Shown: piece by piece, positions 1 through 64,000 of the stretch
Layout: each line of letters begins with the position of its first letter
How positions within the stretch are numbered: the stretch's first letter is position 1
From: Erwinia persicina
Lineage (GTDB): Bacteria; Pseudomonadota; Gammaproteobacteria; Enterobacterales; Enterobacteriaceae
Assembly (NCBI RefSeq): GCF_014838825.1
Contig: NZ_JACYMO010000002.1
Location: forward strand, 540,269 to 604,268
Length of the DNA stretch: 64,000 nucleotides
Direction of reading: 5' to 3'
Notes under the pieces: generated by a model
The model's input: only the letters and a program-made list of their open reading frames with translations
Databases searched by the model: none
What the model was told of the DNA's origin: nothing
Program-made: the position numbers and the translations under genes

Positions 1-220
1 GCTGATCCAGCCCCAGCTGCTGATTCAGTGCCGCCACCGCCTGCGGCGTCGCGGACTGGCCGAGGATGGCCGTCGCCGCATTACCCGGCAGCAGCTGAAT
101 ACCGGCAAAAATCAGTATCGACACCAGCCACAGCATCACCACGCCCGCCAGCAGACGCTGGCCGGTCAGTTTTAACAGAGGAAAGTGGCCCTTCCCCCGA
201 CGTTCACGGAGTTCACTCAT
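1..220 (-). CDS. ABC transporter inner-membrane permease, oligopeptide/nickel type (N-terminus only)
   Basis: The frame begins MSELRERRGKGHFPL and runs into one hydrophobic segment followed by LPGNAAT and a Q-rich stretch ending QQLGLDQ. That is the N-terminal pattern of DppB/OppB-like permeases (first membrane span, then a periplasmic loop). It continues past the left edge. The start lies 6 bases after the stop of the solute-binding protein on the same strand, so the two are co-transcribed. The family forms the membrane channel of a peptide- or metal-type importer. The substrate cannot be read from this fragment. Confidence 0.85.
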   Translation of the reverse strand, partial: MSELRERRGKGHFPLLKLTGQRLLAGVVMLWLVSILIFAGIQLLPGNAATAILGQSATPQAVAALNQQLGLDQ

Positions 221-226
221 CAGCGC

Positions 227-1771
227 TTATGCAAACCACACTTTTTCTGCCGCGCGATTACCGCTCATGGTAAAGCCCGGAATGGCCACAAAGCCCTGAA
301 TTTTACTGCTGGCGGCATCCAGTGCATCGGCATACAGCGGAATGATTTCGCTGCCCTTCTCCACCAGCATGACCTGGATATCATGGTAGATCTGGCGGCG
401 TTTCTGTTCGTCCTGTTCGCCGCGTGCGGCCGTCACCAGCTGATCAAACGCCGGCTCCTTCCACTGTGACTCATTCCACGGAGCGTTACTGGTGAAGACC
501 AGCGACAGGAGCGCATCTGCCGTCGGGCGCAGCGACCAGTTGGACGAGACAAACGGCTTTTTCATCCAGACATTATCCCAGAACGCATCGTCCGGCACGC
601 GTTCGACCTTCAATGGAATGCCCGCCCGCTCAGCGGAATTCTGATAGAGCTGTCCGGCATCCACGGCCCCCGGGAAGCCCGCCTCAGCGACAGATAACAC
701 CAGAGGGCCACTGAAGCCGGCTTTCTGCCAGTGATATTTGGCTTTTTCCGGGTCATACGGACGCTGTGGAATATCTTTGGCAAAGTACGGACTGGAAGGG
801 AAGATCGGGTTATCGTTCGCCACCGTGCCATAACCGCCGAGCACGGTTTTGATCATCTGTTCGCGATCGATGGCATATTTCAGCGCCAGACGACCATCCA
901 GGGAGTTAAAAGGTGCGGCGGTTGCCAGGCCCGGGAAGGTGAAAATCTGGCTGTCGCGCGAGCGCAGCAGCTGGATAGACGGCATATTTTTCAGGCGGTC
1001 AACAATACGCGGATTCACACGGTTAATCAGATGCGCAGAGCCGCTGGCAAGGGCCGCGACACGCGCCGTGGAGTCACTCATCGCCAGCGTTTCAACCGAA
1101 TCCACGTGCCCACGGGCCGGGTTCCAGTGGTTCGGGTTGCGCTTCACCAGCGCACGCACACCGGGCTTAAAGCTTTCCAGAATAAACGCCCCGGTGCCGA
1201 TCCCTTTATCAAAACTCTCATTCTCTGCAGTGATGGCAAAGTGGACATCACTCAGTAGCGCAATGAATTCGACGTTCGGCTCTTTCAGCTTAATCGTCAC
1301 CTGATGGGGTGCCGTAGCTTCAAGGGATACCACCGGTTCCAGATAGCCTTTCACTGAAGAGCTGGATTTTTCATCACGATGATGGTTAAGCGAATAGACC
1401 ACATCTTTTGCCGTCAGGCTGCGGCCATCATGAAACTGTACGCCCTGGCGAATCGTCAGCACCCAGGTCTTGCTGCCGTCGCTGGTCTCCCAGCGCTCGG
1501 CCAGCGACGGGGTGATTTTGCCGTTTTCATCGACTTCAGCCAGGCAGTTGAACAACTGGGAACCGACAAAGTACATATAGGATTCAAACCAGAACGCCGG
1601 GTCAAGACGGTCGGTACTGGAGCCGTTATCCATGCCCACAATCAGGTGGCCGCCTTTTTTTGGCGTGGCGGGCACGGTTTCCGCCGCCCAGAGAGAGTGC
1701 AGCGGCAGGCTGGAACAGGCTGCGGCGACAGAGAGAGCCCCGGTAGTTTTGATAAAGTCGCGACGATTCAT
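227..1771 (-). CDS. ABC transporter extracytoplasmic solute-binding protein, family 5
   Basis: This 514-residue protein starts MNRRDFIKTTGALSVAAACS, a twin-arginine-like export signal ending near SLWAAE. The mature part has the family-5 layout: a DNGSSTDRLDP region near residue 50, the SLAERWETSDGSKTW block and the QFHDGRSLTAKDVVYSL block typical of DppA/OppA/NikA. A good AGGAAA ribosome-binding site precedes the ATG. It sits between a homocysteine methyltransferase gene and the permease. The ligand is therefore probably linked to sulfur amino acid metabolism, for example a methylated thiol compound, but that is inference from context only. Confidence 0.9.
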   Translation of the reverse strand: MNRRDFIKTTGALSVAAACSSLPLHSLWAAETVPATPKKGGHLIVGMDNGSSTDRLDPAFWFESYMYFVGSQLFNCLAEVDENGKITPSLAERWETSDGSKTWVLTIRQGVQFHDGRSLTAKDVVYSLNHHRDEKSSSSVKGYLEPVVSLEATAPHQVTIKLKEPNVEFIALLSDVHFAITAENESFDKGIGTGAFILESFKPGVRALVKRNPNHWNPARGHVDSVETLAMSDSTARVAALASGSAHLINRVNPRIVDRLKNMPSIQLLRSRDSQIFTFPGLATAAPFNSLDGRLALKYAIDREQMIKTVLGGYGTVANDNPIFPSSPYFAKDIPQRPYDPEKAKYHWQKAGFSGPLVLSVAEAGFPGAVDAGQLYQNSAERAGIPLKVERVPDDAFWDNVWMKKPFVSSNWSLRPTADALLSLVFTSNAPWNESQWKEPAFDQLVTAARGEQDEQKRRQIYHDIQVMLVEKGSEIIPLYADALDAASSKIQGFVAIPGFTMSGNRAAEKVWFA

Positions 1772-1831
1772 AATGGTGTGTTTCCTGATTTTTATTGTTG
1801 TTTTCCGCCACAGCGGTAGAAGATCGGGTGT

Positions 1832-2734
1832 TTACTTCAGTGCTGATGCCAGGCGTTGAATATGCTCCGGGCCAATACCGCAGCAGCCGCCGACCAGCGT
1901 CGCTCCCGCAGCCACCCACTCCTGTGCCCAGTGCAGATAACCTTCCGGGTGAGTATCTTTACGCAAACCACTCAGGCCTTCATTCGCGCCACCGCCGTTA
2001 CTGCCGTGCTCGAACGCATTAGCATAGACACCAATACCCGCTGGCGACCCCAGTCGCTGCAGGGCTGCTGCCGCCTGCTCTATCGCTGACAGCATCACTT
2101 CCGGGTGGCTGCAGTTAAACAGGATGTTTTCTGCCCCCAACGCCACCGCACTGGATACGGCAGCGTCGATGCTCTCCCCGGACCGCAGAGTGCTGGCTGG
2201 ACGGGGATGATCAGGGTCATCATGTAAGCTAAATGACAGCCACAGAGGCTGAGGCTGGGCCGCCACGGCCTGCTGTATGGCGTCGGCTTCTGCAATGGAG
2301 CTGATGGTTTCCCCCAGCCAGACATCCACATACGGGGTCTGGGCCTCCACCAGCACGCGATGGATTTCCAGTGCGCGCCCGGCGTCAAAAAGATCGGGAC
2401 GGTAAGACCCCAGAGCCGGTGGCAGGCTGCCCGCGACCTGAACCGGATGGGCAGCGGCATCGGCCGCCTGCCGCGCCAGCTGTCCTGCCAGAGCGGCAAG
2501 ACGTTGACCATCGGCGGCAAAGCGTTCGTCACCAATATGGAAGGGCACAACAGCATAACTGTTAGTGGTGAGCGTTTCTGACCCGGCAGCCACATAGCTG
2601 TCATGGACCTCACGCACGCGCTCCGGCGCCTCATACAGCGCCAGCGCCGACCATTCAGGCTGACGGAAAGGCGCTCCCACACGGGCCAGTTCGCGTCCCA
2701 TTCCGCCATCGAGGATCTTAATATGCTGCGTCAT
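1832..2734 (-). CDS. mmuM: Homocysteine S-methyltransferase (MmuM-like)
   Basis: The family transfers a methyl group from S-methylmethionine (or S-adenosylmethionine) to homocysteine, giving methionine, in the cytoplasm. The 300-residue product begins with a KILDGGMGREL block. It shows the zinc-ligand cysteines in FNCSHPE and the C-terminal VGGCCGIGPEHI motif, and its length is normal for the family. It is the first gene of an operon with an ABC importer rather than with the MmuP permease that E. coli uses. A perfect MetJ box lies upstream. The exact methyl donor is not shown by the sequence. Confidence 0.88.
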   Translation of the reverse strand: MTQHIKILDGGMGRELARVGAPFRQPEWSALALYEAPERVREVHDSYVAAGSETLTTNSYAVVPFHIGDERFAADGQRLAALAGQLARQAADAAAHPVQVAGSLPPALGSYRPDLFDAGRALEIHRVLVEAQTPYVDVWLGETISSIAEADAIQQAVAAQPQPLWLSFSLHDDPDHPRPASTLRSGESIDAAVSSAVALGAENILFNCSHPEVMLSAIEQAAAALQRLGSPAGIGVYANAFEHGSNGGGANEGLSGLRKDTHPEGYLHWAQEWVAAGATLVGGCCGIGPEHIQRLASALK

Positions 2735-2782
2735 CGGCCTGTTCCTGTTCAGATTTGTCTACTGCCTCCATGCTACACAAAT

Positions 2783-2814
2783 CGATGGCTATATGTCCAG
2801 ACGTCTATAAGGCG
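2783..2814 (-). promoter_or_regulatory. MetJ operator (tandem met boxes) upstream of mmuM
   Basis: An exact copy of the MetJ consensus AGACGTCT lies at 2799-2806. It is flanked in 8-bp phase by weaker boxes at 2783-2790 (about 5 of 8 matches), 2791-2798 (5 of 8) and 2807-2814 (4 of 8). MetJ binds cooperatively to such tandem boxes when S-adenosylmethionine is high. The position, 50-80 bases upstream of the mmuM start, fits repression of the mmuM-ABC transporter operon. Confidence 0.75.
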
Positions 2815-2907
2815 AAATACGGGATAGTTAATATTGGCAGAGGATAATCATTGCAGACGATAGGTTGGGGGGAACTGCGCTCAGAAAGAAACAGGGTAAG
2901 GCAGATT

Positions 2908-2930
2908 GCCGGTGGCGGGATGCCACCGGC
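2908..2930. terminator. Hairpin downstream of the rcnB-like gene
   Basis: A perfect 9-bp inverted repeat (GCCGGTGGC / GCCACCGGC, 5-base loop) lies just past the stop of the RcnB-like gene. There is no strong T-run on either strand, so it is only a possible transcript end or mRNA-stabilising hairpin. Confidence 0.4.
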
Positions 2931-2939
2931 AGGAGTGCA

Positions 2940-3356
2940 TTAATGGAGACCTGATAAATTGCCCAACAGGATCGCGGTGATCACCCCCGTCGCGGCGGCA
3001 ATCAGCACGTAGTTGCCATCAACATAGGCCCAGTGCGCGCCGTGGGGCGGTTCATACAGCCCGCGATCGCGCCAGTCATCAACGCGGTAATCGTCTCCAC
3101 GGAAGCGTTCCGGGGCCGGGTGACCGCGACGGAAGTCATGACCGTTCCAGGCAAAGTGGTCACGCTCCTGCGGACCACCGCGACGGCGATCGTCACGATC
3201 GTCATGACGGTCACTGTGACCGCGGTGCTCCTGTCCGCGATCCTGCTGCCACTGGGGCTCAGGACCGCGACCCGGGCCATCGGCAAAGGAGAGGGTGGAA
3301 AAAAGAGTGCTTGCTGTGAAAAGGCTAATCAGTAAAGTCAGTGTTGTTTTTTTCAT
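2940..3356 (-). CDS. RcnB-family periplasmic protein
   Basis: This 138-residue protein has a clear signal peptide (MKKTTLTLLISLFTAS ... LSFA) and a very charged, His/Asp/Arg-rich middle (HSDRHDDRDDRRRG). It ends in a conserved domain with RGHPAPERFR, VDDWRDRGL, and PPHGAHWAYVDGNYVLIAAATG followed by a short hydrophobic tail. These are the hallmarks of the RcnB domain, whose E. coli namesake is a periplasmic factor in nickel and cobalt homeostasis. The His-rich stretch could bind metal. No rcnA efflux gene is adjacent, so the role here is unproven. Confidence 0.8.
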   Translation of the reverse strand: MKKTTLTLLISLFTASTLFSTLSFADGPGRGPEPQWQQDRGQEHRGHSDRHDDRDDRRRGGPQERDHFAWNGHDFRRGHPAPERFRGDDYRVDDWRDRGLYEPPHGAHWAYVDGNYVLIAAATGVITAILLGNLSGLH

Positions 3357-3523
3357 ATTCGTATCCTCAGGTTGCTCACGGCCTGCTCACTGCCGCACAA
3401 CAAATATCGGGGATACTGCAACACTTCCCTATCTCACGAACTCCTAAAACCCGCTGGTTAGCGCTTTTTTTTCACCGTCTTAACGCAATCCTTACCCTGC
3501 CCGCTGAGCCCGCCCGGTCAGGC

Positions 3524-3955
3524 TTAGTTTTCCAGCTGATAGTCGAGGGTGATCTCAGCGCTGAGCAGTTTTGACACCGGGCAACCGGCTTTCGCCTGCT
3601 GAATAATCGTGTCAAACGCAGCTTTCTCAATGCCTGGCAGTTTCACCTTACTTTGCAGCGCCACTTTGGTGATGGCAAATCCGCCATCTACCTTATCCAG
3701 TGACACATCGGCGGTGGTATCAATGCTTTCCGCCGTATGGCCGGCATCGCCCAGCATCAGTGAGAGCGCCATGGAGAAACAGGCAGCGTGCGCAGCCCCA
3801 ATCAGTTCTTCCGGGTTGGTTCCTGCTTTACCTTCAAAGCGCGTGTTAAAACCATAAGGCTGCTGGCTTAATGCCCCACTCTCGGTTGAGATGGTGCCTT
3901 TACCCTGCTTGATATTGCCTTCCCAGTGCGCCTGTCCTTTCTTATGAATGGTCAT
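3524..3955 (-). CDS. osmC: Osmotically inducible peroxiredoxin OsmC
   Basis: This cytoplasmic, thiol-dependent enzyme reduces organic hydroperoxides. The 143-residue product has the length of E. coli OsmC and reads almost like it (MTIHKKGQAHWEG, TRFEGKAGTNPEELIG). Both catalytic cysteines are visible, in HAACFSMALS near residue 60 and AGCPVSKLL near residue 125. It stands alone between the RcnB-like and YodC-like genes with its own intergenic regions. Confidence 0.95.
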   Translation of the reverse strand: MTIHKKGQAHWEGNIKQGKGTISTESGALSQQPYGFNTRFEGKAGTNPEELIGAAHAACFSMALSLMLGDAGHTAESIDTTADVSLDKVDGGFAITKVALQSKVKLPGIEKAAFDTIIQQAKAGCPVSKLLSAEITLDYQLEN

Positions 3956-4084
3956 TGTTTATTCTCCGGTTATTTAACATCAGCTACCAGTATAGCCACC
4001 GTGCCAGAGACTGCGGAAAAATAGCCCACTTGCAGAATATTCCGGGCTGACAGACACTGTCAGTCCCCCTGTCAGGAGAAGACC

Positions 4085-4264
4085 ATGTTTAAACCAGATG
4101 ATTTTGTACAGTCCAAAACCGGCGGCCCCAAAATGCAGGTGCTGCGCGTCGATGGCTCAACATTGTATTGCGCCAGGGTGAATGATGCGGAGAAAAAAGA
4201 GGTCGCGGTAGCCGCTGATTCGGTCAATCTTTATCATGAAGAGGGCGATTTCGGCGTCTGCTGA
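4085..4264 (+). CDS. YodC-like small protein (DUF2158)
   Basis: A 59-residue protein begins MFKPDDFVQSKTGGPKMQV and ends HEEGDFGVC. The KTGGPKMxV motif followed by a short beta-rich segment with a Cys is the signature of the DUF2158/YodC family, whose function is unknown. A GGAGAAGACC ribosome-binding region precedes the ATG. It is transcribed away from osmC and towards the dehydrogenase cluster, and a hairpin follows its stop. Confidence 0.75.
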   Translation: MFKPDDFVQSKTGGPKMQVLRVDGSTLYCARVNDAEKKEVAVAADSVNLYHEEGDFGVC

Positions 4265-4284
4265 GATCGTTCATTAATCAAAAG

Positions 4285-4307
4285 GGGCGACCGTTACAAG
4301 GTCGCCC
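4285..4307. terminator. Hairpin between the yodC-like and cytochrome genes
   Basis: GGGCGACC and GGTCGCCC form an 8-bp perfect stem with a 7-base loop between two convergent genes. Read on the minus strand it is followed by CTTTTG, so it could end the dehydrogenase operon. On the plus strand there is no T-run. Confidence 0.45.
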
Positions 4308-4400
4308 GCTGATGAATAGCCGGAACAATTACCCGCGGCGTATCGCGGGGTGATCAGCCTCTGTTTTCAAAAGAGCGTGCAATAAAATAACCGGTACGGG

Positions 4401-5651
4401 CTATTTCTTCAGACTCTCCCTCACCTCTTTCACCTGCCCTGCGCTCACCGCATCCGCCTTGTTACTCCAGCCCTGACGAATAAAGGTCGCCAGCTGCGCC
4501 ACCTCCTCATCGCTCAGACGGCTGGCGAAGCCCGGCATCACCAATGTGGACGGCGATTTAGTCGTAGAGGGCTGCTGCGCCCCGGCGAGAATAGTGTGGA
4601 TCAGGCCGGTCGGATCACCGGCATTAACGAGTGTGCCCTGGTCCAGCTCCGGGAAGATACGCGGCGCGCCCTTTCCGGTGACGAAGTGGCAGGCCCCACA
4701 GTTATCCAGATAGAGACGCTCGCCGGTGGTCAGGTTTTTTGCCGCCGTCAGCTTCGCTTCGGTGGCACTCACCGTCCGGTCTGAGGACGGCACCGCCGGC
4801 TGGCCGCCGGTAAACTTCAGGTAAGCCGCGATTGCTTTCAAATCCGCTTCCGTCATCCACGACGTGCTGTGCTCAATCACCGAGGTCATCTCCCCGCCTA
4901 CCGCGGCTTTGTCATTACGCCCGGTAGCCAGATAATCCACGGTTTCCTGTTCGGTCCATTTTGGCAGGCCCCGCAGCGACGGAACTTCCCAGCCATTCAG
5001 ATTGCCGCCGGAGAGGAACCTGCTGTCGCTGCTGTCGAGTGCTTTCTCGTTCATGCCAATGCCGCGCGGCGTGTGGCAGCTGCCGCAGTGGCCGAGGCTT
5101 TCCACCAGATAGGCCCCGCGATTCACCTCTGCCGTGGCCCCGCCAATTGGCCGGAACGGCTCATCGCTGGCAAATGCCCAGTTCCAGAAGCGCATGCCCC
5201 AGCGCTGGCTGAACGGGAAGCTGAGATCGGTCTCCGGCGGCTGTTCGGCGCTCGGCTTCACGCCCTGCATAAAGTAGGCGTACAGCGCGTGCATATCCGC
5301 ATCGGTGATTTTAGCGTAAGCCGGATACGGCATTGCCGGATACAGGCGGGTACCATCCGGCAGCACACCTTTGCGTACCGCATCGGAGAACTGCTGCTCG
5401 GTATAGTCACCGATACCGTGCTGTTTATCCGGGGTAATATTTGTGGAGTAAATCGTGCCCAGACTGGATTCGATCGCCAGCCCGCCGGAGAACGCCGGTT
5501 TCCCCGCTACCGTATGGCAGGCGCCGCAGTCGCCCAGGCGCGAAATATATTCACCCTGCCTGACCAGGCTGTCGTCAGCCTGTACCGAGGCAGCAAAGGC
5601 CCCCGCCAGCAGCACGGCGTTGGCAAGCAGCAGGCGTTTAAAGTTCATCAT
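4401..5651 (-). CDS. Tri-haem cytochrome c subunit of a membrane gluconate/sugar-acid dehydrogenase
   Basis: This subunit passes electrons from the flavoprotein to ubiquinone at the periplasmic face of the inner membrane. Three CXXCH haem sites are visible (CGACH near residue 44, CGSCH near 190, CGACH near 320) after an N-terminal signal (KRLLLANAVLLAGAFAASVQA). The size of about 416 residues fits alcohol/gluconate dehydrogenase cytochromes. I chose the ATG at 5651 because an AAGGAG site lies 6 bases upstream of it and touches the earlier in-frame ATG at 5657. It is the last gene of a three-gene operon, 10 bases after the flavoprotein. Confidence 0.9.
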   Translation of the reverse strand: MMNFKRLLLANAVLLAGAFAASVQADDSLVRQGEYISRLGDCGACHTVAGKPAFSGGLAIESSLGTIYSTNITPDKQHGIGDYTEQQFSDAVRKGVLPDGTRLYPAMPYPAYAKITDADMHALYAYFMQGVKPSAEQPPETDLSFPFSQRWGMRFWNWAFASDEPFRPIGGATAEVNRGAYLVESLGHCGSCHTPRGIGMNEKALDSSDSRFLSGGNLNGWEVPSLRGLPKWTEQETVDYLATGRNDKAAVGGEMTSVIEHSTSWMTEADLKAIAAYLKFTGGQPAVPSSDRTVSATEAKLTAAKNLTTGERLYLDNCGACHFVTGKGAPRIFPELDQGTLVNAGDPTGLIHTILAGAQQPSTTKSPSTLVMPGFASRLSDEEVAQLATFIRQGWSNKADAVSAGQVKEVRESLKK

Positions 5652-5661
5652 CGTCATCTCC

Positions 5662-7431
5662 TTATGCCTGCACCATCGGGCCGGGGTTTTTCAGGTAGAT
5701 CTCTTTGATCGCCTGCGCGGCCATCAGGGTGATCGCACCGATGGTATCGGTCGGGTTCGCCTGGAAGTTCTGCGGGAAGGCGTTACCGCCCGGCACAAAG
5801 ACGTTATGCACATCCCAGCTTTGCAGGTATTTATTCAGCGCCGAGGTCTGCGGGTTGTCACCCATCACCGCGCCACCGACGTTGTGCGTTGACACGTATT
5901 TGGTCAGGTCAAAGTGGGCGTCCATCGGCAGGAAACTTTCACTGTAGCTGTCCGGATTCAGCTCTTTGGTGATATCGCTGACGATGCCTTTCAGGTGTTG
6001 CTGTAATTTCAGTTCGTTCTGTTTCCAGTCGAAGGTCATGCGCAGCAGCGGGTAGCCGTAGTCATCGGTGTAGTTCGGATCAAGGTCGAGATAAATATCA
6101 CGATACGACATGCAGGTGGTGGTAATGCTGATCTTCATTGAATGGCCGTACCACTCTTCCATCCCCTCTTTCCAGCCGGTTCCCCAGGCGGGTGTGCCTT
6201 TTGGCAGTGCGGTGCTGATCGGCGTCCCGGTGGCCTGTGAACTGTGGATCTTGGCACCACCAATAAAGCCCAGCCCCGGGCCGTCAAAGTTACCCGGCGA
6301 GATATCGTTAAACATCTGTCCGGTCGCCCCGGCGGTGGCAAACGGGTTAAAGTTTTTATCTTTAAAGAACAGCGTGGCACCGCCGTTGCTGAGGAAAGCG
6401 TAGTTACGGCCAATCACCCCGTCTTCCGTGATCGGATTATACGGTTTGCCAATGCCGGACAGCAGCATCAGGCGCACGTTGCAGAACTGGAAGCTGCTCA
6501 GAATGACGATTTTCGCCGGCTGGAAGCACTCGTTACCGTCTTTGTCGATGTAGATCACCCCTTTCGCGGTTTTCTTATCGTCATGCAGTACCACCTTCAT
6601 CACGTTGGCGTGGACTTCATAGGAGAAGTTATCCATCCGCTTCAGGGCATCCATAACCGCCGTCTGTGGTGAGGCTTTGGAGTAGTTCAGGCAGGGATAC
6701 TTACTGCAGTAGCCGCAGTAATTGCACGGGGCAATCTGGTTGCCGTACGGGTTAGTCCAGGCGCGGGATACACAGGCTGACGGGTTCGGGAACGGGTGAT
6801 AACCCAGTTTTTTCGCCGCCTTCACAAACATCGTATTATTCAGCGTATCGTCCAGCGGTGGCAGCGGGAACGGATTCGCGCGCGGCCCCTCAAACGGATC
6901 GCCACCTTCGAGGATCTGGCCGCGCAGGTTGCCGGTCAGGCCGGACTGCCCGCAGATCATCTCAAACTTCTCGTAATAGGGTTCGATCTCTTCCCAGCTG
7001 AACGGGAAGTCCATAATGCGCATGTCGTCCTGCAGCACACCCGGGCCGTAGGCCTGGTCAGCGTAAGTTTTCAGCTTGAGATCGGTTGGCGTTGGACGGA
7101 TCAGCACCGCCGTCCAGTGCAGGCCGGAACCGCCCACGCCGTTACCCGGGCAGAATGCGCCCCATTTACGGGTCGGCAGCGCGGTCTGACTCATATTGTA
7201 ACGCACGGTCACCGCCGCTTCGGCCGGGGTGGCCATCACTTTGTTTCGCACCGCATAGGCGTATTCATCGGCCGGTTTCGGGTAAGCGAACTCTTCATAA
7301 CCCCGATCGGCACCGCGCTCCAGCGCGCGGACTTTCAGCCCGGCCATCGCCAGCTCAATACTCATCAGCGAGCCAGCCCATCCCAGCCCGACAACAACGA
7401 CGTCGACTTCTTCTTTATTAATTTGAGACAT
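5662..7431 (-). CDS. GMC-family flavoprotein dehydrogenase (gluconate 2-dehydrogenase type)
   Basis: The catalytic FAD subunit has about 589 residues from MSQINKEEVD. It shows the N-terminal dinucleotide fold (VVVGLGWAGSLMSIELA) and the FAD-contact block GNGVGGSGLHW. A Cys cluster (CNYCGYCSKYPCLNY) is characteristic of this gluconate/2-ketogluconate/sorbitol dehydrogenase group. The C-terminal GMC signature (THNVGGAVMGDNP, PTDTIGAITLMAAQA) carries the catalytic His. It has no export signal of its own and probably crosses the membrane bound to the Tat-signal small subunit encoded just upstream. The substrate (gluconate, 2-ketogluconate or another sugar acid) cannot be settled by eye. Confidence 0.88.
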   Translation of the reverse strand: MSQINKEEVDVVVVGLGWAGSLMSIELAMAGLKVRALERGADRGYEEFAYPKPADEYAYAVRNKVMATPAEAAVTVRYNMSQTALPTRKWGAFCPGNGVGGSGLHWTAVLIRPTPTDLKLKTYADQAYGPGVLQDDMRIMDFPFSWEEIEPYYEKFEMICGQSGLTGNLRGQILEGGDPFEGPRANPFPLPPLDDTLNNTMFVKAAKKLGYHPFPNPSACVSRAWTNPYGNQIAPCNYCGYCSKYPCLNYSKASPQTAVMDALKRMDNFSYEVHANVMKVVLHDDKKTAKGVIYIDKDGNECFQPAKIVILSSFQFCNVRLMLLSGIGKPYNPITEDGVIGRNYAFLSNGGATLFFKDKNFNPFATAGATGQMFNDISPGNFDGPGLGFIGGAKIHSSQATGTPISTALPKGTPAWGTGWKEGMEEWYGHSMKISITTTCMSYRDIYLDLDPNYTDDYGYPLLRMTFDWKQNELKLQQHLKGIVSDITKELNPDSYSESFLPMDAHFDLTKYVSTHNVGGAVMGDNPQTSALNKYLQSWDVHNVFVPGGNAFPQNFQANPTDTIGAITLMAAQAIKEIYLKNPGPMVQA

Positions 7432-7535
7432 ATTTAACCCTATCAACCCTTATCGTTTCGCGTGCAGGCGTCTTAGCGCCAGCGCAAAGTCGTGGGGGTG
7501 TCATTGACAAAAAAACGAACAGACACTCAGCAAAC

Positions 7536-8261
7536 TCAGGCGCGTTCGCCCTTAATGCTGACCGGGCCTAAGGGATACGGGATGTTGTGCTGCTTCACCC
7601 ATTCCAGATAGCTGGCACGCGCGCCGGGGAAGCCAATGGCAATCCAGGCTTTCATCCCTTTATTGCCGCCGTACATCGGGTCAGAGAGATAACCATGCTT
7701 GGCATCGGAGAGCAGACCGCTGAAGAACTGGGAGGCTTTCAGGTCAGGCTCGCCAAGATCGGCGAAGTGGATATCGTTTTTTTGCAGCTGGGTCAGGACG
7801 CTGTCTTTATCCTGCTGGTTAAGCTGATGGAAAGGCTTCTGATGGTGCTGCAGGCACCACTGATGAGTCAGTTTGATGCCGATCTTGTAGATTTGCTGCG
7901 GACGGAAGGGGATCTGATACCCCATGGTGGCCGGTGCCTGGGGATTAAACGGCCCTTTCATATAGATCTCATCACCCAGATCGGTATGCATCTGCTGGTC
8001 GATAAAGATCGGCACATTGGTTTCCAGTGCCCCTGGAGCTTTGCCTTTCCCTCCGGCGGGGATCAGGCTGTCACAGGCGGCCAGAATAAACTGCCATTCA
8101 TCGCTGCTGAAGAAGATCGGCTGGTAGTCTGCCAGTTCCGGGGCGGCCATTTCGGCAGCCTGGGCGGCAGTCAGTCCCTTAAAGACCATCTCACCCAACG
8201 GCAATGCCAACAGCGACCCGAGTAAGAACTTACGGCGGGTAGTTTCTTTTTGAAGGAGCAT
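7536..8261 (-). CDS. Gluconate 2-dehydrogenase subunit 3 family protein (small subunit, Tat signal)
   Basis: From the ATG at 8261 the protein begins MLLQKETTRRKFLLGSLLAL, a good twin-arginine signal. An upstream in-frame ATG would bury this signal behind 17 residues, so I reject it. The body contains the family pattern (FFSSDEWQFILAACDSLIPA, MYGGNKGMKAWIAIGFPGAR). The small subunit is needed for assembly and Tat export of the flavoprotein in this enzyme class. It is the first gene of the operon small subunit, flavoprotein, cytochrome c. Confidence 0.85.
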   Translation of the reverse strand: MLLQKETTRRKFLLGSLLALPLGEMVFKGLTAAQAAEMAAPELADYQPIFFSSDEWQFILAACDSLIPAGGKGKAPGALETNVPIFIDQQMHTDLGDEIYMKGPFNPQAPATMGYQIPFRPQQIYKIGIKLTHQWCLQHHQKPFHQLNQQDKDSVLTQLQKNDIHFADLGEPDLKASQFFSGLLSDAKHGYLSDPMYGGNKGMKAWIAIGFPGARASYLEWVKQHNIPYPLGPVSIKGERA

Positions 8262-8615
8262 TTTTACGACTCTCACACACTGAGAAAATGGCATCCGCGC
8301 AGCGGATGTCATTAAGGTTAAAGAACTGTTTTTATCTGTTTACATTGCCGCAATCTTAACCATACAAAGATGTCAAAATGTAAAAATTGGAGTGTTAATG
8401 TTTAAAGTTAAGAGCAGGTATTTCTCCTAACATTTCATAACAATGCCATCATGAAATGCAGGGGTTAAAGGCAGGGATTTAGCAGAAATTCGCGCACGGG
8501 ATGGTAAAAAATGCAGGGAAATCCCGCATAATTAGTTTTTATCAGAAATAATAACCACAAGAAATAAAGTCATATAATTCTTGATTCATCCCGCCGGGTT
8601 TGACGGTCACTGGCC
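8262..8615. other. Intergenic region upstream of the dehydrogenase operon
   Basis: These 354 bases are AT-rich and carry no convincing gene. They must contain the promoter of the dehydrogenase operon (minus strand) and hold the probable terminator of the LacI-type gene. I could not pick out an operator palindrome with confidence. Confidence 0.6.
8505..8528 (-). terminator. Probable terminator of the LacI-type regulator gene
   Basis: On the minus strand, GCGGGATTTCCCTGC forms a short GC hairpin with one G-T pair and is followed directly by ATTTTTTACC. It lies about 90 bases past the regulator's stop and upstream of the dehydrogenase operon. Confidence 0.5.
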
Positions 8616-9641
8616 CTAACCGGAGTCCCTGACCTTGAGGGTAAAGCCGAGATCGATCACCAATTCGGCCGGTACCTGGCCCTCAATTTTATCGGCCAGC
8701 AGGGTCGCCGCCTCTTCGCCCATCTTCACCCGGTCAATCGCCACGGTGGTGATCGACGGCCGGTTCGCCGCCGCGAAAGCAAGGTCACCAAAACCAATGA
8801 CGGCCAGCCTCGCGGGGACGGCCAGTCCGCACGCCTCCGCTTCCATGATCACCCCCTGGGCCAGGGTATCTGAGCTGCAGATAATGGCGTCAAACCGTTC
8901 TCCCCGCGCCAGCAGCTGGCGCATGCCCTGCCTTCCGGCATCAAGTGAGGTCGGCACCGGCGCATTGACGCCGCGTATGCGGCAACCCGGCTGTCCCTGC
9001 ATCACATCAGAGAGTCCCTTACGCCGCTGCAGGGCACGCCGATCGCTCGCCCAGACCAGCCCGAGATTGAGATAACCTTTTTGCAGGCAGTAGTGCCCCA
9101 ACTGCGTGCCAATCTTCTCATGAGAGAAGCCCACCAGCATATCCAGCGGTGTCGGGGTCAGATCCCATATCTCCACCACTGGCAGGCCAATATTCAAAAT
9201 GGTTTTTCTCAGCTCGGGGCTGTGATGAATGCCGGTCAGCACTATGCCGTCGGGGCGGCGCGAGAGGATAGTCGCGACAATGGAGGCTTCATTATCGGCA
9301 GAATAGCCGGTGATGCAGAGCAGCATATGGTAGCCACGCTGCGCCAGCCGGTCCCCCAGCGCCTGCACGGTGTCGACGAACATACTGTTATTAATCTGCG
9401 GCACCACTACGGCGATCAGGCGGCTGCGCTTTGATGCCAGCCCCCCCGCCAGCATATTCGGGATATAGCCGGTGGCCTGTATGGCCTCCATCACCCGGGC
9501 CACGGTTGCCGGGCGCACCACCTGCGGCTTATTAATTGCCCGGCTGACGGTCATCGGAGAGAGCCCGGCCACCCGCGCGACATCCTCCAGCGTTGGATTT
9601 TTACTGACGGCGGCCCCACGTCCCTCATCATGATTTTGCAT
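8616..9641 (-). CDS. LacI/GalR-family transcriptional regulator (GntR-like)
   Basis: This 341-residue repressor has an N-terminal helix-turn-helix (PTLEDVARVAGLSPMTVSRA, about residues 17-36) and the hinge GYIPNMLAGGLASKRS. A periplasmic-binding-protein-like effector domain follows (IAVVVPQINNSMF onward). The text resembles gluconate regulator GntR, and the gene lies directly upstream of the sugar-acid dehydrogenase operon on the same strand. Control of that operon is likely but inferred. The start could also be the internal SKNPTLEDV region, but no better ATG is present. Confidence 0.88.
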   Translation of the reverse strand: MQNHDEGRGAAVSKNPTLEDVARVAGLSPMTVSRAINKPQVVRPATVARVMEAIQATGYIPNMLAGGLASKRSRLIAVVVPQINNSMFVDTVQALGDRLAQRGYHMLLCITGYSADNEASIVATILSRRPDGIVLTGIHHSPELRKTILNIGLPVVEIWDLTPTPLDMLVGFSHEKIGTQLGHYCLQKGYLNLGLVWASDRRALQRRKGLSDVMQGQPGCRIRGVNAPVPTSLDAGRQGMRQLLARGERFDAIICSSDTLAQGVIMEAEACGLAVPARLAVIGFGDLAFAAANRPSITTVAIDRVKMGEEAATLLADKIEGQVPAELVIDLGFTLKVRDSG

Positions 9642-9806
9642 CGGCTTCCCGGCGGCTAAAATGTTTGCGCTATCATTTTCGCATAAAACCCTGCGGTGAA
9701 ACAGGGATCGGTGGCCGTGTCGGGCAGCACGATGAATATGTTACACTCAGCCGCGCACGGGAAGCTGACTTCCCGCTTTCCCTTACCCCACTGAGTGTGA
9801 AATGCC

Positions 9807-9905
9807 ATGAATAAAAGAGCGATTGCCCCTACCCTGATTTTTATTGCCGCGATGGCATTTCTGGTGTGGTTTATTGCCTCTGGCGCAGCGATGCCGGGTA
9901 GCTGA
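9807..9905 (+). CDS. YoaK-like small membrane protein (32 aa)
   Basis: The frame encodes 32 residues starting MNKRAIAPTLIFIAAMAFLV and ending GAAMPGS: a basic start, one membrane span, and a short Gly/Ala/Pro tail. As I remember it, E. coli YoaK (32 residues) has the same layout, FxxWF core and PG ending, so this is probably a homologue. A GAGTGTGAAATGCC leader gives only a weak ribosome-binding site. The role is unknown. Confidence 0.6.
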   Translation: MNKRAIAPTLIFIAAMAFLVWFIASGAAMPGS

Positions 9906-9907
9906 GA

Positions 9908-10549
9908 TCAGGACGCGGAAGGATCCAGGGCAACCTGTGAGCCGTCCGGCCGGTCGCGCATCTGTACGGCAAACAGCGCACGGGTGCGCATGGCATCCAC
10001 ACTGCGTACCGCATGAAGGTTATCCGGCACAAATTCCCCACCCAGAATAAACGGGATTTTCGGCAACAAACGGTAACCCGCAGGCAGTGCCCCGTGCTGA
10101 TCCTGCCAGTCCTGCGCCAGCGGATAACCGGTTAATACTGAATAGTCTTCAAGGATCAGGGCACTCCAGTGCTCAAGGCTTTCGGCCATCCAGCTAAACT
10201 CGCCGGTTTCCGGTTCGAAGCTGAACACGCCGCCCTGCCGCAGGCAAAACTGCACGCCAAAGATATCTTCCGCAAAGAACAGCGCGTCACGCGCCAGATC
10301 CTGGAAAGCCTCTATCCACAGCTCAGGCTGGTTCCACTGCTGCAGGCCGGGCTCATTTTCCACCGCCTGCCACGGAAAGATATGCAGGGCAGAGACAAAA
10401 CCATAGCAGCCGTTTTTCGCGGTCAGCAGTTGGCGAAGCTCTCCGACCAGCGCGGGATCTGCCGTCGTGATGATGGGCATATCCTGCGGGGTGGCTGCCA
10501 GGCTGTCACTACAGAGGGAGAGGAGTTTTTCAGTTGAGGTGGTCATCAT
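9908..10549 (-). CDS. SMI1/KNR4-family protein
   Basis: This 213-residue soluble protein contains the SUKH/SMI1 pattern: NGCYGFVSALHIFP near residue 45, ELWIEAFQDLARDALFFAEDIFGVQF near 80-105, and WMAESLEHWSALILEDYSVLTG. SUKH proteins often act as immunity proteins against contact-dependent or type VI toxins, or as regulators. No toxin gene is next to it, so it may be an orphan. It converges on the YoaK-like gene with only 2 bases between the stops. An ATG at 10546 is an equally good start. Confidence 0.75.
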   Translation of the reverse strand: MMTTSTEKLLSLCSDSLAATPQDMPIITTADPALVGELRQLLTAKNGCYGFVSALHIFPWQAVENEPGLQQWNQPELWIEAFQDLARDALFFAEDIFGVQFCLRQGGVFSFEPETGEFSWMAESLEHWSALILEDYSVLTGYPLAQDWQDQHGALPAGYRLLPKIPFILGGEFVPDNLHAVRSVDAMRTRALFAVQMRDRPDGSQVALDPSAS

Positions 10550-10633
10550 ACGGCCCTGGAATATTGACGGTTAACGGGGATTAGCCGCTAAGGTTAACAT
10601 CAACAACAGGCCTGGGGAAAACGCTCGACGGGT

Positions 10634-10789
10634 TTAGTTTTGTGCTGTGCTCGCGGGACGACAAACCATCTGGGCTTTACAGAAAATGCAGTTGGCACCA
10701 TGGGGATTTTTAGCGGTGATACTGAAAGGCGAAAAGCGGAACTGGCAGCCGTGACAAGACGGACACTGATATTTAATATTTTGGATAAT
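10634..10789 (-). CDS. YmcF-like cold-shock zinc-ribbon protein, apparent ATT start
   Basis: The product contains two CxxC pairs (YQCPSCHG and CIFCKAQM) around FRFSPFSITAKNPHGANCIF. This strongly recalls the E. coli YmcF/YnfQ cold-shock proteins. Those are, as I remember them, 62-residue-class proteins starting MTQHLHFRCPCC, and they were reported to use non-AUG start codons. Here the codon in the matching place is ATT (10789-10787), with a TAGGT element a few bases upstream, giving a 51-residue protein. The only alternative is a GTG at 10846, which would add 19 unrelated residues. No csp gene is adjacent. Confidence 0.65.
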   Translation of the reverse strand: MIQNIKYQCPSCHGCQFRFSPFSITAKNPHGANCIFCKAQMVCRPASTAQN

Positions 10790-10851
10790 AGACCTACATA
10801 TTTTTATTTTAAGAGAAAATTTGGTAATGAGCGTTGAAGTTAACACAGTTT

Positions 10852-11793
10852 TTACATTCCGTCTGTTTTATCTTCGCGATGCAGCAAATCCTGATACAGC
10901 GTGCTTAAGGCTCCCCCCACCAAAAACTGCTGCCTGATCCACTGCGTGACCTGACCGCTGGCCGGTTCCCGGGTGACCAGCAGCAGCCGGGATGCCGGTC
11001 GGGGATTCCTGACCTCCCGCGTTACCAGCGCGTCGCCCGCTTCCCTGACAAGGTAGTCCGGCAAAAATCCGATCCCTTCCCCCAGAATCTGACACTGACA
11101 TTTCGTCTGGAAGTCCGGCACCAGAATAACCTCCTGCCCGTGGAGCAGCCAGCCAATACGCTGATTCAGGGTAAGGGCCGTGTCCGCGACCATAATATTG
11201 GTAAAGCGCCGCAGTGCGTTTTCGCCAATCGGCTGCGGCAGCACCGCCAGTGGATGATCGGGCGCAATCGCGAACTGCCAGTGTACGCTGCCTATGTCGG
11301 CACACGTAATGCTGCCACCCTGCGGCGGGCTGTCCGGCGCGCCGATAGCGATGGTCGCCTGGTGATGGATAAAAGCATCCCAGACGCCATTGTAAACCTC
11401 ATGAGTGACGGTCACCTGACAGGTGGGAAAGGCCTTTTTCAACAGCTGTAGCAGGCGCGCAGTGTGGCGGGGCGTAAACAGCAGATGATTGATGCAGATA
11501 CGTACCCGCGACTCCACGCCCCGGGCAATGGCATCCACTCCCTGTTTTATTGCCCCAAAATCCGCCAGCAGCGCCAGCGCTTTTTGGTGAAAATAGTGGC
11601 CTGACTCCGTCAGCTCAACGCGGCGGGCGTGGCGTATAAAAAGCGACACCGCCAGACCGGACTCCATGCGCTTAATGGCGTAGCTGATGGCAGAGGTGGT
11701 CACGCCCAGCTCAATAGCGGCCTGGCTGAAACTGTGGCAGCGCACAACCGCCGTGAATACCTGCAAATTTTCTTCGTTAAATATCGAGTTCAC
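10852..11793 (-). CDS. LysR-family transcriptional regulator
   Basis: This 313-residue regulator has an N-terminal winged helix (ENLQVFTAVVRCHSFSQAA, TTSAISYAIKRMESGL). A long linker helix and an effector-binding domain follow (RVRICINHLLFTPRHTARLL onward). The start is a GTG at 11793 with an excellent GGAGGAAA site 7 bases upstream. It is divergent from the ankyrin/amidohydrolase pair across about 145 bases, the usual layout for a LysR regulator and its target. The inducer is unknown. Confidence 0.88.
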   Translation of the reverse strand: MNSIFNEENLQVFTAVVRCHSFSQAAIELGVTTSAISYAIKRMESGLAVSLFIRHARRVELTESGHYFHQKALALLADFGAIKQGVDAIARGVESRVRICINHLLFTPRHTARLLQLLKKAFPTCQVTVTHEVYNGVWDAFIHHQATIAIGAPDSPPQGGSITCADIGSVHWQFAIAPDHPLAVLPQPIGENALRRFTNIMVADTALTLNQRIGWLLHGQEVILVPDFQTKCQCQILGEGIGFLPDYLVREAGDALVTREVRNPRPASRLLLVTREPASGQVTQWIRQQFLVGGALSTLYQDLLHREDKTDGM

Positions 11794-11937
11794 GCGGCGT
11801 TTCCTCCTTCACTCTGCGTTGATTATTATTCAACAATAACCCCATCTGGTGTGAATTATTTTTAAACGGATACCTCCGGGTTTTACAGGCTGTTATTGTC
11901 TTACGATGGATTATCACTCGCCTGTCAGGGAAAATTT

Positions 11938-12579
11938 ATGCCCTCTGCTCACGCTTATTCGCCCTCTGCCGCCCGCGCGCTGCAGGAACACTTTCTTGAT
12001 GCCGCCCGTCAGGGTGACCTGGCTGCCCTGCAGGCATGCCATGCCCAGGGCGTCGACCTCAACACCATGACCGTGCAGCGCACCAGCGCGATAACACTGG
12101 CGGCACAGCTTCAGCACTATGACTGTGTGGCCTGGCTAATGCGCGCCGGAGCAGATATAAATCAGCAGGATAATACCTGCCTGAACCCGTTTCTTATCGC
12201 CTGTCTGAATAACGATCTCCGGCTGCTACGGCTGCTGCTGCCCGCCTCGCCCGACCTGAACTGCCTGACCCGCTTTGGCGGCGTCGGCCTGACGCCAGCC
12301 AGTGAGAAAGGCCACGTGGAAATCGTCCGCGAACTGCTGACCCACACCGCTATCAACGTGAATCACACCAATTTTCTCGGCTGGACGCCGCTGCTCGAAG
12401 CCATCGTGCTTAACGACGGCGGCCGCGACCAGCAGGTGATTGTTCAGCTGTTGCTGGATAACGGTGCCAGCCCGCATCTGACCGATAAATACGGTAAAAC
12501 CCCGTTACAGCTGGCGCGTTCGCTCGGCTATGACGCGATTGCCACACAGCTTATTCACGCAGGAGCCCGCGATGACTAA
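11938..12579 (+). CDS. Ankyrin-repeat protein
   Basis: The 213-residue product starts MPSAHAYSPSAARALQEHF and contains four to five ankyrin repeats from about residue 20 (DLAALQACHAQGVDLNT; YDCVAWLMRAGADINQQD; GHVEIVRELLTHTAINV; QVIVQLLLDNGASPHLTD). I chose the ATG at 11938 because an AGGGAA site lies 6 bases upstream. An earlier in-frame ATG at 11896 lacks one. No signal peptide is visible. Its stop overlaps the start of the amidohydrolase gene, so the two are translationally coupled. Such proteins usually mediate protein contacts. Confidence 0.85.
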   Translation: MPSAHAYSPSAARALQEHFLDAARQGDLAALQACHAQGVDLNTMTVQRTSAITLAAQLQHYDCVAWLMRAGADINQQDNTCLNPFLIACLNNDLRLLRLLLPASPDLNCLTRFGGVGLTPASEKGHVEIVRELLTHTAINVNHTNFLGWTPLLEAIVLNDGGRDQQVIVQLLLDNGASPHLTDKYGKTPLQLARSLGYDAIATQLIHAGARDD

Positions 12580-13966
12580 TTCCGACCCGCAACGCCGTAC
12601 CTTCCTCAGCCACGGCAGCAAACTGCTCGGTGCCTGCGTCCTGCTGGGCGCTGGCAGCCCGCTGGCCGTGGCCGTGGCCGCAGGCAGTCACTCCCCTTTC
12701 AGGCAGGAAAAGACGATGTCGACCCTCAGCGCCCGCCATTACTATCTGGATAACGTGCTGCTGGAAACCGGCTTTGACTATCAGGACGGGGTCGCCGTTG
12801 CGACCCGGACGGCACTGCACTGTCTGGAGATCAACGACGGCAAAATCGTCGCCCTGCGCGCCGGCAACCAGCGGCCGGATAGCAGCCTGCCGCACGCTGA
12901 TGCCGGAGGAAAACTGCTGCTGCCCGCCATGCGTGACATGCACATTCATCTGGATAAGACTTTCTACGGTGGCCCGTGGCGCGTGCAGTCCCGCCCGGCG
13001 GGCACCACCATTAAGCAGATGATCGCGCTGGAACATCAGCTACTGCCAGAGCTGGCACCGCATACCCGGGAGCGGGCCAATAAGCTAATCGATCTGGTAC
13101 AGTCGAAAGGCTCCAGCGTGGCCCGCAGCCACTGCAATATTGAACCCGTTTCCGGTCTGAAGAATCTGGAAAATCTGATGGCGGTGCTGGAGCAGCGCCG
13201 CAGTGGCTTCAGCTGTGAGATCGTCGCCTTCCCGCAGCATGGCCTGCTGCTGTCAAAATCTGAACCGCTGATGCGTGAAGCCATGCAGGCGGGTGCCCAC
13301 TACGTCGGCGGGCTCGATCCCACCAGCGTGGACGGCAATATGGAAAAATCCCTCGATACGATGTTCCAGATCGCCGTTGACTATAACAAGGGCGTGGATA
13401 TCCATCTGCACGAAACCACCCCGGCGGGCGTCGCTGCTATCGATTATATGATTGACCGGGTGGAGCAGACCCCGCAGCTGAAGGGAAAACTCACTATCAG
13501 CCATGCGTTTGCTCTGGCCACGCTCACTCCGCAGCAGGTGGCAGAAACCGCGCAGCGCATGGCGGCACAGCAGATCAGCATCGCCTCGACGGTGCCGATT
13601 GGCACGCTGCATATGCCCCTGAAGCAGCTTCAGGATAACGGGGTTATGGTGATGACCGGCACCGACAGCGTCATTGACCACTGGTCGCCGTATGGCCTCG
13701 GCGATATGCTGGAGAAAGCCAACCTGTACGCTCAGCTGTATGCGCGTCCGGGGGAACTTCCGCTGTCGCGGGCGCTGGCTATCGCCACCGGTAACCGCCT
13801 GCCGCTTAACGAGCGCGGCGAGCGCGTCTGGCCCATGGAGCAGGATGAAGCCAGCTTTGTGCTGGTTGATGCCTCCTGCTCGGCGGAGGCCGTGGCGCGT
13901 ATCTCGCCGCGCACCGCCACCTTCCATCGCGGAAACCTCGTCTGGGATGCGCTTAACAGGGCGTAA
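12572..13966 (+). CDS. Exported amidohydrolase, cytosine deaminase-like
   Basis: From the ATG at 12572 (AGGAG site 6 bases upstream, overlapping the ankyrin stop) the 464-residue protein begins with a Tat-like signal (PQRRTFLSHGSKLLG). The catalytic layout of metal-dependent amidohydrolases is visible: HIHLDKTF near residue 130, a second metal site in DIHLHETT, SHAFALA, and the catalytic Asp in GTDSVIDHW. These place it with cytosine deaminase/isoamelide-type enzymes. Export would make it periplasmic. The substrate is unknown. The divergent LysR gene is the likely regulator. Confidence 0.85.
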   Translation: MTNSDPQRRTFLSHGSKLLGACVLLGAGSPLAVAVAAGSHSPFRQEKTMSTLSARHYYLDNVLLETGFDYQDGVAVATRTALHCLEINDGKIVALRAGNQRPDSSLPHADAGGKLLLPAMRDMHIHLDKTFYGGPWRVQSRPAGTTIKQMIALEHQLLPELAPHTRERANKLIDLVQSKGSSVARSHCNIEPVSGLKNLENLMAVLEQRRSGFSCEIVAFPQHGLLLSKSEPLMREAMQAGAHYVGGLDPTSVDGNMEKSLDTMFQIAVDYNKGVDIHLHETTPAGVAAIDYMIDRVEQTPQLKGKLTISHAFALATLTPQQVAETAQRMAAQQISIASTVPIGTLHMPLKQLQDNGVMVMTGTDSVIDHWSPYGLGDMLEKANLYAQLYARPGELPLSRALAIATGNRLPLNERGERVWPMEQDEASFVLVDASCSAEAVARISPRTATFHRGNLVWDALNRA

Positions 13967-14055
13967 TCCGCTGGCAGACAAAAGTTTACACGCGTAACCA
14001 TTGTCAAACGCGGCTGTCTGGTTAAGATAGTCGCACTTAATGAATGGGGCGGGTG

Positions 14056-14415
14056 ATGACAACTCGGCAACGCAAAGCAACGGGCTTTCTGATCCTCGCC
14101 TGTCTGGTCATACTGATCTGTATGGCACAGCGCGTGGCGAGCCTGCACGTCCTGTCCCCGCCATCCGTGACGGCCAGTCTCAGCGTTATCTCCCCGGACA
14201 GCGATGAAAGCGCCCCGCTGACCCCCTGTGAGGTAAGCGCCAAAACCCTGCTGGTGGTCCCTCCCCTGCTGTTCGACGGTGCCGTTCCTGCGCCCAGTCT
14301 CCTGCTGGCGGTATTAGCGCTGCTGTGCACGCTGCCATTCAGGTTTCCCCCGGTACGTGCCCGTCGCGCACCGCTGTTACGCATCCATCTGATCAACTGC
14401 AATTTCCGCGAATGA
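14056..14415 (+). CDS. scsA: ScsA, suppressor of copper sensitivity, first gene of the scs operon
   Basis: This 119-residue membrane protein has a hydrophobic segment near the N-terminus (KATGFLILACLVILICMAQR) and a second one near residues 75-95. Its size, layout and position directly upstream of scsB match Salmonella ScsA. I chose the ATG at 14056, though the upstream frame stays open to 14044. The molecular role is poorly known; the operon as a whole confers copper tolerance. Confidence 0.75.
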   Translation: MTTRQRKATGFLILACLVILICMAQRVASLHVLSPPSVTASLSVISPDSDESAPLTPCEVSAKTLLVVPPLLFDGAVPAPSLLLAVLALLCTLPFRFPPVRARRAPLLRIHLINCNFRE

Positions 14416-14462
14416 CAGACCGCTTCCCCCGGTTCTGACTTTTTCATTTACGGAGAAATACC

Positions 14463-16493
14463 ATGTTTACGCTTATCAGGGGCCTTGTCCTCCTGCTGCT
14501 GTTCTGGCTGCCTGCGCTTCAGGCGGCCGACAGCGGCTGGCTGCAAAACCCTCAAAACAGTCACGCGGAGGTGCGCCTGCGTACCGATGCCTCACAGCCC
14601 GACCGCACACGACTGCTGCTGGATATTCGCCTGCAGGACGGCTGGAAAACCTACTGGCGTTCGCCGGGAGAAGGGGGCATCGCTCCCGCCATTCGCTGGC
14701 AGGACGGCATCACCAGAGCACACTGGTTCTGGCCGGTTCCACAACGCTTTGACGTCGCCGGGATCAGCACTCAGGGCTATCATCAGCAGGTATCCCTGCC
14801 GATTGAACTGCCTGCCCCGGCCCCCGCTTACCTTGCCGGGACGCTGACACTATCGACCTGCAGTCACGTCTGCATCCTCACGGATTACCCGTTCAGCCTG
14901 AAGATGTCTGCATCCGCAGACCCGGCATTCAACCATGACTATGCCCGGGCAATGGGCACAGTGCCGATTGAACACGGCCTGACGGATCGTATTACCGCCG
15001 GTTACCGGCAGGGTGAACTGCAGATTGTGGCCGACCGTCAGAATGGCTGGCAGCAGCCGGCGCTGTTCCTTGACGGGCTTGCCGGCAGCAGTTTCGGCGA
15101 ACCACGTTTTACCCTGAACGGATCTCAGCTGGTCGCCCGCGTGCCGGTCAGCGATGAGTGGGGCGACAACGCGCCGGACCTCAGGGGTAAAATCCTGTCG
15201 CTGGTGCTGGCGGACGGCGGTCTGGCGCAGCAAGTCAGCCTGCCGGTGGAAGCCAGTACAACGCCACCTGCGGCAACCCTGCCGCTGTGGCAGATGCTGC
15301 TGATGGCGCTGGCCGGGGGCTTTATTCTCAACCTGATGCCCTGTGTGCTGCCGGTACTGGGCATGAAGCTGGGCAGTATTATCACCGCCCCTCAGCGCGA
15401 CCGCCGCAGCGTGCGGCTACAGTTCCTCGCCTCCAGCGCCGGCATTGTCGCCTCATTCATGGCGCTGGCGCTGCTGATGACGGCGCTGCGCCTGACGGAT
15501 CGCGCCCTCGGCTGGGGCATCCAGTTCCAGAACCCGTGGTTTATCGGCTTTATGGTGCTGGTGACGCTGCTGTTCAGCGCCAGCCTGTTCGGCCTGTTCC
15601 ACCTGCGTCTGCCCTCCGCGTTCAATACCCGACTGGCCACCCGGTCAGGGCACGGACTGAGTGGACATTTCTGGCAGGGTGCATTTGCCACTCTGCTGGC
15701 CACGCCCTGCTCTGCCCCGCTTCTTGGCACGGCGGTGGCCTTTGCGCTGGCCGCCCCGCTGCCGCTGCTGTGGGTGATGTTTGTTGCGCTTGGCACTGGC
15801 ATGAGCCTGCCCTGGCTGCTGATCGCAGCCTGGCCCGCACTGGCACTGAAGTTACCGCGCCCCGGCCGCTGGATGAACGTGCTGCGCATCCTGCTGGGCT
15901 TACTGATGCTGGCCTCCTGTTTCTGGCTGGTTAGCCTGCTGGTCAGTCATATTGGTGCTACCGCCGCGCTGACTGTGGCTGCCGTTATCGCGCTGATACT
16001 GCTGGCCAGCCTGGTAAAACAGTGTGGTATCAAACTCGCAGCGATGGTCACCGCACTCCTGCTGGTGTGTGCGGGCGGCGTACTGCTGACCGGTGTCCTG
16101 AGTAACACTCCGGGTAAAAGGGCGTTGCAGGATCGCGTTAACTGGCAACCCTTGTCAGAACAGGCCATCCGCCAGGCGCTGGACGCCAATAAGCGGGTAT
16201 TTATCGACGTTACTGCCGACTGGTGTGTGACCTGTAAAGCCAACAAATACAACGTACTGCTGCGGGAAGATGTGCAGCAGGCGCTGCTGGCTGACGATGT
16301 GGTGCCCCTGCGCGGTGACTGGAGCCGGCCTTCCGAAACCATCACCCATTTTCTGCAACAGCGCGGCAGCGTGGCCGTGCCGTTTAATCAAATTTATGGA
16401 CCGGGTGCTCCCCGGGGCGTGGTGCTCTCGCCGCTGCTTGACCGGACTACCCTGCTGAAAACCCTGAATGATGCCAAAGGAACTGAACAATGA
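14463..16493 (+). CDS. scsB: ScsB, DsbD-like membrane thiol reductase
   Basis: This 676-residue protein has a signal peptide (first 21 residues), a periplasmic DsbD-alpha-like domain and about eight membrane spans (from LPLWQMLLMALAGG near 278 to about 560). It ends in a thioredoxin-like domain with the redox motif DWCVTCKANK. Further cysteine pairs sit in NLMPCVLPVLG and TPCSAPLLG. It carries electrons from cytoplasmic thioredoxin to periplasmic partners, here ScsC and probably ScsD. Its stop overlaps the scsC start by 4 bases. Confidence 0.95.
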   Translation: MFTLIRGLVLLLLFWLPALQAADSGWLQNPQNSHAEVRLRTDASQPDRTRLLLDIRLQDGWKTYWRSPGEGGIAPAIRWQDGITRAHWFWPVPQRFDVAGISTQGYHQQVSLPIELPAPAPAYLAGTLTLSTCSHVCILTDYPFSLKMSASADPAFNHDYARAMGTVPIEHGLTDRITAGYRQGELQIVADRQNGWQQPALFLDGLAGSSFGEPRFTLNGSQLVARVPVSDEWGDNAPDLRGKILSLVLADGGLAQQVSLPVEASTTPPAATLPLWQMLLMALAGGFILNLMPCVLPVLGMKLGSIITAPQRDRRSVRLQFLASSAGIVASFMALALLMTALRLTDRALGWGIQFQNPWFIGFMVLVTLLFSASLFGLFHLRLPSAFNTRLATRSGHGLSGHFWQGAFATLLATPCSAPLLGTAVAFALAAPLPLLWVMFVALGTGMSLPWLLIAAWPALALKLPRPGRWMNVLRILLGLLMLASCFWLVSLLVSHIGATAALTVAAVIALILLASLVKQCGIKLAAMVTALLLVCAGGVLLTGVLSNTPGKRALQDRVNWQPLSEQAIRQALDANKRVFIDVTADWCVTCKANKYNVLLREDVQQALLADDVVPLRGDWSRPSETITHFLQQRGSVAVPFNQIYGPGAPRGVVLSPLLDRTTLLKTLNDAKGTEQ

Positions 16494-17209
16494 AAAAATC
16501 CCTGATCGCTCTGCTACTGGTTGCCACCCCGCTGTGGGCCGCCGCGCCCTTCACCCCGGAACAGGAGGCGCGTATTCAGCAGATGATCCGCGAAACGCTG
16601 GTGCAAAATCCGCAGATCCTGGCGGAAGCCGCCGATGCTTACGATAAGCAGGCGCTGAAACAGCAGGCCGACGTCACCGGCCAGGTGATCGCACAGAACC
16701 GCGCCGCACTGTATGAAGATGCCGGTTCGCCCCGCCTGGGGGCAAAAGACGCGAAGCTGACGCTGGTGGCGTTCACTGATTACAACTGCCCGTACTGTAA
16801 GCAGTTCGATGGGCTGCTGGAAAAGCTTGTGCAACAGTACCCGGACGTTGCCGTGGTGATTAAACCCCTGCCGTACCGTTCGGAAAGCTCGCTGACCGCC
16901 GCCCGTGAGGTACTGACGCTGTGGCGGCAGCAGCCGGATCGCTGGCTGGCACTCCATCAGCGGCTGATGGCGAAAAAAGGCTACCACGACGACGCCAGCA
17001 TCAAAGCAGCGGAACAGAAGCTGAACATCACTCTGGCGCAGCCGGACAGGCAGAGCCTGGAGACAGTCAACACCAATCTTAAACTGGCGCAGCACCTGGG
17101 CATTGAGGGTACACCGGCCACGCTGATTGGCAACCGCCTGCTGCCCGGTGCGGTCTCCTATGAGCAGCTGGAAAGTCTGGTGAAACAGCAGCTGGCGCAG
17201 ACGCCATGA
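16490..17209 (+). CDS. scsC: ScsC, periplasmic DsbA/DsbG-like protein disulfide enzyme
   Basis: The 239-residue product has a signal peptide ending at AAA and an N-terminal helical oligomerisation segment (FTPEQEARIQQMIRETL). Its thioredoxin fold carries the CPYC motif in FTDYNCPYCKQFD and the cis-proline region IEGTPATLIGNR. In Salmonella and Proteus, ScsC is a copper-resisting disulfide shuffling or reducing protein kept active by ScsB. Overlapping start and stop codons tie it to scsB and scsD. Confidence 0.95.
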   Translation: MKKSLIALLLVATPLWAAAPFTPEQEARIQQMIRETLVQNPQILAEAADAYDKQALKQQADVTGQVIAQNRAALYEDAGSPRLGAKDAKLTLVAFTDYNCPYCKQFDGLLEKLVQQYPDVAVVIKPLPYRSESSLTAAREVLTLWRQQPDRWLALHQRLMAKKGYHDDASIKAAEQKLNITLAQPDRQSLETVNTNLKLAQHLGIEGTPATLIGNRLLPGAVSYEQLESLVKQQLAQTP

Positions 17210-17706
17210 GCCGTATGAAGCGCTGGACGCGCGATCTGCTGCTGCTGGCGCTGCTGATGGCCGGGCTGATGTGGGTGATGGACCAGTGGCGCGCGCCACA
17301 GGCCCCGCTGGCCTTTGCTGATCAGCCACTCCATACCCTTGACGGGCAGGAGGTTACGCTGAACACTCTGAGTCAGGATCGCCCTTTGCTGGTCTATTTC
17401 TGGGCCAGCTGGTGCGGTATCTGCCGCTTTACCACGCCGGTAGTGGCCGGGATGGCGCAGGACGGCAGCAACGTGATCGGCATTGCGCTCCGCTCCGGGG
17501 ATGATGAAAACGTCCAGCGATATTTGCAGGTGAAGCAGTATCAGATGCCGCTGGTTAACGACCCGGAAGGCCGCCTGTCTGCTCACTGGCAGGTGAACGT
17601 CACGCCAACCCTGGTGATCATTGATAAAGGCCGGGTGGTGAGCACCACCACCGGCTTTACCAGCGGCTGGGGCATGAAGCTCAGGCTGTGGTGGGCAGGC
17701 CGATAA
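17206..17706 (+). CDS. scsD: ScsD, membrane-anchored thioredoxin-like protein
   Basis: This 166-residue protein has one N-terminal membrane anchor (DLLLLALLMAGLMWVMDQW) and a TlpA/ResA-like thioredoxin domain. The active site is FWASWCGICRF and the cis-proline is in VNVTPTLVIID. It is the last gene of scsABCD, overlapping scsC by 4 bases, and is followed by a strong terminator. It is probably a periplasm-facing reductase fed by ScsB. Confidence 0.92.
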   Translation: MSRMKRWTRDLLLLALLMAGLMWVMDQWRAPQAPLAFADQPLHTLDGQEVTLNTLSQDRPLLVYFWASWCGICRFTTPVVAGMAQDGSNVIGIALRSGDDENVQRYLQVKQYQMPLVNDPEGRLSAHWQVNVTPTLVIIDKGRVVSTTTGFTSGWGMKLRLWWAGR

Positions 17707-17748
17707 CCCTCAGAGTGGAGGGAGAGATCCTCCCCCCTCTCCCCATCA

Positions 17749-17782
17749 GGCACCGGGCGATCGGGCGCGGTGCCCTCTTTTT
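17749..17782 (+). terminator. Rho-independent terminator of scsABCD
   Basis: GGCACCG and CGGTGCC form the stem of a GC-rich hairpin followed by CTCTTTTT, 43 bases past the scsD stop. Confidence 0.85.
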
Positions 17783-17841
17783 GCTATGCTTTTGCGTAAG
17801 ATCATCCTACTGACCCCCGCTGACATAAGGCAGACCCCATC

Positions 17842-18513
17842 ATGACATCTCCACAGGCTTTAATTATTGGCGCTTCACGCGGCATCGGTTCAGGACTGGC
17901 AACCACTCTGGCCGATCGCGGCTGGCACGTGACCGCGACCACGCGTAACGAGATCCCCGCCAGCACCGCCGCTATCCGCTGGCTGACGCTGGACATTAAC
18001 CTGCCGGAACAGCGCGATGCGCTGAAGGGCGAACTGGCAGACCAGCAGTTTGACGTAATTTTTATTAATGCGGGCGTTTATGGCCCGGATCACCAGACGC
18101 TGTCGCGCACCAGCGACGACGAAATGCTGGCACTGTTTCAAACCAACACTTTTTCGCCGGTGCGCTGCGCGGAAATGCTGTTGCCACTGGTTAAGCCACG
18201 CAGCGGCATCCTGGCGCTGATGACCTCGCAGCTGGCCAGCCTGAATGAAAACCCGGATGCCACCTACCCGCTGTATGCCGCCAGTAAAGGGGCACTGAAT
18301 ATGCTGGCACGCGGCCTGTCGGTGCAGCCCGAAGCCCAGGATAAAACGCTGCTCTGCGTACACCCCGGCTGGGTCCAGACCGATATGGGCGGCAAAAGCG
18401 CCCCCCTGACGGTGGCACAGAGCGCGGGCGGCATTGCCGACCAGTTGGAAGCATGGCGCGGTAAGGGCGGCCATCACTATATTGATTACAGCGGTAAGTT
18501 ACTGTCCTGGTAA
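17842..18513 (+). CDS. Short-chain dehydrogenase/reductase
   Basis: This 223-residue Rossmann-fold oxidoreductase has the cofactor motif IIGASRGIGSGLA near residue 7 and the NAG motif (FINAGVYGP) near 75. The catalytic YAASKGALN (Tyr-X3-Lys) is near 152, followed by HPGWVQTDMGG. Its length matches small NAD(P)-dependent SDRs such as the YbbO/CsgA-like group. The substrate is unknown. Its 3' end overlaps the convergent cupin gene by about 15 bases. Confidence 0.88.
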   Translation: MTSPQALIIGASRGIGSGLATTLADRGWHVTATTRNEIPASTAAIRWLTLDINLPEQRDALKGELADQQFDVIFINAGVYGPDHQTLSRTSDDEMLALFQTNTFSPVRCAEMLLPLVKPRSGILALMTSQLASLNENPDATYPLYAASKGALNMLARGLSVQPEAQDKTLLCVHPGWVQTDMGGKSAPLTVAQSAGGIADQLEAWRGKGGHHYIDYSGKLLSW

Positions 18514-18822
18514 CGGCGCTTCAGCATCAACCAGCAGCAGCGTTCCGCTGCTGCCGGGCAGCACCCGATGCGGGCTGCCCGGCGGTATCACAATATAGTC
18601 CCCGCTTTTCAGCACCACGGCCTGCCTGTCTATTTCCAGCGTCATCAGCCCCTCGATCACCACCAGCAACTCGGCAAAATGCTCATGCACTTCCTCAGGT
18701 ATCCCCTCTTTCCCCATGCGGATCAGCTTCACATTCGCCTGTCCGATCCGACTGAGGATGACCGACTGCCACGCCTGCGGTAGCGCCGCTGCTCCGGTTA
18801 ATAATGATGTTGCCTTCAGCAC
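18499..18822 (-). CDS. Small cupin-domain protein
   Basis: The 107-residue product folds as a single cupin. The first motif appears as HEHFAELLVVIEGLMTLEID and the second as PPGSPHRVLPG, with the expected metal-ligand His and Glu residues. Proteins of this size are often sensors or simple isomerases/dioxygenases. No substrate can be assigned. It converges on and overlaps the SDR gene. Confidence 0.8.
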   Translation of the reverse strand: MLKATSLLTGAAALPQAWQSVILSRIGQANVKLIRMGKEGIPEEVHEHFAELLVVIEGLMTLEIDRQAVVLKSGDYIVIPPGSPHRVLPGSSGTLLLVDAEAPLPGQ

Positions 18823-19139
18823 AGCCCCTCCTTTTTAGTGCCTTTATAATAAGCGCTATTGATACCTGAAAGACGGCATCAGGGGATGTAAGATAATCCG
18901 CTAAGCTTTTGCAGCAGGCTGTTATCTGCCAGGACAGATTTATCGCAAACTCTTTTCTTTTTGCCCGGTTTCTCAATGTTTTCCTCTGCCCACCGGTGAT
19001 AGAATCAGCAACGCGGTACAGAGGGGAATGCGCCCCACGAATCACACCGATAAAAAATAATAACAACGCGTTAGCGCTCTCTGACATGACAGCCTTTGCA
19101 CGATTTATCCTCCACTTTACGACCCGGGAACTCTGACCT
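18823..19139. other. Intergenic region between cupin and diguanylate cyclase genes
   Basis: These 317 bases separate two divergent genes and should hold both promoters. I see no gene, repeat or clear operator in them. Confidence 0.5.
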
Positions 19140-20162
19140 ATGAAGGAAAATTTGATTGAGCGCATCTCGACCGCGCTGGGATCGGAAAAAACCCTCGAAG
19201 GATTTGTGCGTCAGCTGCTGGAAATGCTGGAGCTGGTGACCGAGATGGAGTCCACCTATCTCACGCGGATCGACGAAGAGGGTAACGAACAGCATATCCT
19301 GTATGCGCGTAACAGCAGAAAAATGCAGATCCCTGAAGGACTGACGGTACCGTGGCAGGATACGCTGTGTAAACGCGCCCTGGATGAGGGACGGCGTTAC
19401 ACCTGTGAGGTGCCTGATATCTGGGGGGATTCTGACGCGGCCAGAGCGCTGGGGATCACCACGTACGTCAGTACCCCGGTTGTTATGGGCGACGGCACAC
19501 TGTTCGGAACGCTGTGCGCGGCCAGCGCCCGCAGGCAGCCACTGTCTCAGCGCGGCGAGCAGGTTCTTCAGCTGTTTGCCGAGCTTATTTCACAGTATCT
19601 TCGCAAAGAGCAGCTGCTGGAAGAGTTGCAGGACGCCAACGCCACGCTGACCGCTGCCAGCTTCACCGACGAACTCACCGGGCTGCCTAATCGCCGCGCG
19701 GTGTTTGCCCGTCTGCCCGCGCTGTTTAGCCATGCGCGCAATGACACCCATCACCTGCTGGTCGCGTTTATCGACCTGGACGGGTTTAAGGGAATTAATG
19801 ACCGCTACGGCCACCAGACCGGGGATGAATTCCTGCGGGCTATCGGCCGGCGGCTGAAAGAAGTGATCCGGCATGACGACGTGCTGGGGCGTCTGGGCGG
19901 CGACGAATTTATCCTTGCCACGGCTGTTGCCTCGCAGGATGACACCGCTGCCGCCACGCTGAAGCAGCGTATCTCGGCGATCCTGAGCGGTAGTTATCAG
20001 CTTTCTGCCGCGAAAATAGAGTATGCCGGTGCCAGTATTGGCCTAGTCAGCGTGGACCCGGCCCTGAGTACGCCGGACAGTGCGGTGCGGGATGCCGATG
20101 CCGCCATGTATCAGGACAAAGACCGACGCAAACAGAATCTGGCCTGCGGTCAGGGGCTTTAG
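19140..20162 (+). CDS. GAF-GGDEF diguanylate cyclase
   Basis: The protein makes the second messenger cyclic di-GMP from two GTP. An N-terminal GAF sensor domain covers roughly residues 1-155, followed by a coiled linker (LRKEQLLEELQDANATL) and a GGDEF domain from about 172. The active-site motif RLGGDEF is intact at 251-257. The product-inhibition site RxxD (RHDD, 244-247) lies exactly five residues upstream. There is no membrane segment, so it is cytoplasmic. The ligand is unknown. The gene stands alone. Confidence 0.93.
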   Translation: MKENLIERISTALGSEKTLEGFVRQLLEMLELVTEMESTYLTRIDEEGNEQHILYARNSRKMQIPEGLTVPWQDTLCKRALDEGRRYTCEVPDIWGDSDAARALGITTYVSTPVVMGDGTLFGTLCAASARRQPLSQRGEQVLQLFAELISQYLRKEQLLEELQDANATLTAASFTDELTGLPNRRAVFARLPALFSHARNDTHHLLVAFIDLDGFKGINDRYGHQTGDEFLRAIGRRLKEVIRHDDVLGRLGGDEFILATAVASQDDTAAATLKQRISAILSGSYQLSAAKIEYAGASIGLVSVDPALSTPDSAVRDADAAMYQDKDRRKQNLACGQGL

Positions 20163-20244
20163 TGACATAGGTGGTGACCTGCCTAAAGTTTCAGGCAAAA
20201 GGACCGATGTAAGTAGCATTCATCCTGAACTGTTCGGACCTACT

Positions 20245-20325
20245 ATGTACCTGATTAAACCCGCAGAGCTGATTCTGCTGTCAATAACCCTGGCATACTG
20301 TCTGGCTACCTACCTCTGGTTCTAG
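20245..20325 (+). CDS. Putative 26-residue membrane peptide
   Basis: A frame beginning MYLIKPAELILLSITLAYCL encodes 26 residues, nearly all one hydrophobic helix ending in TYLWF. It is followed 60 bases later by a strong terminator. I do not recognise it. The ribosome-binding site (TTCGGACC) is poor, so translation is uncertain, but length, composition and terminator fit the class of enterobacterial micro-proteins. Confidence 0.4.
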   Translation: MYLIKPAELILLSITLAYCLATYLWF

Positions 20326-20386
20326 CGCTCAATGGATGAGACCCCCGCTAACCTGATGGCATAATGCTTCAGCCCCGGCAAAACGT

Positions 20387-20412
20387 AACCGACCCCTGCG
20401 TCGGTTTTTTTA
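20387..20412 (+). terminator. Rho-independent terminator
   Basis: ACCGAC and GTCGGT form a stem with a short loop followed by seven T residues. It ends transcription from the micro-ORF or cyclase side and isolates the next operon. Confidence 0.85.
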
Positions 20413-20552
20413 TGGCTGTTTTACGAATATAAACCTCGCAGAATACGAAATAAATGCGACCCTTATTCCGATAATTATTCCTTTAAGCCAAAGAAATAGA
20501 TTGCCTAACTGAAATTTGGTAGCGTTACTTTTTTGCAAATATCAAGGATACG

Positions 20553-22058
20553 ATGATGCAATGGCAACAGCTCCTCTGTAGTGCCCGCCGTAAAGATAAA
20601 GAAAAGATCACCCCGCCTGAGACCGATTCCGCGCGTCATTCGACTCGCCAGGGACGCCAGGAGATCGAGCGTGACTATGATCGCCTGCTCTTTTCTGCCC
20701 CCACGCGCCGCCTGGCCGACAAAACCCAGGTATTTCCCCTTGACCGCAATGACAGCATACGGACTCGCTTAACCCATTCACATGAAGTAGCCAATTTTGC
20801 CCGTGGCATAGGTATGCGACTGGCATTTGATCTGAAAGAGGAAATTTTTGGTCCCCTGGATAATATCTGCGTCGAGCGCGATATTCCGGCCCTTCTGGCA
20901 GCTATCGGTTTAGCCCATGACTTAGGCAATCCGCCCTATGGTCATCAGGGTGAGGCCGCAATGCGGACCTGGTTTATCCGCCACCTTGCTCCACTGGTCA
21001 ACAAGCAAGATGCCTTCTACAACGATTTCTTTCATTTTGACGGCAACTCACAAACCTTTCGTCTGGTGACAAAACTACAGATCCTCAACGATCAGTTCGG
21101 ACTGAATCTGACCTACGCAACGCTGGCTGCCCTGATCAAATACCCCCGTTCCTCCTACACCACGAATCAAACCCCGTGGAAAAAACACGGCTTTTTTTAT
21201 TCTGAAGCCAAGGTGGTTGAAGAGGTCTGGGAAAAAACCGGGCTAAAAGAAGGGGTGCGTCATCCACTGACCTACCTGATGGAGGCCTGTGACGATATCG
21301 CCTATTCCGTGCTGGATGCTGAAGATACCGTCAAGAAAGGACTTGCCTCCTATCACGATCTCATCAGCTTTCTTCAGTGCTGGCATAAAGGTGATGAGGT
21401 TATCGACGCGCTGATTAGCCAGACGGAATTAAAAAATCGCCAATGGGACACCCATACCAATGGGCTCTCTCCCGCTGAGCTTAACGATATGAGTATGCAA
21501 ATGTTCCGGGTCTATGCCGTCAGTACCCTGATCAATGCGACCGTTGACGCTTTCCGGGATTATCACCACGTGCTGATGCAGCCTTGTTGTACCTTTGAGG
21601 ACTTAATGAGGGTCAGCCGGGGCCATCAGCTATGTGAAGCGCTGAAAGAGTTCGACAGAACGCGGGGCTATCGGCATCGTTCCGTTCTGGAACTGGAGCT
21701 GAAGGGCTCGAACTATATTCAGGGACTGATGGATATGCTGTGGCTCGGCATTCACGGGCATAAAACACCGACAGAAAAAAAAGAAGATAATAAGCGTGCC
21801 CAGTGCGAAGCCGGCTTTACCCCACTGCCTACGTATCGCTCAGACACCCCTTTTGGCCGTTACGCCTATGGGCGCATCTCAGAAAATTACCGGCGTATTT
21901 TTGAAGATCCCCATAACCCCCTGCCCCGGCTGTACAAAGAAGCACAGCTGCTCACCGATGCGGTGGCAGGGATGACGGACAGCTATTTGATGGACCTTCA
22001 TGATGAGTTAAAATCGCTCTATGAATACGAATGTCGTCAAGAGCCAGAAGCATCTTAA
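20553..22058 (+). CDS. Divergent dGTPase-like HD-domain triphosphohydrolase
   Basis: The family cleaves dGTP to deoxyguanosine and triphosphate. In this 501-residue protein the dGTPase signature block TRRLADKTQVFPL (51-63) is followed by RTRLTHSHEVANF. The metal-binding H75 and the HD pair H122-D123 (AHDLGNPPYGHQGE) are present, and a later Asp lies in ACDDIAYSVLDAED. It is near the length of E. coli Dgt but clearly diverged. It lies in an accessory setting beside a tRNA and overlaps a nucleotidyltransferase gene by 38 bases. The base composition looks lower in GC than its neighbours. Anti-phage dNTP depletion is a reasonable but unproven role. Confidence 0.85.
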   Translation: MMQWQQLLCSARRKDKEKITPPETDSARHSTRQGRQEIERDYDRLLFSAPTRRLADKTQVFPLDRNDSIRTRLTHSHEVANFARGIGMRLAFDLKEEIFGPLDNICVERDIPALLAAIGLAHDLGNPPYGHQGEAAMRTWFIRHLAPLVNKQDAFYNDFFHFDGNSQTFRLVTKLQILNDQFGLNLTYATLAALIKYPRSSYTTNQTPWKKHGFFYSEAKVVEEVWEKTGLKEGVRHPLTYLMEACDDIAYSVLDAEDTVKKGLASYHDLISFLQCWHKGDEVIDALISQTELKNRQWDTHTNGLSPAELNDMSMQMFRVYAVSTLINATVDAFRDYHHVLMQPCCTFEDLMRVSRGHQLCEALKEFDRTRGYRHRSVLELELKGSNYIQGLMDMLWLGIHGHKTPTEKKEDNKRAQCEAGFTPLPTYRSDTPFGRYAYGRISENYRRIFEDPHNPLPRLYKEAQLLTDAVAGMTDSYLMDLHDELKSLYEYECRQEPEAS

Positions 22059-22827
22059 ACGCCGTATCGAACGCTTTTTCCTTTGTCGCAGTGAAGGTCA
22101 GGCTGCCAGGGTGTTAATCGACGCGCTGGCAGCGCACAGCCGCGCATGGATTTTCGGCGGGATGATCCGCGATATCGGGCTTTTTGGTCGCAAAGGATTT
22201 ACTTCTGATATTGATATCGTTGTCGACAGCAACCACGAGAACTTATTACAGCTTCTCTCTGCCCTGGGGGTTTCCCAGCCAGCACTGACCCGTTTTGGTG
22301 GCATCCGTTTTCGCTATCACGCGATGGACTTTGATATCTGGTGCCTGTCCGACACCTGGGCTTTTAGAGAAAATCTGATCCCGCTGGAAGATGCGAACAG
22401 CCTGTTCAAAACAACGCTGATGACGTGGGATGCGATCCTCTATGACGTTAACAAACGTCAGGTGATCAGCCCGGACAACTATCTGGACGATCTGAACGAC
22501 CGGCGTCTGGAACTGGTTTTTGGCCAAACGCCTAATGAAACCGGCTCACTGATTAAGATCCTTCGGACTATCTACAATAAGCGCGTGGAAGTGCTGGGGC
22601 CTGGGCTTTGTCAGTATCTCGCACAACGACTTGGGCAGGTTGAGTTCGAGCTGCTGTGGCGCTATGAAATGACGCATTACCGCACAAACTCTTTCAGCGC
22701 CGACCAGATTACCGAGCTGATGCGCTATCTGGATCGGGCCAGCCCGACGTGCGATCTCAAGATCAACATCAATCAAAGAGAATGTCAGCTGGCGTTTCAA
22801 TTTAACGATCAGCAAGGCAAAGGATGA
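22021..22827 (+). CDS. Nucleotidyltransferase with poly(A) polymerase/CCA-enzyme-like head domain
   Basis: The 268-residue product carries the Pol-beta-type nucleotidyltransferase pattern. It has GGMIRD (46-51), the metal-binding pair D63-x-D65 in FTSDIDIVVD, and a third acidic residue around D103-D105 (HAMDFDIW). The rest is helical and not recognised. The ATG lies 38 bases inside the end of the dGTPase-like gene in another frame, so the two are translationally coupled and probably act together. No closer start is available. The target (tRNA, another RNA, nucleotide or protein) is unknown. Confidence 0.8.
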   Translation: MNTNVVKSQKHLKRRIERFFLCRSEGQAARVLIDALAAHSRAWIFGGMIRDIGLFGRKGFTSDIDIVVDSNHENLLQLLSALGVSQPALTRFGGIRFRYHAMDFDIWCLSDTWAFRENLIPLEDANSLFKTTLMTWDAILYDVNKRQVISPDNYLDDLNDRRLELVFGQTPNETGSLIKILRTIYNKRVEVLGPGLCQYLAQRLGQVEFELLWRYEMTHYRTNSFSADQITELMRYLDRASPTCDLKININQRECQLAFQFNDQQGKG

Positions 22828-22896
22828 GATGTGCGGATTATCTTTGATATGACTCAACATTTCCTGTCAGAGTTGTGCTAATATCCTTTCCGCTCT

Positions 22897-22970
22897 GCGG
22901 CCATCGTATAATGGTATTACCTCAGCTTCCCAAGCTGATGACACGGGTTCGATTCCCGTTGGCCGCTCCA
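22897..22970 (+). tRNA. tRNA-Gly (anticodon CCC)
   Basis: The 74-base gene begins GCGGCCATCG and ends with encoded CCA. The anticodon loop is TTCCCAA between CTCAGC and GCTGAT stems, giving anticodon CCC. The T-arm GGGTTCGATTCCC is canonical. It lies between the dGTPase/nucleotidyltransferase pair and the flagellin gene. I saw no second copy of its 3' end in the flanks. Confidence 0.95.
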
Positions 22971-23016
22971 GCCCCTCTCTCTCAGTCCCGTTTCCTTCCT
23001 TAAGCAAAATTTCCCG

Positions 23017-23043
23017 TAAAACTTTTTGATCCGATGCCGATAA
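23017..23043 (+). promoter_or_regulatory. Sigma-28 (FliA-type) promoter of the flagellin gene
   Basis: A TAAAACTT element is followed after exactly 11 bases by GCCGATAA, the perfect -10 consensus for flagellar sigma-28. The element ends 34 bases before the flagellin ATG. Confidence 0.9.
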
Positions 23044-23077
23044 CCGTTATCAGGAAAAATGAGGGTCGGGCAGGATC

Positions 23078-24988
23078 ATGCTAAGTCTAAAAACCAATAT
23101 GTCAGCGCTTGTCGTGCAGCAGCATTCCCTGAAAACCAGCTCTGCCCTTGATGAGTCTATCCGTCGCCTCTCCTCCGGGATGCGCATCAACAGCGCCCGC
23201 GACGACTCGGCGGGACAGGCAATTGCTAACCGCCTGACCAGCCAGCAGAAAGGCCTCGCCCAGGCGCAGCGTAACGCTGCCGACGGCCTGTCACTTGCTG
23301 AAACCGCTGAAGGCGCACTGAGTGAAATTAACGATCGTTTACAGCGCATCCGCGAACTGACCGTTCAGGGGGTGAGTGAAACCTATTCTCAGACCGACAG
23401 TGATGCGATTCAGGCCGAGATTAATCTCAACCTGAAAGAGATAGACCGGCTGAACAGCAGCGCCAGCTTTAACGGCATCAGCCTGTTGAACGGTAGCGCG
23501 GGAAAAGTGGGCTTACAGGTGGGGGCGTACGATAATAATAAAATCGACCTCGACTTAACGCACGGGTTCAGCGTTGAACAACTCGGGTTAAAAGACCTGA
23601 TTATTCGCGGTATCAGCGGGGCGGTCTCACCGGTCAATACCCTCACTGGCATTGCCAATAATATTGCGCTTAACAGCGGGGCTGTGTCGGTCAGCTATTC
23701 CACCAACGGAACACTGACCTCACCGCAGCTGGTCAGAAGCAACGTCAGCAATCAGCTCTACATACAGGGAACGGCTGCTGACGGCACGGCGGCTTTTTAT
23801 CCGGCCTCCTACGCCGCCACCTGGACAACCGCGACGGCCAGCGGCACAGTGACTGTCGGCACCACCAGCATGACGCCCCTCTTCAGCGCCGTGAATGACG
23901 TTGCCGCCCGCCCGTTGCCGTCGGTTAACTTCCTGGACGACAGCGGCAACGCCCTGGCCACCAGCCCGCCGCCCACTCTCACGGAAAGTAACGGTCAGTA
24001 TTATATTGAGCAGAACGATGTCTATTACGCTGCCGGGATCCGCTTTAGCACCAGCGGGAATGTCACGGCGCAGATAACTCAGGCCACCGGTCAGCCGGAC
24101 ACCGATTTTTCCCCCCTGCCGGCCCTGGTCACGCAGACACCGGCCATCGATATCAGCGCGGCGACGGTGATCTTTACCGATGCCAGCGGCAGTCCCGTCG
24201 CAGGCAGTGATGCCCGTCTGGTCCAGTCCGGGGGGCAATACCTGATGGAAGTAGCGGATGGCAGTGGTAACTATCAGTATTACAATGCCAGTGTCAGCGC
24301 CAGCAGTGACGGGACGAACAACACCGTCAGCGTGACGGCCAGCAGCAGCACCAGCCAGAACAGCTTTACGGCCGTATCGACCGTCACGGGAACCTCCATC
24401 GTGACCCTCGACCCGGCCAATGTGGAAACCCGCTACAGTGATGCCAGTGGCAACACATTCAGCGATGTGCTGCGCCTGGACGCCAGCGGTAACTATTATA
24501 TGGACGTGCACGGCGCGACTGTCGATAAAACGGCCACGTTGGTTAGTCAGGATGACGGCAGCAATACGCTGCTGCTGAAAACCCTACAGGGCGTGGGTGA
24601 CGTCCAGATTTACTTCGCTACCACCCTGGCCGCCGTCACGGATGCCTCCACCAACAATACCCAGATGAGCATTGCGGAGGTCGGGGCGGAGATCCGCCTG
24701 CGTAACCCGGACGATCCGCTGGCCACCCTGGACCGCGCTATCAGTCGCGTGGACAGCCAGCGATCGCTGCTCGGGGCCACCGCTAACCGCCTGATGTCGG
24801 TACAGAACGTGCAGGCCACCACCACCACCCATCTCGCCACCTCACGTTCACGCATTGAGGATGCCGATTATGCCGCCGAGGTTTCCGCGCTGACCCGCGC
24901 GCAGATCCTGCAGCAATCGAGCGCATCGCTGATGTCGAAAGTGATGACAATGACGCCGCAGATGATTATGTCGTTACTGGAGGGGTAA
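23078..24988 (+). CDS. Flagellin
   Basis: The 636-residue filament protein has a full N-terminal D0/D1 region (NMSALVVQQHSLKTSSALDE, RLSSGMRINSARDDSAGQAI). The C-terminal D1/D0 region is also complete (RIEDADYAAEVSALTRAQIL ... MIMSLLEG). The middle 400 residues are Ser/Thr/Gly/Asp-rich and repetitive in style, a large surface-exposed variable domain. The gene has its own sigma-28 promoter, but no chaperone, cap, hook or motor gene is nearby. Together with the Flag-2 scar 2 kb away this suggests a surviving lateral-type flagellin, or a second filament gene used by a flagellum encoded elsewhere. Confidence 0.92.
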   Translation: MLSLKTNMSALVVQQHSLKTSSALDESIRRLSSGMRINSARDDSAGQAIANRLTSQQKGLAQAQRNAADGLSLAETAEGALSEINDRLQRIRELTVQGVSETYSQTDSDAIQAEINLNLKEIDRLNSSASFNGISLLNGSAGKVGLQVGAYDNNKIDLDLTHGFSVEQLGLKDLIIRGISGAVSPVNTLTGIANNIALNSGAVSVSYSTNGTLTSPQLVRSNVSNQLYIQGTAADGTAAFYPASYAATWTTATASGTVTVGTTSMTPLFSAVNDVAARPLPSVNFLDDSGNALATSPPPTLTESNGQYYIEQNDVYYAAGIRFSTSGNVTAQITQATGQPDTDFSPLPALVTQTPAIDISAATVIFTDASGSPVAGSDARLVQSGGQYLMEVADGSGNYQYYNASVSASSDGTNNTVSVTASSSTSQNSFTAVSTVTGTSIVTLDPANVETRYSDASGNTFSDVLRLDASGNYYMDVHGATVDKTATLVSQDDGSNTLLLKTLQGVGDVQIYFATTLAAVTDASTNNTQMSIAEVGAEIRLRNPDDPLATLDRAISRVDSQRSLLGATANRLMSVQNVQATTTTHLATSRSRIEDADYAAEVSALTRAQILQQSSASLMSKVMTMTPQMIMSLLEG

Positions 24989-24999
24989 TTCGGGCTACC

Positions 25000-25026
25000 G
25001 GCGCGGAGAAAGGGGTTCCCCGCGCC
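25000..25026. terminator. Hairpin between convergent flagellin and lipoprotein genes
   Basis: GGCGCGG and CCGCGCC form a 7-bp GC stem with an internal loop, 12 bases after the flagellin stop. The T-rich tract after it on the plus strand is weak (CTTCTCAGGTTTT). Confidence 0.5.
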
Positions 25027-25030
25027 CTTC

Positions 25031-25327
25031 TCAGGTTTTACTCACCGTCCAGGTTTTGACTTTATCGTTTTGCAGGCGAACCGTCAGGGTTCTGCCTTCG
25101 GTGGTACTGCCGGTTTTCGCCTGGCTCCACGTCCACATCAGTATCGACTGCCCCTGCGGAAAGGGCGTGTCTGAAGAAGGCTCACCAAACAGCGCGATCA
25201 GATCCTGCTTTGTGGTGACATCATGATGGATACTGGCCAGCTGAGCATCATCGAAATTGTTCCCCACGGATGCGGTGCATCCGGTCAGCAGCGCCAGCAT
25301 CAGGCACCCGATTATTTTTTTATTCAT
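25031..25327 (-). CDS. Small outer-membrane-type lipoprotein, SmpA/OmlA-like fold
   Basis: This 98-residue precursor has a lipobox (LMLALLTGC, Cys 16) with no Asp at +2, so outer-membrane sorting is expected. The mature part contains VTTKQDLIALFGEPS and a C-terminal beta segment (GRTLTVRLQNDKVKTW). That resembles the BamE/OmlA-like fold seen in many small lipoproteins. The specific role is unknown. Confidence 0.75.
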   Translation of the reverse strand: MNKKIIGCLMLALLTGCTASVGNNFDDAQLASIHHDVTTKQDLIALFGEPSSDTPFPQGQSILMWTWSQAKTGSTTEGRTLTVRLQNDKVKTWTVSKT

Positions 25328-25410
25328 GGCTGGCTCCTCTGCCGTTATGATTATTCTGCTGCTTAAACTACAGCATAAATCCCGTTAAGGGTGCCGCCAT
25401 TTTAACTGAC

Positions 25411-26130
25411 TCAGGGCATCACGATGCGTTTGCTGAACATGGTATTGAGCGCCAGCGTGAGCAGCCCCGCGCCAACAACCATCAGAAACAGATATCCCAG
25501 CCAGTGATACAGCCAGATCCCCGCCACACCGCCCAGTAAAAACGCCAGGATGGTATAAAAGTGCAACCGCAGGCGTTCCAGATACTGCGGGGCATTTTGC
25601 GGCGACTCTTTACGGCGCAGCACGTCAAACAGCATGGCCAGCTCAATGCCAATATCGGTTGCCGTACCGGAGACATGGGTGGTTCTGACCCGCGCATTGG
25701 AGATCCGGGTGACTACCGCATTTTGCAGCCCCATCAGAAAGCTCAGACTGAGGATCAGCAGAGCCCCCGGCGACGCCAGCGGCAGCCAGCTTGCCACCGC
25801 GCCCAGCACCACCAGCGCCAGCCCCTCTATAAATATATTCACGGCATAAATCGTGCTGATGGCTCTTCTGCGACCCGCATTAATAATCAGGGTGGACAGC
25901 GCCGAGCCGGCAATAAACAGCAAAACAATGGCCAGAAAGAAAATGCCCGCCGTCAGATTGGCCTTAGCCAGATGGTCCGAGAGCGAAGAGATATTGCCCG
26001 TCATATTGGCCGAAAAAAAACCGACACTTTCAAAGGCTGCCGTATTCAGCGCCCCGGCAACGGCGGCCAGCGTACAGGCCAGGCGGCTATCCGTATTGAA
26101 GGTCCTTGCCGCATCGGTACTGATCAACAT
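25411..26130 (-). CDS. DUF1275 (YoaK-type) membrane protein
   Basis: This 239-residue integral membrane protein has about six hydrophobic spans. It shows the DUF1275 pattern: AAVAGALNTAAFESVGFFSANMTGNISSL near residue 30 and GLQNAVVTRISNARVRTTHVSGTATDIG near 135. The family is widespread and of unknown function. It lies between the lipoprotein and the Flag-2 scar and is probably monocistronic. Confidence 0.85.
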   Translation of the reverse strand: MLISTDAARTFNTDSRLACTLAAVAGALNTAAFESVGFFSANMTGNISSLSDHLAKANLTAGIFFLAIVLLFIAGSALSTLIINAGRRRAISTIYAVNIFIEGLALVVLGAVASWLPLASPGALLILSLSFLMGLQNAVVTRISNARVRTTHVSGTATDIGIELAMLFDVLRRKESPQNAPQYLERLRLHFYTILAFLLGGVAGIWLYHWLGYLFLMVVGAGLLTLALNTMFSKRIVMP

Positions 26131-26227
26131 GTTGCTAACTCAACAAAAACGCACAATACGCCATGATCCCCCTGTTTACGCCGACTGGCAACAGACGAAG
26201 GCAGCGATCGCTTCAAAAACCTGAAAA

Positions 26228-26257
26228 GAAAAAAACCGGCGGCAGAACACCGCCGGG
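26228..26257 (-). terminator. Rho-independent terminator downstream of the lafU remnant
   Basis: On the minus strand CCGGCGG, a 7-base loop and CCGCCGG are followed by a run of seven T residues, 20 bases past the lafU stop. Confidence 0.85.
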
Positions 26258-26278
26258 GAAGCCAAAAAAAACGCTGGC

Positions 26279-27040
26279 TCAAGGCACTAAGGGTGAGTCA
26301 AGGCGGTCAATAATCGGCTTGATGACCTTCACGCCGTGCCGCCCGTAAAACTGGTACAACGTGTCTGATGCCGCCTGGGTCAGGACCATAATTTCAATGC
26401 GCCGGTTACGGGCAGACAGCGGATTGGCCGGGTCGAGTAACATCCTGTCGGCCATGGCACTGACCTGGATGATGCGCTGAACGTCCAGTCCGCCGTTTTC
26501 CAGTACGGTTCTGGCTGCCAGGGCGCGATCGCCGGATAAATTCCAGTTGTTATAGCCCGCACTTTGGCGATAGTGCGCGGCATCGGTATGGCCGTTGATC
26601 ACCACCTGGTTATCAATGCGGTTAAAGACCGGTGCCAGCTCGCCCAGCAGGCGTGAAAAAAACGGCGTCATCTGCGCGCTACCGCGTGGGAACATCACCC
26701 GATCGTCGTCGTCCTGCAGCAGGATGCGCAGCCCCTGGGGCACTTTTTCCAGCGAGAGATTTCCCTGCGCGTTTAAGTCTGCCGTGATGCGGGTAATCGC
26801 CTCGCTCAGCGCATCCAGCTCCCGATCGGAGCGTGACAGCACGTTTTCCAGCGTCTCCGGCGGTGAGGGCGACGTGACCTCCCCCTCCTCCGGATCGCTC
26901 TCTGCCGGCATCTCGCGAAAGACCGGTGCAGGACCGGGGATCGCCGGATCGCTCACCGGGCTGAACAGGGTTCCCTGAAAAATCGACGTTCCGTTGAGGT
27001 GAGCTACGATCTCCTCACGTTCCTCTTTCGATACCGAGCC
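26279..27040 (-). pseudogene. lafU: lafU remnant: lateral flagellar motor MotB-like protein lacking its N-terminus
   Basis: The open frame encodes the C-terminal OmpA/MotB peptidoglycan-binding domain (VVINGHTDAAHYRQ, NLSGDRALAARTVLENGGL, NPLSARNRRIEIMVL). The N-terminal cytoplasmic part, single membrane span and MotB plug segment are missing. At its 5' end the frame runs straight into sequence antisense to the lfhA remnant (junction about 27,040). That layout shows a deletion scar, so the product cannot work as a stator protein. The unrelated upstream residues are not part of the gene. Confidence 0.82.
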
Positions 27041-27041
27041 C

Positions 27042-28757
27042 ACGATTAATTTCGTGGTGGTGACCAAGGGCGCTGAACGTATTTCTGAGGTCTCCGCACG
27101 TTTCACCCTCGACGCCCTCCCCGGCAAGCAGATGGCGATTGACGCCGATCTGAATGCCGGACTGATTAATCAGGAACAGGCGCGCGTCCGGCGTAAAGAC
27201 GTCGCCAGTGAGGCTGACTTCTACGGGGCCATGGACGGGGCCTCTAAATTTGTACGTGGGGATGCCGTTGCCGGGATTATGATCCTGCTGATCAACGTAA
27301 TCGGCGGTATTCTTATTGGTATTTTTAAACACAATCTGGATGCCGGACAGGCCTTTGACCAATATGTGCTGCTGACCATTGGCGATGGGCTGGTGGCCCA
27401 GATCCCGTCCCTGCTGCTGGCAACAGCAGCAGCGATTATCGTCACCCGGGTCAGTGACGACGACAGCAGCGGGATATCTGACGACATTCAGCGTCAGCTG
27501 CTGGCCAAACCTGCCACGCTTTACACCGCCGCGCTGGTGATGTTCGTGCTGGCGGTGGTGCCGGGGATGCCGCACACGGTATTTCTGATTTTTACCGCCC
27601 TGCTATTGTTTACCGCCTGGCGTCAGAACCGGGTGGCCGACAAGCCTGCCCAGAGCGCCGGGGATCTGGCGGCGTTAAATACCGTGCTGGAGGAGAGTGA
27701 CAGCGTTACTGTCTGCTGGCAGAGTATTCCTCTGATTGAACCATTGGGGCTCAACCTGGGCTATAAGCTGGTGACGCTGGTGGACAAAGCCAAAGGCAGC
27801 CCGCTGACCCAGCGCGTACGCGGCGTGCGTCAGGTCGTGTCGGAGACCAGCGGGGTGCTACTGCCGGAGATGTCAATCAGGGAAGATTTCCGTTTGAAGC
27901 CCGCGCAGTATGCCATCAAGGTTAACGGGGTGCGTACGGCAGTGGGTGAAGTGCATGCGGATCGCCTGATGGCGATCCCCACCGCCGATCAATACGGCGA
28001 AATCGACGGCGTACTGGATACCGACCCGGCATACGGACTGGCCGTCACCTGGATCACCCCGGAAATGAAATCCCAGGCGCTGAATGTGGGCTATCAGGTG
28101 GTCGACTGCGCCAGCGTTATCGCCACGCATATCAACCGGGTGACGCGGGAGCACCTGCCCGAACTGTTTAACTACGATGATATCACCCAGCTGAACCTGC
28201 GGCTGGCGGGGGTGGCCCCTAAGCTGGCGGACGACCTGAACAGCGCACTGAACTTCAGCCAGCAGCTTAAGGTATATCGTCTTTTATTGCAGGATCAGGT
28301 CTCGCTCAAGGACATCGCAACCATTGCGACCACGCTGGTAGAGAGTGCGGCAATCACTAAAGATGCCATTTTACTCGCCTCCGACGTACGCTTTGCCCTG
28401 CGCCGGGCGATGGTGGCGGCCATTGCGCCGGATAACAAGCCACTGTCGGCCTATACGCTGGATAACCAGCTGGAGGATCTGCTGCTGGGGTCACTGAACC
28501 AGGCGCAGCAGGCGGGGAAAGTCAGCCTGGACAGTTTCCCCGTCGATCCGAATATACTCACCCAGCTCCAGTCTACCCTGCCTGTCGTGCTGGAACAGCT
28601 TAAGGCACAAAACATGACGCCGGTACTGCTGGCCACACCGCAGTTAAGGCCGCTGATCGCCCGTTACAGCCGTCTGTTTGCCGCCGGGCTGCACGTGCTT
28701 TCTTACAATGAAGTACCCGATGAAGTGGATTTACGTATTGTGGGGACAGTGAACTGA
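27042..28757 (+). pseudogene. lfhA: lfhA remnant: flagellar export protein FlhA-like, lacking its N-terminus
   Basis: From INFVVVTKG onward the reading follows FlhA/LfhA closely: SARFTLDALPGKQMAIDADL, then EADFYGAMDGASKFVRGDAV. Further membrane spans and the cytoplasmic domain follow (LLQDQVSLKDIATIATTL), ending near IVGTVN. The first roughly 130-140 residues, including several membrane spans, are absent. The 5' end abuts the truncated lafU in the opposite direction. A 567-codon frame from the GTG at 27054 stays open and could still be translated, but without function in export. Confidence 0.85.
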
Positions 28758-28763
28758 TGAAAA

Positions 28764-28784
28764 GGGCCAGGTCACGCCTGGCCC
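28764..28784. terminator. Bidirectional-looking terminator between lfhA remnant and microcin-like gene 1
   Basis: GGGCCAGG and CCTGGCCC form an 8-bp stem with a 5-base loop. On the minus strand it is followed by TTTTCA and lies 18 bases beyond the extended stop of the first microcin-like gene. Confidence 0.6.
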
Positions 28785-28801
28785 TGACTATTTACGCTGG
28801 A

Positions 28802-28876
28802 TTACAGTTTCCAGCCATTTGCCGCCGCCGTTGCTTCAGCATTGAAGTGGTTGGCACCGCACCACTCACGGAACAT
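28802..28876 (-). other. Out-of-frame conserved C-terminal segment of microcin-like gene 1
   Basis: One frame away from the 28866-29051 gene, the minus strand reads MFREWCGANHFNAEATAAAN then GWKL and a stop. The second microcin-like gene has a matching segment (REWCNNMGFDAEKSAALNGW) in its own alternative frame. A shift of a single base just before it would give an 82-residue protein. I infer that this is the true C-terminus of the family. Confidence 0.6.
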
Positions 28877-29051
28877 TCCACTGAATGTCTACATGTTCGC
28901 CGTTGATGGAAATGGTGGAAGGATTGAGGTGCATCTCTTTGCAGTATTTCATGAAATCCAGGAATTTGTTGCCGAGTGACTCCCCAGGCGACAGTGCCAT
29001 ATCACCGGCACCGGATACGGCATTGCATTCTGCGGCATTTAACATTTTCAT
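28866..29051 (-). CDS. Microcin/class II bacteriocin-like precursor 1 (frameshifted)
   Basis: As read, 61 residues begin MKMLNAAECNAVSGAGDMAL, a leader of the double-glycine type (VSGAG followed by D, as in class II microcins cut by peptidase-ABC exporters). The core SLGNKFLDFMKYCKEMHLNP follows. The frame then ends early (QWNVP), one base out of phase with a C-terminal segment conserved in the paralogue at 29.6 kb. Relative to the paralogue this copy seems to carry one extra base around 28883-28895. It may be a decaying gene, a phase-variable gene or a recoding site. No immunity or export gene is adjacent. Confidence 0.65.
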   Translation of the reverse strand: MKMLNAAECNAVSGAGDMALSPGESLGNKFLDFMKYCKEMHLNPSTISINGEHVDIQWNVP

Positions 29052-29485
29052 ATCAATATCCTTTTAATAAGTTTTTCAGCGTCTGCATCAGTAACTCTTT
29101 CATATTACAATCAGCCAGCCAAAAAAATTAACATGAAGAGCACAAGAATCCGCGCCTCTTTTATTTATTTCACTGCAGAGAAAACGAGACCAATAATACG
29201 TCAGCAAAACATGTCCATCAATCCTGCGGTTCAACTTTAAGAGACCATGGTATTTTTAAAAAACTTTAAAAATCATCTTGATTTACATATTTTAAAATAA
29301 CCAACAAGGTCTTTGAAAAATTAAATTTATTGAGTAATGATGACAAAGCTGGAATAAGAGTGCTTATCAGAAATAAAGGGTAAACAAGAGATCCTTAAGC
29401 ATTATCACGGTGGCAGGGGCGAAAGAAAAAGTAACGAAGAGGGGGGTACTCCCGATACATTCTTCCTGAAACGTCCGGAACAGGT
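29052..29485. other. AT-rich non-coding stretch between the two microcin-like genes
   Basis: About 430 bases with very low GC and no credible frame. It must contain the promoter of microcin-like gene 1. Nothing else was recognised. Confidence 0.5.
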
Positions 29486-29518
29486 TTTAAAAAACTGACC
29501 ATATTAACGATGGCCAGT
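29486..29518 (-). terminator. Terminator after microcin-like gene 2
   Basis: On the minus strand ACTGGCCAT and ATGGTCAGT form a 9-bp stem (one G-T pair) followed by TTTTTTAAAA. It starts 16 bases after the extended stop at 29534, which supports the out-of-frame segment being the natural gene end. Confidence 0.8.
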
Positions 29519-29533
29519 TTCAAAAGGGTTTTG

Positions 29534-29638
29534 TTAGTTGAGTGTCCAACCGTTTAATGCTGCACTTTTTTCAGCATCGAAACCCATATTATTGCACCAT
29601 TCACGATAAAGTGAACCAATACCCAGAGATACCCCCCC
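29534..29638 (-). other. Out-of-frame conserved C-terminal segment of microcin-like gene 2
   Basis: Starting at the seven-base G run (minus strand, 29638-29632) the alternative frame reads VSLGIGSLYREWCNN then MGFDAEKSAALNGWTLN and stops at 29534. One extra G in the run would join it to the leader part and give an 83-residue protein, with exactly the same distance (20 residues) from the KEM motif to REWC as in gene 1. Confidence 0.6.
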
Positions 29639-29784
29639 ACTTTTGACGAGAGAGGATCGATGCCCATCTCTTTTACGTACTTAAGGTAGGATAATAAAAG
29701 TACTAAACCCCAGTTTTGCAGTGCTGCAGGCATATCTCCAGCACCGAAAACGGCGCTCACTTCGGCTAAACTTAAAACTTTCAT
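29554..29784 (-). CDS. Microcin/class II bacteriocin-like precursor 2 (frameshifted at a poly-G tract)
   Basis: As read, 76 residues start MKVLSLAEVSAVFGAGDMPA, a paralogue of the leader in gene 1. The shared core is YLKYVKEMGIDPL. After a run of seven G the current frame continues with an unrelated hydrophobic tail (YLWVLVHFIVNGAIIW). The conserved REWC...AE..AA.NGW segment lies in another frame. A length change in the G run would switch between the two C-termini, which suggests phase variation or a mutation. No dedicated transporter or immunity gene is nearby. Confidence 0.65.
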   Translation of the reverse strand: MKVLSLAEVSAVFGAGDMPAALQNWGLVLLLSYLKYVKEMGIDPLSSKVGGYLWVLVHFIVNGAIIWVSMLKKVQH

Positions 29785-30741
29785 ATTACATCCTTATTAA
29801 CACTGATAACTTCAGCTAATAACTTATCTGTCTGCTGTACAGCCAGTCACTTATCTGACCACTGACAGAATTAAACCGGTTGTTTTCCCTTAATTATCTC
29901 AGGGTAGAAAAATAGGGCGGATAATACGGTTAAAAAAATCGCCATCAAGTTTTTAACGCTATTTTCAGATTACACTGCATTTTATAAGACATTCCTTGTC
30001 TTTCATTATTTACAAAAACAGATTGAAAATTCCAAATAAAAAACATTAGCCACTATTGTCGATGGCCAATACTCTGTGGTCATCTAAAACAGGCAACGCT
30101 ATTTAACCGGGTAAAAGGGAAGATGAACCTTACCAGTGCCATTACCCCTAATAAAATAGAGAAAAAATACTCTTGCCACTGAGGGAGATGTATTACCCGC
30201 CTTCGGGATTCAGTACCTTCATCCACCCGGCTACTATCCGAACGGCCTTTTGATCACAGCGCAGCCTCCTCGAGCGCAACGCAGGTTAGACGCTGCGGCC
30301 TCTGCCTGTTTTCCTGATCAGAAGATCGCTCAATCGACGAAACGGGCCCGGCATTCATCCTGGAATGCGGAGTACATCACAACATAAGTAAGGCCTGCCG
30401 GATGAAGCCGGATTACCATAACCACCTGTTCGCTGATGTTATCAACCCTGCCTTTCTTGAATAAAAAAATAGCCACCTCAGATCGTAATCATCGTTAATT
30501 AATCTGCCATCGTTATGTGTTGCCCGGTAAATAGGGTGAACTCTAAACGTGTAATCATTTTTAAAAAATGATGCTGACTATGAGTAACAATGAAGGTTTC
30601 ATGGCGTTAGTGCTCATGACGGGGGAATTATGGCCACCCTGTGGGTGGCCATGGAAATAACGGTGGATTTCCACTTAATGGATCAGAAAATCGATACTGG
30701 AAAAACTCTTTGCAATGGCCAGTCTTAACTGACCGCCGCAA
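29785..30741. other. Low-GC and degenerate region between microcin-like genes and integrase remnant
   Basis: About 950 bases without a supportable gene. The first part is very AT-rich and should hold the promoter of microcin-like gene 2. From about 30,190 the composition rises towards that of coding DNA, but every frame is broken. A perfect 10-bp hairpin (ATGGCCACCC / GGGTGGCCAT, 30630-30652) without a T-run is present. It reads as decayed mobile-element DNA. Confidence 0.5.
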
Positions 30742-31433
30742 ATGAAGGCGACGATGCGGGCGGCAGAACGAGACTGGAAGTGGATCGAGAAGGCTCCAGT
30801 CATCAAAGTCCCACAGGAAAGGAACAAGCGAGTTCGCTGGCTTGAGCCGCAACACCTGGTAGAAAATGCCCGGAGCCATTGCGCTCTACTGTTGAGTTTG
30901 CGCTGGCAACAGGCCTGCGCAGGTCTAACATTGTTGACCTTACATGGCAGCAAATTGACATGCAGAGAAAGGTGGCGTGGATTTATCCAGAGGACAGCAA
31001 GTCAGGCAGAGCTATTGGCGTAGCACTGAATGACACGGCGTGCGCTGTTCTCCGTCGTCAGATTGGTAATCACCACGCCAGCGTATTTGTTCACACGATT
31101 GCATCGAAGCGTAATGACGGCACGTCAACAGCATCTGTCAGGAAAATGCGAGTTGATTCTAACACTGCATGGCGTGCGGCGTTAAAGCGTGCGGGTATTG
31201 AAAACTTCCGCTTTCGTGATTTGCGGCATACGTGGGCAAGTTGGTTGTTTCAGGCTGTCGTTCCGCTTTCGCCGCTGCAGGAAATGGGAGGCTGGGAAAG
31301 CATAGAAATGGTACAGAGGTATGCGCACCAGGCACCTAACCACCTGACTGAACATGCCCGGCATATTGATGCGATTTTTAAGGTGGATGTCCCAAATCTG
31401 TCCCACTCGGGAAAATTGAAAACGGGGAGTTGA
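30742..31433 (+). pseudogene. Tyrosine-recombinase integrase remnant (prophage, DLP12-like)
   Basis: The frame from 30742 reads [20 protein letters not shown], the end of a core-binding domain. One base is missing near 30865-30870. The catalytic domain then continues in another frame with [27 protein letters not shown] and [14 protein letters not shown], the Arg, His-X2-Arg and Tyr sites of phage integrases. The N-terminal arm-binding domain is absent. The 3' end stops 25 bases before an att copy of tRNA-Arg, as expected for an integrase that used the same site. Confidence 0.8.
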
Positions 31434-31458
31434 CTGTAAGTGATTGAAAGATATTGGA

Positions 31459-31471
31459 CCCTACAGGATTC
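31459..31471. repeat. Left attachment-site copy of the tRNA-Arg island
   Basis: CCCTACAGGATTC is identical to 13 bases at the 3' end of the tRNA-Arg gene (44044-44056). The bases beyond also partly match. It marks the island end opposite the integrase. Confidence 0.75.
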
Positions 31472-31530
31472 AACTTAAAACATCAATCAGCTGAAAAATA
31501 TCATATATTTATAGTTCAATTTAGTTTAAT

Positions 31531-31549
31531 GCCCCCATAAGTGCCCCCA
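31531..31549. repeat. GCCCCC-N6-GCCCCCA motif near the left att site
   Basis: Two GCCCCC blocks spaced by six bases mirror an identical arrangement at 43905-43923 near the right att site. They are likely arm-type binding sites for the P4-type integrase. Confidence 0.5.
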
Positions 31550-32010
31550 AATAGTTTTTTGGTGCTCAATCTGACGGGTGTTATGAGTAAGGCCGACTCT
31601 TTCATTGCACAGATGCCTTGAAAAATAAAACTCATTAACGTAGATTCGGGTTTGTAACTTTGCTGTCAATGACAGCCACCAATGTTTCGAGTATCAGGAT
31701 GATACCGGTGATCTGAGAGAAACGCCTTCGGGTGGTCACACGAAATTTGCCGTAGCCTGAAAGGCAATGCTCTTGATTGAGCGGTAAATCTACCCACTCT
31801 TGGAAGTAGATATCGTCAACTAAAACCGCTCCTACTGCGTGACGATGAGAGTTCATTTAACTAACGAAACATCCTTATGTGATGTTTCTTGGGTCGAGAA
31901 AATTCCATATCAGGGGTAATTCGACTTTCAACCATGCTGATAGTGCTTCGCTATCAGCTCCTTGCACAACGCCACAACGATGCGCAGTAACAATCCACTT
32001 CACAGCGCAG

Positions 32011-32055
32011 TCATAGCTGCACCATTCATAGCTGCACCATTCATAGCTGCACCAT
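32011..32055. repeat. Three perfect 15-bp tandem repeats
   Basis: The unit TCATAGCTGCACCAT occurs three times head to tail (32011-32025, 32026-32040, 32041-32055), with a diverged fourth element possible upstream. On the minus strand it would encode WCSYE-type repeats, but no gene is convincing there. Confidence 0.8.
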
Positions 32056-32151
32056 CTCAAAAAAATCATGGCGCGTGTTAAACGCTGCGGGCTGCACTTT
32101 GCTTATGCCGTTAGGCATGAGCAAACGGCAGTCGTGCTGCGTGCAATACGT

Positions 32152-32190
32152 GGCGTCACTTTTTGCGTGCCAACGCCTGAAAGTGACGCC
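32152..32190. other. Strong 11-bp stem-loop upstream of the integrase-domain gene
   Basis: GGCGTCACTTT and AAAGTGACGCC form a perfect 11-bp inverted repeat with a 17-base loop. It could be an RNA structure or a protein-binding site. There is no T-run, so it is not a typical terminator. Confidence 0.6.
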
Positions 32191-32484
32191 ATAGCGTAAA
32201 CCGCTGCCCATCCTCTACCTTCGCCCGTTTCAAACGGGTATCTGAATCTGACACCACGTTTTCATACACCAAATATCCATTTCTTAAAGGAGATCTGAAT
32301 TGTTGCCGAGGCAGGCATAAGCCTGGGGATTACCTGCAATAGCAGGCAGTTGCACTGAGTGCATCACTGACACCCCGAAATACCTCAACTGCACCCGCTC
32401 TGGCGCACAGGCAACTTTCAGTACGGAACGGTAGCGCTGTTTCCGTTATTAGCCATGCGCCAGAGAAGCAGATTGGAGTATCAG

Positions 32485-33369
32485 ATGAGTCGAACAGGTA
32501 GAGAAATGAAGCAGCTAGCGAAGCAGGCTGGCGGTAGTCACAAAACGGTACATGATCGCATTCGTATTGCTGACAGATTTTGTTATCACTTGCTGGCGTT
32601 GAATATTCAAATTCGCAGCGTCCAGTATTTGAAAGCGAGGCATATCGAAAGTTATATCGCTGCACGTCGGGGGCAAGGTATTGCCTTGCGCACATTGCAA
32701 AATGAGATGGCTGCTCTGCGCTCAGTTTTACATCAAGCCGGACGGGAAAAATTAGTAGTCTCAGAGAGATTAACTAATCGAGCGCTGGGACTCGGCGGCA
32801 GTAGCCGAGCAGGCACTAAATTCGCTATTCCAACAGAAAAATATCAGCAAGCCATTAATCAAGCTCGACAGCTTGATGAGGGACTAGCAATTGCCCTTCA
32901 GTTATCACGCTTATTGGGCTTACGTTCACAAGAGGCCGTCCAATGCAGCGCCTCCCTTAAGACCTGGCAAAAACAACTCGGCCAAGGAGCTGAAAGACTG
33001 AGTGTTGTCTTTGGTACCAAAGGCGGTAGGCCGCGCGAAACACGCATTTTGGACCGAGCAGCAGTTAGCAATCTAATAACTCAAGCCCTGGTTATTGCCA
33101 AACATCGCAACGGTAAACTTATTGACCGCGCTGATCTCAAAACAGCCATGAATTATTGGCGCACAGCTACAACACGTATTGGTTTGATTGGCTCCCACTC
33201 TCATCACAGCCTCCGCTATGCATGGGCACAAGATGCGATTCGCTTTTATCAGGAGCAAGGCTTTAGCCGCAAAGAAGCTAATGCCCTCACTTCAATGGAT
33301 CTCGGTCACGGCGATGGGCGTGGTCGCTATGTCGAACGTGTCTATAGCCTTCAGGAGGGTCAAGCATGA
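32485..33369 (+). CDS. Integrase-domain protein of the satellite/ICE type
   Basis: From the ATG at 32485 the 294-residue protein begins MSRTGREMKQLAKQAGGSHK. It has an N-terminal SAM-like DNA-binding region (QYLKARHIESYIAARRGQG ... LHQAG). A divergent recombinase-like catalytic region follows (LQLSRLLGLRSQEAVQC, HSLRYAWAQDAI, DLGHGDGRGRYVERVY). This type occurs in genomic islands and integrative elements alongside a separate main integrase. The HxLRxxW and GHxxxRGRYV segments suggest some catalytic residues are kept. It overlaps alpA by 4 bases. Confidence 0.8.
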   Translation: MSRTGREMKQLAKQAGGSHKTVHDRIRIADRFCYHLLALNIQIRSVQYLKARHIESYIAARRGQGIALRTLQNEMAALRSVLHQAGREKLVVSERLTNRALGLGGSSRAGTKFAIPTEKYQQAINQARQLDEGLAIALQLSRLLGLRSQEAVQCSASLKTWQKQLGQGAERLSVVFGTKGGRPRETRILDRAAVSNLITQALVIAKHRNGKLIDRADLKTAMNYWRTATTRIGLIGSHSHHSLRYAWAQDAIRFYQEQGFSRKEANALTSMDLGHGDGRGRYVERVYSLQEGQA

Positions 33370-33563
33370 GCAACCTCACCTTAATCCGACTTTGCGATGT
33401 GATGAGTAAAACCGGGGTCAAAAGAGCCTGGATTTACAAACTAATGAAAAAGAATGAATTTCCGCAAGCCGTTAAGCTCGGGGCTCGTTCAGTAGCATGG
33501 GTAGAGAGTGAAGTGGATGAATGGATCTCAAGTAAAATCAACCAACGTGATGGAGCACATTAA
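33366..33563 (+). CDS. AlpA-family excision/transcription regulator
   Basis: The 65-residue protein is a MerR-like excisionase-type helix-turn-helix: LIRLCDVMSKTGVKRAWIYK, then FPQAVKLGARSVAWVESEVDEW. AlpA/Vis proteins of P4-like elements activate integrase or excision and late regulation. Start and stop codons overlap the genes on both sides, so it is part of the island operon. Confidence 0.93.
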   Translation: MSNLTLIRLCDVMSKTGVKRAWIYKLMKKNEFPQAVKLGARSVAWVESEVDEWISSKINQRDGAH

Positions 33564-34069
33564 TGCTGAATTCATTTTTTTCCCTGGTAGGCGATTTTAA
33601 GTATAATCCGCCCACTACGGCAAAATCCGTAGCCGGAATTAGCGTTCCGAAATTCTTCTTGATGCCCAAATCTTCGGGCAATGCTTGCGCGCGCCTGTCA
33701 ATGGTGGCTCAGGCGGGGGCTTCGCAAGAAGCGCCGGTTTCCAAGAAGGCCGGTAACGCTAACTCCGTCTGGGCTACCACCCAAGGGGTTAGCGTCTCTG
33801 GTGGTAGTCAACACAACTACTTCTTGGAGGCGGCCCTATGGCTACTACCCTTCCTTGTTTGCACCCGCAATACATCCCTCTTCTTTCGGGGAGGAAATAT
33901 GTTTGATCTAACAACACTTTCTGCCAAAGAAGTTCTCGACTACTGCCGTTCGTTATCGTTTACGATCGTCAAACCAGACAATACATTTGCCAAGGAGCTG
34001 CTTACCGACGTGCTATGTGAGCACCTTAATCCGCTGAATGAAAAGATGAAAGCGGGAGGCAAACCATGA
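33563..34069 (+). CDS. Ash/Icd-like family frame of a P4-type satellite
   Basis: The 168-codon frame contains the typical Ash-family text (AKSVAGISVPKFFLMPKSSG, MVAQAGASQEAPVS, KAGNANSVW). In P4-like elements this text overlies the immunity/CI-RNA region. The last third is probably made as a separate 56-residue protein from the ATG at 33899. Whether the upstream part is a real protein or mostly an RNA-coding region is unclear. Confidence 0.55.
   Translation: MLNSFFSLVGDFKYNPPTTAKSVAGISVPKFFLMPKSSGNACARLSMVAQAGASQEAPVSKKAGNANSVWATTQGVSVSGGSQHNYFLEAALWLLPFLVCTRNTSLFFRGGNMFDLTTLSAKEVLDYCRSLSFTIVKPDNTFAKELLTDVLCEHLNPLNEKMKAGGKP
33774..33807 (+). ncRNA. Possible P4 CI-type immunity RNA stem-loop
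   Basis: CTACCACC and GGTGGTAG form an 8-bp inverted repeat around AAGGGGTTAGCGTCTC. Just upstream lies GGTAACGCTAACTCC, which is partly complementary to the loop side (TTAGCGT against ACGCTAA). In phage P4 the CI RNA lies in the same place and pairs with flanking sequences to force early termination. The match is by layout, not by sequence identity. Confidence 0.35.
33899..34069 (+). CDS. Small island protein with strong ribosome-binding site (56 aa)
   Basis: A GGGGAGGAAAT site directly precedes an ATG inside the longer Ash-like frame. The product begins MFDLTTLSAKEVLDYCRSLS and ends EKMKAGGKP, and is mainly alpha-helical and soluble. Its stop overlaps the primase start (ATGA). The function is unknown. 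The strong translation signal argues that this is the protein actually made from this end of the frame. Confidence 0.65.
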   Translation: MFDLTTLSAKEVLDYCRSLSFTIVKPDNTFAKELLTDVLCEHLNPLNEKMKAGGKP

Positions 34070-36084
34070 CTAATTGCGTAACTGAAACCATTTCCGCATC
34101 TCGTCATCGTTGGGAGGAAATCCTTTTTCAATTAGGTATCAACTTACCCGGGTTGAACAAACATGGTCCTTGTCCATGCTGTGGAGGAAAAGACCGCTTT
34201 CGCTTTGATGATAAAGATGGCCGTGGTACATGGTTCTGCAATCAATGTGGAAATGGCGATGGATTAGATCTGGTTGTTAAGGTTAAAAAATGCAATCCAC
34301 TGCAGGTGACAAGACTCATTTCAGAACTCAGTCTGCCCCACCAAACTGCGCCTGCCAGGGAAAAAGGATCAAAGCCCTGTGCATCAATTGAAGCAATGAG
34401 ACTGCTTAACTCATCACGCATTGCTACGAGCCCGTACCTGGAAAAAAAAAGGTTATCCGCATCTGTTCAAATGCTCGGAATTCAGAAAGCGCTGACAATC
34501 GGCGGAGCCAGTTTTGATAATGACTCAATTGTCCTACCAATTCACGATATCGATGGAACGCTGGTCAGCGCACAATTGATCAATGCGGACGGTGAGAAAC
34601 GATACTTGCCAGGTACTCGTCAAAATGGTGGATTCATCAAGGTTGGCGATTCGAGTAATACAGCAAATATCATCATCACGGAAGGCTATGCCACTGCATT
34701 AACAGTAAACCTTGCAACAGGTCATTTGGCGTTAGCAGCGATGTCTGCAAATAACTTACTGAATATCGCTGTCACTGCGAGGCATAAATATCCCAACAGC
34801 AAAATAATCATAGCTGCTGAAAATGATTCCATAGCGGCTAATAACGTTGGTTTAGTACAAGCAGAAAAAGCGGCAGTAACTGTGAATGGCTGGGTTTCGT
34901 TCCCCCCTGATCAAAACGTTAGCGATTGGGATGATTATCGCCAAATCCATAACGAGGCGGCGGTTAACCAAGCATTTCATTTGCAAATGTACCAGCCAGA
35001 CTCACAGCTTTTATCAACCTCACGTATTCAAGAACGTAAGCCAGATCTCAGCACATCCCTTCCCTTGCGCAAGGGCTCTGATGGATTTGATACACGACAG
35101 GATTACCTTATCAAAGGCTATCTCCCCAGCGCGTCAGTAACCAGCGCATATGGTGCAAGTGGTTCTTATAAGTCCTTTCTGGCGGTCTCTTGGGGATGCC
35201 ATATTGCCACTGGTAAGCCTTGGGCAGGCAGACCAGTTACGCAAGGTGCAGTAATCTATGTCGTTGGTGAAGGCGGAATTGGGGTTCCACGCCGAATTCG
35301 TGCCTGGGAAGAAACGCTCAATAACGGCTCACCAATCGACACACTTTACCGCATCGACTGTCCCATTTTCCCTGCCAGCTCCGAAAGCGTGCAGCAAGTT
35401 ATCAGGGCCGCCAATGATGTTAAAGCAGCTTCAGGCATGCCTGTCAGATTGATTATTTTAGATACTCTCGCCCGCTGCTTTGGTGGCTCAGATGAGAATG
35501 CTGCCAAAGATATGGGTGCATTTATTCAGGGTTGCGACGTTATCAAGGCAGCTACTGAAGCTACCGTCTTAGTCATCCATCACTCTGGTAAAGATCAGGA
35601 CAAAGGTGCGCGCGGTTCCAGTGCATTTCGTGCTGCTCTCGATGTTGAATTCAACGTCCGCCGCGAAGGTGAAGGCGGAGCGCTGATTCTTAGCTGTACA
35701 AAAATGAAGGATGCCGAGGAGCCACCACGGCAGGCTTATGACTTGGTGCCGGTAGATCTCTACATCGATAATGATGGTGACCAGATTTCCTCGCTAGTTT
35801 TAAATGATGAGGGACGACCTGTCATGGATGACACCGATCCCGAGCTAACCGGCATTTCACGTCTGACTGACAATCATGTTGCCCTTTGGCAAGCCATTCG
35901 CTCCCGAACCGCCAACGGTGATGCCTGTACTCGTGCGCTAGTTAGAGATGACATGCGAGCGATGGGATTCGATGTCTCTAAGAAATTCACTCGTTGGCTG
36001 GATAAGCTGGAAAAGGAAGGCCGTGTCATTTGTGACGGTGATCATATCAGGCCGGTTTCTCAGGAGTTTAAAGCGGGGGAATAA
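34066..36084 (+). CDS. P4-type zinc-ribbon/TOPRIM primase fused to RepA-like helicase
   Basis: This 672-residue replication protein has an N-terminal primase zinc ribbon (CPCCGGKDRF ... WFCNQCGNGDGLDL, residues about 36-70). A TOPRIM region follows (IIITEGYATALTV, KIIIAAENDS, about 205-250). Next comes a RecA-like AAA domain with Walker A GASGSYKSF near residue 363 and Walker B-like LIILDTLARCF, then a C-terminal winged-helix-like tail. It would both unwind and prime DNA for autonomous replication of the element. An iteron-like cluster begins at its 3' end. It overlaps the upstream small gene by 4 bases. Confidence 0.9.
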   Translation: MTNCVTETISASRHRWEEILFQLGINLPGLNKHGPCPCCGGKDRFRFDDKDGRGTWFCNQCGNGDGLDLVVKVKKCNPLQVTRLISELSLPHQTAPAREKGSKPCASIEAMRLLNSSRIATSPYLEKKRLSASVQMLGIQKALTIGGASFDNDSIVLPIHDIDGTLVSAQLINADGEKRYLPGTRQNGGFIKVGDSSNTANIIITEGYATALTVNLATGHLALAAMSANNLLNIAVTARHKYPNSKIIIAAENDSIAANNVGLVQAEKAAVTVNGWVSFPPDQNVSDWDDYRQIHNEAAVNQAFHLQMYQPDSQLLSTSRIQERKPDLSTSLPLRKGSDGFDTRQDYLIKGYLPSASVTSAYGASGSYKSFLAVSWGCHIATGKPWAGRPVTQGAVIYVVGEGGIGVPRRIRAWEETLNNGSPIDTLYRIDCPIFPASSESVQQVIRAANDVKAASGMPVRLIILDTLARCFGGSDENAAKDMGAFIQGCDVIKAATEATVLVIHHSGKDQDKGARGSSAFRAALDVEFNVRREGEGGALILSCTKMKDAEEPPRQAYDLVPVDLYIDNDGDQISSLVLNDEGRPVMDDTDPELTGISRLTDNHVALWQAIRSRTANGDACTRALVRDDMRAMGFDVSKKFTRWLDKLEKEGRVICDGDHIRPVSQEFKAGE

Positions 36085-36271
36085 ATGGGGATTATGTGGG
36101 GGAAGAAATAATGCAATGTGCATTTGATAATGATTCCCCCACTTCAATGCCTTATATGCGCCACAAGTGGGGGAATCGAACCAATACCCAAATTATCAAT
36201 ACCTTACAATCATTTCGCAGAAAGCAATCAGCTAATATCGTTAACCCTCTAAGCGGGGGAATAAATGGGGG
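36071..36271. repeat. GGGGGA iteron cluster downstream of the primase (putative origin)
   Basis: A 20-bp direct repeat (AAGCGGGGGAATAAATGGGG) occurs at 36071-36090 and 36251-36270. Further copies of the core GYGGGGGAA lie at about 36096, 36132-36143 (inverted) and 36166. Five or six iterated copies beside a replication gene are typical of an origin bound by its initiator. Confidence 0.55.
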
Positions 36272-36312
36272 AGACATACCATTCTTAATCCCCCCATCCC
36301 TTTTAACAATAT

Positions 36313-39300
36313 TTAGATCTGACCACCTACACCTTTAAACTTCTCGATGAATGATACAATTTTCTGGAATACAGTCTGTTTCTTTGTTTTGTACTGCGGA
36401 TTAAGGGGGCTGAGTTTTGGCAGGGCCTCATTAAGCTCCGTACCATTTTCCGTCGCGTATTCACGTTTTAGGGAGGTACGGATGTAGCGTCTTGCAGCTT
36501 CTTCATTAAGGTTTTCTGACTTAATCAACTCTTCCGCCTCGCGCTGCTGCTCACGCTGTGCGAACGTGAAGAATGCATCAATAATTCCAGCCTTGTCCGG
36601 CAGCTCATCAAGATTCGTCTGCTGAATAAAGTCAACGACCAGCCCTTCTTTGGCACGGTTACCCAGGCTGGAGCGTATCAGGCGTCTAACTTCTTCGGTC
36701 AGGCCTGCTTTGTTTTTATTCTGCTTGTTGCGTTCAAATATCAGGCCGAGAATGTAGTCCAGATTGATTTCCTGCGACTTCAGCAGGTCGATCTCAAACA
36801 CCACATCTTCCCAGTTGATGGTTGATTTATCTTTGTCATCGGCTGCTTTTTCTTTGCGCTGCCAGTCACGGATATCGTTGTACACCGAGCGATAATCCTG
36901 CACTTTCCGCTCCGCTGGCAGGCGTATAGTCTGGAGTTCTGCGAACTTATCATCATCCAGATAATGCGCGGCTTTGAACGTCTCGACGGCTTCCGGATTA
37001 CTTATATCGACTGTTTGCAGCGCTTTCAGCGTGGCAAATTCATCATAGTTTTGCAGGATATTCTCCGCCCGCAGATATTCACCAAACAGCTTCACAAAGG
37101 CTTTTTTCTCTTTCTCGCTTTCAATGTCAGCCGGATCAGGAAAACGGTGTTCCAGTGTAGTGACGATGTCCATAAAGCCACGCTTCGCCTCACCGGTGAC
37201 GATATCGGTAAAGCCCTCCATATACTCTTTGTAGCTTTTTTCCAGCACCACATTTTTCGTATTTTTATCGCCAAACAGCGTGATGGCATCAATCGTTGCA
37301 CACTCCAGATTACGGAAGGTCACAATATTGCCGAACGTTTTGGTCGCATCGTAGATACGGTTGGTGCGTGAAAACGCCTGCATCAGCCCGTGATAGCGCA
37401 GGTTTTTATCAACAAACAGCGTATTCAGCGTCGGGGCGTCGAAGCCGGTCAGGAACATCCCGACAACAATCAGCAGGTCAATATCCTGATTTTTCACCCG
37501 CTGCGCTAAATCCCGGTAGTAGTTCTGAAAGCCGTTGCTGTCGGTGCTGAAGTTGGTTTTGAAGTGGCCGTTGTAGTCATCAATCGCCGCATCCAGATAC
37601 TCTTTGGCGCTGCTGTTCATCGCACTGACATCAAAGCTCTCATCTGTAATGTCACCGACGGCATTCTGATCCTCATTGGCCGCAAAGGAGTAGATAGTGG
37701 CCACTCTCAGCGGCCTATAAGCAGCAGACGCCTCTGAGGCTGACTGCTGCTGTGATTTAAAGGCTTCATAATAGGCTTTAGCCGCATCGACGCTGCTCAC
37801 TGCGAACATGGCATTAAAGCCTTTCGCGCCCGGGAAGGCACGATGGGTCTTCTGACGAAAATGCGTCAGGATATAGCGGGTGATTTCCTCAATACGACGC
37901 GGGTGCAGAAAGGCCTGTTGATTTTCTGCTGCGCTGAGTTTTTTGTCATCGGTTTCCGTTTCCAGTGCCTTGAACTGTGGGCGGACATCGTTGTAGTCCA
38001 CCTTGAACTTCAGCACCTTTTCATCCCGGATGGCATCAGTAATCACATAAGAGTGCAGCTCGCGACCGAACACGCTGGCGGTGGTTTCTGCTCCCAGAGC
38101 GTTTTGAGGGAAAATCGGTGTTCCGGTAAAGCCAAACTGATAATAACGGGTGAATTTTTTGTTTAGGTTCTTCTGGGCTTCACCAAACTGGCTGCGGTGG
38201 CACTCATCAAAAATAAACACCACCTGCTGACGGTATACCGGTAAGTCAGCCTCTCCCTTCATCAGGTTGTTAAGCTTCTGAATGGTGGTGACGATGATTT
38301 TGTTATCGTCCTTTTCCAGGTTGCGCTTCAGGCCGGCGGTGTTGTCTGAGCCATTGACGCTGTCCGGTGAAAAGCGCTGGTACTCCTTCATGGTCTGGTA
38401 ATCGAGGTCCTTGCGGTCAACAACAAAGAAGACCTTATCGATGAACTCCAGTTCAGTGGCAAGCCTTGCCGCCTTAAAGCTGGTAAGGGTTTTACCTGAG
38501 CCGGTGGTATGCCATATAAAGCCTCCGCCCTCAGGTTTTGACCAGTCTTTAGATTTAAAAGAACTATTAATTTTCCACAGAATGCGTTCAGTGGCGGCAA
38601 TCTGGTAGGGACGCATCACCAGCAGCGTCTGGCTGCTGTCAAATACGCTGTAGTTAAACAAAATATGCAATAAAGTATGCTTCTGAAAGAAAGTAGCAGT
38701 AAAGTCCTTCAGGTCTTTAATTAGCGTGTTATCGGACTTCGCCCAATTCATGGTGAAGTCAAAGCTGTTTTTATCCCGTTTAGTGGTGTTGGCAAAGTAG
38801 CGAGTATCGGTGCCGTTAGAAATAACAAACAGCTGGAGATACCTGAAAAGGGAGTTGTCGCTGTTAAAGCTTTCTTTGCTGTAACGATGTATCTGGTTAA
38901 AGGCCTCACGAATCGCCACGCCACGTTTTTTCAGCTCGACCTGAACCAGCGGCAGGCCATTGACCAGGATGGTGACGTCATAGCGGTTAGCGTGCGAGCC
39001 GGTCTGCTCAAATTGCTGGATAACCTGTACCTTGTTACGGATCAGATTCTTTTTATCAATCAGGTAAATGTTTTCAAGTTGCCCGTTATCAAAAGTAAAG
39101 TCACAGATGTAATCTATATGAACTTTACGGGTTTTATCCAGGCTGCTGTCACCCGGGCTGTCCAGATAACTCTCACAGAACCGTCGCCATTCACTGTCAT
39201 TGAATAGCACGCCATTAAGCGCCTGAAGCTGCGTACGGATATTCGCCAGCATCAGCGGCTGGGAGGTGAAGGAAATAAATTCATATCCCTGATTGCACAG

Positions 39301-39432
39301 GTCCTGAATCAGTTCACGCTCTAAGTCTGATTCACTCTGATAGTTATCACCTGCCTCCCAAGTTTTAGAGTATTTATCGAGGACAATGAACTTATTAGAT
39401 TCAGCAATGGTGTGGGTCTGTTGAGTCATCAC
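36313..39432 (-). CDS. hsdR: Type IC restriction enzyme subunit R (HsdR, EcoR124I-like)
   Basis: The 1039-residue motor and nuclease subunit follows EcoR124I HsdR nearly block for block. The nuclease core is IDYICDF ... IYLIDKKN ... VQVELKKRG. The translocase has Walker A (TTGSGKT), the DECH box ([10 protein letters not shown]), TGTPIF, and the C-terminal [12 protein letters not shown]. With HsdM and HsdS it translocates DNA and cuts unmethylated targets at a distance. It is the last gene of hsdMSR, separated from hsdS by about 120 bases, so it may have its own promoter. Confidence 0.96.
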
Positions 39433-39551
39433 GCATCCTGTGTGCTAAGTGGCAAAGACCGGCAGCAGATGAAGTAAAAGCTACCAGCCGATGAATTTGC
39501 TTATGTATGGCACGGTCAGCAAACGCTGGCCGGTTAGTTATAGCATGACTG

Positions 39552-40735
<1,184 letters not shown>

Positions 40736-40739
<4 letters not shown>

Positions 40740-42292
40740 GCCAGCGCCTCACTGCCTTCAATTTCGGCCACAATCGCATCGATGTCTTTGCGTAACTGCT
40801 CGATTTTGCTGACAGTGGTTTTCAGTTCAAAATTCAGTTCAGTTATATCCACGATTTCACGGGTATCTCTGGCCTCGACATAGCTGCTGACGGACAGGTT
40901 ATAGTCATTTCCGGCAACCGTCTCAAACGGCACAGATTTCGCCAGATGGTCAGTATCAGCCTTGCTGTCAAACACCTGCATAATCTGTTTGATATGCGCA
41001 TCGGTCAGAATGTTGTTATTAGTTTCTTTTTTAAACAGGCCACTGGCATCAATAAACTGCACGCTGGTATCGGTCTTATGCTTTGACAGTACAAGAATGT
41101 TAACGGCAATGGTTGTGCCGAAGAACAGATTTGGCGCGAGTGAAATCACCGTCTCAACATAGTTGTTATCGACCAGATACTGACGAATTTTTTGCTCAGC
41201 ACCGCCGCGGTAGAAAATCCCTGGGAAGCAGACAATTGCTGCGCGGCCTTTGGAAGAAAGATAGTTCAGCGCATGCAGCACAAAAGCAAAATCGGCTTTT
41301 GATTTCGGAGCCAACACACCTGCCGGAGCAAAGCGCTCATCATTAATCAGCGTCGGGTCATCACTGCCAATCCATTTCACCGAGTAAGGCGGGTTGGAGA
41401 CAATCGCATCAAAGGGTTTCTCATCTCCGAAATGCGGCTCAGTCAGCGTATTTCCCAGCTTGATATCAAATTTGTCGTAGTTGATGTTGTGCAGGAACAT
41501 ATTCATACGCGCAAGGTTAAACGTCGTATGGTTAATCTCCTGACCGAAAAAGCCTTCTTCGATAATATGGTTATCAAAATGCTTTTTCGCCTGGAGTAGC
41601 AAAGAGCCTGAACCTGCCGCCGGATCGTAGATTTTATTGACATGGGTCTGACCATGCATTGCCAGTTGCGCAATCAGTTTAGATACGTGCTGTGGCGTAA
41701 AGAACTCACCGCCTGACTTCCCGGCATTTGCCGCGTAGTTGGATATCAGGAACTCGTAAGCATCCCCGAACAGGTCAATCTGGTGCGCATCAAAGTCACC
41801 CAGCTTTAAGCCTTCAACGCCTTTCAGCACTGCAGCGAGGCGGCTATTTTTATCTTTAACGGTATTACCCAGGCGGTTACTGGTGGTGTCAAAGTCAGCG
41901 AACAGGCCCTTGATGTCGGCCTCAGAAGGATAGCCATAGGCTGAGCTTTCAATGGCGACGAATATGCTGTTCAAATCAGCGTTCAATCTGTCGTTGGTGT
42001 TCGCTTTTGCGGCCATATTGCAGAACAGCTGGCTCGGATAAATAAAATAGCCTTTAGTTTTGATGGCATCGTCTTTGATTTCGTCGGTAATAATGCTGTC
42101 ATCCAGCGAAGCATAGTTGACGCTGTCATCACCGGCTTCGATATAACTGGAAAAGTTTTCGCTGATAAAACGATAGAAGAGTGCGCCAAGAACGTATTGT
42201 TTGAAATCCCATCCATCGACCGATCCGCGGACATTGTTGGCAATTGCCCAGATTTGACGGTGTAATTCTGCTCGTTGTTGAAGGCTTGTCAT
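40736..42292 (-). CDS. hsdM: Type IC modification methyltransferase (HsdM)
   Basis: This 518-residue N6-adenine methyltransferase has an N-terminal helical domain ([20 protein letters not shown]), the AdoMet motif [10 protein letters not shown] near residue 225 and the catalytic NPPY motif (SNPPYSVKW) near 310. It modifies host DNA with HsdS and is part of the nuclease complex with HsdR. It is the first gene of hsdM-hsdS-hsdR. Confidence 0.96.
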
Positions 42293-42421
42293 TTTTATCC
42301 TGTTATATTTCTTTAAGATTATGTTATTTAACGTTTTTTATAAGAAAGTGCTCTTGAATATGGAACCAGATTTACTTTATAGCGTAAGAAGCAAAGGGAA
42401 TCCGATAATCGATCTTAGGTG

Positions 42422-42670
42422 CTACTTGCTTCCATTTTTTTGATCCCTATCCCTTCCCTCATACAGAGATGGAACATAAATATCTTCGTCCAGCTCATCC
42501 CAATGAATTCCCGGTCCCGATCCAGACAGCTCCCACTGATTCCGCTGCTCAGGTGTGCCGCGCAGTAATCTTGGGAAATTTTGCAGTGGGACGTCCAGGC
42601 GCTCTTCCCCATCTAGCTGCACATACATAAATTCTTCTGAGAAGTAGATAGTTACTTTAGGTGCTGTCAT
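42422..42670 (-). CDS. DUF2442-like small protein
   Basis: The 82-residue acidic protein reads VTIYFSEEFMYVQLDGEERL, PLQNFPRLL, then WELSGSGPGIHWDELDEDIY, the DUF2442 pattern. Such proteins commonly accompany DUF4160 proteins or lie in mobile islands. The function is unknown. It follows the integrase gene by about 20 bases on the same strand and may be co-transcribed. Confidence 0.8.
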   Translation of the reverse strand: MTAPKVTIYFSEEFMYVQLDGEERLDVPLQNFPRLLRGTPEQRNQWELSGSGPGIHWDELDEDIYVPSLYEGRDRDQKNGSK

Positions 42671-42689
42671 CCTCTATTCCTCATTGCTA

Positions 42690-43871
42690 TCAAGCATTGT
42701 CACGTAGCGTACCGAGATAATCGGCATACCATTGGAGCATCTCGCGCCGTCCATCGAGGTACTGAGCATGGTTGTAAGTCCCGCGAATGGTGTTTTTATC
42801 CGCATGCGCCAGTTGGGTCTCAATCCAGGCCGTGTTGTAGCCCTGCTCATGCAATATAGTGCTCATTGTGTGTCGGAAGCCATGCCCTGTTGCTTTCCCA
42901 TCGAACCCAATGCGTTTGATCACTTGATTAATACTCGCTTCGCTCATGGGCTTACCGGCATGATTTCGGCCAGGGAAGACAAATTTCCCCCTTCCGCTGA
43001 GCTCGTACATTTCTTCAAGCAGTGAAAGCGCCTGGCTAGATAGCGGCACAACGTGCGGTCGCCGCATTTTCATCCGTTCAGCAGGGATCTGCCAGGTTCC
43101 CTTCTTTAAATCGAACTCACACCACTCAGCGGCACGTAATTCGATGGTCCGAGTACCAGTTAGCATAAGCAAGTGTGTTGCGTGGTGTGTGATACGGCTG
43201 CCGCTGTAGCCACTTAACGCACGCAAGAAGCTACCGATTTCATGACTTAACAGATGCGGAAAGTGTTTTTGCTTGGGTGCTTTCAATGCCCCCGCGAGAT
43301 CGGTTACTGGATTATGCTCTGCCCTGCCGGTGATGATGGCATAGGTAAATATCTGCCGACATGCCTGGCGCGTTTTCTTTAGCTTATCCAGCACGCCGCG
43401 CTGCTCCATCTTACGCAGCACGGCTAACATTTCAGCCACTTTAATCTCTGCAATAGGTCGTTTGCCCAGCGCGGGGAAAATATCTTTGCGTAAATATTCA
43501 AGGATGTCGTCAGCATAGCCCTGGGACCAATTGGGCCGCTTATGTTCGTGCCACTCCTGCGCCAATGATTCAAAACTGTTATTGATGGCGAGGATTTTGG
43601 CCTGCTTGGCTTCTTGTTTGGCAAGTCCGGGATCTCCTCCCGCTGCCAGTATCTTTTTGGCCTCTTCGCGCTTACCCCTCGCCTCGGCAAGAGATATGGC
43701 GGGATAAAGCCCGAACACCACGCGCTTTTCTTTCCCTGCAAAGCGGTACTTTAATCGCCAGCTTTTGCTACCGCTGGGGAAAATTTCGAGATACAAGCCA
43801 GCTCCATCAGCCAGTTTATAGGCTTTCTCTTTCGGCTTAGCAGAGTCGATTTGACGGGCATTTAGCTTCAT
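42690..43871 (-). CDS. P4-type site-specific tyrosine integrase
   Basis: The 393-residue recombinase has a DUF4102-type N-terminal arm-binding domain (MKLNARQIDSAKPKEKAYKL) and a core-binding domain near 100-190. The catalytic residues are Arg in TGTRTIEL, HGFRHT (His-X2-Arg), the HAD segment (QLAHADKN), and the nucleophile Tyr in RGTYNHAQY. It lies 166 bases from the 3' end of tRNA-Arg, its likely insertion site, and drives integration of the 12.6-kb island. Confidence 0.95.
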   Translation of the reverse strand: MKLNARQIDSAKPKEKAYKLADGAGLYLEIFPSGSKSWRLKYRFAGKEKRVVFGLYPAISLAEARGKREEAKKILAAGGDPGLAKQEAKQAKILAINNSFESLAQEWHEHKRPNWSQGYADDILEYLRKDIFPALGKRPIAEIKVAEMLAVLRKMEQRGVLDKLKKTRQACRQIFTYAIITGRAEHNPVTDLAGALKAPKQKHFPHLLSHEIGSFLRALSGYSGSRITHHATHLLMLTGTRTIELRAAEWCEFDLKKGTWQIPAERMKMRRPHVVPLSSQALSLLEEMYELSGRGKFVFPGRNHAGKPMSEASINQVIKRIGFDGKATGHGFRHTMSTILHEQGYNTAWIETQLAHADKNTIRGTYNHAQYLDGRREMLQWYADYLGTLRDNA

Positions 43872-43904
43872 GTGGGGGCATCGTGATCTATTGAACGGGA
43901 CAAT

Positions 43905-43923
43905 GCCCCCTATGATGCCCCCA
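43905..43923. repeat. GCCCCC-N6-GCCCCCA motif near the right att site
   Basis: The same double motif as at 31531-31549, just upstream of the integrase start. A further TGGGGGCA lies at 43873-43880. It is a probable integrase arm-type site. Confidence 0.5.
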
Positions 43924-44036
43924 ATCGAGTGTAGCTTTCAATAGACAAACAGATACAACGCTGGATGTGGCAACCGGTATTGGCAAGGGGTTGGGAGGTT
44001 TTTTTAGACTTTAGGAGACACTAGCAGAAGAAGAGA

Positions 44037-44113
44037 TGGTACGCCCTACAGGATTCGAACCTGTGACCTACGGCTTAGAAGGCCGGTGCTCTATCCAACT
44101 GAGCTAAGGGCGC
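44037..44113 (-). tRNA. argU: tRNA-Arg (anticodon TCT), argU-like
   Basis: The 77-base gene begins GCGCCCTTAGCTCAGTTGG and ends ACCA. The anticodon loop is TTCTAA, giving anticodon TCT. The T-arm is CAGGTTCGAATCCTG. The first acceptor pair is a G-T wobble, possibly because the 3' end was rebuilt by the inserted island. Its position next to folD matches E. coli argU. Confidence 0.95.
44044..44056. repeat. Right attachment-site copy inside tRNA-Arg
   Basis: CCCTACAGGATTC in the T-arm/acceptor region of the tRNA gene is repeated at 31459-31471. It delimits the island. Confidence 0.75.
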
Positions 44114-44233
44114 ATGGTGATTGCGTCGGATTATACGACGCGATCCTGCTGAGTCAACGTTTTTAGGGTCTGCGGCCGCCCACTGCTGAAGTAATGAGCA
44201 GTCGATGCGGTTTGGGCTTACGGCCCGTCATAA

Positions 44234-44259
44234 AAAAACCCACCTTGCGGTGGGTTTTT
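44234..44259. terminator. Bidirectional terminator
   Basis: AAAAACCCACC and GGTGGGTTTTT form an 11-bp stem with a 4-base loop, giving T-runs on both strands. It follows the stop of the small periplasmic protein gene at 44284. Confidence 0.9.
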
Positions 44260-44283
44260 CACGAATACTATCAACAGAGCGCC

Positions 44284-44601
44284 TTAATTGGTCGCTTTGT
44301 TTTTCAAATCTTCTGCACCCTGCTTGGTTTTATCCCAGCCTTTCTCAGTGCCTTCTTTGGTTTTGTTCCAGGTTTTCTGGGTACCTTCAGAGATCTTACT
44401 GCTGGTCGAGTGACTCTCGCCTTCTGCAGCATGTTTAGCTTTCAGCTGCATCTCTTCCCCTTCGTGCTGGGATTTATGCAGCTTCTCTTTGGCGGTATCA
44501 GCGCCTTTGTGCGCTTCCGCGACGGTATTATCCGTGGTGGTAGCAGCAAAAACAGGTGAAGCCATCAGCAAAGCAGACAGTGCAATAATAGTTGTTTTCA
44601 T
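44284..44601 (-). CDS. Small periplasmic helical protein with LEA-like repeats
   Basis: From the ATG at 44601 (GAGGGA site 5 bases upstream) the 105-residue precursor has a signal peptide ([20 protein letters not shown]). The mature part is very hydrophilic and rich in Lys, Glu, Thr and Gly. It carries imperfect 11-residue-type repeats ([20 protein letters not shown]). Such composition suggests a stress-protective or intrinsically helical protein. I do not recognise a named family. An overlapping ATG 3 bases upstream is too close to the ribosome-binding site. Confidence 0.7.
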
Positions 44602-44844
44602 CATTCCCTCTTTATCTTTTCGATAAGTTGCCGTGTCACAGTTCAATCTTGGCACAGCCGCGGCGGTAATGATTTAGGAATAAACCGGGAATGGCGGGCA
44701 AACGCCTTGTGGAACGCTTTAAGAGCAGTCCGAAGTGACTCCCCTGCACGCCTCCTGTTGAAACTCTGCCTGACAGCGGGCCGCGCTTCTGACAAAATAG
44801 GCGTAATCCCCGAATTAACTCAACACAGATGGATCCCCTTTCTG

Positions 44845-45711
44845 ATGGCAGCAAAAATTATTGACGGTAAAACGATTGCGCAGCAGGTGCGACAAGAGGT
44901 TGCAGAGCGGGTAAAGCAGCGAACTGCAGCCGGTAAACGCGCCCCGGGTCTGGCCGTGGTGCTGGTGGGTGAAAACCCGGCTTCGCAGATTTATGTTGGC
45001 AGCAAGCGCCGCGCCTGCGAAGAGGTCGGCTTCCTTTCCCGCTCGTACGATCTGCCCGCGACCACCAGCGAAGCGGATCTGCTCGAGCTGATTACCAGGC
45101 TGAATAACGATGCGGAAATTGACGGTATTCTGGTGCAGCTACCGCTGCCTGCGGGCATCGATAACGTCAAGGTGCTGGAACATATTGCGCCGGAAAAAGA
45201 CGTAGATGGCTTCCACCCTTATAACGTCGGCCGCCTGTGCCAGCGCTCACCGAAGCTGCGCCCCTGTACGCCGCGCGGCATCGTGACGCTGCTGGAACGC
45301 TACAATATTGATACTTACGGCCTGAATGCCGTGGTGGTCGGTGCATCCAATATCGTTGGCCGCCCGATGAGTATGGAGCTGCTGCTGGCCGGGTGCACCA
45401 CCACCGTCACCCACCGCTTTACCAAAAATCTGCGTCACCATATCGAACACGCCGATCTGCTGGTGGTGGCGGTGGGTAAGCCCGGTTTTATTCCCGGCGA
45501 GTGGATCAAACCCGGCGCCATCGTCATTGACGTGGGGATTAACCGGCTGGAAAGCGGCAAAGTGGTCGGCGATGTGGAGTTTGACGTGGCGGCTGAACGA
45601 GCCGCCTATATTACCCCGGTGCCGGGCGGCGTGGGGCCAATGACGGTCGCCACCCTGATCCAGAACACCCTGCAGGCCTGTGAAAATAACGACGATGGAG
45701 CAACAGCATAA
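44845..45711 (+). CDS. folD: Methylenetetrahydrofolate dehydrogenase/cyclohydrolase FolD
   Basis: This bifunctional folate enzyme interconverts 5,10-methylene-, methenyl- and 10-formyl-tetrahydrofolate in the cytoplasm. The 288-residue length from [14 protein letters not shown] equals that of E. coli FolD. The catalytic region [23 protein letters not shown] and the NADP site [12 protein letters not shown] are all present, ending with [14 protein letters not shown] reject the upstream in-frame extension to 44707. It overlaps ybcJ by one base. Confidence 0.97.
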
Positions 45712-45923
45712 TGGCAACTTTCTCTCTGGGCGATCATCCCCACGTGGATCTGTGCGATCTGATGAAACTGGAAGGCTGGGTAGAAAGCGGCGCAATGGCA
45801 AAAATCATGATCTCTGGCGGACATGTGACGGTCAATGGCGTAAAAGAAACCCGTAAGCGCTGCAAAATTGTGGCGGGACAGAAGGTTGATTTTGACGGCG
45901 AAAGCGTCACCGTAACGGCCTGA
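45711..45923 (+). CDS. ybcJ: YbcJ, S4-like RNA-binding protein
   Basis: The 70-residue protein starts [20 protein letters not shown] and shows the S4 fold motif GHVTVNGVKETRKRCKI. Its size is identical to E. coli YbcJ. It is translationally coupled to folD and followed by a strong terminator. It is thought to bind RNA, possibly the ribosome; the exact role is unknown. Confidence 0.95.
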   Translation: MATFSLGDHPHVDLCDLMKLEGWVESGAMAKIMISGGHVTVNGVKETRKRCKIVAGQKVDFDGESVTVTA

Positions 45924-45943
45924 TATTCAGGTAGATGCGCGAA

Positions 45944-45968
45944 AGGCTGCCTGCGGGCGGCCTTTTTT
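45944..45968 (+). terminator. Terminator of folD-ybcJ
   Basis: AGGCTGCC and GGCGGCCT form an 8-bp stem (one G-T pair) with a 4-base loop followed by six T residues. Confidence 0.88.
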
Positions 45969-46019
45969 GATCGCAGCAGCCCCCGGGCGCGGTGCCGTTA
46001 ACATTTTCTGTTGCGGTGG

Positions 46020-47114
46020 TCACTCCTCATCTGCAATTTGTGTTGCTCCGTCGACCTGCTGCAGCCGGTAGTGACGTATCGCCGTATGTCCGGCGATCAG
46101 CTGTGCCAGCAGCGGCGAGTGGCTGGTCACCCAGATCTGGCTGTAGCGACTCGCTTCGGCGATCAGCTGCGCCAGCGCCGGCAACAGGTCGGGATGCAAA
46201 CTGTTCTCTGGCTCGTTAAGCGCCATAAAGGCGGGCGGGCGCGGACTGAGCAGCGCAACCACCAGGCACAGGAAGCGCAGCGTGCCGTCAGACAGTTCAG
46301 CGGCATCGAGCGGCCGCAGGATCCCCTGGCGGTGCATCAGCATCTGAAAGCGACCGTTCTGCGCTTCCACCTCAAAATGACTGTCGGGAAACGCCTGCTG
46401 CAAAATAGAGAACAGCAGCTCGGTGTGGCCGCGTTCGCGGAGGGTCTCAAAGGCGGCGGCGAGATTACTGCCATCGTGTGCCAGGATCGGCGAGCGGATG
46501 CCGACCTGCGGTACGCGCAGCGCACTGCCCGGCCAGACGGCAAACTCGTGGTAAAAGCGCCAGCCGCGCAGGTTCTCACGCACCTGCGAGACTTCCGGAT
46601 AGAGATGCGGATCAGCCAGCTGACCAAAAACCGATTCCTCCTGGTGCAGCGAAGCCGGATAGGCCACGCGCTCCCCGTCGATATTGTGCAGAAAAGCGGT
46701 CTGATTGCTACGCTCCAGCAGCTGCGCCGAACGCCGCCGCTGTTGCCCACTCAGCCAGAGTTGCTCTTTCTTCACCACCGGGTCGAGGTTAAACAGGCTG
46801 ATCAGCGGTTCGGGAAAGCCGATCTCCAGCTGATAGTCGAAGTCGTCCATCGCCGCCGACAGGATCATCCGTTTGACTTCGCTGTGACGTTCACCGCGCC
46901 GTGCGCCTCCGGCCCACATGGCTTTCTGAATGCCGCCATCCTGTGCCAGCGCCGGTGACAGACGGTCGCAGGCCGCTTCATGCAGCAGGCGTACCGCTTT
47001 ATACAGATTGGATTTGCCACAGCCGTTGGGGCCGGTGATAACGTTAAGCTGACCGAGTTCAAGTTCGAGGTAGCGAATGGAGCGGTAGTTGGTGAGGGTG
47101 AGTTGTCTGATCAT
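46020..47114 (-). CDS. AAA-family ATPase, RecF/SMC-like single-protein type
   Basis: The 364-residue ATPase begins MIRQLTLTNYRSIRYLELEL with Walker A GPNGCGKSN at 29-37. It has a signature-like ELSDGTLRFLCL near 285, Walker B MALNEPENSLHP and the switch VTSHSPLLAQL. These features match DUF2813/AAA_21 type proteins related to RecF and OLD ATPases. No TOPRIM nuclease domain is present. It replaces ybcI at this place in the E. coli order. DNA repair or defence is possible, but there is no direct evidence. Confidence 0.82.
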   Translation of the reverse strand: MIRQLTLTNYRSIRYLELELGQLNVITGPNGCGKSNLYKAVRLLHEAACDRLSPALAQDGGIQKAMWAGGARRGERHSEVKRMILSAAMDDFDYQLEIGFPEPLISLFNLDPVVKKEQLWLSGQQRRRSAQLLERSNQTAFLHNIDGERVAYPASLHQEESVFGQLADPHLYPEVSQVRENLRGWRFYHEFAVWPGSALRVPQVGIRSPILAHDGSNLAAAFETLRERGHTELLFSILQQAFPDSHFEVEAQNGRFQMLMHRQGILRPLDAAELSDGTLRFLCLVVALLSPRPPAFMALNEPENSLHPDLLPALAQLIAEASRYSQIWVTSHSPLLAQLIAGHTAIRHYRLQQVDGATQIADEE

Positions 47115-47177
47115 GGTAACGGAGCCCTGACCTTCAGCAGAAAGGACAGGGGCGCAGCATACCGCGCCCCGGAGAGA

Positions 47178-48566
47178 TTACTTACGACGCCAGCGGGTGC
47201 CGCCTGCACCGTCTTCCAGCACAATGCCCATTGCATTAAGCTTGTCACGCGCGACATCGGCCTGCGCCCAGTCTTTTGCCAGACGCGCATCAATACGCAT
47301 CTGGATCAGCGCTTCAATCTGCGCTACTTCTTCATCATTGATGTTCACGCCGTTTTGCAGGAACTGCTCCGGATCCTGCTCAAGCAGGCCAAGTACGCCC
47401 GCCAGCACGCGCAGGCGTGCTGCCAGCCCTTCAGCAGCGGTTTTGTCGGTATCCTTCAGGCGGTTGACTTCGCGCGCCAGGTCAAACAGAACCGAGTAGG
47501 CTTCCGGGGTGTTGAAGTCATCATTCATGGCGGCACGGAAACGGTCTTCAAACTCTTCCCCACCGGCAACTTCGGCACTGGCGTCGGTGTTACGGATAGC
47601 GATGTAGAGGCGCTCCAGCGCCGAGCGTGCCTGATTCAGGTTATCTTCGCCGTAGTTCAGCTGGCTGCGATAGTGACCGGACATCAGGAAGTAACGTACG
47701 GTTTCTGCATCGTAGTGCGCCAGCACATCGCGCACGGTAAAGAAGTTGTTCAGTGATTTTGACATCTTCTCACGGTCAACCATCACCATGCCGGAGTGCA
47801 TCCAGACGTTCACATACGGACCATCATGGGCGCAGGTGGACTGGGCGATCTCGTTTTCATGGTGGGGGAACATCAGGTCAGAGCCGCCGCCGTGGATGTC
47901 AAAGTGTTCACCCAGCTGCTTGCAGTTCATGGCTGAACATTCGATGTGCCAGCCCGGACGGCCCATTCCCCACGGGGACTCCCAGCCGGGTTCGTCGGCT
48001 TTTGACATCTTCCACAGCACGAAGTCCATCGGATTACGCTTCACATCTGCCGCGACTTCCACGCGGGCACCGGCCTGAAGCTGATCGAGATCCTGTCGCG
48101 ACAGTGAGCCGTAGTGAGGGTCGCTGTCAACGGAGAACATCACATCCCCATTGCTGGCAACATAGGCATGTTCGCGGGCAATCAGCTTGCTGACTAACTC
48201 AACTATCTCAGGAATGTGGCGTGTTGCGCGCGGTTCCAGGTCCGGCGGCAGGATATTCAGCGCGGCGAAATCCTTGTGCATCTCAGCAATCATGCGATTG
48301 GTCAGTTGCTCAATGGTCTCACCGTTTTCATTCGCACGTTTGATGATTTTGTCATCAATATCGGTGATGTTACGCACATAGTTCAGCTCATAGCCGCTGT
48401 AACGCAGGTAACGAGCGACCACATCAAATGCCGCGAAGGTTCTGCCGTGTCCGATATGACAGAGGTCGTAAACGGTAATGCCACACACGTACATCCCGAT
48501 TTTACCGGCATGAATAGGTTTAAATTCCTCTTTTTGACGACTCAGGGTGTTGTAAATCTTTAGCAT
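47178..48566 (-). CDS. cysS: Cysteinyl-tRNA synthetase
   Basis: This class I synthetase charges tRNA-Cys. The 462-residue length matches E. coli (461). It has the zinc Cys in [10 protein letters not shown], the HIGH-type motif CHIGHGRTF near residue 35, the zinc region [13 protein letters not shown] ... [14 protein letters not shown] and KMSKSLNNF (KMSKS) near 266. It is a single essential gene, divergent from ppiB across about 240 bases. Confidence 0.98.
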
Positions 48567-48803
48567 TGAGACATTCCGTTTTAAACGTGTGCGGGATTAG
48601 CGAAAAAATGGCGAAGTAAATATTCTGACGTATTCTTACCTTCAGCGCGGCGCAAAGCAAGGTTATCTGCGTTTCCTTTATGAAGGGGAGGCTGACGAGC
48701 TATCACATTTTGTGATATAAGAGCCGTCTGTCGCACGGGACAGACTCCAGTCTCAGTTCCCGGCGCTCAATGTTAAATACTCCAACCCTGACAGGATGAG
48801 AAT

Positions 48804-49298
48804 ATGGTCACTTTCCAGACTAATCATGGCGATATCGTCATCAAGACTTTCGATGATAAAGCGCCGGCTACCGTTAAAAACTTCCTTGAGTACTGCCGCG
48901 AAGGTTTTTACGACAACACCATCTTCCACCGTGTGATCAACGGCTTTATGATCCAGGGCGGCGGTTTTGAACCGGGCATGAAGCAGAAAGACACCAAAGA
49001 AGAGATCCGCAACGAAGCGGGTAACGGCCTGAAGAACACCAAAGGCACCCTGGCGATGGCCCGTACTCAGGCGCCACACTCTGCGACCGCCCAGTTCTTC
49101 ATCAACGTGGCTGACAACGACTTCCTGAACTTCCGTGACGAAAGCCTGCAGGGCTTCGGTTACTGCGTGTTTGCCGAAGTGGTTGAAGGCATGGACGTGG
49201 TTGAGAAAATCAAAGCCGTGGCTACCGGCCGCAGCGGGATGCACCAGGACGTGCCAAAAGACGACGTGATCATTCAGAAAGTCACCGTCAGCGAATAA
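48804..49298 (+). CDS. ppiB: Cytoplasmic peptidyl-prolyl isomerase B (cyclophilin)
   Basis: The 164-residue cyclophilin begins [16 protein letters not shown] and contains the active-site block [18 protein letters not shown] and [19 protein letters not shown]. It has no signal peptide, so it is cytoplasmic. Its stop overlaps the lpxH start (TAATG). Confidence 0.97.
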
Positions 49299-50014
49299 TG
49301 TCGCATACGCTGTTTATCGCAGATATCCATCTGTGTACTGAAGAACCGGCTATTACAGCCGGTTTTCTGCATTTTTTACGCCGTGAAGCACAGCACGCCG
49401 ACGCGCTGTATATTCTCGGTGACCTGTTTGAAGCCTGGATCGGTGACGATGACCCGAACCCGCTTCATGCCGAGGTCGCACACGCCCTGCGCCAGCTGCC
49501 CGTTCCCTGCTATTTTATTCACGGTAATCGCGACTTTCTGCTGGGCAAACGTTTTGCCAAAGCCAGCGGTATGACGCTGCTGCCGGAAGAGCAGGTGCTG
49601 GACCTGTACGGCAGGCGCGTGCTGATTATGCATGGCGATACCCTGTGTACCGACGATCAAGGCTATCTGCGTTTTCGCGCAAAGGTCCAGCAGCGCTGGC
49701 TGCAGACGCTGTTCCTCGCCCTGCCCCTCTTTGTCCGTCAGCGTATCGCCCTGAAAATGCGCGCCGGCAGCCGTCAGGCTAACAGCAGCAAATCTCAGGA
49801 AATCATGGACGTCAATCAGCAGGCGGTAGTGGCGGCGATGTCAGGCCATCAGGTGCAGTGGCTGATCCACGGTCACACCCATCGCCCGGCCGTTCATCCC
49901 CTGCTGATCCAGGGTCAGGCGGCTGAACGCCTGGTGCTCGGTGCCTGGCATGAAGAAGGGTCAATGATCAAAGTCAGCCCTGACGAGATAAGCCTGATCT
50001 CCTTCCCGTTCTGA
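49298..50014 (+). CDS. lpxH: UDP-2,3-diacylglucosamine hydrolase LpxH
   Basis: This peripheral membrane metallophosphoesterase makes lipid X in lipid A synthesis. The 238-residue protein shows the calcineurin-type motifs [39 protein letters not shown] and [11 protein letters not shown]. It is coupled to ppiB, as in E. coli. Confidence 0.97.
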
Positions 50015-50051
50015 TGCAAAAATCTGAGTGAAAACGGCGGTACTTGACGCT

Positions 50052-50067
50052 ACGCAACCGTTTTCCT
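50052..50067 (+). promoter_or_regulatory. PurR operator of purEK
   Basis: ACGCAACCGTTTTCCT matches the PurR consensus ACGCAAACGTTTGCGT at the conserved centre and lies about 95 bases upstream of purE. As I remember it, the E. coli purE operator is the same sequence. Confidence 0.85.
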
Positions 50068-50162
50068 CACCGCGCAGTCGTGATATTCTCTTTGCCCTTC
50101 CCATCGGGTCGCCCTGTTGAGCGGCCCTGGTGACGTTTTACAATCACAGGAGTCAGACCCGC

Positions 50163-50672
50163 ATGACATCGAACGCCGCACCGGCCCGCATTGCTATTGT
50201 TATGGGTTCCAAAAGTGACTGGGCAACCATGCAATTTACGGCGGAAATCCTTACCAGCCTGGACGTTCCCTTTCACTGCGAAGTGGTGTCTGCACACCGC
50301 ACGCCGGACAAACTCTTCAGCTTTGCCGAACAGGCCGCCGGTAACGGCTATCAGGTGATTATCGCCGGCGCAGGCGGGGCAGCCCACCTGCCGGGCATGC
50401 TGGCGGCGAAAACGCTGGTGCCGGTACTGGGTGTTCCGGTGCAGAGCGCGGCCCTGAGCGGCGTCGACAGCCTCTACTCTATTGTACAAATGCCGCGTGG
50501 CATTCCGGTGGGCACGCTGGCAATCGGTAAAGCCGGCGCTGCCAATGCGGCCCTGCTGGCGGCACAGATCCTCGCGCTGCATGATGCCGGGCTGGCCGAT
50601 CGCCTGAATCACTGGCGTCAGAGCCAGACCGACGAAGTGCTGAATAACCCGGACCCGCGGGAGGAAGCATGA
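50163..50672 (+). CDS. purE: N5-carboxyaminoimidazole ribonucleotide mutase PurE
   Basis: This purine-synthesis enzyme rearranges N5-CAIR to CAIR. The 169-residue protein from [20 protein letters not shown] is the same length as E. coli PurE. It contains [10 protein letters not shown] and the [13 protein letters not shown] and [13 protein letters not shown] blocks. I reject the longer frame from 50130. It overlaps purK by 4 bases. Confidence 0.98.
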
Positions 50673-51736
50673 AGCCGGTCTGCGTATTAGGTAACGGCCA
50701 GCTGGGGCGTATGCTGCGCCAGGCAGGTGAACCTCTGGGTATTGCCGTCTATCCGGTGGGCCTGGATGCGGAACCCGAATCCCTGCCCATTGCGCAGAGC
50801 GTGATCACTGCTGAAATCGAGCGCTGGCCTGAAACGGCATTAACCCGTGAACTGGCGGGCCATAATGCCTTTGTTAACCGCGATATCTTCCCACTGCTGG
50901 CCGATCGTCTGACCCAGAAACAGCTGCTGGACCGGCTGGGCCTGGCAACCGCGCCGTGGCAGTTGCTCTCCAGTGCAGATGAGTGGGCGCAGGTATTCAC
51001 CACGCTGGGCCCGCTGGCCATCGTTAAACGCCGCACAGGTGGCTATGACGGTCGCGGCCAGTGGCGACTGCACGCCGGTGAAACCGAATCACTGCCCGCT
51101 GACTGCTACGGCGAGTGCATCGTTGAACAGGGGATCAATTTCTCCGGCGAAATGTCGCTGGTTGGCGCGCGCGGCCACGACGGGCATACCGTGTTTTACC
51201 CGCTGACACATAACCTGCATCAGGACGGCATTCTGCGTACCAGCGTCGTGCTGCCGGACGTAAACGAGCAGCATCAGCAGCAGGCCGAGCGTATGCTGTC
51301 TGCCATCATGAATGAACTGAACTACGTCGGCGTGATGGCGATGGAGTGTTTCGTGGTACCGGAAGGTTTGCTGATCAACGAGCTGGCACCGCGCGTACAC
51401 AACAGCGGTCACTGGACGCAGAACGGCGCATCCATCAGCCAGTTTGAGCTGCATCTGCGGGCTATTCTCGACCTTCCACTGCCAACGCCTGTCGTCAGCA
51501 CACCCTCGGTGATGGTCAACCTGATTGGCACCGACGTCAATCTGGCATGGCTGGGGCAGCCGCTGGTACACCTGCACTGGTATGAGAAGGAAGTACGAGC
51601 CGGGCGTAAAGTGGGCCACCTGAATCTGTCCGACGTCAGCCCACAGGCCCTCAGCCATGCGCTGAACGCGCTGGTGCCGCTGCTGCCGGAAGAATACGCC
51701 AGCGGGATTGCCTGGGCGGTTGAAAAGCTTGGGTAA
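50669..51736 (+). CDS. purK: N5-carboxyaminoimidazole ribonucleotide synthetase PurK
   Basis: This ATP-grasp enzyme carboxylates AIR using ATP and bicarbonate. The 355 residues begin with [19 protein letters not shown] and contain the ATP-grasp pieces [13 protein letters not shown] and [14 protein letters not shown]. Start and stop overlap with purE indicates one transcript under PurR control. Confidence 0.98.
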
Positions 51737-51742
51737 TGTTAC

Positions 51743-51769
51743 GGGCTGACTACCACAGAAGGTCAGCCC
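51743..51769. terminator. Hairpin between convergent purK and ybbP
   Basis: GGGCTGAC and GTCAGCCC form an 8-bp stem with an 11-base loop directly after the purK stop. There is no T-run, so termination may be weak or Rho-assisted. Confidence 0.5.
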
Positions 51770-51819
51770 CGACATAGTCTGGCGCAGGGTCGAGCTTTTT
51801 TCCGGCCGACCCGTCTTCC

Positions 51820-54237
51820 TTATCCCGCGTAATACCCTCTGAACAGCGCTTTCCCTTTCAGTAAGCGCACACCCAACCAGCCGCCGCACAGCGACAACAG
51901 GACGGCACCGGTTAACGGCAGTACCAGCCACAGCGTAAAATCAGGCTGCCACGGGAAGTCAAACACCTTACGCTGCAGCCCCCACAGCGCAGCCTCTGCC
52001 CCGATAGCCGCCGCCACGCCGGACACTACGCCCAGCAGCGCAAACTCGCACCACAGCGTGCCGCGCAAAAGTCGGATGCTGGCCCCGAGCGTGCGAAAGA
52101 CCACCAGCTCCTGGCGGCGCTGACGCATACCCACCTGAATTTGTGCCAGTAACAGCAGCACGCCGCAGGCGGTCACCAGGATAACCATGATCTCCAGTGC
52201 CTGGCTGACCTGCGCCAGCACCTGCCCTATCTGCTTCAGAATACTGCCAATATCCAGCAGGCTGAGCGTCGGGAACTGGCGGTTTAACTGCGCCAGCGTG
52301 GCGTTGTCATTGTCCATTCTGAAGCTGGTCAGCCAGGTCTGCGGCTGTCCGTCCAGCGCACCCGGCGGGAAGATAAAGAAAAAGTTTGGCTTCAGGCTCT
52401 CCCAGTCCACCTTGCGCATGCTGCTGATTTTGGCACTGAACTCCTGGGTATCCCCGCTAAAGGTGACGGTATCCCCCAGCTTCACACCGAGCCGCCCGGC
52501 CAGCTCCTGTTCAATCGACACTTCTCCCTTTTTCGGCGGCCAGGTGCCTGAAGTCATCGGATTGTGATCCGGCAGATCTTTCTGCCAGGTGAGGTTCAGC
52601 TCCCGGTTGAGGGACTCATCCAGCGCCGGGTCGGCCAGCTTTTCATTAATGCTGGTCAGCCGCACGCGCGCCACCGGATAGAAGGTTTCTGCCCTGACCT
52701 GATGCTGCTGCAGGAAGGCCTGCACCTGCGGCACCTGCTGTTCGGTCATGTTCAGCAGAAAATAGTTCGGACTGCCCGGCGGCAGCTGCTGCTGCCAGCG
52801 TTCCAGCAGATCGCCCCGCATCACCAGCAGCAGCGCCAGCAGCATAAACGACAGCGAGAAGGCCGCCAGCTGGCTGAGTGTGGTCCACGGCTGGCGCAGC
52901 AGCCGGTTGACTGCCAGGCGAAATGCCAGATTACGCAGGGTCAGACGGCGCAGCAGCAGCAGCCCACCCCAGCCAATCGCGCCCAGCAGTAAGGAGAGCA
53001 GCACAATCCCCGCCACCAGCGCCCACAGCAGCTTGCTGCCCCCCACCAGCAGCGCCAGCAGGCCAACCACCACCAGCGCCATGACGGGCAGATAGAACTT
53101 CAGCGGCCAGAGGTTGGCCACCGCATCGCGGCGCAGGACGCGCAGCGGCTGGGTCGCCAGCAGCAGACGGTAAGGACGCAACCCGACCAGCAGAGAGATG
53201 ACAAACAGCGATCCAACAGCCCACAGCCATGGCCAGGCACTGGCGGCCGGCAGCTCACCGGGCAGCACCGGGCGCAGCATACTTAACAGTACGGCTTCAA
53301 AGCCCAGGCCGATTGCGCTGCCCACCACGGCCGCCAGCAGCAGCACCGACAGCCACTGGCCGATAATCAATTTACGCAGTGCCGCCCGGTTGGCACCGAG
53401 CGTTTTCAGCACTGCCACCAGATCGTAGCGGCTGCGGCAGTAGTGATTCATTGCCACCGCCACGGCGGCAATGGCCAGCATCAGGGTCAACAGGGCTGAC
53501 AATAGCAGGAACTGCTGGGCGCGCTGCATCGACTTGCCCAGTGCATCCTCACTGTTCTCCACGCTGATCCAGCGCTGATCCGCCGTGATCCGCGAGGCGA
53601 TATAACGGTCATAGCGCGCCAGCTGCGCGGGCGTACCGGAAAATTTATAGCGCCAGGTGATGCGGCTGCCGGGCTGGATCGCACCGGTCTTTTCTACATC
53701 CGCCAGATTCATCAGCAGACGCGGTGCAGTCTGGAACGGGTTAAAGCCCGCATCCGGCTCCTGCACCACCTCCCCCCCGATACGCAGGGTGGCATCCCCC
53801 ACGTCCAGTTGGTCCCCGGCTTTACGCTCCAGCAATGCCAGCAGACGCGGTGCGGCCAGCACGGTGCCCGCCACCGGTTTCAGCCCGGCAGGCACCGTGG
53901 TCAGTTGCCCGAACATCGGGTAAAGATCGTCGACGGCTTTGACCGAAGCCAGCTGCGGCGTATCGCCTGCAAAGGTCATGGTCATAAAGGTCAGCTGACG
54001 TCCGACCTGCAGTCCGTCCGCACGCGCCTGTTCAAGCCATTCAGCGGGCACCTCTTTGCCGCTGCGCAATGTGCGGTCACCCGCCATAAAGTCACGGCTC
54101 TGCTGGCTTAAGCCTTTTTCCATGCGGTCGCTGAGTGAACCGAGAGCCAGCACGCAGGCCACTGCCAGAGTCAACGCCAGCCAGACAATCAGCAGCGAGG
54201 GGGATTTCCACTCGCGCCAGAACCAGCGCCAGATCAT
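51820..54237 (-). CDS. ybbP: YbbP, MacB/FtsX-type ABC transporter membrane subunit
   Basis: The 805-residue protein from [20 protein letters not shown] matches E. coli YbbP (804 residues) along its whole length. It has one N-terminal span, a large periplasmic domain, two FtsX-type membrane modules and the C-terminal KGKALFRGYYAG. With YbbA it forms a type VII ABC machine. The partner TesA gene next door hints at lipid or thioester-linked substrates. The start at 54237 overlaps the ybbA stop by 4 bases. Confidence 0.93.
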   Translation of the reverse strand: MIWRWFWREWKSPSLLIVWLALTLAVACVLALGSLSDRMEKGLSQQSRDFMAGDRTLRSGKEVPAEWLEQARADGLQVGRQLTFMTMTFAGDTPQLASVKAVDDLYPMFGQLTTVPAGLKPVAGTVLAAPRLLALLERKAGDQLDVGDATLRIGGEVVQEPDAGFNPFQTAPRLLMNLADVEKTGAIQPGSRITWRYKFSGTPAQLARYDRYIASRITADQRWISVENSEDALGKSMQRAQQFLLLSALLTLMLAIAAVAVAMNHYCRSRYDLVAVLKTLGANRAALRKLIIGQWLSVLLLAAVVGSAIGLGFEAVLLSMLRPVLPGELPAASAWPWLWAVGSLFVISLLVGLRPYRLLLATQPLRVLRRDAVANLWPLKFYLPVMALVVVGLLALLVGGSKLLWALVAGIVLLSLLLGAIGWGGLLLLRRLTLRNLAFRLAVNRLLRQPWTTLSQLAAFSLSFMLLALLLVMRGDLLERWQQQLPPGSPNYFLLNMTEQQVPQVQAFLQQHQVRAETFYPVARVRLTSINEKLADPALDESLNRELNLTWQKDLPDHNPMTSGTWPPKKGEVSIEQELAGRLGVKLGDTVTFSGDTQEFSAKISSMRKVDWESLKPNFFFIFPPGALDGQPQTWLTSFRMDNDNATLAQLNRQFPTLSLLDIGSILKQIGQVLAQVSQALEIMVILVTACGVLLLLAQIQVGMRQRRQELVVFRTLGASIRLLRGTLWCEFALLGVVSGVAAAIGAEAALWGLQRKVFDFPWQPDFTLWLVLPLTGAVLLSLCGGWLGVRLLKGKALFRGYYAG

Positions 54238-54920
54238 GCTTCCTCCCACAGCTTGCCGTCGCGCAGCCGCAGGCGGCGGTCACAGCGCGCAGCCAGCTGT
54301 TCATCATGCGTAACGAGGATCAGCGTGGTGGCATAGTCCCGGTTCATTGAAAACAGCAGGTCGGCAATACGGTCACCGGTTTTCCGGTCAAGATTGCCGG
54401 TGGGTTCATCGGCAAAGAGCAACGCCGGCCGGCCGTTAAAGGCACGGGCCAGCGCCACACGCTGCTGTTCCCCCCCGGAGAGCTGCGCAGGGAGGTGGCT
54501 CAGACGTTCACCGAGGCCAAGCTGGGCAAGGAGCGCGGCTGCCTGCTCCCGGCTTTTACGGTCACTGTCGCCGCGCAGCAGCGCCGGAAGCTGCACGTTT
54601 TCCTGAGCGTTGAGCGTGGGGACCAGCATGAAAGACTGGAAAACAAAGCCGACATTTTTCGCGCGCAGTTCGGCCCGCTGCTCTTCATTCATCTGGTGCA
54701 ACGGCTGACCAAGCATCATCACTTCGCCTTCCGTACCGTCGTCCAGGCCGGCAAGAATACCCAGCAGCGTTGACTTGCCCGATCCCGACTCACCGATCAG
54801 GGCGAGTGTCTCAGCCGGTTTGACAACCAGCTCAACTCCGGTAAGGATGGAAAGCTGATGCTCACCCTGACCGACGGACTTACTAAGACGATGAACTTCA
54901 AGAATGTTTTCCGCTGGCAT
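54234..54920 (-). CDS. ybbA: YbbA, ABC transporter ATP-binding subunit
   Basis: The 228-residue LolD/MacB-type ATPase has Walker [17 protein letters not shown] near residue 38, the signature [15 protein letters not shown], Walker [14 protein letters not shown] and the H-loop VTHDEQ. It pairs with YbbP. Its 5' end overlaps the divergent tesA start by about 30 bases, so the two promoters lie within each other's coding sequence. Confidence 0.96.
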
Positions 54921-55514
54921 TTGCCTTTCCTGTTCTTATTGGCGTTTATGACGCTGCGCGCGACGGCGGCAGACACACTGCTGGTGCTGGGCGACAGTCT
55001 GAGCGCCGGTTACCGCATGTCCGCCAGTGCCGCATGGCCTGCGTTACTCAATGATAAATGGCAAAAATCCCCTACCATTATTAACGGTAGCATAAGCGGC
55101 GACACCGCGACGCAGGGGCGGGCGCGTTTGCCCGCGCTGCTGAAGCAACATCAGCCTCGCTGGGTACTGATTGAACTGGGTGGCAATGATGCCTTACGCG
55201 GTTTTGCCCCACAGCAGATCGAGCAGGATCTGGATCAGGCGATTAAACTGGCGCTGGCCGCCAAAGCGCAGCCGATTCTGATGCAGATACGTATACCGCC
55301 AAACTACGGAAAGCGTTATAGCGAATCCTTCGCTGCCATTTACCCCAGACTGGCGGAGAAGCATGCCATTCCCCTGTTGCCATTCTTTATGGAGCAGGTC
55401 TATCTGAAACCGGAATGGATGCAGGACGACGGTATTCATCCGAACCCTGCGGCACAGCCATTTATCGCCGATCTGATGGCCAAAAATCTGGCTCCCCTAG
55501 TTAAGCATGAGTGA
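54891..55514 (+). CDS. tesA: Multifunctional acyl-CoA thioesterase I/protease I/lysophospholipase L1 TesA
   Basis: The 207-residue periplasmic SGNH hydrolase starts [20 protein letters not shown] (signal peptide). The catalytic block I is LVLGDSLSAGY with the Ser, then block III GGNDALRG and the DGIHPN Asp-His pair. I chose the ATG at 54891 by similarity with E. coli TesA. The divergent overlap with ybbA is conserved in E. coli. Confidence 0.96.
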   Translation: MNFKNVFRWHLPFLFLLAFMTLRATAADTLLVLGDSLSAGYRMSASAAWPALLNDKWQKSPTIINGSISGDTATQGRARLPALLKQHQPRWVLIELGGNDALRGFAPQQIEQDLDQAIKLALAAKAQPILMQIRIPPNYGKRYSESFAAIYPRLAEKHAIPLLPFFMEQVYLKPEWMQDDGIHPNPAAQPFIADLMAKNLAPLVKHE

Positions 55515-56316
55515 CCCGGCTCTGAGTGCCGTAACAGGTAAAGTTATGCAAAAAAGAATTGTTATTACCGGCAGTTCCAGCGGAATTGGCCTGGTGGCGG
55601 CCAACGATCTGCTGCGCCGGGGGTATCAGGTGATTGCGGCCTGCCGGAAACCGCAGGACGTCGCCCGGATGGATGCGCTGGGTTTTCAGGGTGTGTTGCT
55701 GGATCTGGATGACGCTGCCAGCGTCGAACGGGCTGCGGGAGAGATCCTCACCCTGTGCGGCGGGGTACTGCACGGTTTATTTAACAACGGCGGCTTTGGG
55801 GTCTATGGCCCGCTGCAGTCGGTGTCGCGCCAGCAGCTGGAGCAGCAGTTCTCCACTAATCTGTTTGGTACCCACCAGCTGACCGTGCTGCTGCTGCCGG
55901 CGCTGATCGCAGGCGTTGGCCGTATTATCAATACCAGCTCGGTGATGGGCCTGATTTCCACGCCGGGTCGCGGGGCCTATGCCGCCAGTAAGTACGCGCT
56001 GGAGGCCTGGTCGGATGCGCTGCGCATGGAGCTGCACAGCAGCGGCGTGCGCGTCAGTCTGATTGAGCCGGGCCCGATCCATACGCCGTTTACCGACAAT
56101 GTCCGTCAGGCGCAGCAGGATAAGCCGGTACACAATCCCGGCATCGCCGCCCGCTTTACGCTACCGCCTGAGGCGATCCTGCCGAAACTTCGCCACGCGC
56201 TGGAAAGCCGCCGTCCGCGTCTGCGCTATCCGGTAACGCTAATCACGCATGCCATCGTAGTGCTACGCCGTTTACTGCCAGGCTGGCTGATGGACCGGTT
56301 TTTACGTCAGAATTAG
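55507..56316 (+). CDS. ybbO: YbbO, NADP-dependent short-chain reductase
   Basis: This 269-residue SDR has the cofactor motif VITGSSSGIGLVA near residue 18, an NNGGFGVYG site, the catalytic YAASKYALEAWSDALRM and the C-terminal extension RRLLPGWLMDRFL. E. coli YbbO reduces aldehydes. The frame overlaps the tesA stop by 8 bases and the longer start corresponds to the E. coli one. Confidence 0.95.
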   Translation: MSDPALSAVTGKVMQKRIVITGSSSGIGLVAANDLLRRGYQVIAACRKPQDVARMDALGFQGVLLDLDDAASVERAAGEILTLCGGVLHGLFNNGGFGVYGPLQSVSRQQLEQQFSTNLFGTHQLTVLLLPALIAGVGRIINTSSVMGLISTPGRGAYAASKYALEAWSDALRMELHSSGVRVSLIEPGPIHTPFTDNVRQAQQDKPVHNPGIAARFTLPPEAILPKLRHALESRRPRLRYPVTLITHAIVVLRRLLPGWLMDRFLRQN

Positions 56317-56385
56317 TCGCCGCCCCTTGAAGCCGCGGCTCGCGCCCCAATACAGTAATAAACTTACGTGAAAAGAGACGAATTC

Positions 56386-57243
56386 ATGTCACCACAAGCA
56401 ACGATTGTAGAAATTAACGAAACCAACCTGCAGCAGACGCTGGAACAGTCGATGCAGATCCCGGTGCTGTTCTACTTCTGGTCTGAGCGCAGCCAGCACT
56501 GTCAGCAGCTGACGCCGTTGCTGGATCGTCTGGCGCAGGAGTATGCTGGCCAGTTTATTCTGGCCAGGCTGGACTGTGATGCCGAGCCCGCCGTGGCGCA
56601 GCAGTTTGGACTGCGTTCCCTTCCGACGGTCTATCTTTTCCAGAACGGTCAGCCCGTTGACGGTTTCCAGGGGCCGCAGCCGGAAGAAGCCGTCCGCGCC
56701 CTGCTGGAAAAAGTGCTGCCAAAAGAAGAAGAGCTGAAGGCGCAGCAGGCTATGCAGCTGATGGAAGAAGGCAAACTGATCGACGCCCTGCCCCTGCTGA
56801 AAGAGGCCTGGGCGCTGAGCAATCAGGGCAGCGATATCGGTTTTCTGCTGGCCGAAGTACTGATTGGCCTTAACCGCAGTGAAGAAGCCGAAGCGGTGCT
56901 GAAAGTGGTGCCACTGCAGGATCAGGATACCCGCTATCAGGGGCTGATCGCGCAGATTGACCTGCTGAAACAGGCAGCTGACACCCCGGAAATCCAGCAG
57001 CTGCAACAGCAGCTGGAAGCGGACCCCGATAATGCCGGGCTGGCCACGCAGCTGGCGCTGCAGTTTCACCAGGTCGGACGCAATGAAGAAGCCCTTGAAC
57101 TGCTGTTCTCGCATCTGAAGAAAGACCTGGGTGCGGCCGACGGTCAGGCGCGTAAAATTTTGCAGGAGATCCTCGCAGCGCTCGGCACGGGTGATGCCCT
57201 GGCAGCAAAATACCGCCGCCAGCTCTACTCACTGCTCTACTGA
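56386..57243 (+). CDS. cnoX: Chaperedoxin CnoX (YbbN)
   Basis: This 285-residue holdase and redox chaperone works with GroEL. An N-terminal thioredoxin domain holds the altered active site SERSQHC (first Cys replaced by Ser), then [18 protein letters not shown]-terminal TPR domain follows ([20 protein letters not shown] ... [19 protein letters not shown]). The start [14 protein letters not shown] matches the family; the upstream 6-codon extension is rejected. Confidence 0.96.
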
Positions 57244-57621
57244 TATCACCGGGCCGGTGGCCATGCCGCCGGCTTACGCCCTGACTGTCAGGGGCATCCC
57301 TGCCAGGACAGTCTCTGCTCTCCCGCCTGCGCCTTAACACCGTCCCCCTTCCGATCCCCAGCCAGATAAAGGCTTCATTTACGCCACCCTGTCATTATTC
57401 ACTATCAAGATGACTTATAAGACTGAATGAAATATCGTGAAAAAGTTGACTAAAGTCAGGTAGAGAAGACATTCAAATGACTAACATAAGTCATCGAAAT
57501 ACTTTACCCGCAATGACCACTCAATGATCCAGGCGTTAATTACAACCTCTGCAGAAAGATCGCGTTCGGGCGGCAGGTCAGCCAGCCCTGATCTGTTTTG
57601 TCCTGTTACCGGGAGGGCGAG
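57244..57621. promoter_or_regulatory. Long leader with repeated TGACT/AGTCA elements upstream of unknown operon
   Basis: These 378 bases separate cnoX from two unknown genes. A TTGACT box at 57446 with a 17-base spacer to ACATTC could be a promoter. Palindromes TGACT-N2-AGTCA (57447-57458) and ATGACT-N6-AGTCAT (57477-57494), plus an isolated ATGACTTATAAG near 57410, suggest binding sites for a dimeric regulator. Confidence 0.45.
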
Positions 57622-57891
57622 ATGACACCGGAACACCTGGCGCTGATCGCGGCATCACGTTCAGCCCTGCTGACGGCCCTCTGCGACAGCGAAAAATTTC
57701 ACCGTGAGCACCGGGCGGCCTGCTTACAGCTTTCCCGGGCTGCACATCATGCCCTGTCGCTGACAGTGACGCTTGAGCGGGGCTCACTGGCACAGCAGGC
57801 TGACTATGCCCGGCTGCTGGAATGCCAGATGGTTTCCGTCCGTGCCTGTCAGGCGGCATTAAACACATTAACCCGGATGATAAGGCAATGA
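57622..57891 (+). CDS. Hypothetical small helical protein A
   Basis: From the ATG at 57622 (GGGAGGGCG site just upstream) the 89-residue product begins MTPEHLALIAASRSALLTAL. It is almost entirely alpha-helical, soluble and rich in Ala, Leu and Arg, with two Cys near the end (CQMVSVRACQ). I do not recognise it. Its stop overlaps the start of the next gene by 4 bases, so the pair is translationally coupled. The two lie where E. coli has fetAB. Confidence 0.65.
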   Translation: MTPEHLALIAASRSALLTALCDSEKFHREHRAACLQLSRAAHHALSLTVTLERGSLAQQADYARLLECQMVSVRACQAALNTLTRMIRQ

Positions 57892-58133
57892 CCCGATTTT
57901 CACAGTCTGTCAGCGACAGGATCGGCACAGAAGAACATCGCAACATGATGAGAGATATCTCTTCAGAGTTCGGTGATGAGATGTTAAAAACCCTGCTGCT
58001 GCTGAATGCGCGGCTGATGGGACTGAGTATGAGTGACCTGAAGTCCGTGGTGATCAGCGTGGTTGCACGGGACGAGACAACCCTGATCCTGAAGCGCGAT
58101 AGCGAAAATGTTCACTTTGAGGTCAGCCATTAA
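57888..58133 (+). CDS. Hypothetical small protein B
   Basis: The 81-residue protein starts MTRFSQSVSDRIGTEEHRNM. It has a helical N-terminal half (FGDEMLKTLLLLNARLMGLS) and a beta-strand C-terminal half ending RDSENVHFEVSH. No known motif is seen. It is coupled to protein A by an ATGA overlap. Confidence 0.65.
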   Translation: MTRFSQSVSDRIGTEEHRNMMRDISSEFGDEMLKTLLLLNARLMGLSMSDLKSVVISVVARDETTLILKRDSENVHFEVSH

Positions 58134-58272
58134 GCCCCATCTAGCTAAACGCGGCACCGTTATAAGTCTGGCGGTAGAGATGGCAATGACCGGTAAGGCG
58201 GTCAGCCTCCTGACTTCCGCACGTTAAGATGTGATATCATGACTTATCCAGGTAAAGCGGAAAGTTTATAAT

Positions 58273-59136
58273 ATGTCACATATTTTCTTTGAGTTTGATC
58301 TTGAGCCTGGCGTTAAGTCAGTGGCAGATCTGAACTACGTACTGCGCGATCACGACAAAAAAACCGCCTTTGTGATGAGCGCCGAGGTGGCAAGATTTGT
58401 GAAAGATGCCCTTATTATTAATGACACCATTATCAGCTTTAAAAACTGCTGTTTCGCCTTTGAAAAAGGGGCGGAGTTCGTTGAATTTGACCACCAGGGT
58501 CACTCCGTTCGTTTTTCAGAACCGGTGCCGCCATGGTTTATCACGCCCGCGGTTTTTGCCCGCTCTGACTGGCTTGATAACCACGCCCTGGCCGACCTGG
58601 CCGCTCCCGAGTTTATCAAAGCCTTTAATGAAAAATTCCCGGATCTGCAGGATCGCAGAAAACACGCAGACTATCTTTTTGACCTTCAGCTGCAGAAGGA
58701 AACGCTATCGCCCACTGCCAGCAGCCGCTCTCCGGGTAATATACGCGGCAAATCCACCAAACCTAAAGTCACAGACCTGGGCTCCTTCCAGCTCTTCCAG
58801 CAATTTTTTGACCGGCTGAAGTCGGCCGTGATGGCGGATGAATTCCCGACGCTGAATGTCCTGACCGCCGCAGATGACGTGAGCAACGTGCCCGGCAGCT
58901 ATCGTCAGGCGATCCGCACGGCCATGAAAGCAGTCACCCATGAGCTGCCGGTCAACAATAAGCGCCAGGCGGCAGGCAATCCGGCGCTGTTCTGCGCACC
59001 GGTTCGCGAAAAGATCGCTGAGATTGAAGCCATCGGGCTGGAGCCGTATTACCTGGCCCTGTCGCAGGCCATTGCGGAAGCAGAGGGGAGCTACATCGCC
59101 GATTTTTCCTTCCAGTACGGCGATCGCCGCCCCTGA
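58273..59136 (+). CDS. Hypothetical protein, 287 aa
   Basis: The protein begins MSHIFFEFDLEPGVKSVADL. It has a mixed alpha/beta N-terminal domain (to about residue 110) and a low-complexity polar linker (LSPTASSRSPGNIRGKSTKP). A helical C-terminal domain is the third part (AIRTAMKAVTHELPVNNKRQ ... YYLALSQAIAEAEGSYIADF). There is no signal peptide or membrane span. I do not recognise the family. It occupies, with genes A and B, the interval between cnoX and qmcA. Confidence 0.75.
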   Translation: MSHIFFEFDLEPGVKSVADLNYVLRDHDKKTAFVMSAEVARFVKDALIINDTIISFKNCCFAFEKGAEFVEFDHQGHSVRFSEPVPPWFITPAVFARSDWLDNHALADLAAPEFIKAFNEKFPDLQDRRKHADYLFDLQLQKETLSPTASSRSPGNIRGKSTKPKVTDLGSFQLFQQFFDRLKSAVMADEFPTLNVLTAADDVSNVPGSYRQAIRTAMKAVTHELPVNNKRQAAGNPALFCAPVREKIAEIEAIGLEPYYLALSQAIAEAEGSYIADFSFQYGDRRP

Positions 59137-59290
59137 CCCTGTTCAGCAGGGTGGCGCTCTCTCTGGCGTTACCCTATCATCAGGGCTGTGATGGCGCTGG
59201 CTCGCCGTAAGGCAGCGCATCAGACAGGGCGTGCGGGAAAAAGGTCGCCCAAAAGACTTATTCATAATAACAATCTGGAGGTTATTTTTT

Positions 59291-60205
59291 ATGTTGGCTG
59301 TGATCCCCGTCATTATCATTCTGGCCCTGATCCTCGTCTGGTCAGGGATTAAAATTGTCCCGCAGGGTTACCAGTGGACCGTTGAACGTTTTGGCCGCTA
59401 CACCAATACGCTGCAGCCCGGCCTGAATCTGGTGATCCCCTTTATGGACCGCGTCGGGCGCAAAATTAATATGATGGAGCAGGTACTGGATATCCCGTCG
59501 CAGGAGATTATCTCAAAAGATAACGCCAGCGTGACGATTGATGCCGTCTGCTTTATTCAGGTTGTCGATCCGGCGCGTGCCGCCTATGAGGTCAGCAATC
59601 TTGAACTGGCGATCATCAACCTGACCATGACCAATATGCGTACCGTGTTGGGCTCAATGGAACTGGATGAAATGCTGTCACAGCGCGACAATATTAATAC
59701 CCGCCTGCTGCATATTGTCGATGAAGCCACTAACCCGTGGGGCATTAAAATCACCCGTATTGAGATCCGCGATGTGCGCCCACCGGCAGAACTGATCGCC
59801 TCAATGAACGCACAGATGAAAGCTGAACGTACCAAGCGTGCCGACATTCTGGAAGCCGAAGGGGTGCGCCAGGCGGCGATCCTGCGTGCTGAAGGCGAGA
59901 AGCAGTCGCAGATCCTGAAAGCCGAAGGTGAACGTCAGTCGGCGTTTCTCGCCGCAGAAGCGCGTGAGCGTGGTGCTGAAGCCGAAGCGCAGGCCACTAA
60001 GATGGTGTCCGAGGCGATTGCCGCCGGTGACATCCAGGCGATCAACTACTTCGTGGCGCAGAAATATACCGATGCCCTGCAAAATATTGGCTCATCCGGC
60101 AACAGTAAAGTGGTGATGATGCCGCTGGATGCCAGCAGCCTGATGGGCTCTATTGCCGGGATCAGTGAGTTACTGGGTGAAAGCCGTGCGGAGCGTAAAC
60201 GCTGA
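59291..60205 (+). CDS. qmcA: SPFH-domain membrane protein QmcA
   Basis: This 304-residue stomatin-like protein has an N-terminal membrane anchor ([19 protein letters not shown]) and an SPFH domain ([16 protein letters not shown] ... DVRPPAELI). A long Ala/Glu coiled coil completes it ([19 protein letters not shown]). It forms large cage-like assemblies and affects membrane protein quality control together with FtsH-type complexes. I chose the start at 59291 with a perfect GGAGG site. It overlaps ybbJ by one base. Confidence 0.96.
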
Positions 60206-60657
60206 TGATTGATGAGCTGCTTGCTAACCCCTGGTGGATATGGCTGAGCCTCGGCGGCCTGTTGCTGGCAGCAGAAATGCTGGGCACCAGCGGCTATCTG
60301 CTTTGGAGCGGCGTGGCAGCCGTTCTCGTCGGCCTGCTGGTGTGGCTGGTCCCCATGCCGTGGGAGTGGCAGGGGCTGAGCTTCGCCGCACTGACTATTC
60401 TCGCTGCGCTGTGGTGGTATCGCTGGCTTAAGCACCGCGACCGGCGACACCCTCCTTCCACGCTCAACCAGCGCGGCCAGCAGATGGTGGGCCGCCAGCT
60501 GACGCTGGATACCGCGCTGGTGAATGGATTTGGCCATGTGCGGATCGGGGATGGCAACTGGCGCGTACAGGCCGATGAGGATCTCCCTGCCGGCACGCCG
60601 ATCACCGTGGTCGCGGTAGAGGGGATCACCCTGCGCATCGTGCCACGTTCCGTTTAG
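60205..60657 (+). CDS. ybbJ: YbbJ, NfeD-like membrane protein
   Basis: The 150-residue protein has three hydrophobic segments ([52 protein letters not shown]) and a C-terminal OB-fold ([20 protein letters not shown]). This is the NfeD partner of stomatin QmcA, always found next to it. Its end overlaps the convergent cueR by 4 bases. Confidence 0.94.
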
Positions 60658-61064
60658 TCCGCTTTATCCCGCTGGCGGCAGCCGGCCAGGTGGTTAATGA
60701 TCGGACACTCCGCGCCGTCATCCCCCGGGCAGCTGGCCGCCAGATCAAGCAGTTTCTGGCGCATCAGTTTAAGCTCAGAGATATGGGCTTCAATCTCCCT
60801 CACTTTATCAAGCGTCCGCGCCTTCACATCGGCGCTGTGGCGCGCGGGATCGTTAAACAGACTCACCATCTCCCGGCACTCATCAAGATTAAATCCCACC
60901 TGGCGGGCCTGACGCAGCAGCGTCAGCTCCTCAAGGTGCTTAGCACTGTAGCTGCGATAGCCGTTATCCGTCCGCAGCGGCGGCGTCACCAGGCCCTTCT
61001 CTTCGTAGAAACGAATCGCTTTGCTGGTTAAACCGGTCTTTTTTGCCACGTCGCTAATATTCAT
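60654..61064 (-). CDS. cueR: Copper-responsive MerR-family activator CueR
   Basis: The 136-residue regulator begins [20 protein letters not shown]. It has a coiled-coil dimer helix and the metal loop [11 protein letters not shown] with the two Cys ligands that bind Cu(I), then a short tail. It activates copA and cueO in E. coli by untwisting a 19-bp spacer promoter. It is divergent from the copA pseudogene. Confidence 0.96.
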
Positions 61065-61073
61065 TTTTGCTCC

Positions 61074-61104
61074 TTGACCTTCCCCTTGATGGAAGGTTTA
61101 ACCT
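61074..61104 (+). promoter_or_regulatory. CueR-controlled copA promoter
   Basis: A -35 TTGACC and a -10 TAACCT are separated by a 19-bp spacer holding the dyad CCTTCCCCTTGATGGAAGG, almost identical to the E. coli copA promoter. It is intact although copA is not. Confidence 0.9.
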
Positions 61105-61159
61105 CCATAATGAATCTATAAACCGCTCCGGGTCAAACCGGATCAACAGGAGTCATGAT

Positions 61160-62573
61160 ATGTCGCAAATCACTACTCTGGCGCTGGACGGTTTGTCCTG
61201 CGGCCACTGCGTTAAACGGGTTAAAGAGACGCTGGAACAGCGTGATGATGTGGAACAGGCGGAGGTGAGCATCACGGAAGCCCGTGTAACCGGGGAGGCC
61301 AGCGCCGGGGCGCTGATCGCCGCCGTTGAGCAGGCAGGCTATCATGCCAGCCTGGCCGCAGGCGTTTCCCACCCAAAGCCTGACACGCTGACAGAATCAT
61401 AATCTCAGCCGGAAGCGCTGACAGCGTTAACGCCTGAGCTTCCGGCGCAGAACGCTTCCTCTTCCCATGACAGCTTCCAGCTACTGATCGGCGGCATGAC
61501 CTGTGCCAGCTGCGTCAGCCGCGTACAAAATGCCCTGCAACAGGTTGCCGGCGTCAGTCAGGCTCGGGTCAACCTTGCCGAACACAGCGCGCTGGTGCTG
61601 GGGTCGGCATCGCCAGATGACCTGGTCAACGCCGTCAACTGTGCCGGGTATTGCGCTGAAATCATCGAAGATGATGTAAAAAGTCGGGAACATAGCAGCA
61701 AAACTCGCAGGCTGCCGTCAGGCCGCTGCCCTGGAGCAGGGTTCCAGCCATCCACTGGCGCGGGCGATTCTGGCCTGTGCTGAAGGGGTCAGTCTGCCCG
61801 ATGTTGAGCAATTTCGTACAATACCCGGAATGGGCGTCAGCGGCATACTTGACGGCACGCCCCTGCTGCTGGGAAATCCGGCGCTGATGGCACAGCAGCA
61901 GGTCGTGACCGATGCCGCGACCACGCTGATTGCGCAGCAGGCGGCCAGCGGTGCGACGCCGGTGCTGCTGGCGGCAGGAGGAGAAATTGTTGCCCTGTTC
62001 GCCATCCGCGATCCGTTGCGTAAAGAGAGCATCAGCGCGCTGCAGCGGCTGCATAAACGCGGCTACCAGCTGGTGATGCTGACCGGTGATAACGCGGTCA
62101 CGGCCGGGGCCATCGCTCGCAAAGCCGGTATCGATCGGGTGATCGCCGGGGTTCTGCCGGACGGAAAAGCCGAGGCGATCCGTGCCCTGCAACAGCAGGG
62201 GGAGCAGGTGGCGATGACTGGCGATGGCACTAACGATGCCCCCGCATTGGCGCAGGCCGATGTCGGTATTGCGATGGGCGGCGGCAGTGACGTCGCCATC
62301 GAAACCGCAGCCATCACGCTGATGCGTCAGGATCTGAACGCAGTGGCGGATGCCTTAGCCATCGCGCAGGCCACGCTGCGTAATATGAAACAGAATTTGC
62401 TCGGGGCATTTATCTACAACGCCTGCGGTATTCCGATTGCAGCGGGCGTGCTCTACCCCCTGACGGGGACGCTGCTGAGTCCGGTTGTGGCGGGGGCAGC
62501 AATGGCTCTGTCATCGATTACGGTGGTTAGTAATGCCAATCGCCTGATCCGCTACCGTCCGCCACAGGCGTAA
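61160..62573 (+). pseudogene. copA: copA pseudogene (copper-exporting P1B-ATPase, disrupted)
   Basis: CopA pumps Cu(I) out of the cytoplasm. The first metal-binding domain ([13 protein letters not shown]) is intact but ends in a TAA at 61400-61402. The second ([17 protein letters not shown]) follows in the same frame. After [11 protein letters not shown] (about 61690) the reading jumps, in another frame, to [16 protein letters not shown]. It then continues through the nucleotide domain and last two spans ([28 protein letters not shown]). About 380-400 residues are gone: six membrane spans, the CPC channel, the TGE actuator and DKTG phosphorylation site. It cannot be functional. Confidence 0.93.
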
Positions 62574-62660
62574 TTCTGTTCACGCGTGCGGCTTATTGCC
62601 CTGTCCGTCAGCGAGTTATCACGCTAGCATGGTGTGATTAACCGGATGAGGCAGAAAAAC

Positions 62661-63464
62661 ATGGGCAATGTTGGGCACAGGCTTCAGACATTATGGCGCC
62701 GGCTGTGGCCGGTCAGTTACCGCTATCCGGCGATGGATTTGCGTCTGGGAGGCAGCCATCTGCACCTGGTGGGCAGTATTCATATGGGCACGCACAATAT
62801 GATGCCGCTGCCCGCCGTGCTGAATGAAAAACTCCGGCAGGCCGATGCGCTGATTGTCGAGGCCGATATTACCGCCGGGGCGTCCCCCTTCAGTGAGAGT
62901 GAGCGTTGCCCTTCACTGACCGAACGGCTCTCTGCTGCGCAACTGCCGCTGCTTCAGCGCTACTGTGAAGAAGCTGGCGTCGATATGGAGCGCATTGATA
63001 CCCTTCCCGCCTGGCAGGTGGCACTGATGCTTCAGGCACAGCAGGCACAGCGGCTGGGGCTGCGTGCCGACTGTGGTATTGACTATCAGCTGTTAAAAGC
63101 CGCACGGGAACAGCAAAAAAGGGTGATTGAACTGGAAGGGCCGGAGACGCAGTTGGCACTGCTGAAATCCCTGCCGGAGAACGGGCTGCCGCTGTTAGAA
63201 GATACGCTTGTTCACTGGCAGACCAATGCCCGCCTGCTGCAAACAATGGTGAGCTGGTGGCTGGAAGCACCGCCGGGCAGTGCCGGAATGCTGGCGCTGC
63301 CCAGCACCTTCAGCAACAGTCTGAACGACCTGCTTATGCACCAGCGCAATCGCCAGTGGTGCCAGTTTTTACGCCAGCTGCCGCCAGGTCGCTATGTGGT
63401 TGCTGTCGGCGCACTGCACCTGTACGGCGAGGGAAATTTACCGGGACTGTTAGCGCAGAAATAA
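62661..63464 (+). CDS. ybaP: YbaP, TraB/GumN-family protein
   Basis: The 267-residue protein from MGNVGHRLQTLWRR follows E. coli YbaP (264 residues). It has the N-terminal motif LVGSIHMGTHNM with a conserved His pair, ADALIVEADI, GLRADCGIDYQLL, and the C-terminal VVAVGALHLYGEGNLPGLL. TraB-family proteins are thought to be metal-dependent peptidases; the substrate is unknown. A GATGAGG site supports the start at 62661 over that at 62634. Confidence 0.93.
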   Translation: MGNVGHRLQTLWRRLWPVSYRYPAMDLRLGGSHLHLVGSIHMGTHNMMPLPAVLNEKLRQADALIVEADITAGASPFSESERCPSLTERLSAAQLPLLQRYCEEAGVDMERIDTLPAWQVALMLQAQQAQRLGLRADCGIDYQLLKAAREQQKRVIELEGPETQLALLKSLPENGLPLLEDTLVHWQTNARLLQTMVSWWLEAPPGSAGMLALPSTFSNSLNDLLMHQRNRQWCQFLRQLPPGRYVVAVGALHLYGEGNLPGLLAQK

Positions 63465-63465
63465 A

Positions 63466-63490
63466 AAAAAGGCCGATATCGCTATCGGCC
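63466..63490 (-). terminator. Hairpin after ybaP
   Basis: GGCCGATA and TATCGGCC form an 8-bp stem with a 4-base loop. The A-run on its left gives a T-run only on the minus strand. It sits just after the ybaP stop and may serve as a partial terminator. Confidence 0.55.
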
Positions 63491-63642
63491 CGTCAATAAG
63501 GACATATTTATGAATTTTAGTTATCGTCTCAGCGGTTAGGCTGACGCGGGCAAGATTGTCGCTCAAAGAGTGAACTTTCGCCAGTACTTTTCTTCATCAA
63601 TGATGGCTGTTCCCTGTTATCCCCGACACAAGGTGAGTCGAT

Positions 63643-64000
63643 ATGACACCCGCCGTAAAACTGCTTGAAAAACAAAATATCGCCTTTACATTACACCCGT
63701 ATGAGCATGACAGCAGCGAAACCCACTTCGGCGACGAGGCGGTGCGCAAGTTGAATCTGAACGCCGACCAGGTCTATAAAACCCTGCTGGTGGCGCTCAA
63801 CGGCGATAACAAAACGCTGGCCGTGGCGGTCACGCCGGTAGCCGGGCAGCTCGACCTGAAGAAGGTGGCAAAAGCACTGGGTGCAAAAAAAGTCGAGATG
63901 GCCGACCCGCAGTTTGCACAGCGCAGCACCGGCTACCTGCTGGGTGGCATCAGCCCGCTGGGGCAAAAGAAACGGCTGCCAACGGTGATTGACCATCTGG
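63643..64000 (+). CDS. ybaK: YbaK, Cys-tRNA(Pro) deacylase (partial, cut by window edge)
   Basis: This editing enzyme hydrolyses Cys-tRNA-Pro made by mistake by prolyl-tRNA synthetase. The first 119 residues are visible, starting [20 protein letters not shown], with [33 protein letters not shown] and the [16 protein letters not shown] block typical of YbaK. An AGGTGAG site precedes the ATG. It continues past the right edge. Confidence 0.96.

Follow-up and report, generated by a model that had tools for sequence, protein, structure and literature searches.

A Flag-2 deletion scar in Erwinia persicina whose exact junction recurs across the Enterobacteriaceae

Introduction

What removes the interior of a large flagellar gene cluster and leaves its two end genes joined at the same base in one genome after another? 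This question is raised by a locus of Erwinia persicina in which remnants of lafU and lfhA, the end genes of the Flag-2 lateral-flagellum cluster, stand side by side. The statement that direct repeats account for such losses reportedly goes back to a 2005 Flag-2 paper in J. Bacteriol. Among 4,028 strains surveyed across Enterobacterales, 531 had an lfhA-lafU deletion, which the accessible text of the survey, with reference to earlier work, puts down to direct repeats at the ends (De Maayer et al. 2020, PMC6993521). The accessible part of a 2024 study describes a uniform truncated flhA and lafU pair in Flag-2-negative E. albertii (PMC11420993). In the accessible Flag-2 literature we found no statement on the identity of the junction base across genera or on a lack of usable repeats. 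The scar itself is of a known kind; the base-exact recurrence of its junction is the new part.

Results

The remnant pair of E. persicina

The window (the whole stretch of 64,000 nucleotides that we analysed) contains a remnant of lafU, the Flag-2 MotB-like stator gene (26279–27046, minus strand), and one of lfhA, the Flag-2 export-gate gene (27045–28757, plus strand), which are adjacent on opposite strands with their 5' ends facing and are both open down to their stop codons. Compared with the intact genes of the relative G027, approximately the first 45 codons of lafU (residues ~1–45) and the first 131 codons of lfhA (residues ~1–131) are missing. The lafU product keeps an OmpA/MotB-like C-terminus and its top NCBIfam model was LafU, matched over positions 41–296 of 297 with a score below the model cut-off, as expected for a fragment; the lfhA product matched FHIPEP from about position 103 of 657 through the end. 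The comparison with G027 and the two models bear out the first-pass annotation, according to which both genes had lost their N-termini. Its head-to-head join also stood, although the meeting point, which it had placed at about 27,040, is exactly 27,045–27,046, an AT dinucleotide that both ends have in common. The shared stretch extends to a C only where lfhA reads ATC; in the window it reads ATT. Around the join (27000–27127) both open frames continue across it, each antisense to the other gene. Given its recurrence in other genomes (see below), the pair is more than a chance arrangement and is confirmed as a Flag-2 deletion scar.

A complete Flag-2 system elsewhere in the same assembly would have been a sign of misassembly. 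Searches with FlhA and FliF revealed one full-length FlhA, the truncated lfhA product and one FliF in the E. persicina genome, which therefore has no complete second flagellar system, and they found no full-length lfhA and lafU with the intervening cluster. That an assembly artefact created the join has a negligible probability: the genome is in 60 contigs, but the junction lies inside a contig of 662,898 bases and is also present in E. coli chromosomes whose records are labelled complete, on which grounds we rejected misassembly.

Among the 37 Erwinia-group genomes searched, three carry the scar (E. persicina, G008 and G019) and six others have a full-length lfhA (G012, G020, G024, G025, G027 and G031). 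In five of these six a lafU match lies 33–36 kb from lfhA; in G024 the only lafU candidate was a more distant MotB-like match. On the lafU side, to which this comparison was confined, a DUF1275 gene adjoining lafU (25411–26130, minus strand) and a small lipoprotein-like gene (25031–25327, minus strand) serve as locus markers and are the same in the window, in the scarred G019 and in the intact G020, whereas the scarred G008 and the intact G027 have another neighbour in common, a GGDEF gene. Because scarred and intact relatives have the same neighbours, Flag-2 was lost in place. The E. coli scar is flanked by dinB on one side and rayT-yafL on the other, so that the scar of the window does occupy a different chromosomal place, as had been claimed; this is not odd for the genus, since the intact G020 has the same lafU-side genes.

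Several other features lie near the pair. An orphan gene for a 636-amino-acid flagellin (23078–24988, plus strand), nearest to FliC/FljB-type models with scores below their cut-offs, is situated just after a tRNA-Gly(ccc) gene (22897–22970) and 1.3 kb from the lafU remnant; it was not seen between the corresponding neighbours in G019. Right after lfhA, two small ORFs on the minus strand (28866–29051 and 29554–29784) encode proteins with similar first 17 residues (MK.L..AE..AV.GAGD), which had no match in Pfam or NCBIfam and whose N-termini we take to be reminiscent of bacteriocin-type leaders. Further on, an integrase fragment (30879–31433, Pfam match) and, by eye, a second integrase-like ORF (32455–33369) and a primase/helicase-like ORF (34066–36084) suggest an integrated element between the scar and a tRNA-Arg(tct) gene at 44037.

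The same junction base across the Enterobacteriaceae

The scars of the window, G008, G019 and E. coli N1420 align across the join free of gaps, the Erwinia scar being equal to the E. coli scar to the base. We searched 392 genomes of the family, drawn evenly from a larger group, with a full-length LfhA query. Matches at an E-value of 1e-182 or better occurred in 82 genomes, 67 of them full-length (four just 56–57% identical to the query and possibly not Flag-2) and 15 truncated, a count that frameshifted scars under the E-value limit would escape. The truncated matches, from 11 genus codes, start at residues 125–131 of the query. All 15 have the lfhA break at the same base, and in 14 the lafU break coincides as well, at the Ile codon that follows Trp45. 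The exception, G274 (locus L123), joins the standard lfhA base to a lafU break further upstream, near the N-terminal Ile-Ile-Lys codons; its scar ends display, by eye, an 8-base inverted match (ATCATCAA). The first-pass annotation had compared the locus with the scar of E. coli K-12 as the same kind of loss, which was right and understated, the same two bases being joined in many lineages.

A degenerate join pattern run over the contigs of the genome collection (genome_contigs), a scan that can detect this junction only and leaves 15/15 as the unbiased count, gave 15 matches, 13 of which were Flag-2 scars in records of Erwinia, Pantoea (2), Cedecea, Citrobacter, Atlantibacter (3), Escherichia (3), Yersinia and Kluyvera. 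The other two (L053 and L065) proved to be ordinary flhA genes and were left out of the count. E. albertii NBRC 107761 shares the junction of the other scars. The exact pattern had no match in the viral contigs (viral_contigs), and a viral carrier is unsupported. The E. coli scar query matched 161 plasmid records, 19 of them covering at least 80% of it; they include several K-12 plasmids of 214–242 kb, presumably F-primes, or chromosome-sized records.

Other arrangements of the two end genes were also seen. In G638, G758 and G490, lfhA and lafU are tail to tail, 0.7–2.5 kb apart, in a gene order permuted with respect to the usual Flag-2. G387 has full-length lafU and lfhA with facing 5' ends only ~3 kb apart, either a large interior loss sparing both end genes or a different arrangement.

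Prevalence in E. coli and a near-identical intact/scar pair

A 211-base query across the join, at least 80% covered, detected the scar in 4,051 of 5,426 E. coli genomes. The lfhA N-terminus was present in 1,275 and its C-terminus in 5,332, so that scar and N-terminus together account for 5,326 versus 5,332; although these are sums and not pairings by genome, nearly all lfhA-bearing E. coli therefore keep the N-terminus or carry this scar. Exceptions are WB61, with another junction, and EC09, with an IS1-linked loss. In WB61 (L208) Flag-2 was lost elsewhere, with both end genes truncated and joined at TGCCCGG, part of a 9-base repeat in the intact strain C21; repeat-mediated Flag-2 loss therefore does occur.

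The scar strain 19451123 differs from C21 at only 1 of 12,306 positions to the left of the join and at 2 of 22,824 to its right (3 of 35,130 in total) and lacks 35,368 bp relative to it. As far as these 35 kb of flank show, the two strains are a before/after pair. E. coli flanks are also mosaic: scar strain 2018-01 equals the intact EC102 over 1,700 bp on the left and has 9 differences from C21 on the right, and HB101 is identical to EC102 on the right side only. Scars may therefore spread by recombination within E. coli.

Recurrence or spread

A maximum-likelihood tree was built from the 1.7 kb part of lfhA common to 21 scars and 56 intact genes, the latter being 50 of the 67 full-length family matches plus the six from the Erwinia-group search. 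The scars formed no clade and had intact sisters (e.g., G008/G027, G652/G574, G413/G294 and G596/G666). The tree implied 19 changes of state for the 21 scars, 15 of them forced by starred branches, compared with 18.5 on average when the labels were shuffled. The branch splitting the scar of the window from that of G019 is weak (98 bootstrap, 25 SH-aLRT); these two scars may therefore represent one event. The lfhA tree is unable to tell loss from regain.

Close to the join, the nearest row of the alignment on its right was intact for only 10, 14, 17 and 15 of the 21 scars at 45, 90, 150 and 240 nt, respectively, with ties assigned to scars, which makes this a weak test, especially at short range. 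At 45 nt the nearest row was a scar or a tie in 11 of 21 cases, five of which point to another genus; from 90 nt on, the remaining scar neighbours belong, with one exception, to the same genus. A stronger test bounded the tract that a donor could have contributed, using eight scar/intact pairs drawn from 29 scars (G274 was left out) and, for each, the other 28 scars as possible donors. In six pairs (those of G008, G652, G413, G596, G019 and the window) this tract is shorter than 6–10 bases on the lafU side and than 3–81 bases on the lfhA side. For E. coli E69 the limits are 42 and 129 bases, respectively, and for 19451123 the tract is unbounded on the left and below 36 bases on the right. On this basis, and within the bounds of the sampled donors, we set aside homologous recombination as the means by which the scar passed from genus to genus, which leaves room for unsampled close donors or for spread inside E. 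coli. Across 61 intact lfhA genes, 5' and 3' distances correlate (r = 0.82), although in only 34 of them is the closest gene by the 3' part also among the top two by the 5' part. The same pair of crossover points, with 14 of 15 on the lafU side, was found in events whose independence is deduced from the tree, and independent deletion appears quite probable for most lineages.

State of the remnants

The polarised ratio of nonsynonymous to synonymous substitutions (N/S) was 462/1585 on scar branches and 482/1567 in intact relatives, in triples hand-chosen from the tree, some of the intact rows serving repeatedly; without constraint, about 2.25 is expected. In E. coli it was 0.104 among 12 scars and 0.099 among five intact genes, and in the sister scars of A. 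hermannii and A. subterranea it was 3/59 and 4/35. The lfhA frame is open in 29 of 30 scars (the 21 of the tree and nine further E. coli), closing after 336 codons in E. albertii; lafU is also open in 29 of 30 and stops after 101 codons in KY202. The remnants thus show no relaxation or decay, and because neither has begun decaying the scar lineages look young. Either nearly all deletions are recent, or the flanks have been refreshed by recombination, or the truncated genes still act. The recent-deletion reading agrees with the E. coli pair and sits uneasily with a scar prevalence of 75% in that species.

Homology and DNA structure at the ends

The first-pass annotation had proposed to look for microhomology at the junction, a check that leaves the junction unexplained: in six intact lafU/lfhA pairs, identity at the join is AT or ATC only, and no direct repeat of useful length is present at both ends. 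Between lafU and lfhA of C21 there are 25,113 exact same-orientation matches of at least 3 bp, 18,121 of them of exactly three bases, so that AT(C) is one among 18,121 available, and 48 measure at least 8 bp. The E. coli ends are alike at 14 of 24 positions around the join, a value reached by ~0.11% of the position pairs tried and better than 99.8% of them, which may be the repeat cited in print. Of the five Erwinia-group pairs, two match at 11 of 24 positions (top 2–4%) and three at 8, an ordinary value. We judged microhomology insufficient as the cause, given the use of AT(C) over the 48 longer matches of C21 and despite the E. coli likeness.

The lfhA end is a 12-base palindrome (TGATGATCATCA), found in 43 of the 56 intact genes. 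Read in the inverted sense, the two gene ends show partial similarity, which averages 0.63 identity across 21 nt (35 genomes). Among 39,186 in-frame windows this falls in the top 0.013% and, more modestly, among 1,424 membrane-helix window pairs in the top 0.13–0.35%, several offsets having been tried; we regard it as a lead, a hint at structure. The reciprocal (circle) join had no convincing match in the 392 genomes, where four one-mismatch matches were judged from their letters to be chance.

Discussion

The reading that we favour, and hold to be probable as a whole, is a recurrent Flag-2 deletion, made in place and between fixed sites. The interior of the cluster was deleted where it stood, leaving an empty site, as comparison with intact relatives shows, and the same deletion, from a fixed lafU position to a fixed lfhA position, would have arisen independently in many enterobacterial lineages. 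Such repeated deletion is strongly supported overall, short of proof for each lineage. Since shared homology fails to explain the join, the ends were probably brought together by a mechanism that recognises both sites. This could be a putative recombinase or transposase-like activity, or else misjoining driven by DNA structure at the lfhA palindrome and the partly inverted-repeat lafU end. Such a mechanism, recognising sites or driven by structure, fits best, though short of proof, and we give it a somewhat better than even chance. Against fixed sites stand the lack of a convincing reciprocal join in the 392 genomes, the modest degree of the inverted similarity, the likeness of the E. coli ends, the lafU break of G274 and the losses of other types in WB61 and EC09 (IS1-linked). 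That one dedicated or recruited site-specific excision system recognises a single lafU and a single lfhA site throughout the Enterobacteriaceae is a bolder proposal and seems to us unlikely.

Base identity would need no special mechanism if all scars descended from one old deletion, whether spread by homologous recombination or ancestral, with intact clusters regained via the remnant flanks; the flanks would later have been refreshed by recombination with intact alleles. A short donor fragment would suffice for such spread, and the mosaic E. coli flanks (2018-01 and HB101 versus EC102 and C21) agree with it, as do the 11 of 21 scars whose nearest or tied row at 45 nt is another scar, five of them pointing to another genus. 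However, old scars should show relaxed N/S and stops, the lafU-side donor tracts are below 6–10 bases in six of eight pairs, scar neighbours from 90 nt on are of the same genus except one, G274 pairs a different lafU break with the same lfhA break, and the 5' and 3' distances of lfhA are correlated (r = 0.82, 61 genes; neighbours agree in 34). We consider common descent of the scars improbable, if still worth keeping in mind. Ordinary repeat-mediated deletion, by recombination or slippage between short direct repeats at the two ends as cited in the E. coli case, seems more doubtful still. It draws on the 14 of 24 likeness of the E. coli ends, better than 99.8% of position pairs, but exact identity is limited to AT(C), the Erwinia-group likeness is 8 to 11 of 24, and in E. 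coli the AT(C) junction accounts for 4,051 genomes even though C21 offers 48 repeats of at least 8 bp, one of which was used in WB61.

A selected function of the truncated pair, by which scars would persist and keep their exact junction because it works, has a similarly slim chance of being right. Each of the two frames is open in 29 of 30 scars, and the N/S of A. hermannii (3/59) and A. subterranea (4/35) is far from the value of about 2.25 expected without constraint. Nevertheless, judging by what is generally known of MotB and FlhA, neither protein should work without its first membrane helices, selection would hardly fix one exact base across independent deletions, and lfhA of E. albertii closes after 336 codons and lafU of KY202 has an early stop.

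For the preferred recurrent, site-fixed deletion, the closest comparisons are other Flag-2 losses and mobile elements. Precise transposon excision and site-specific recombination have fixed crossover points, a direct repeat of 2–3 bp and weak inverted similarity of the ends. The Flag-2 scar resembles them in the first two respects and may do so in the third; unlike them, it comes with no transposase, integrase or circular product in the present data. The microhomology deletion of WB61 is similar in that the same cluster was lost and both end genes truncated, and differs in its use of TGCCCGG instead of AT(C). The fhiA-mbhA scar of E. coli, Shigella and other Enterobacterales (PMC6993521) has the same truncated end genes, the same loss of the interior and the same join base; in its accessible text, that study credits repeats without comparing junction bases, whereas here the base is identical and recurrent, without useful repeats outside E. 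coli. The truncated locus of E. albertii (PMC11420993) has the same junction in NBRC 107761, a base-level comparison being absent from the accessible part of that paper.

Large deletions are usually assumed to be random or to occur at repeats, whereas here a loss of ~35 kb hits the same two bases repeatedly and with no repeat of use. With thousands of E. coli examples and a near-identical intact/scar pair, the mechanism is directly testable in a laboratory strain. Because the remnants show no decay, the view of fhiA-mbhA as a simple decayed relic is open to question. If site-specific excision were true, Flag-2 loss would work like a switch thrown repeatedly, perhaps reversibly at the population level, and the scars would be its off position. 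A flagellar repertoire deduced from a single genome may reflect very frequent recent loss.
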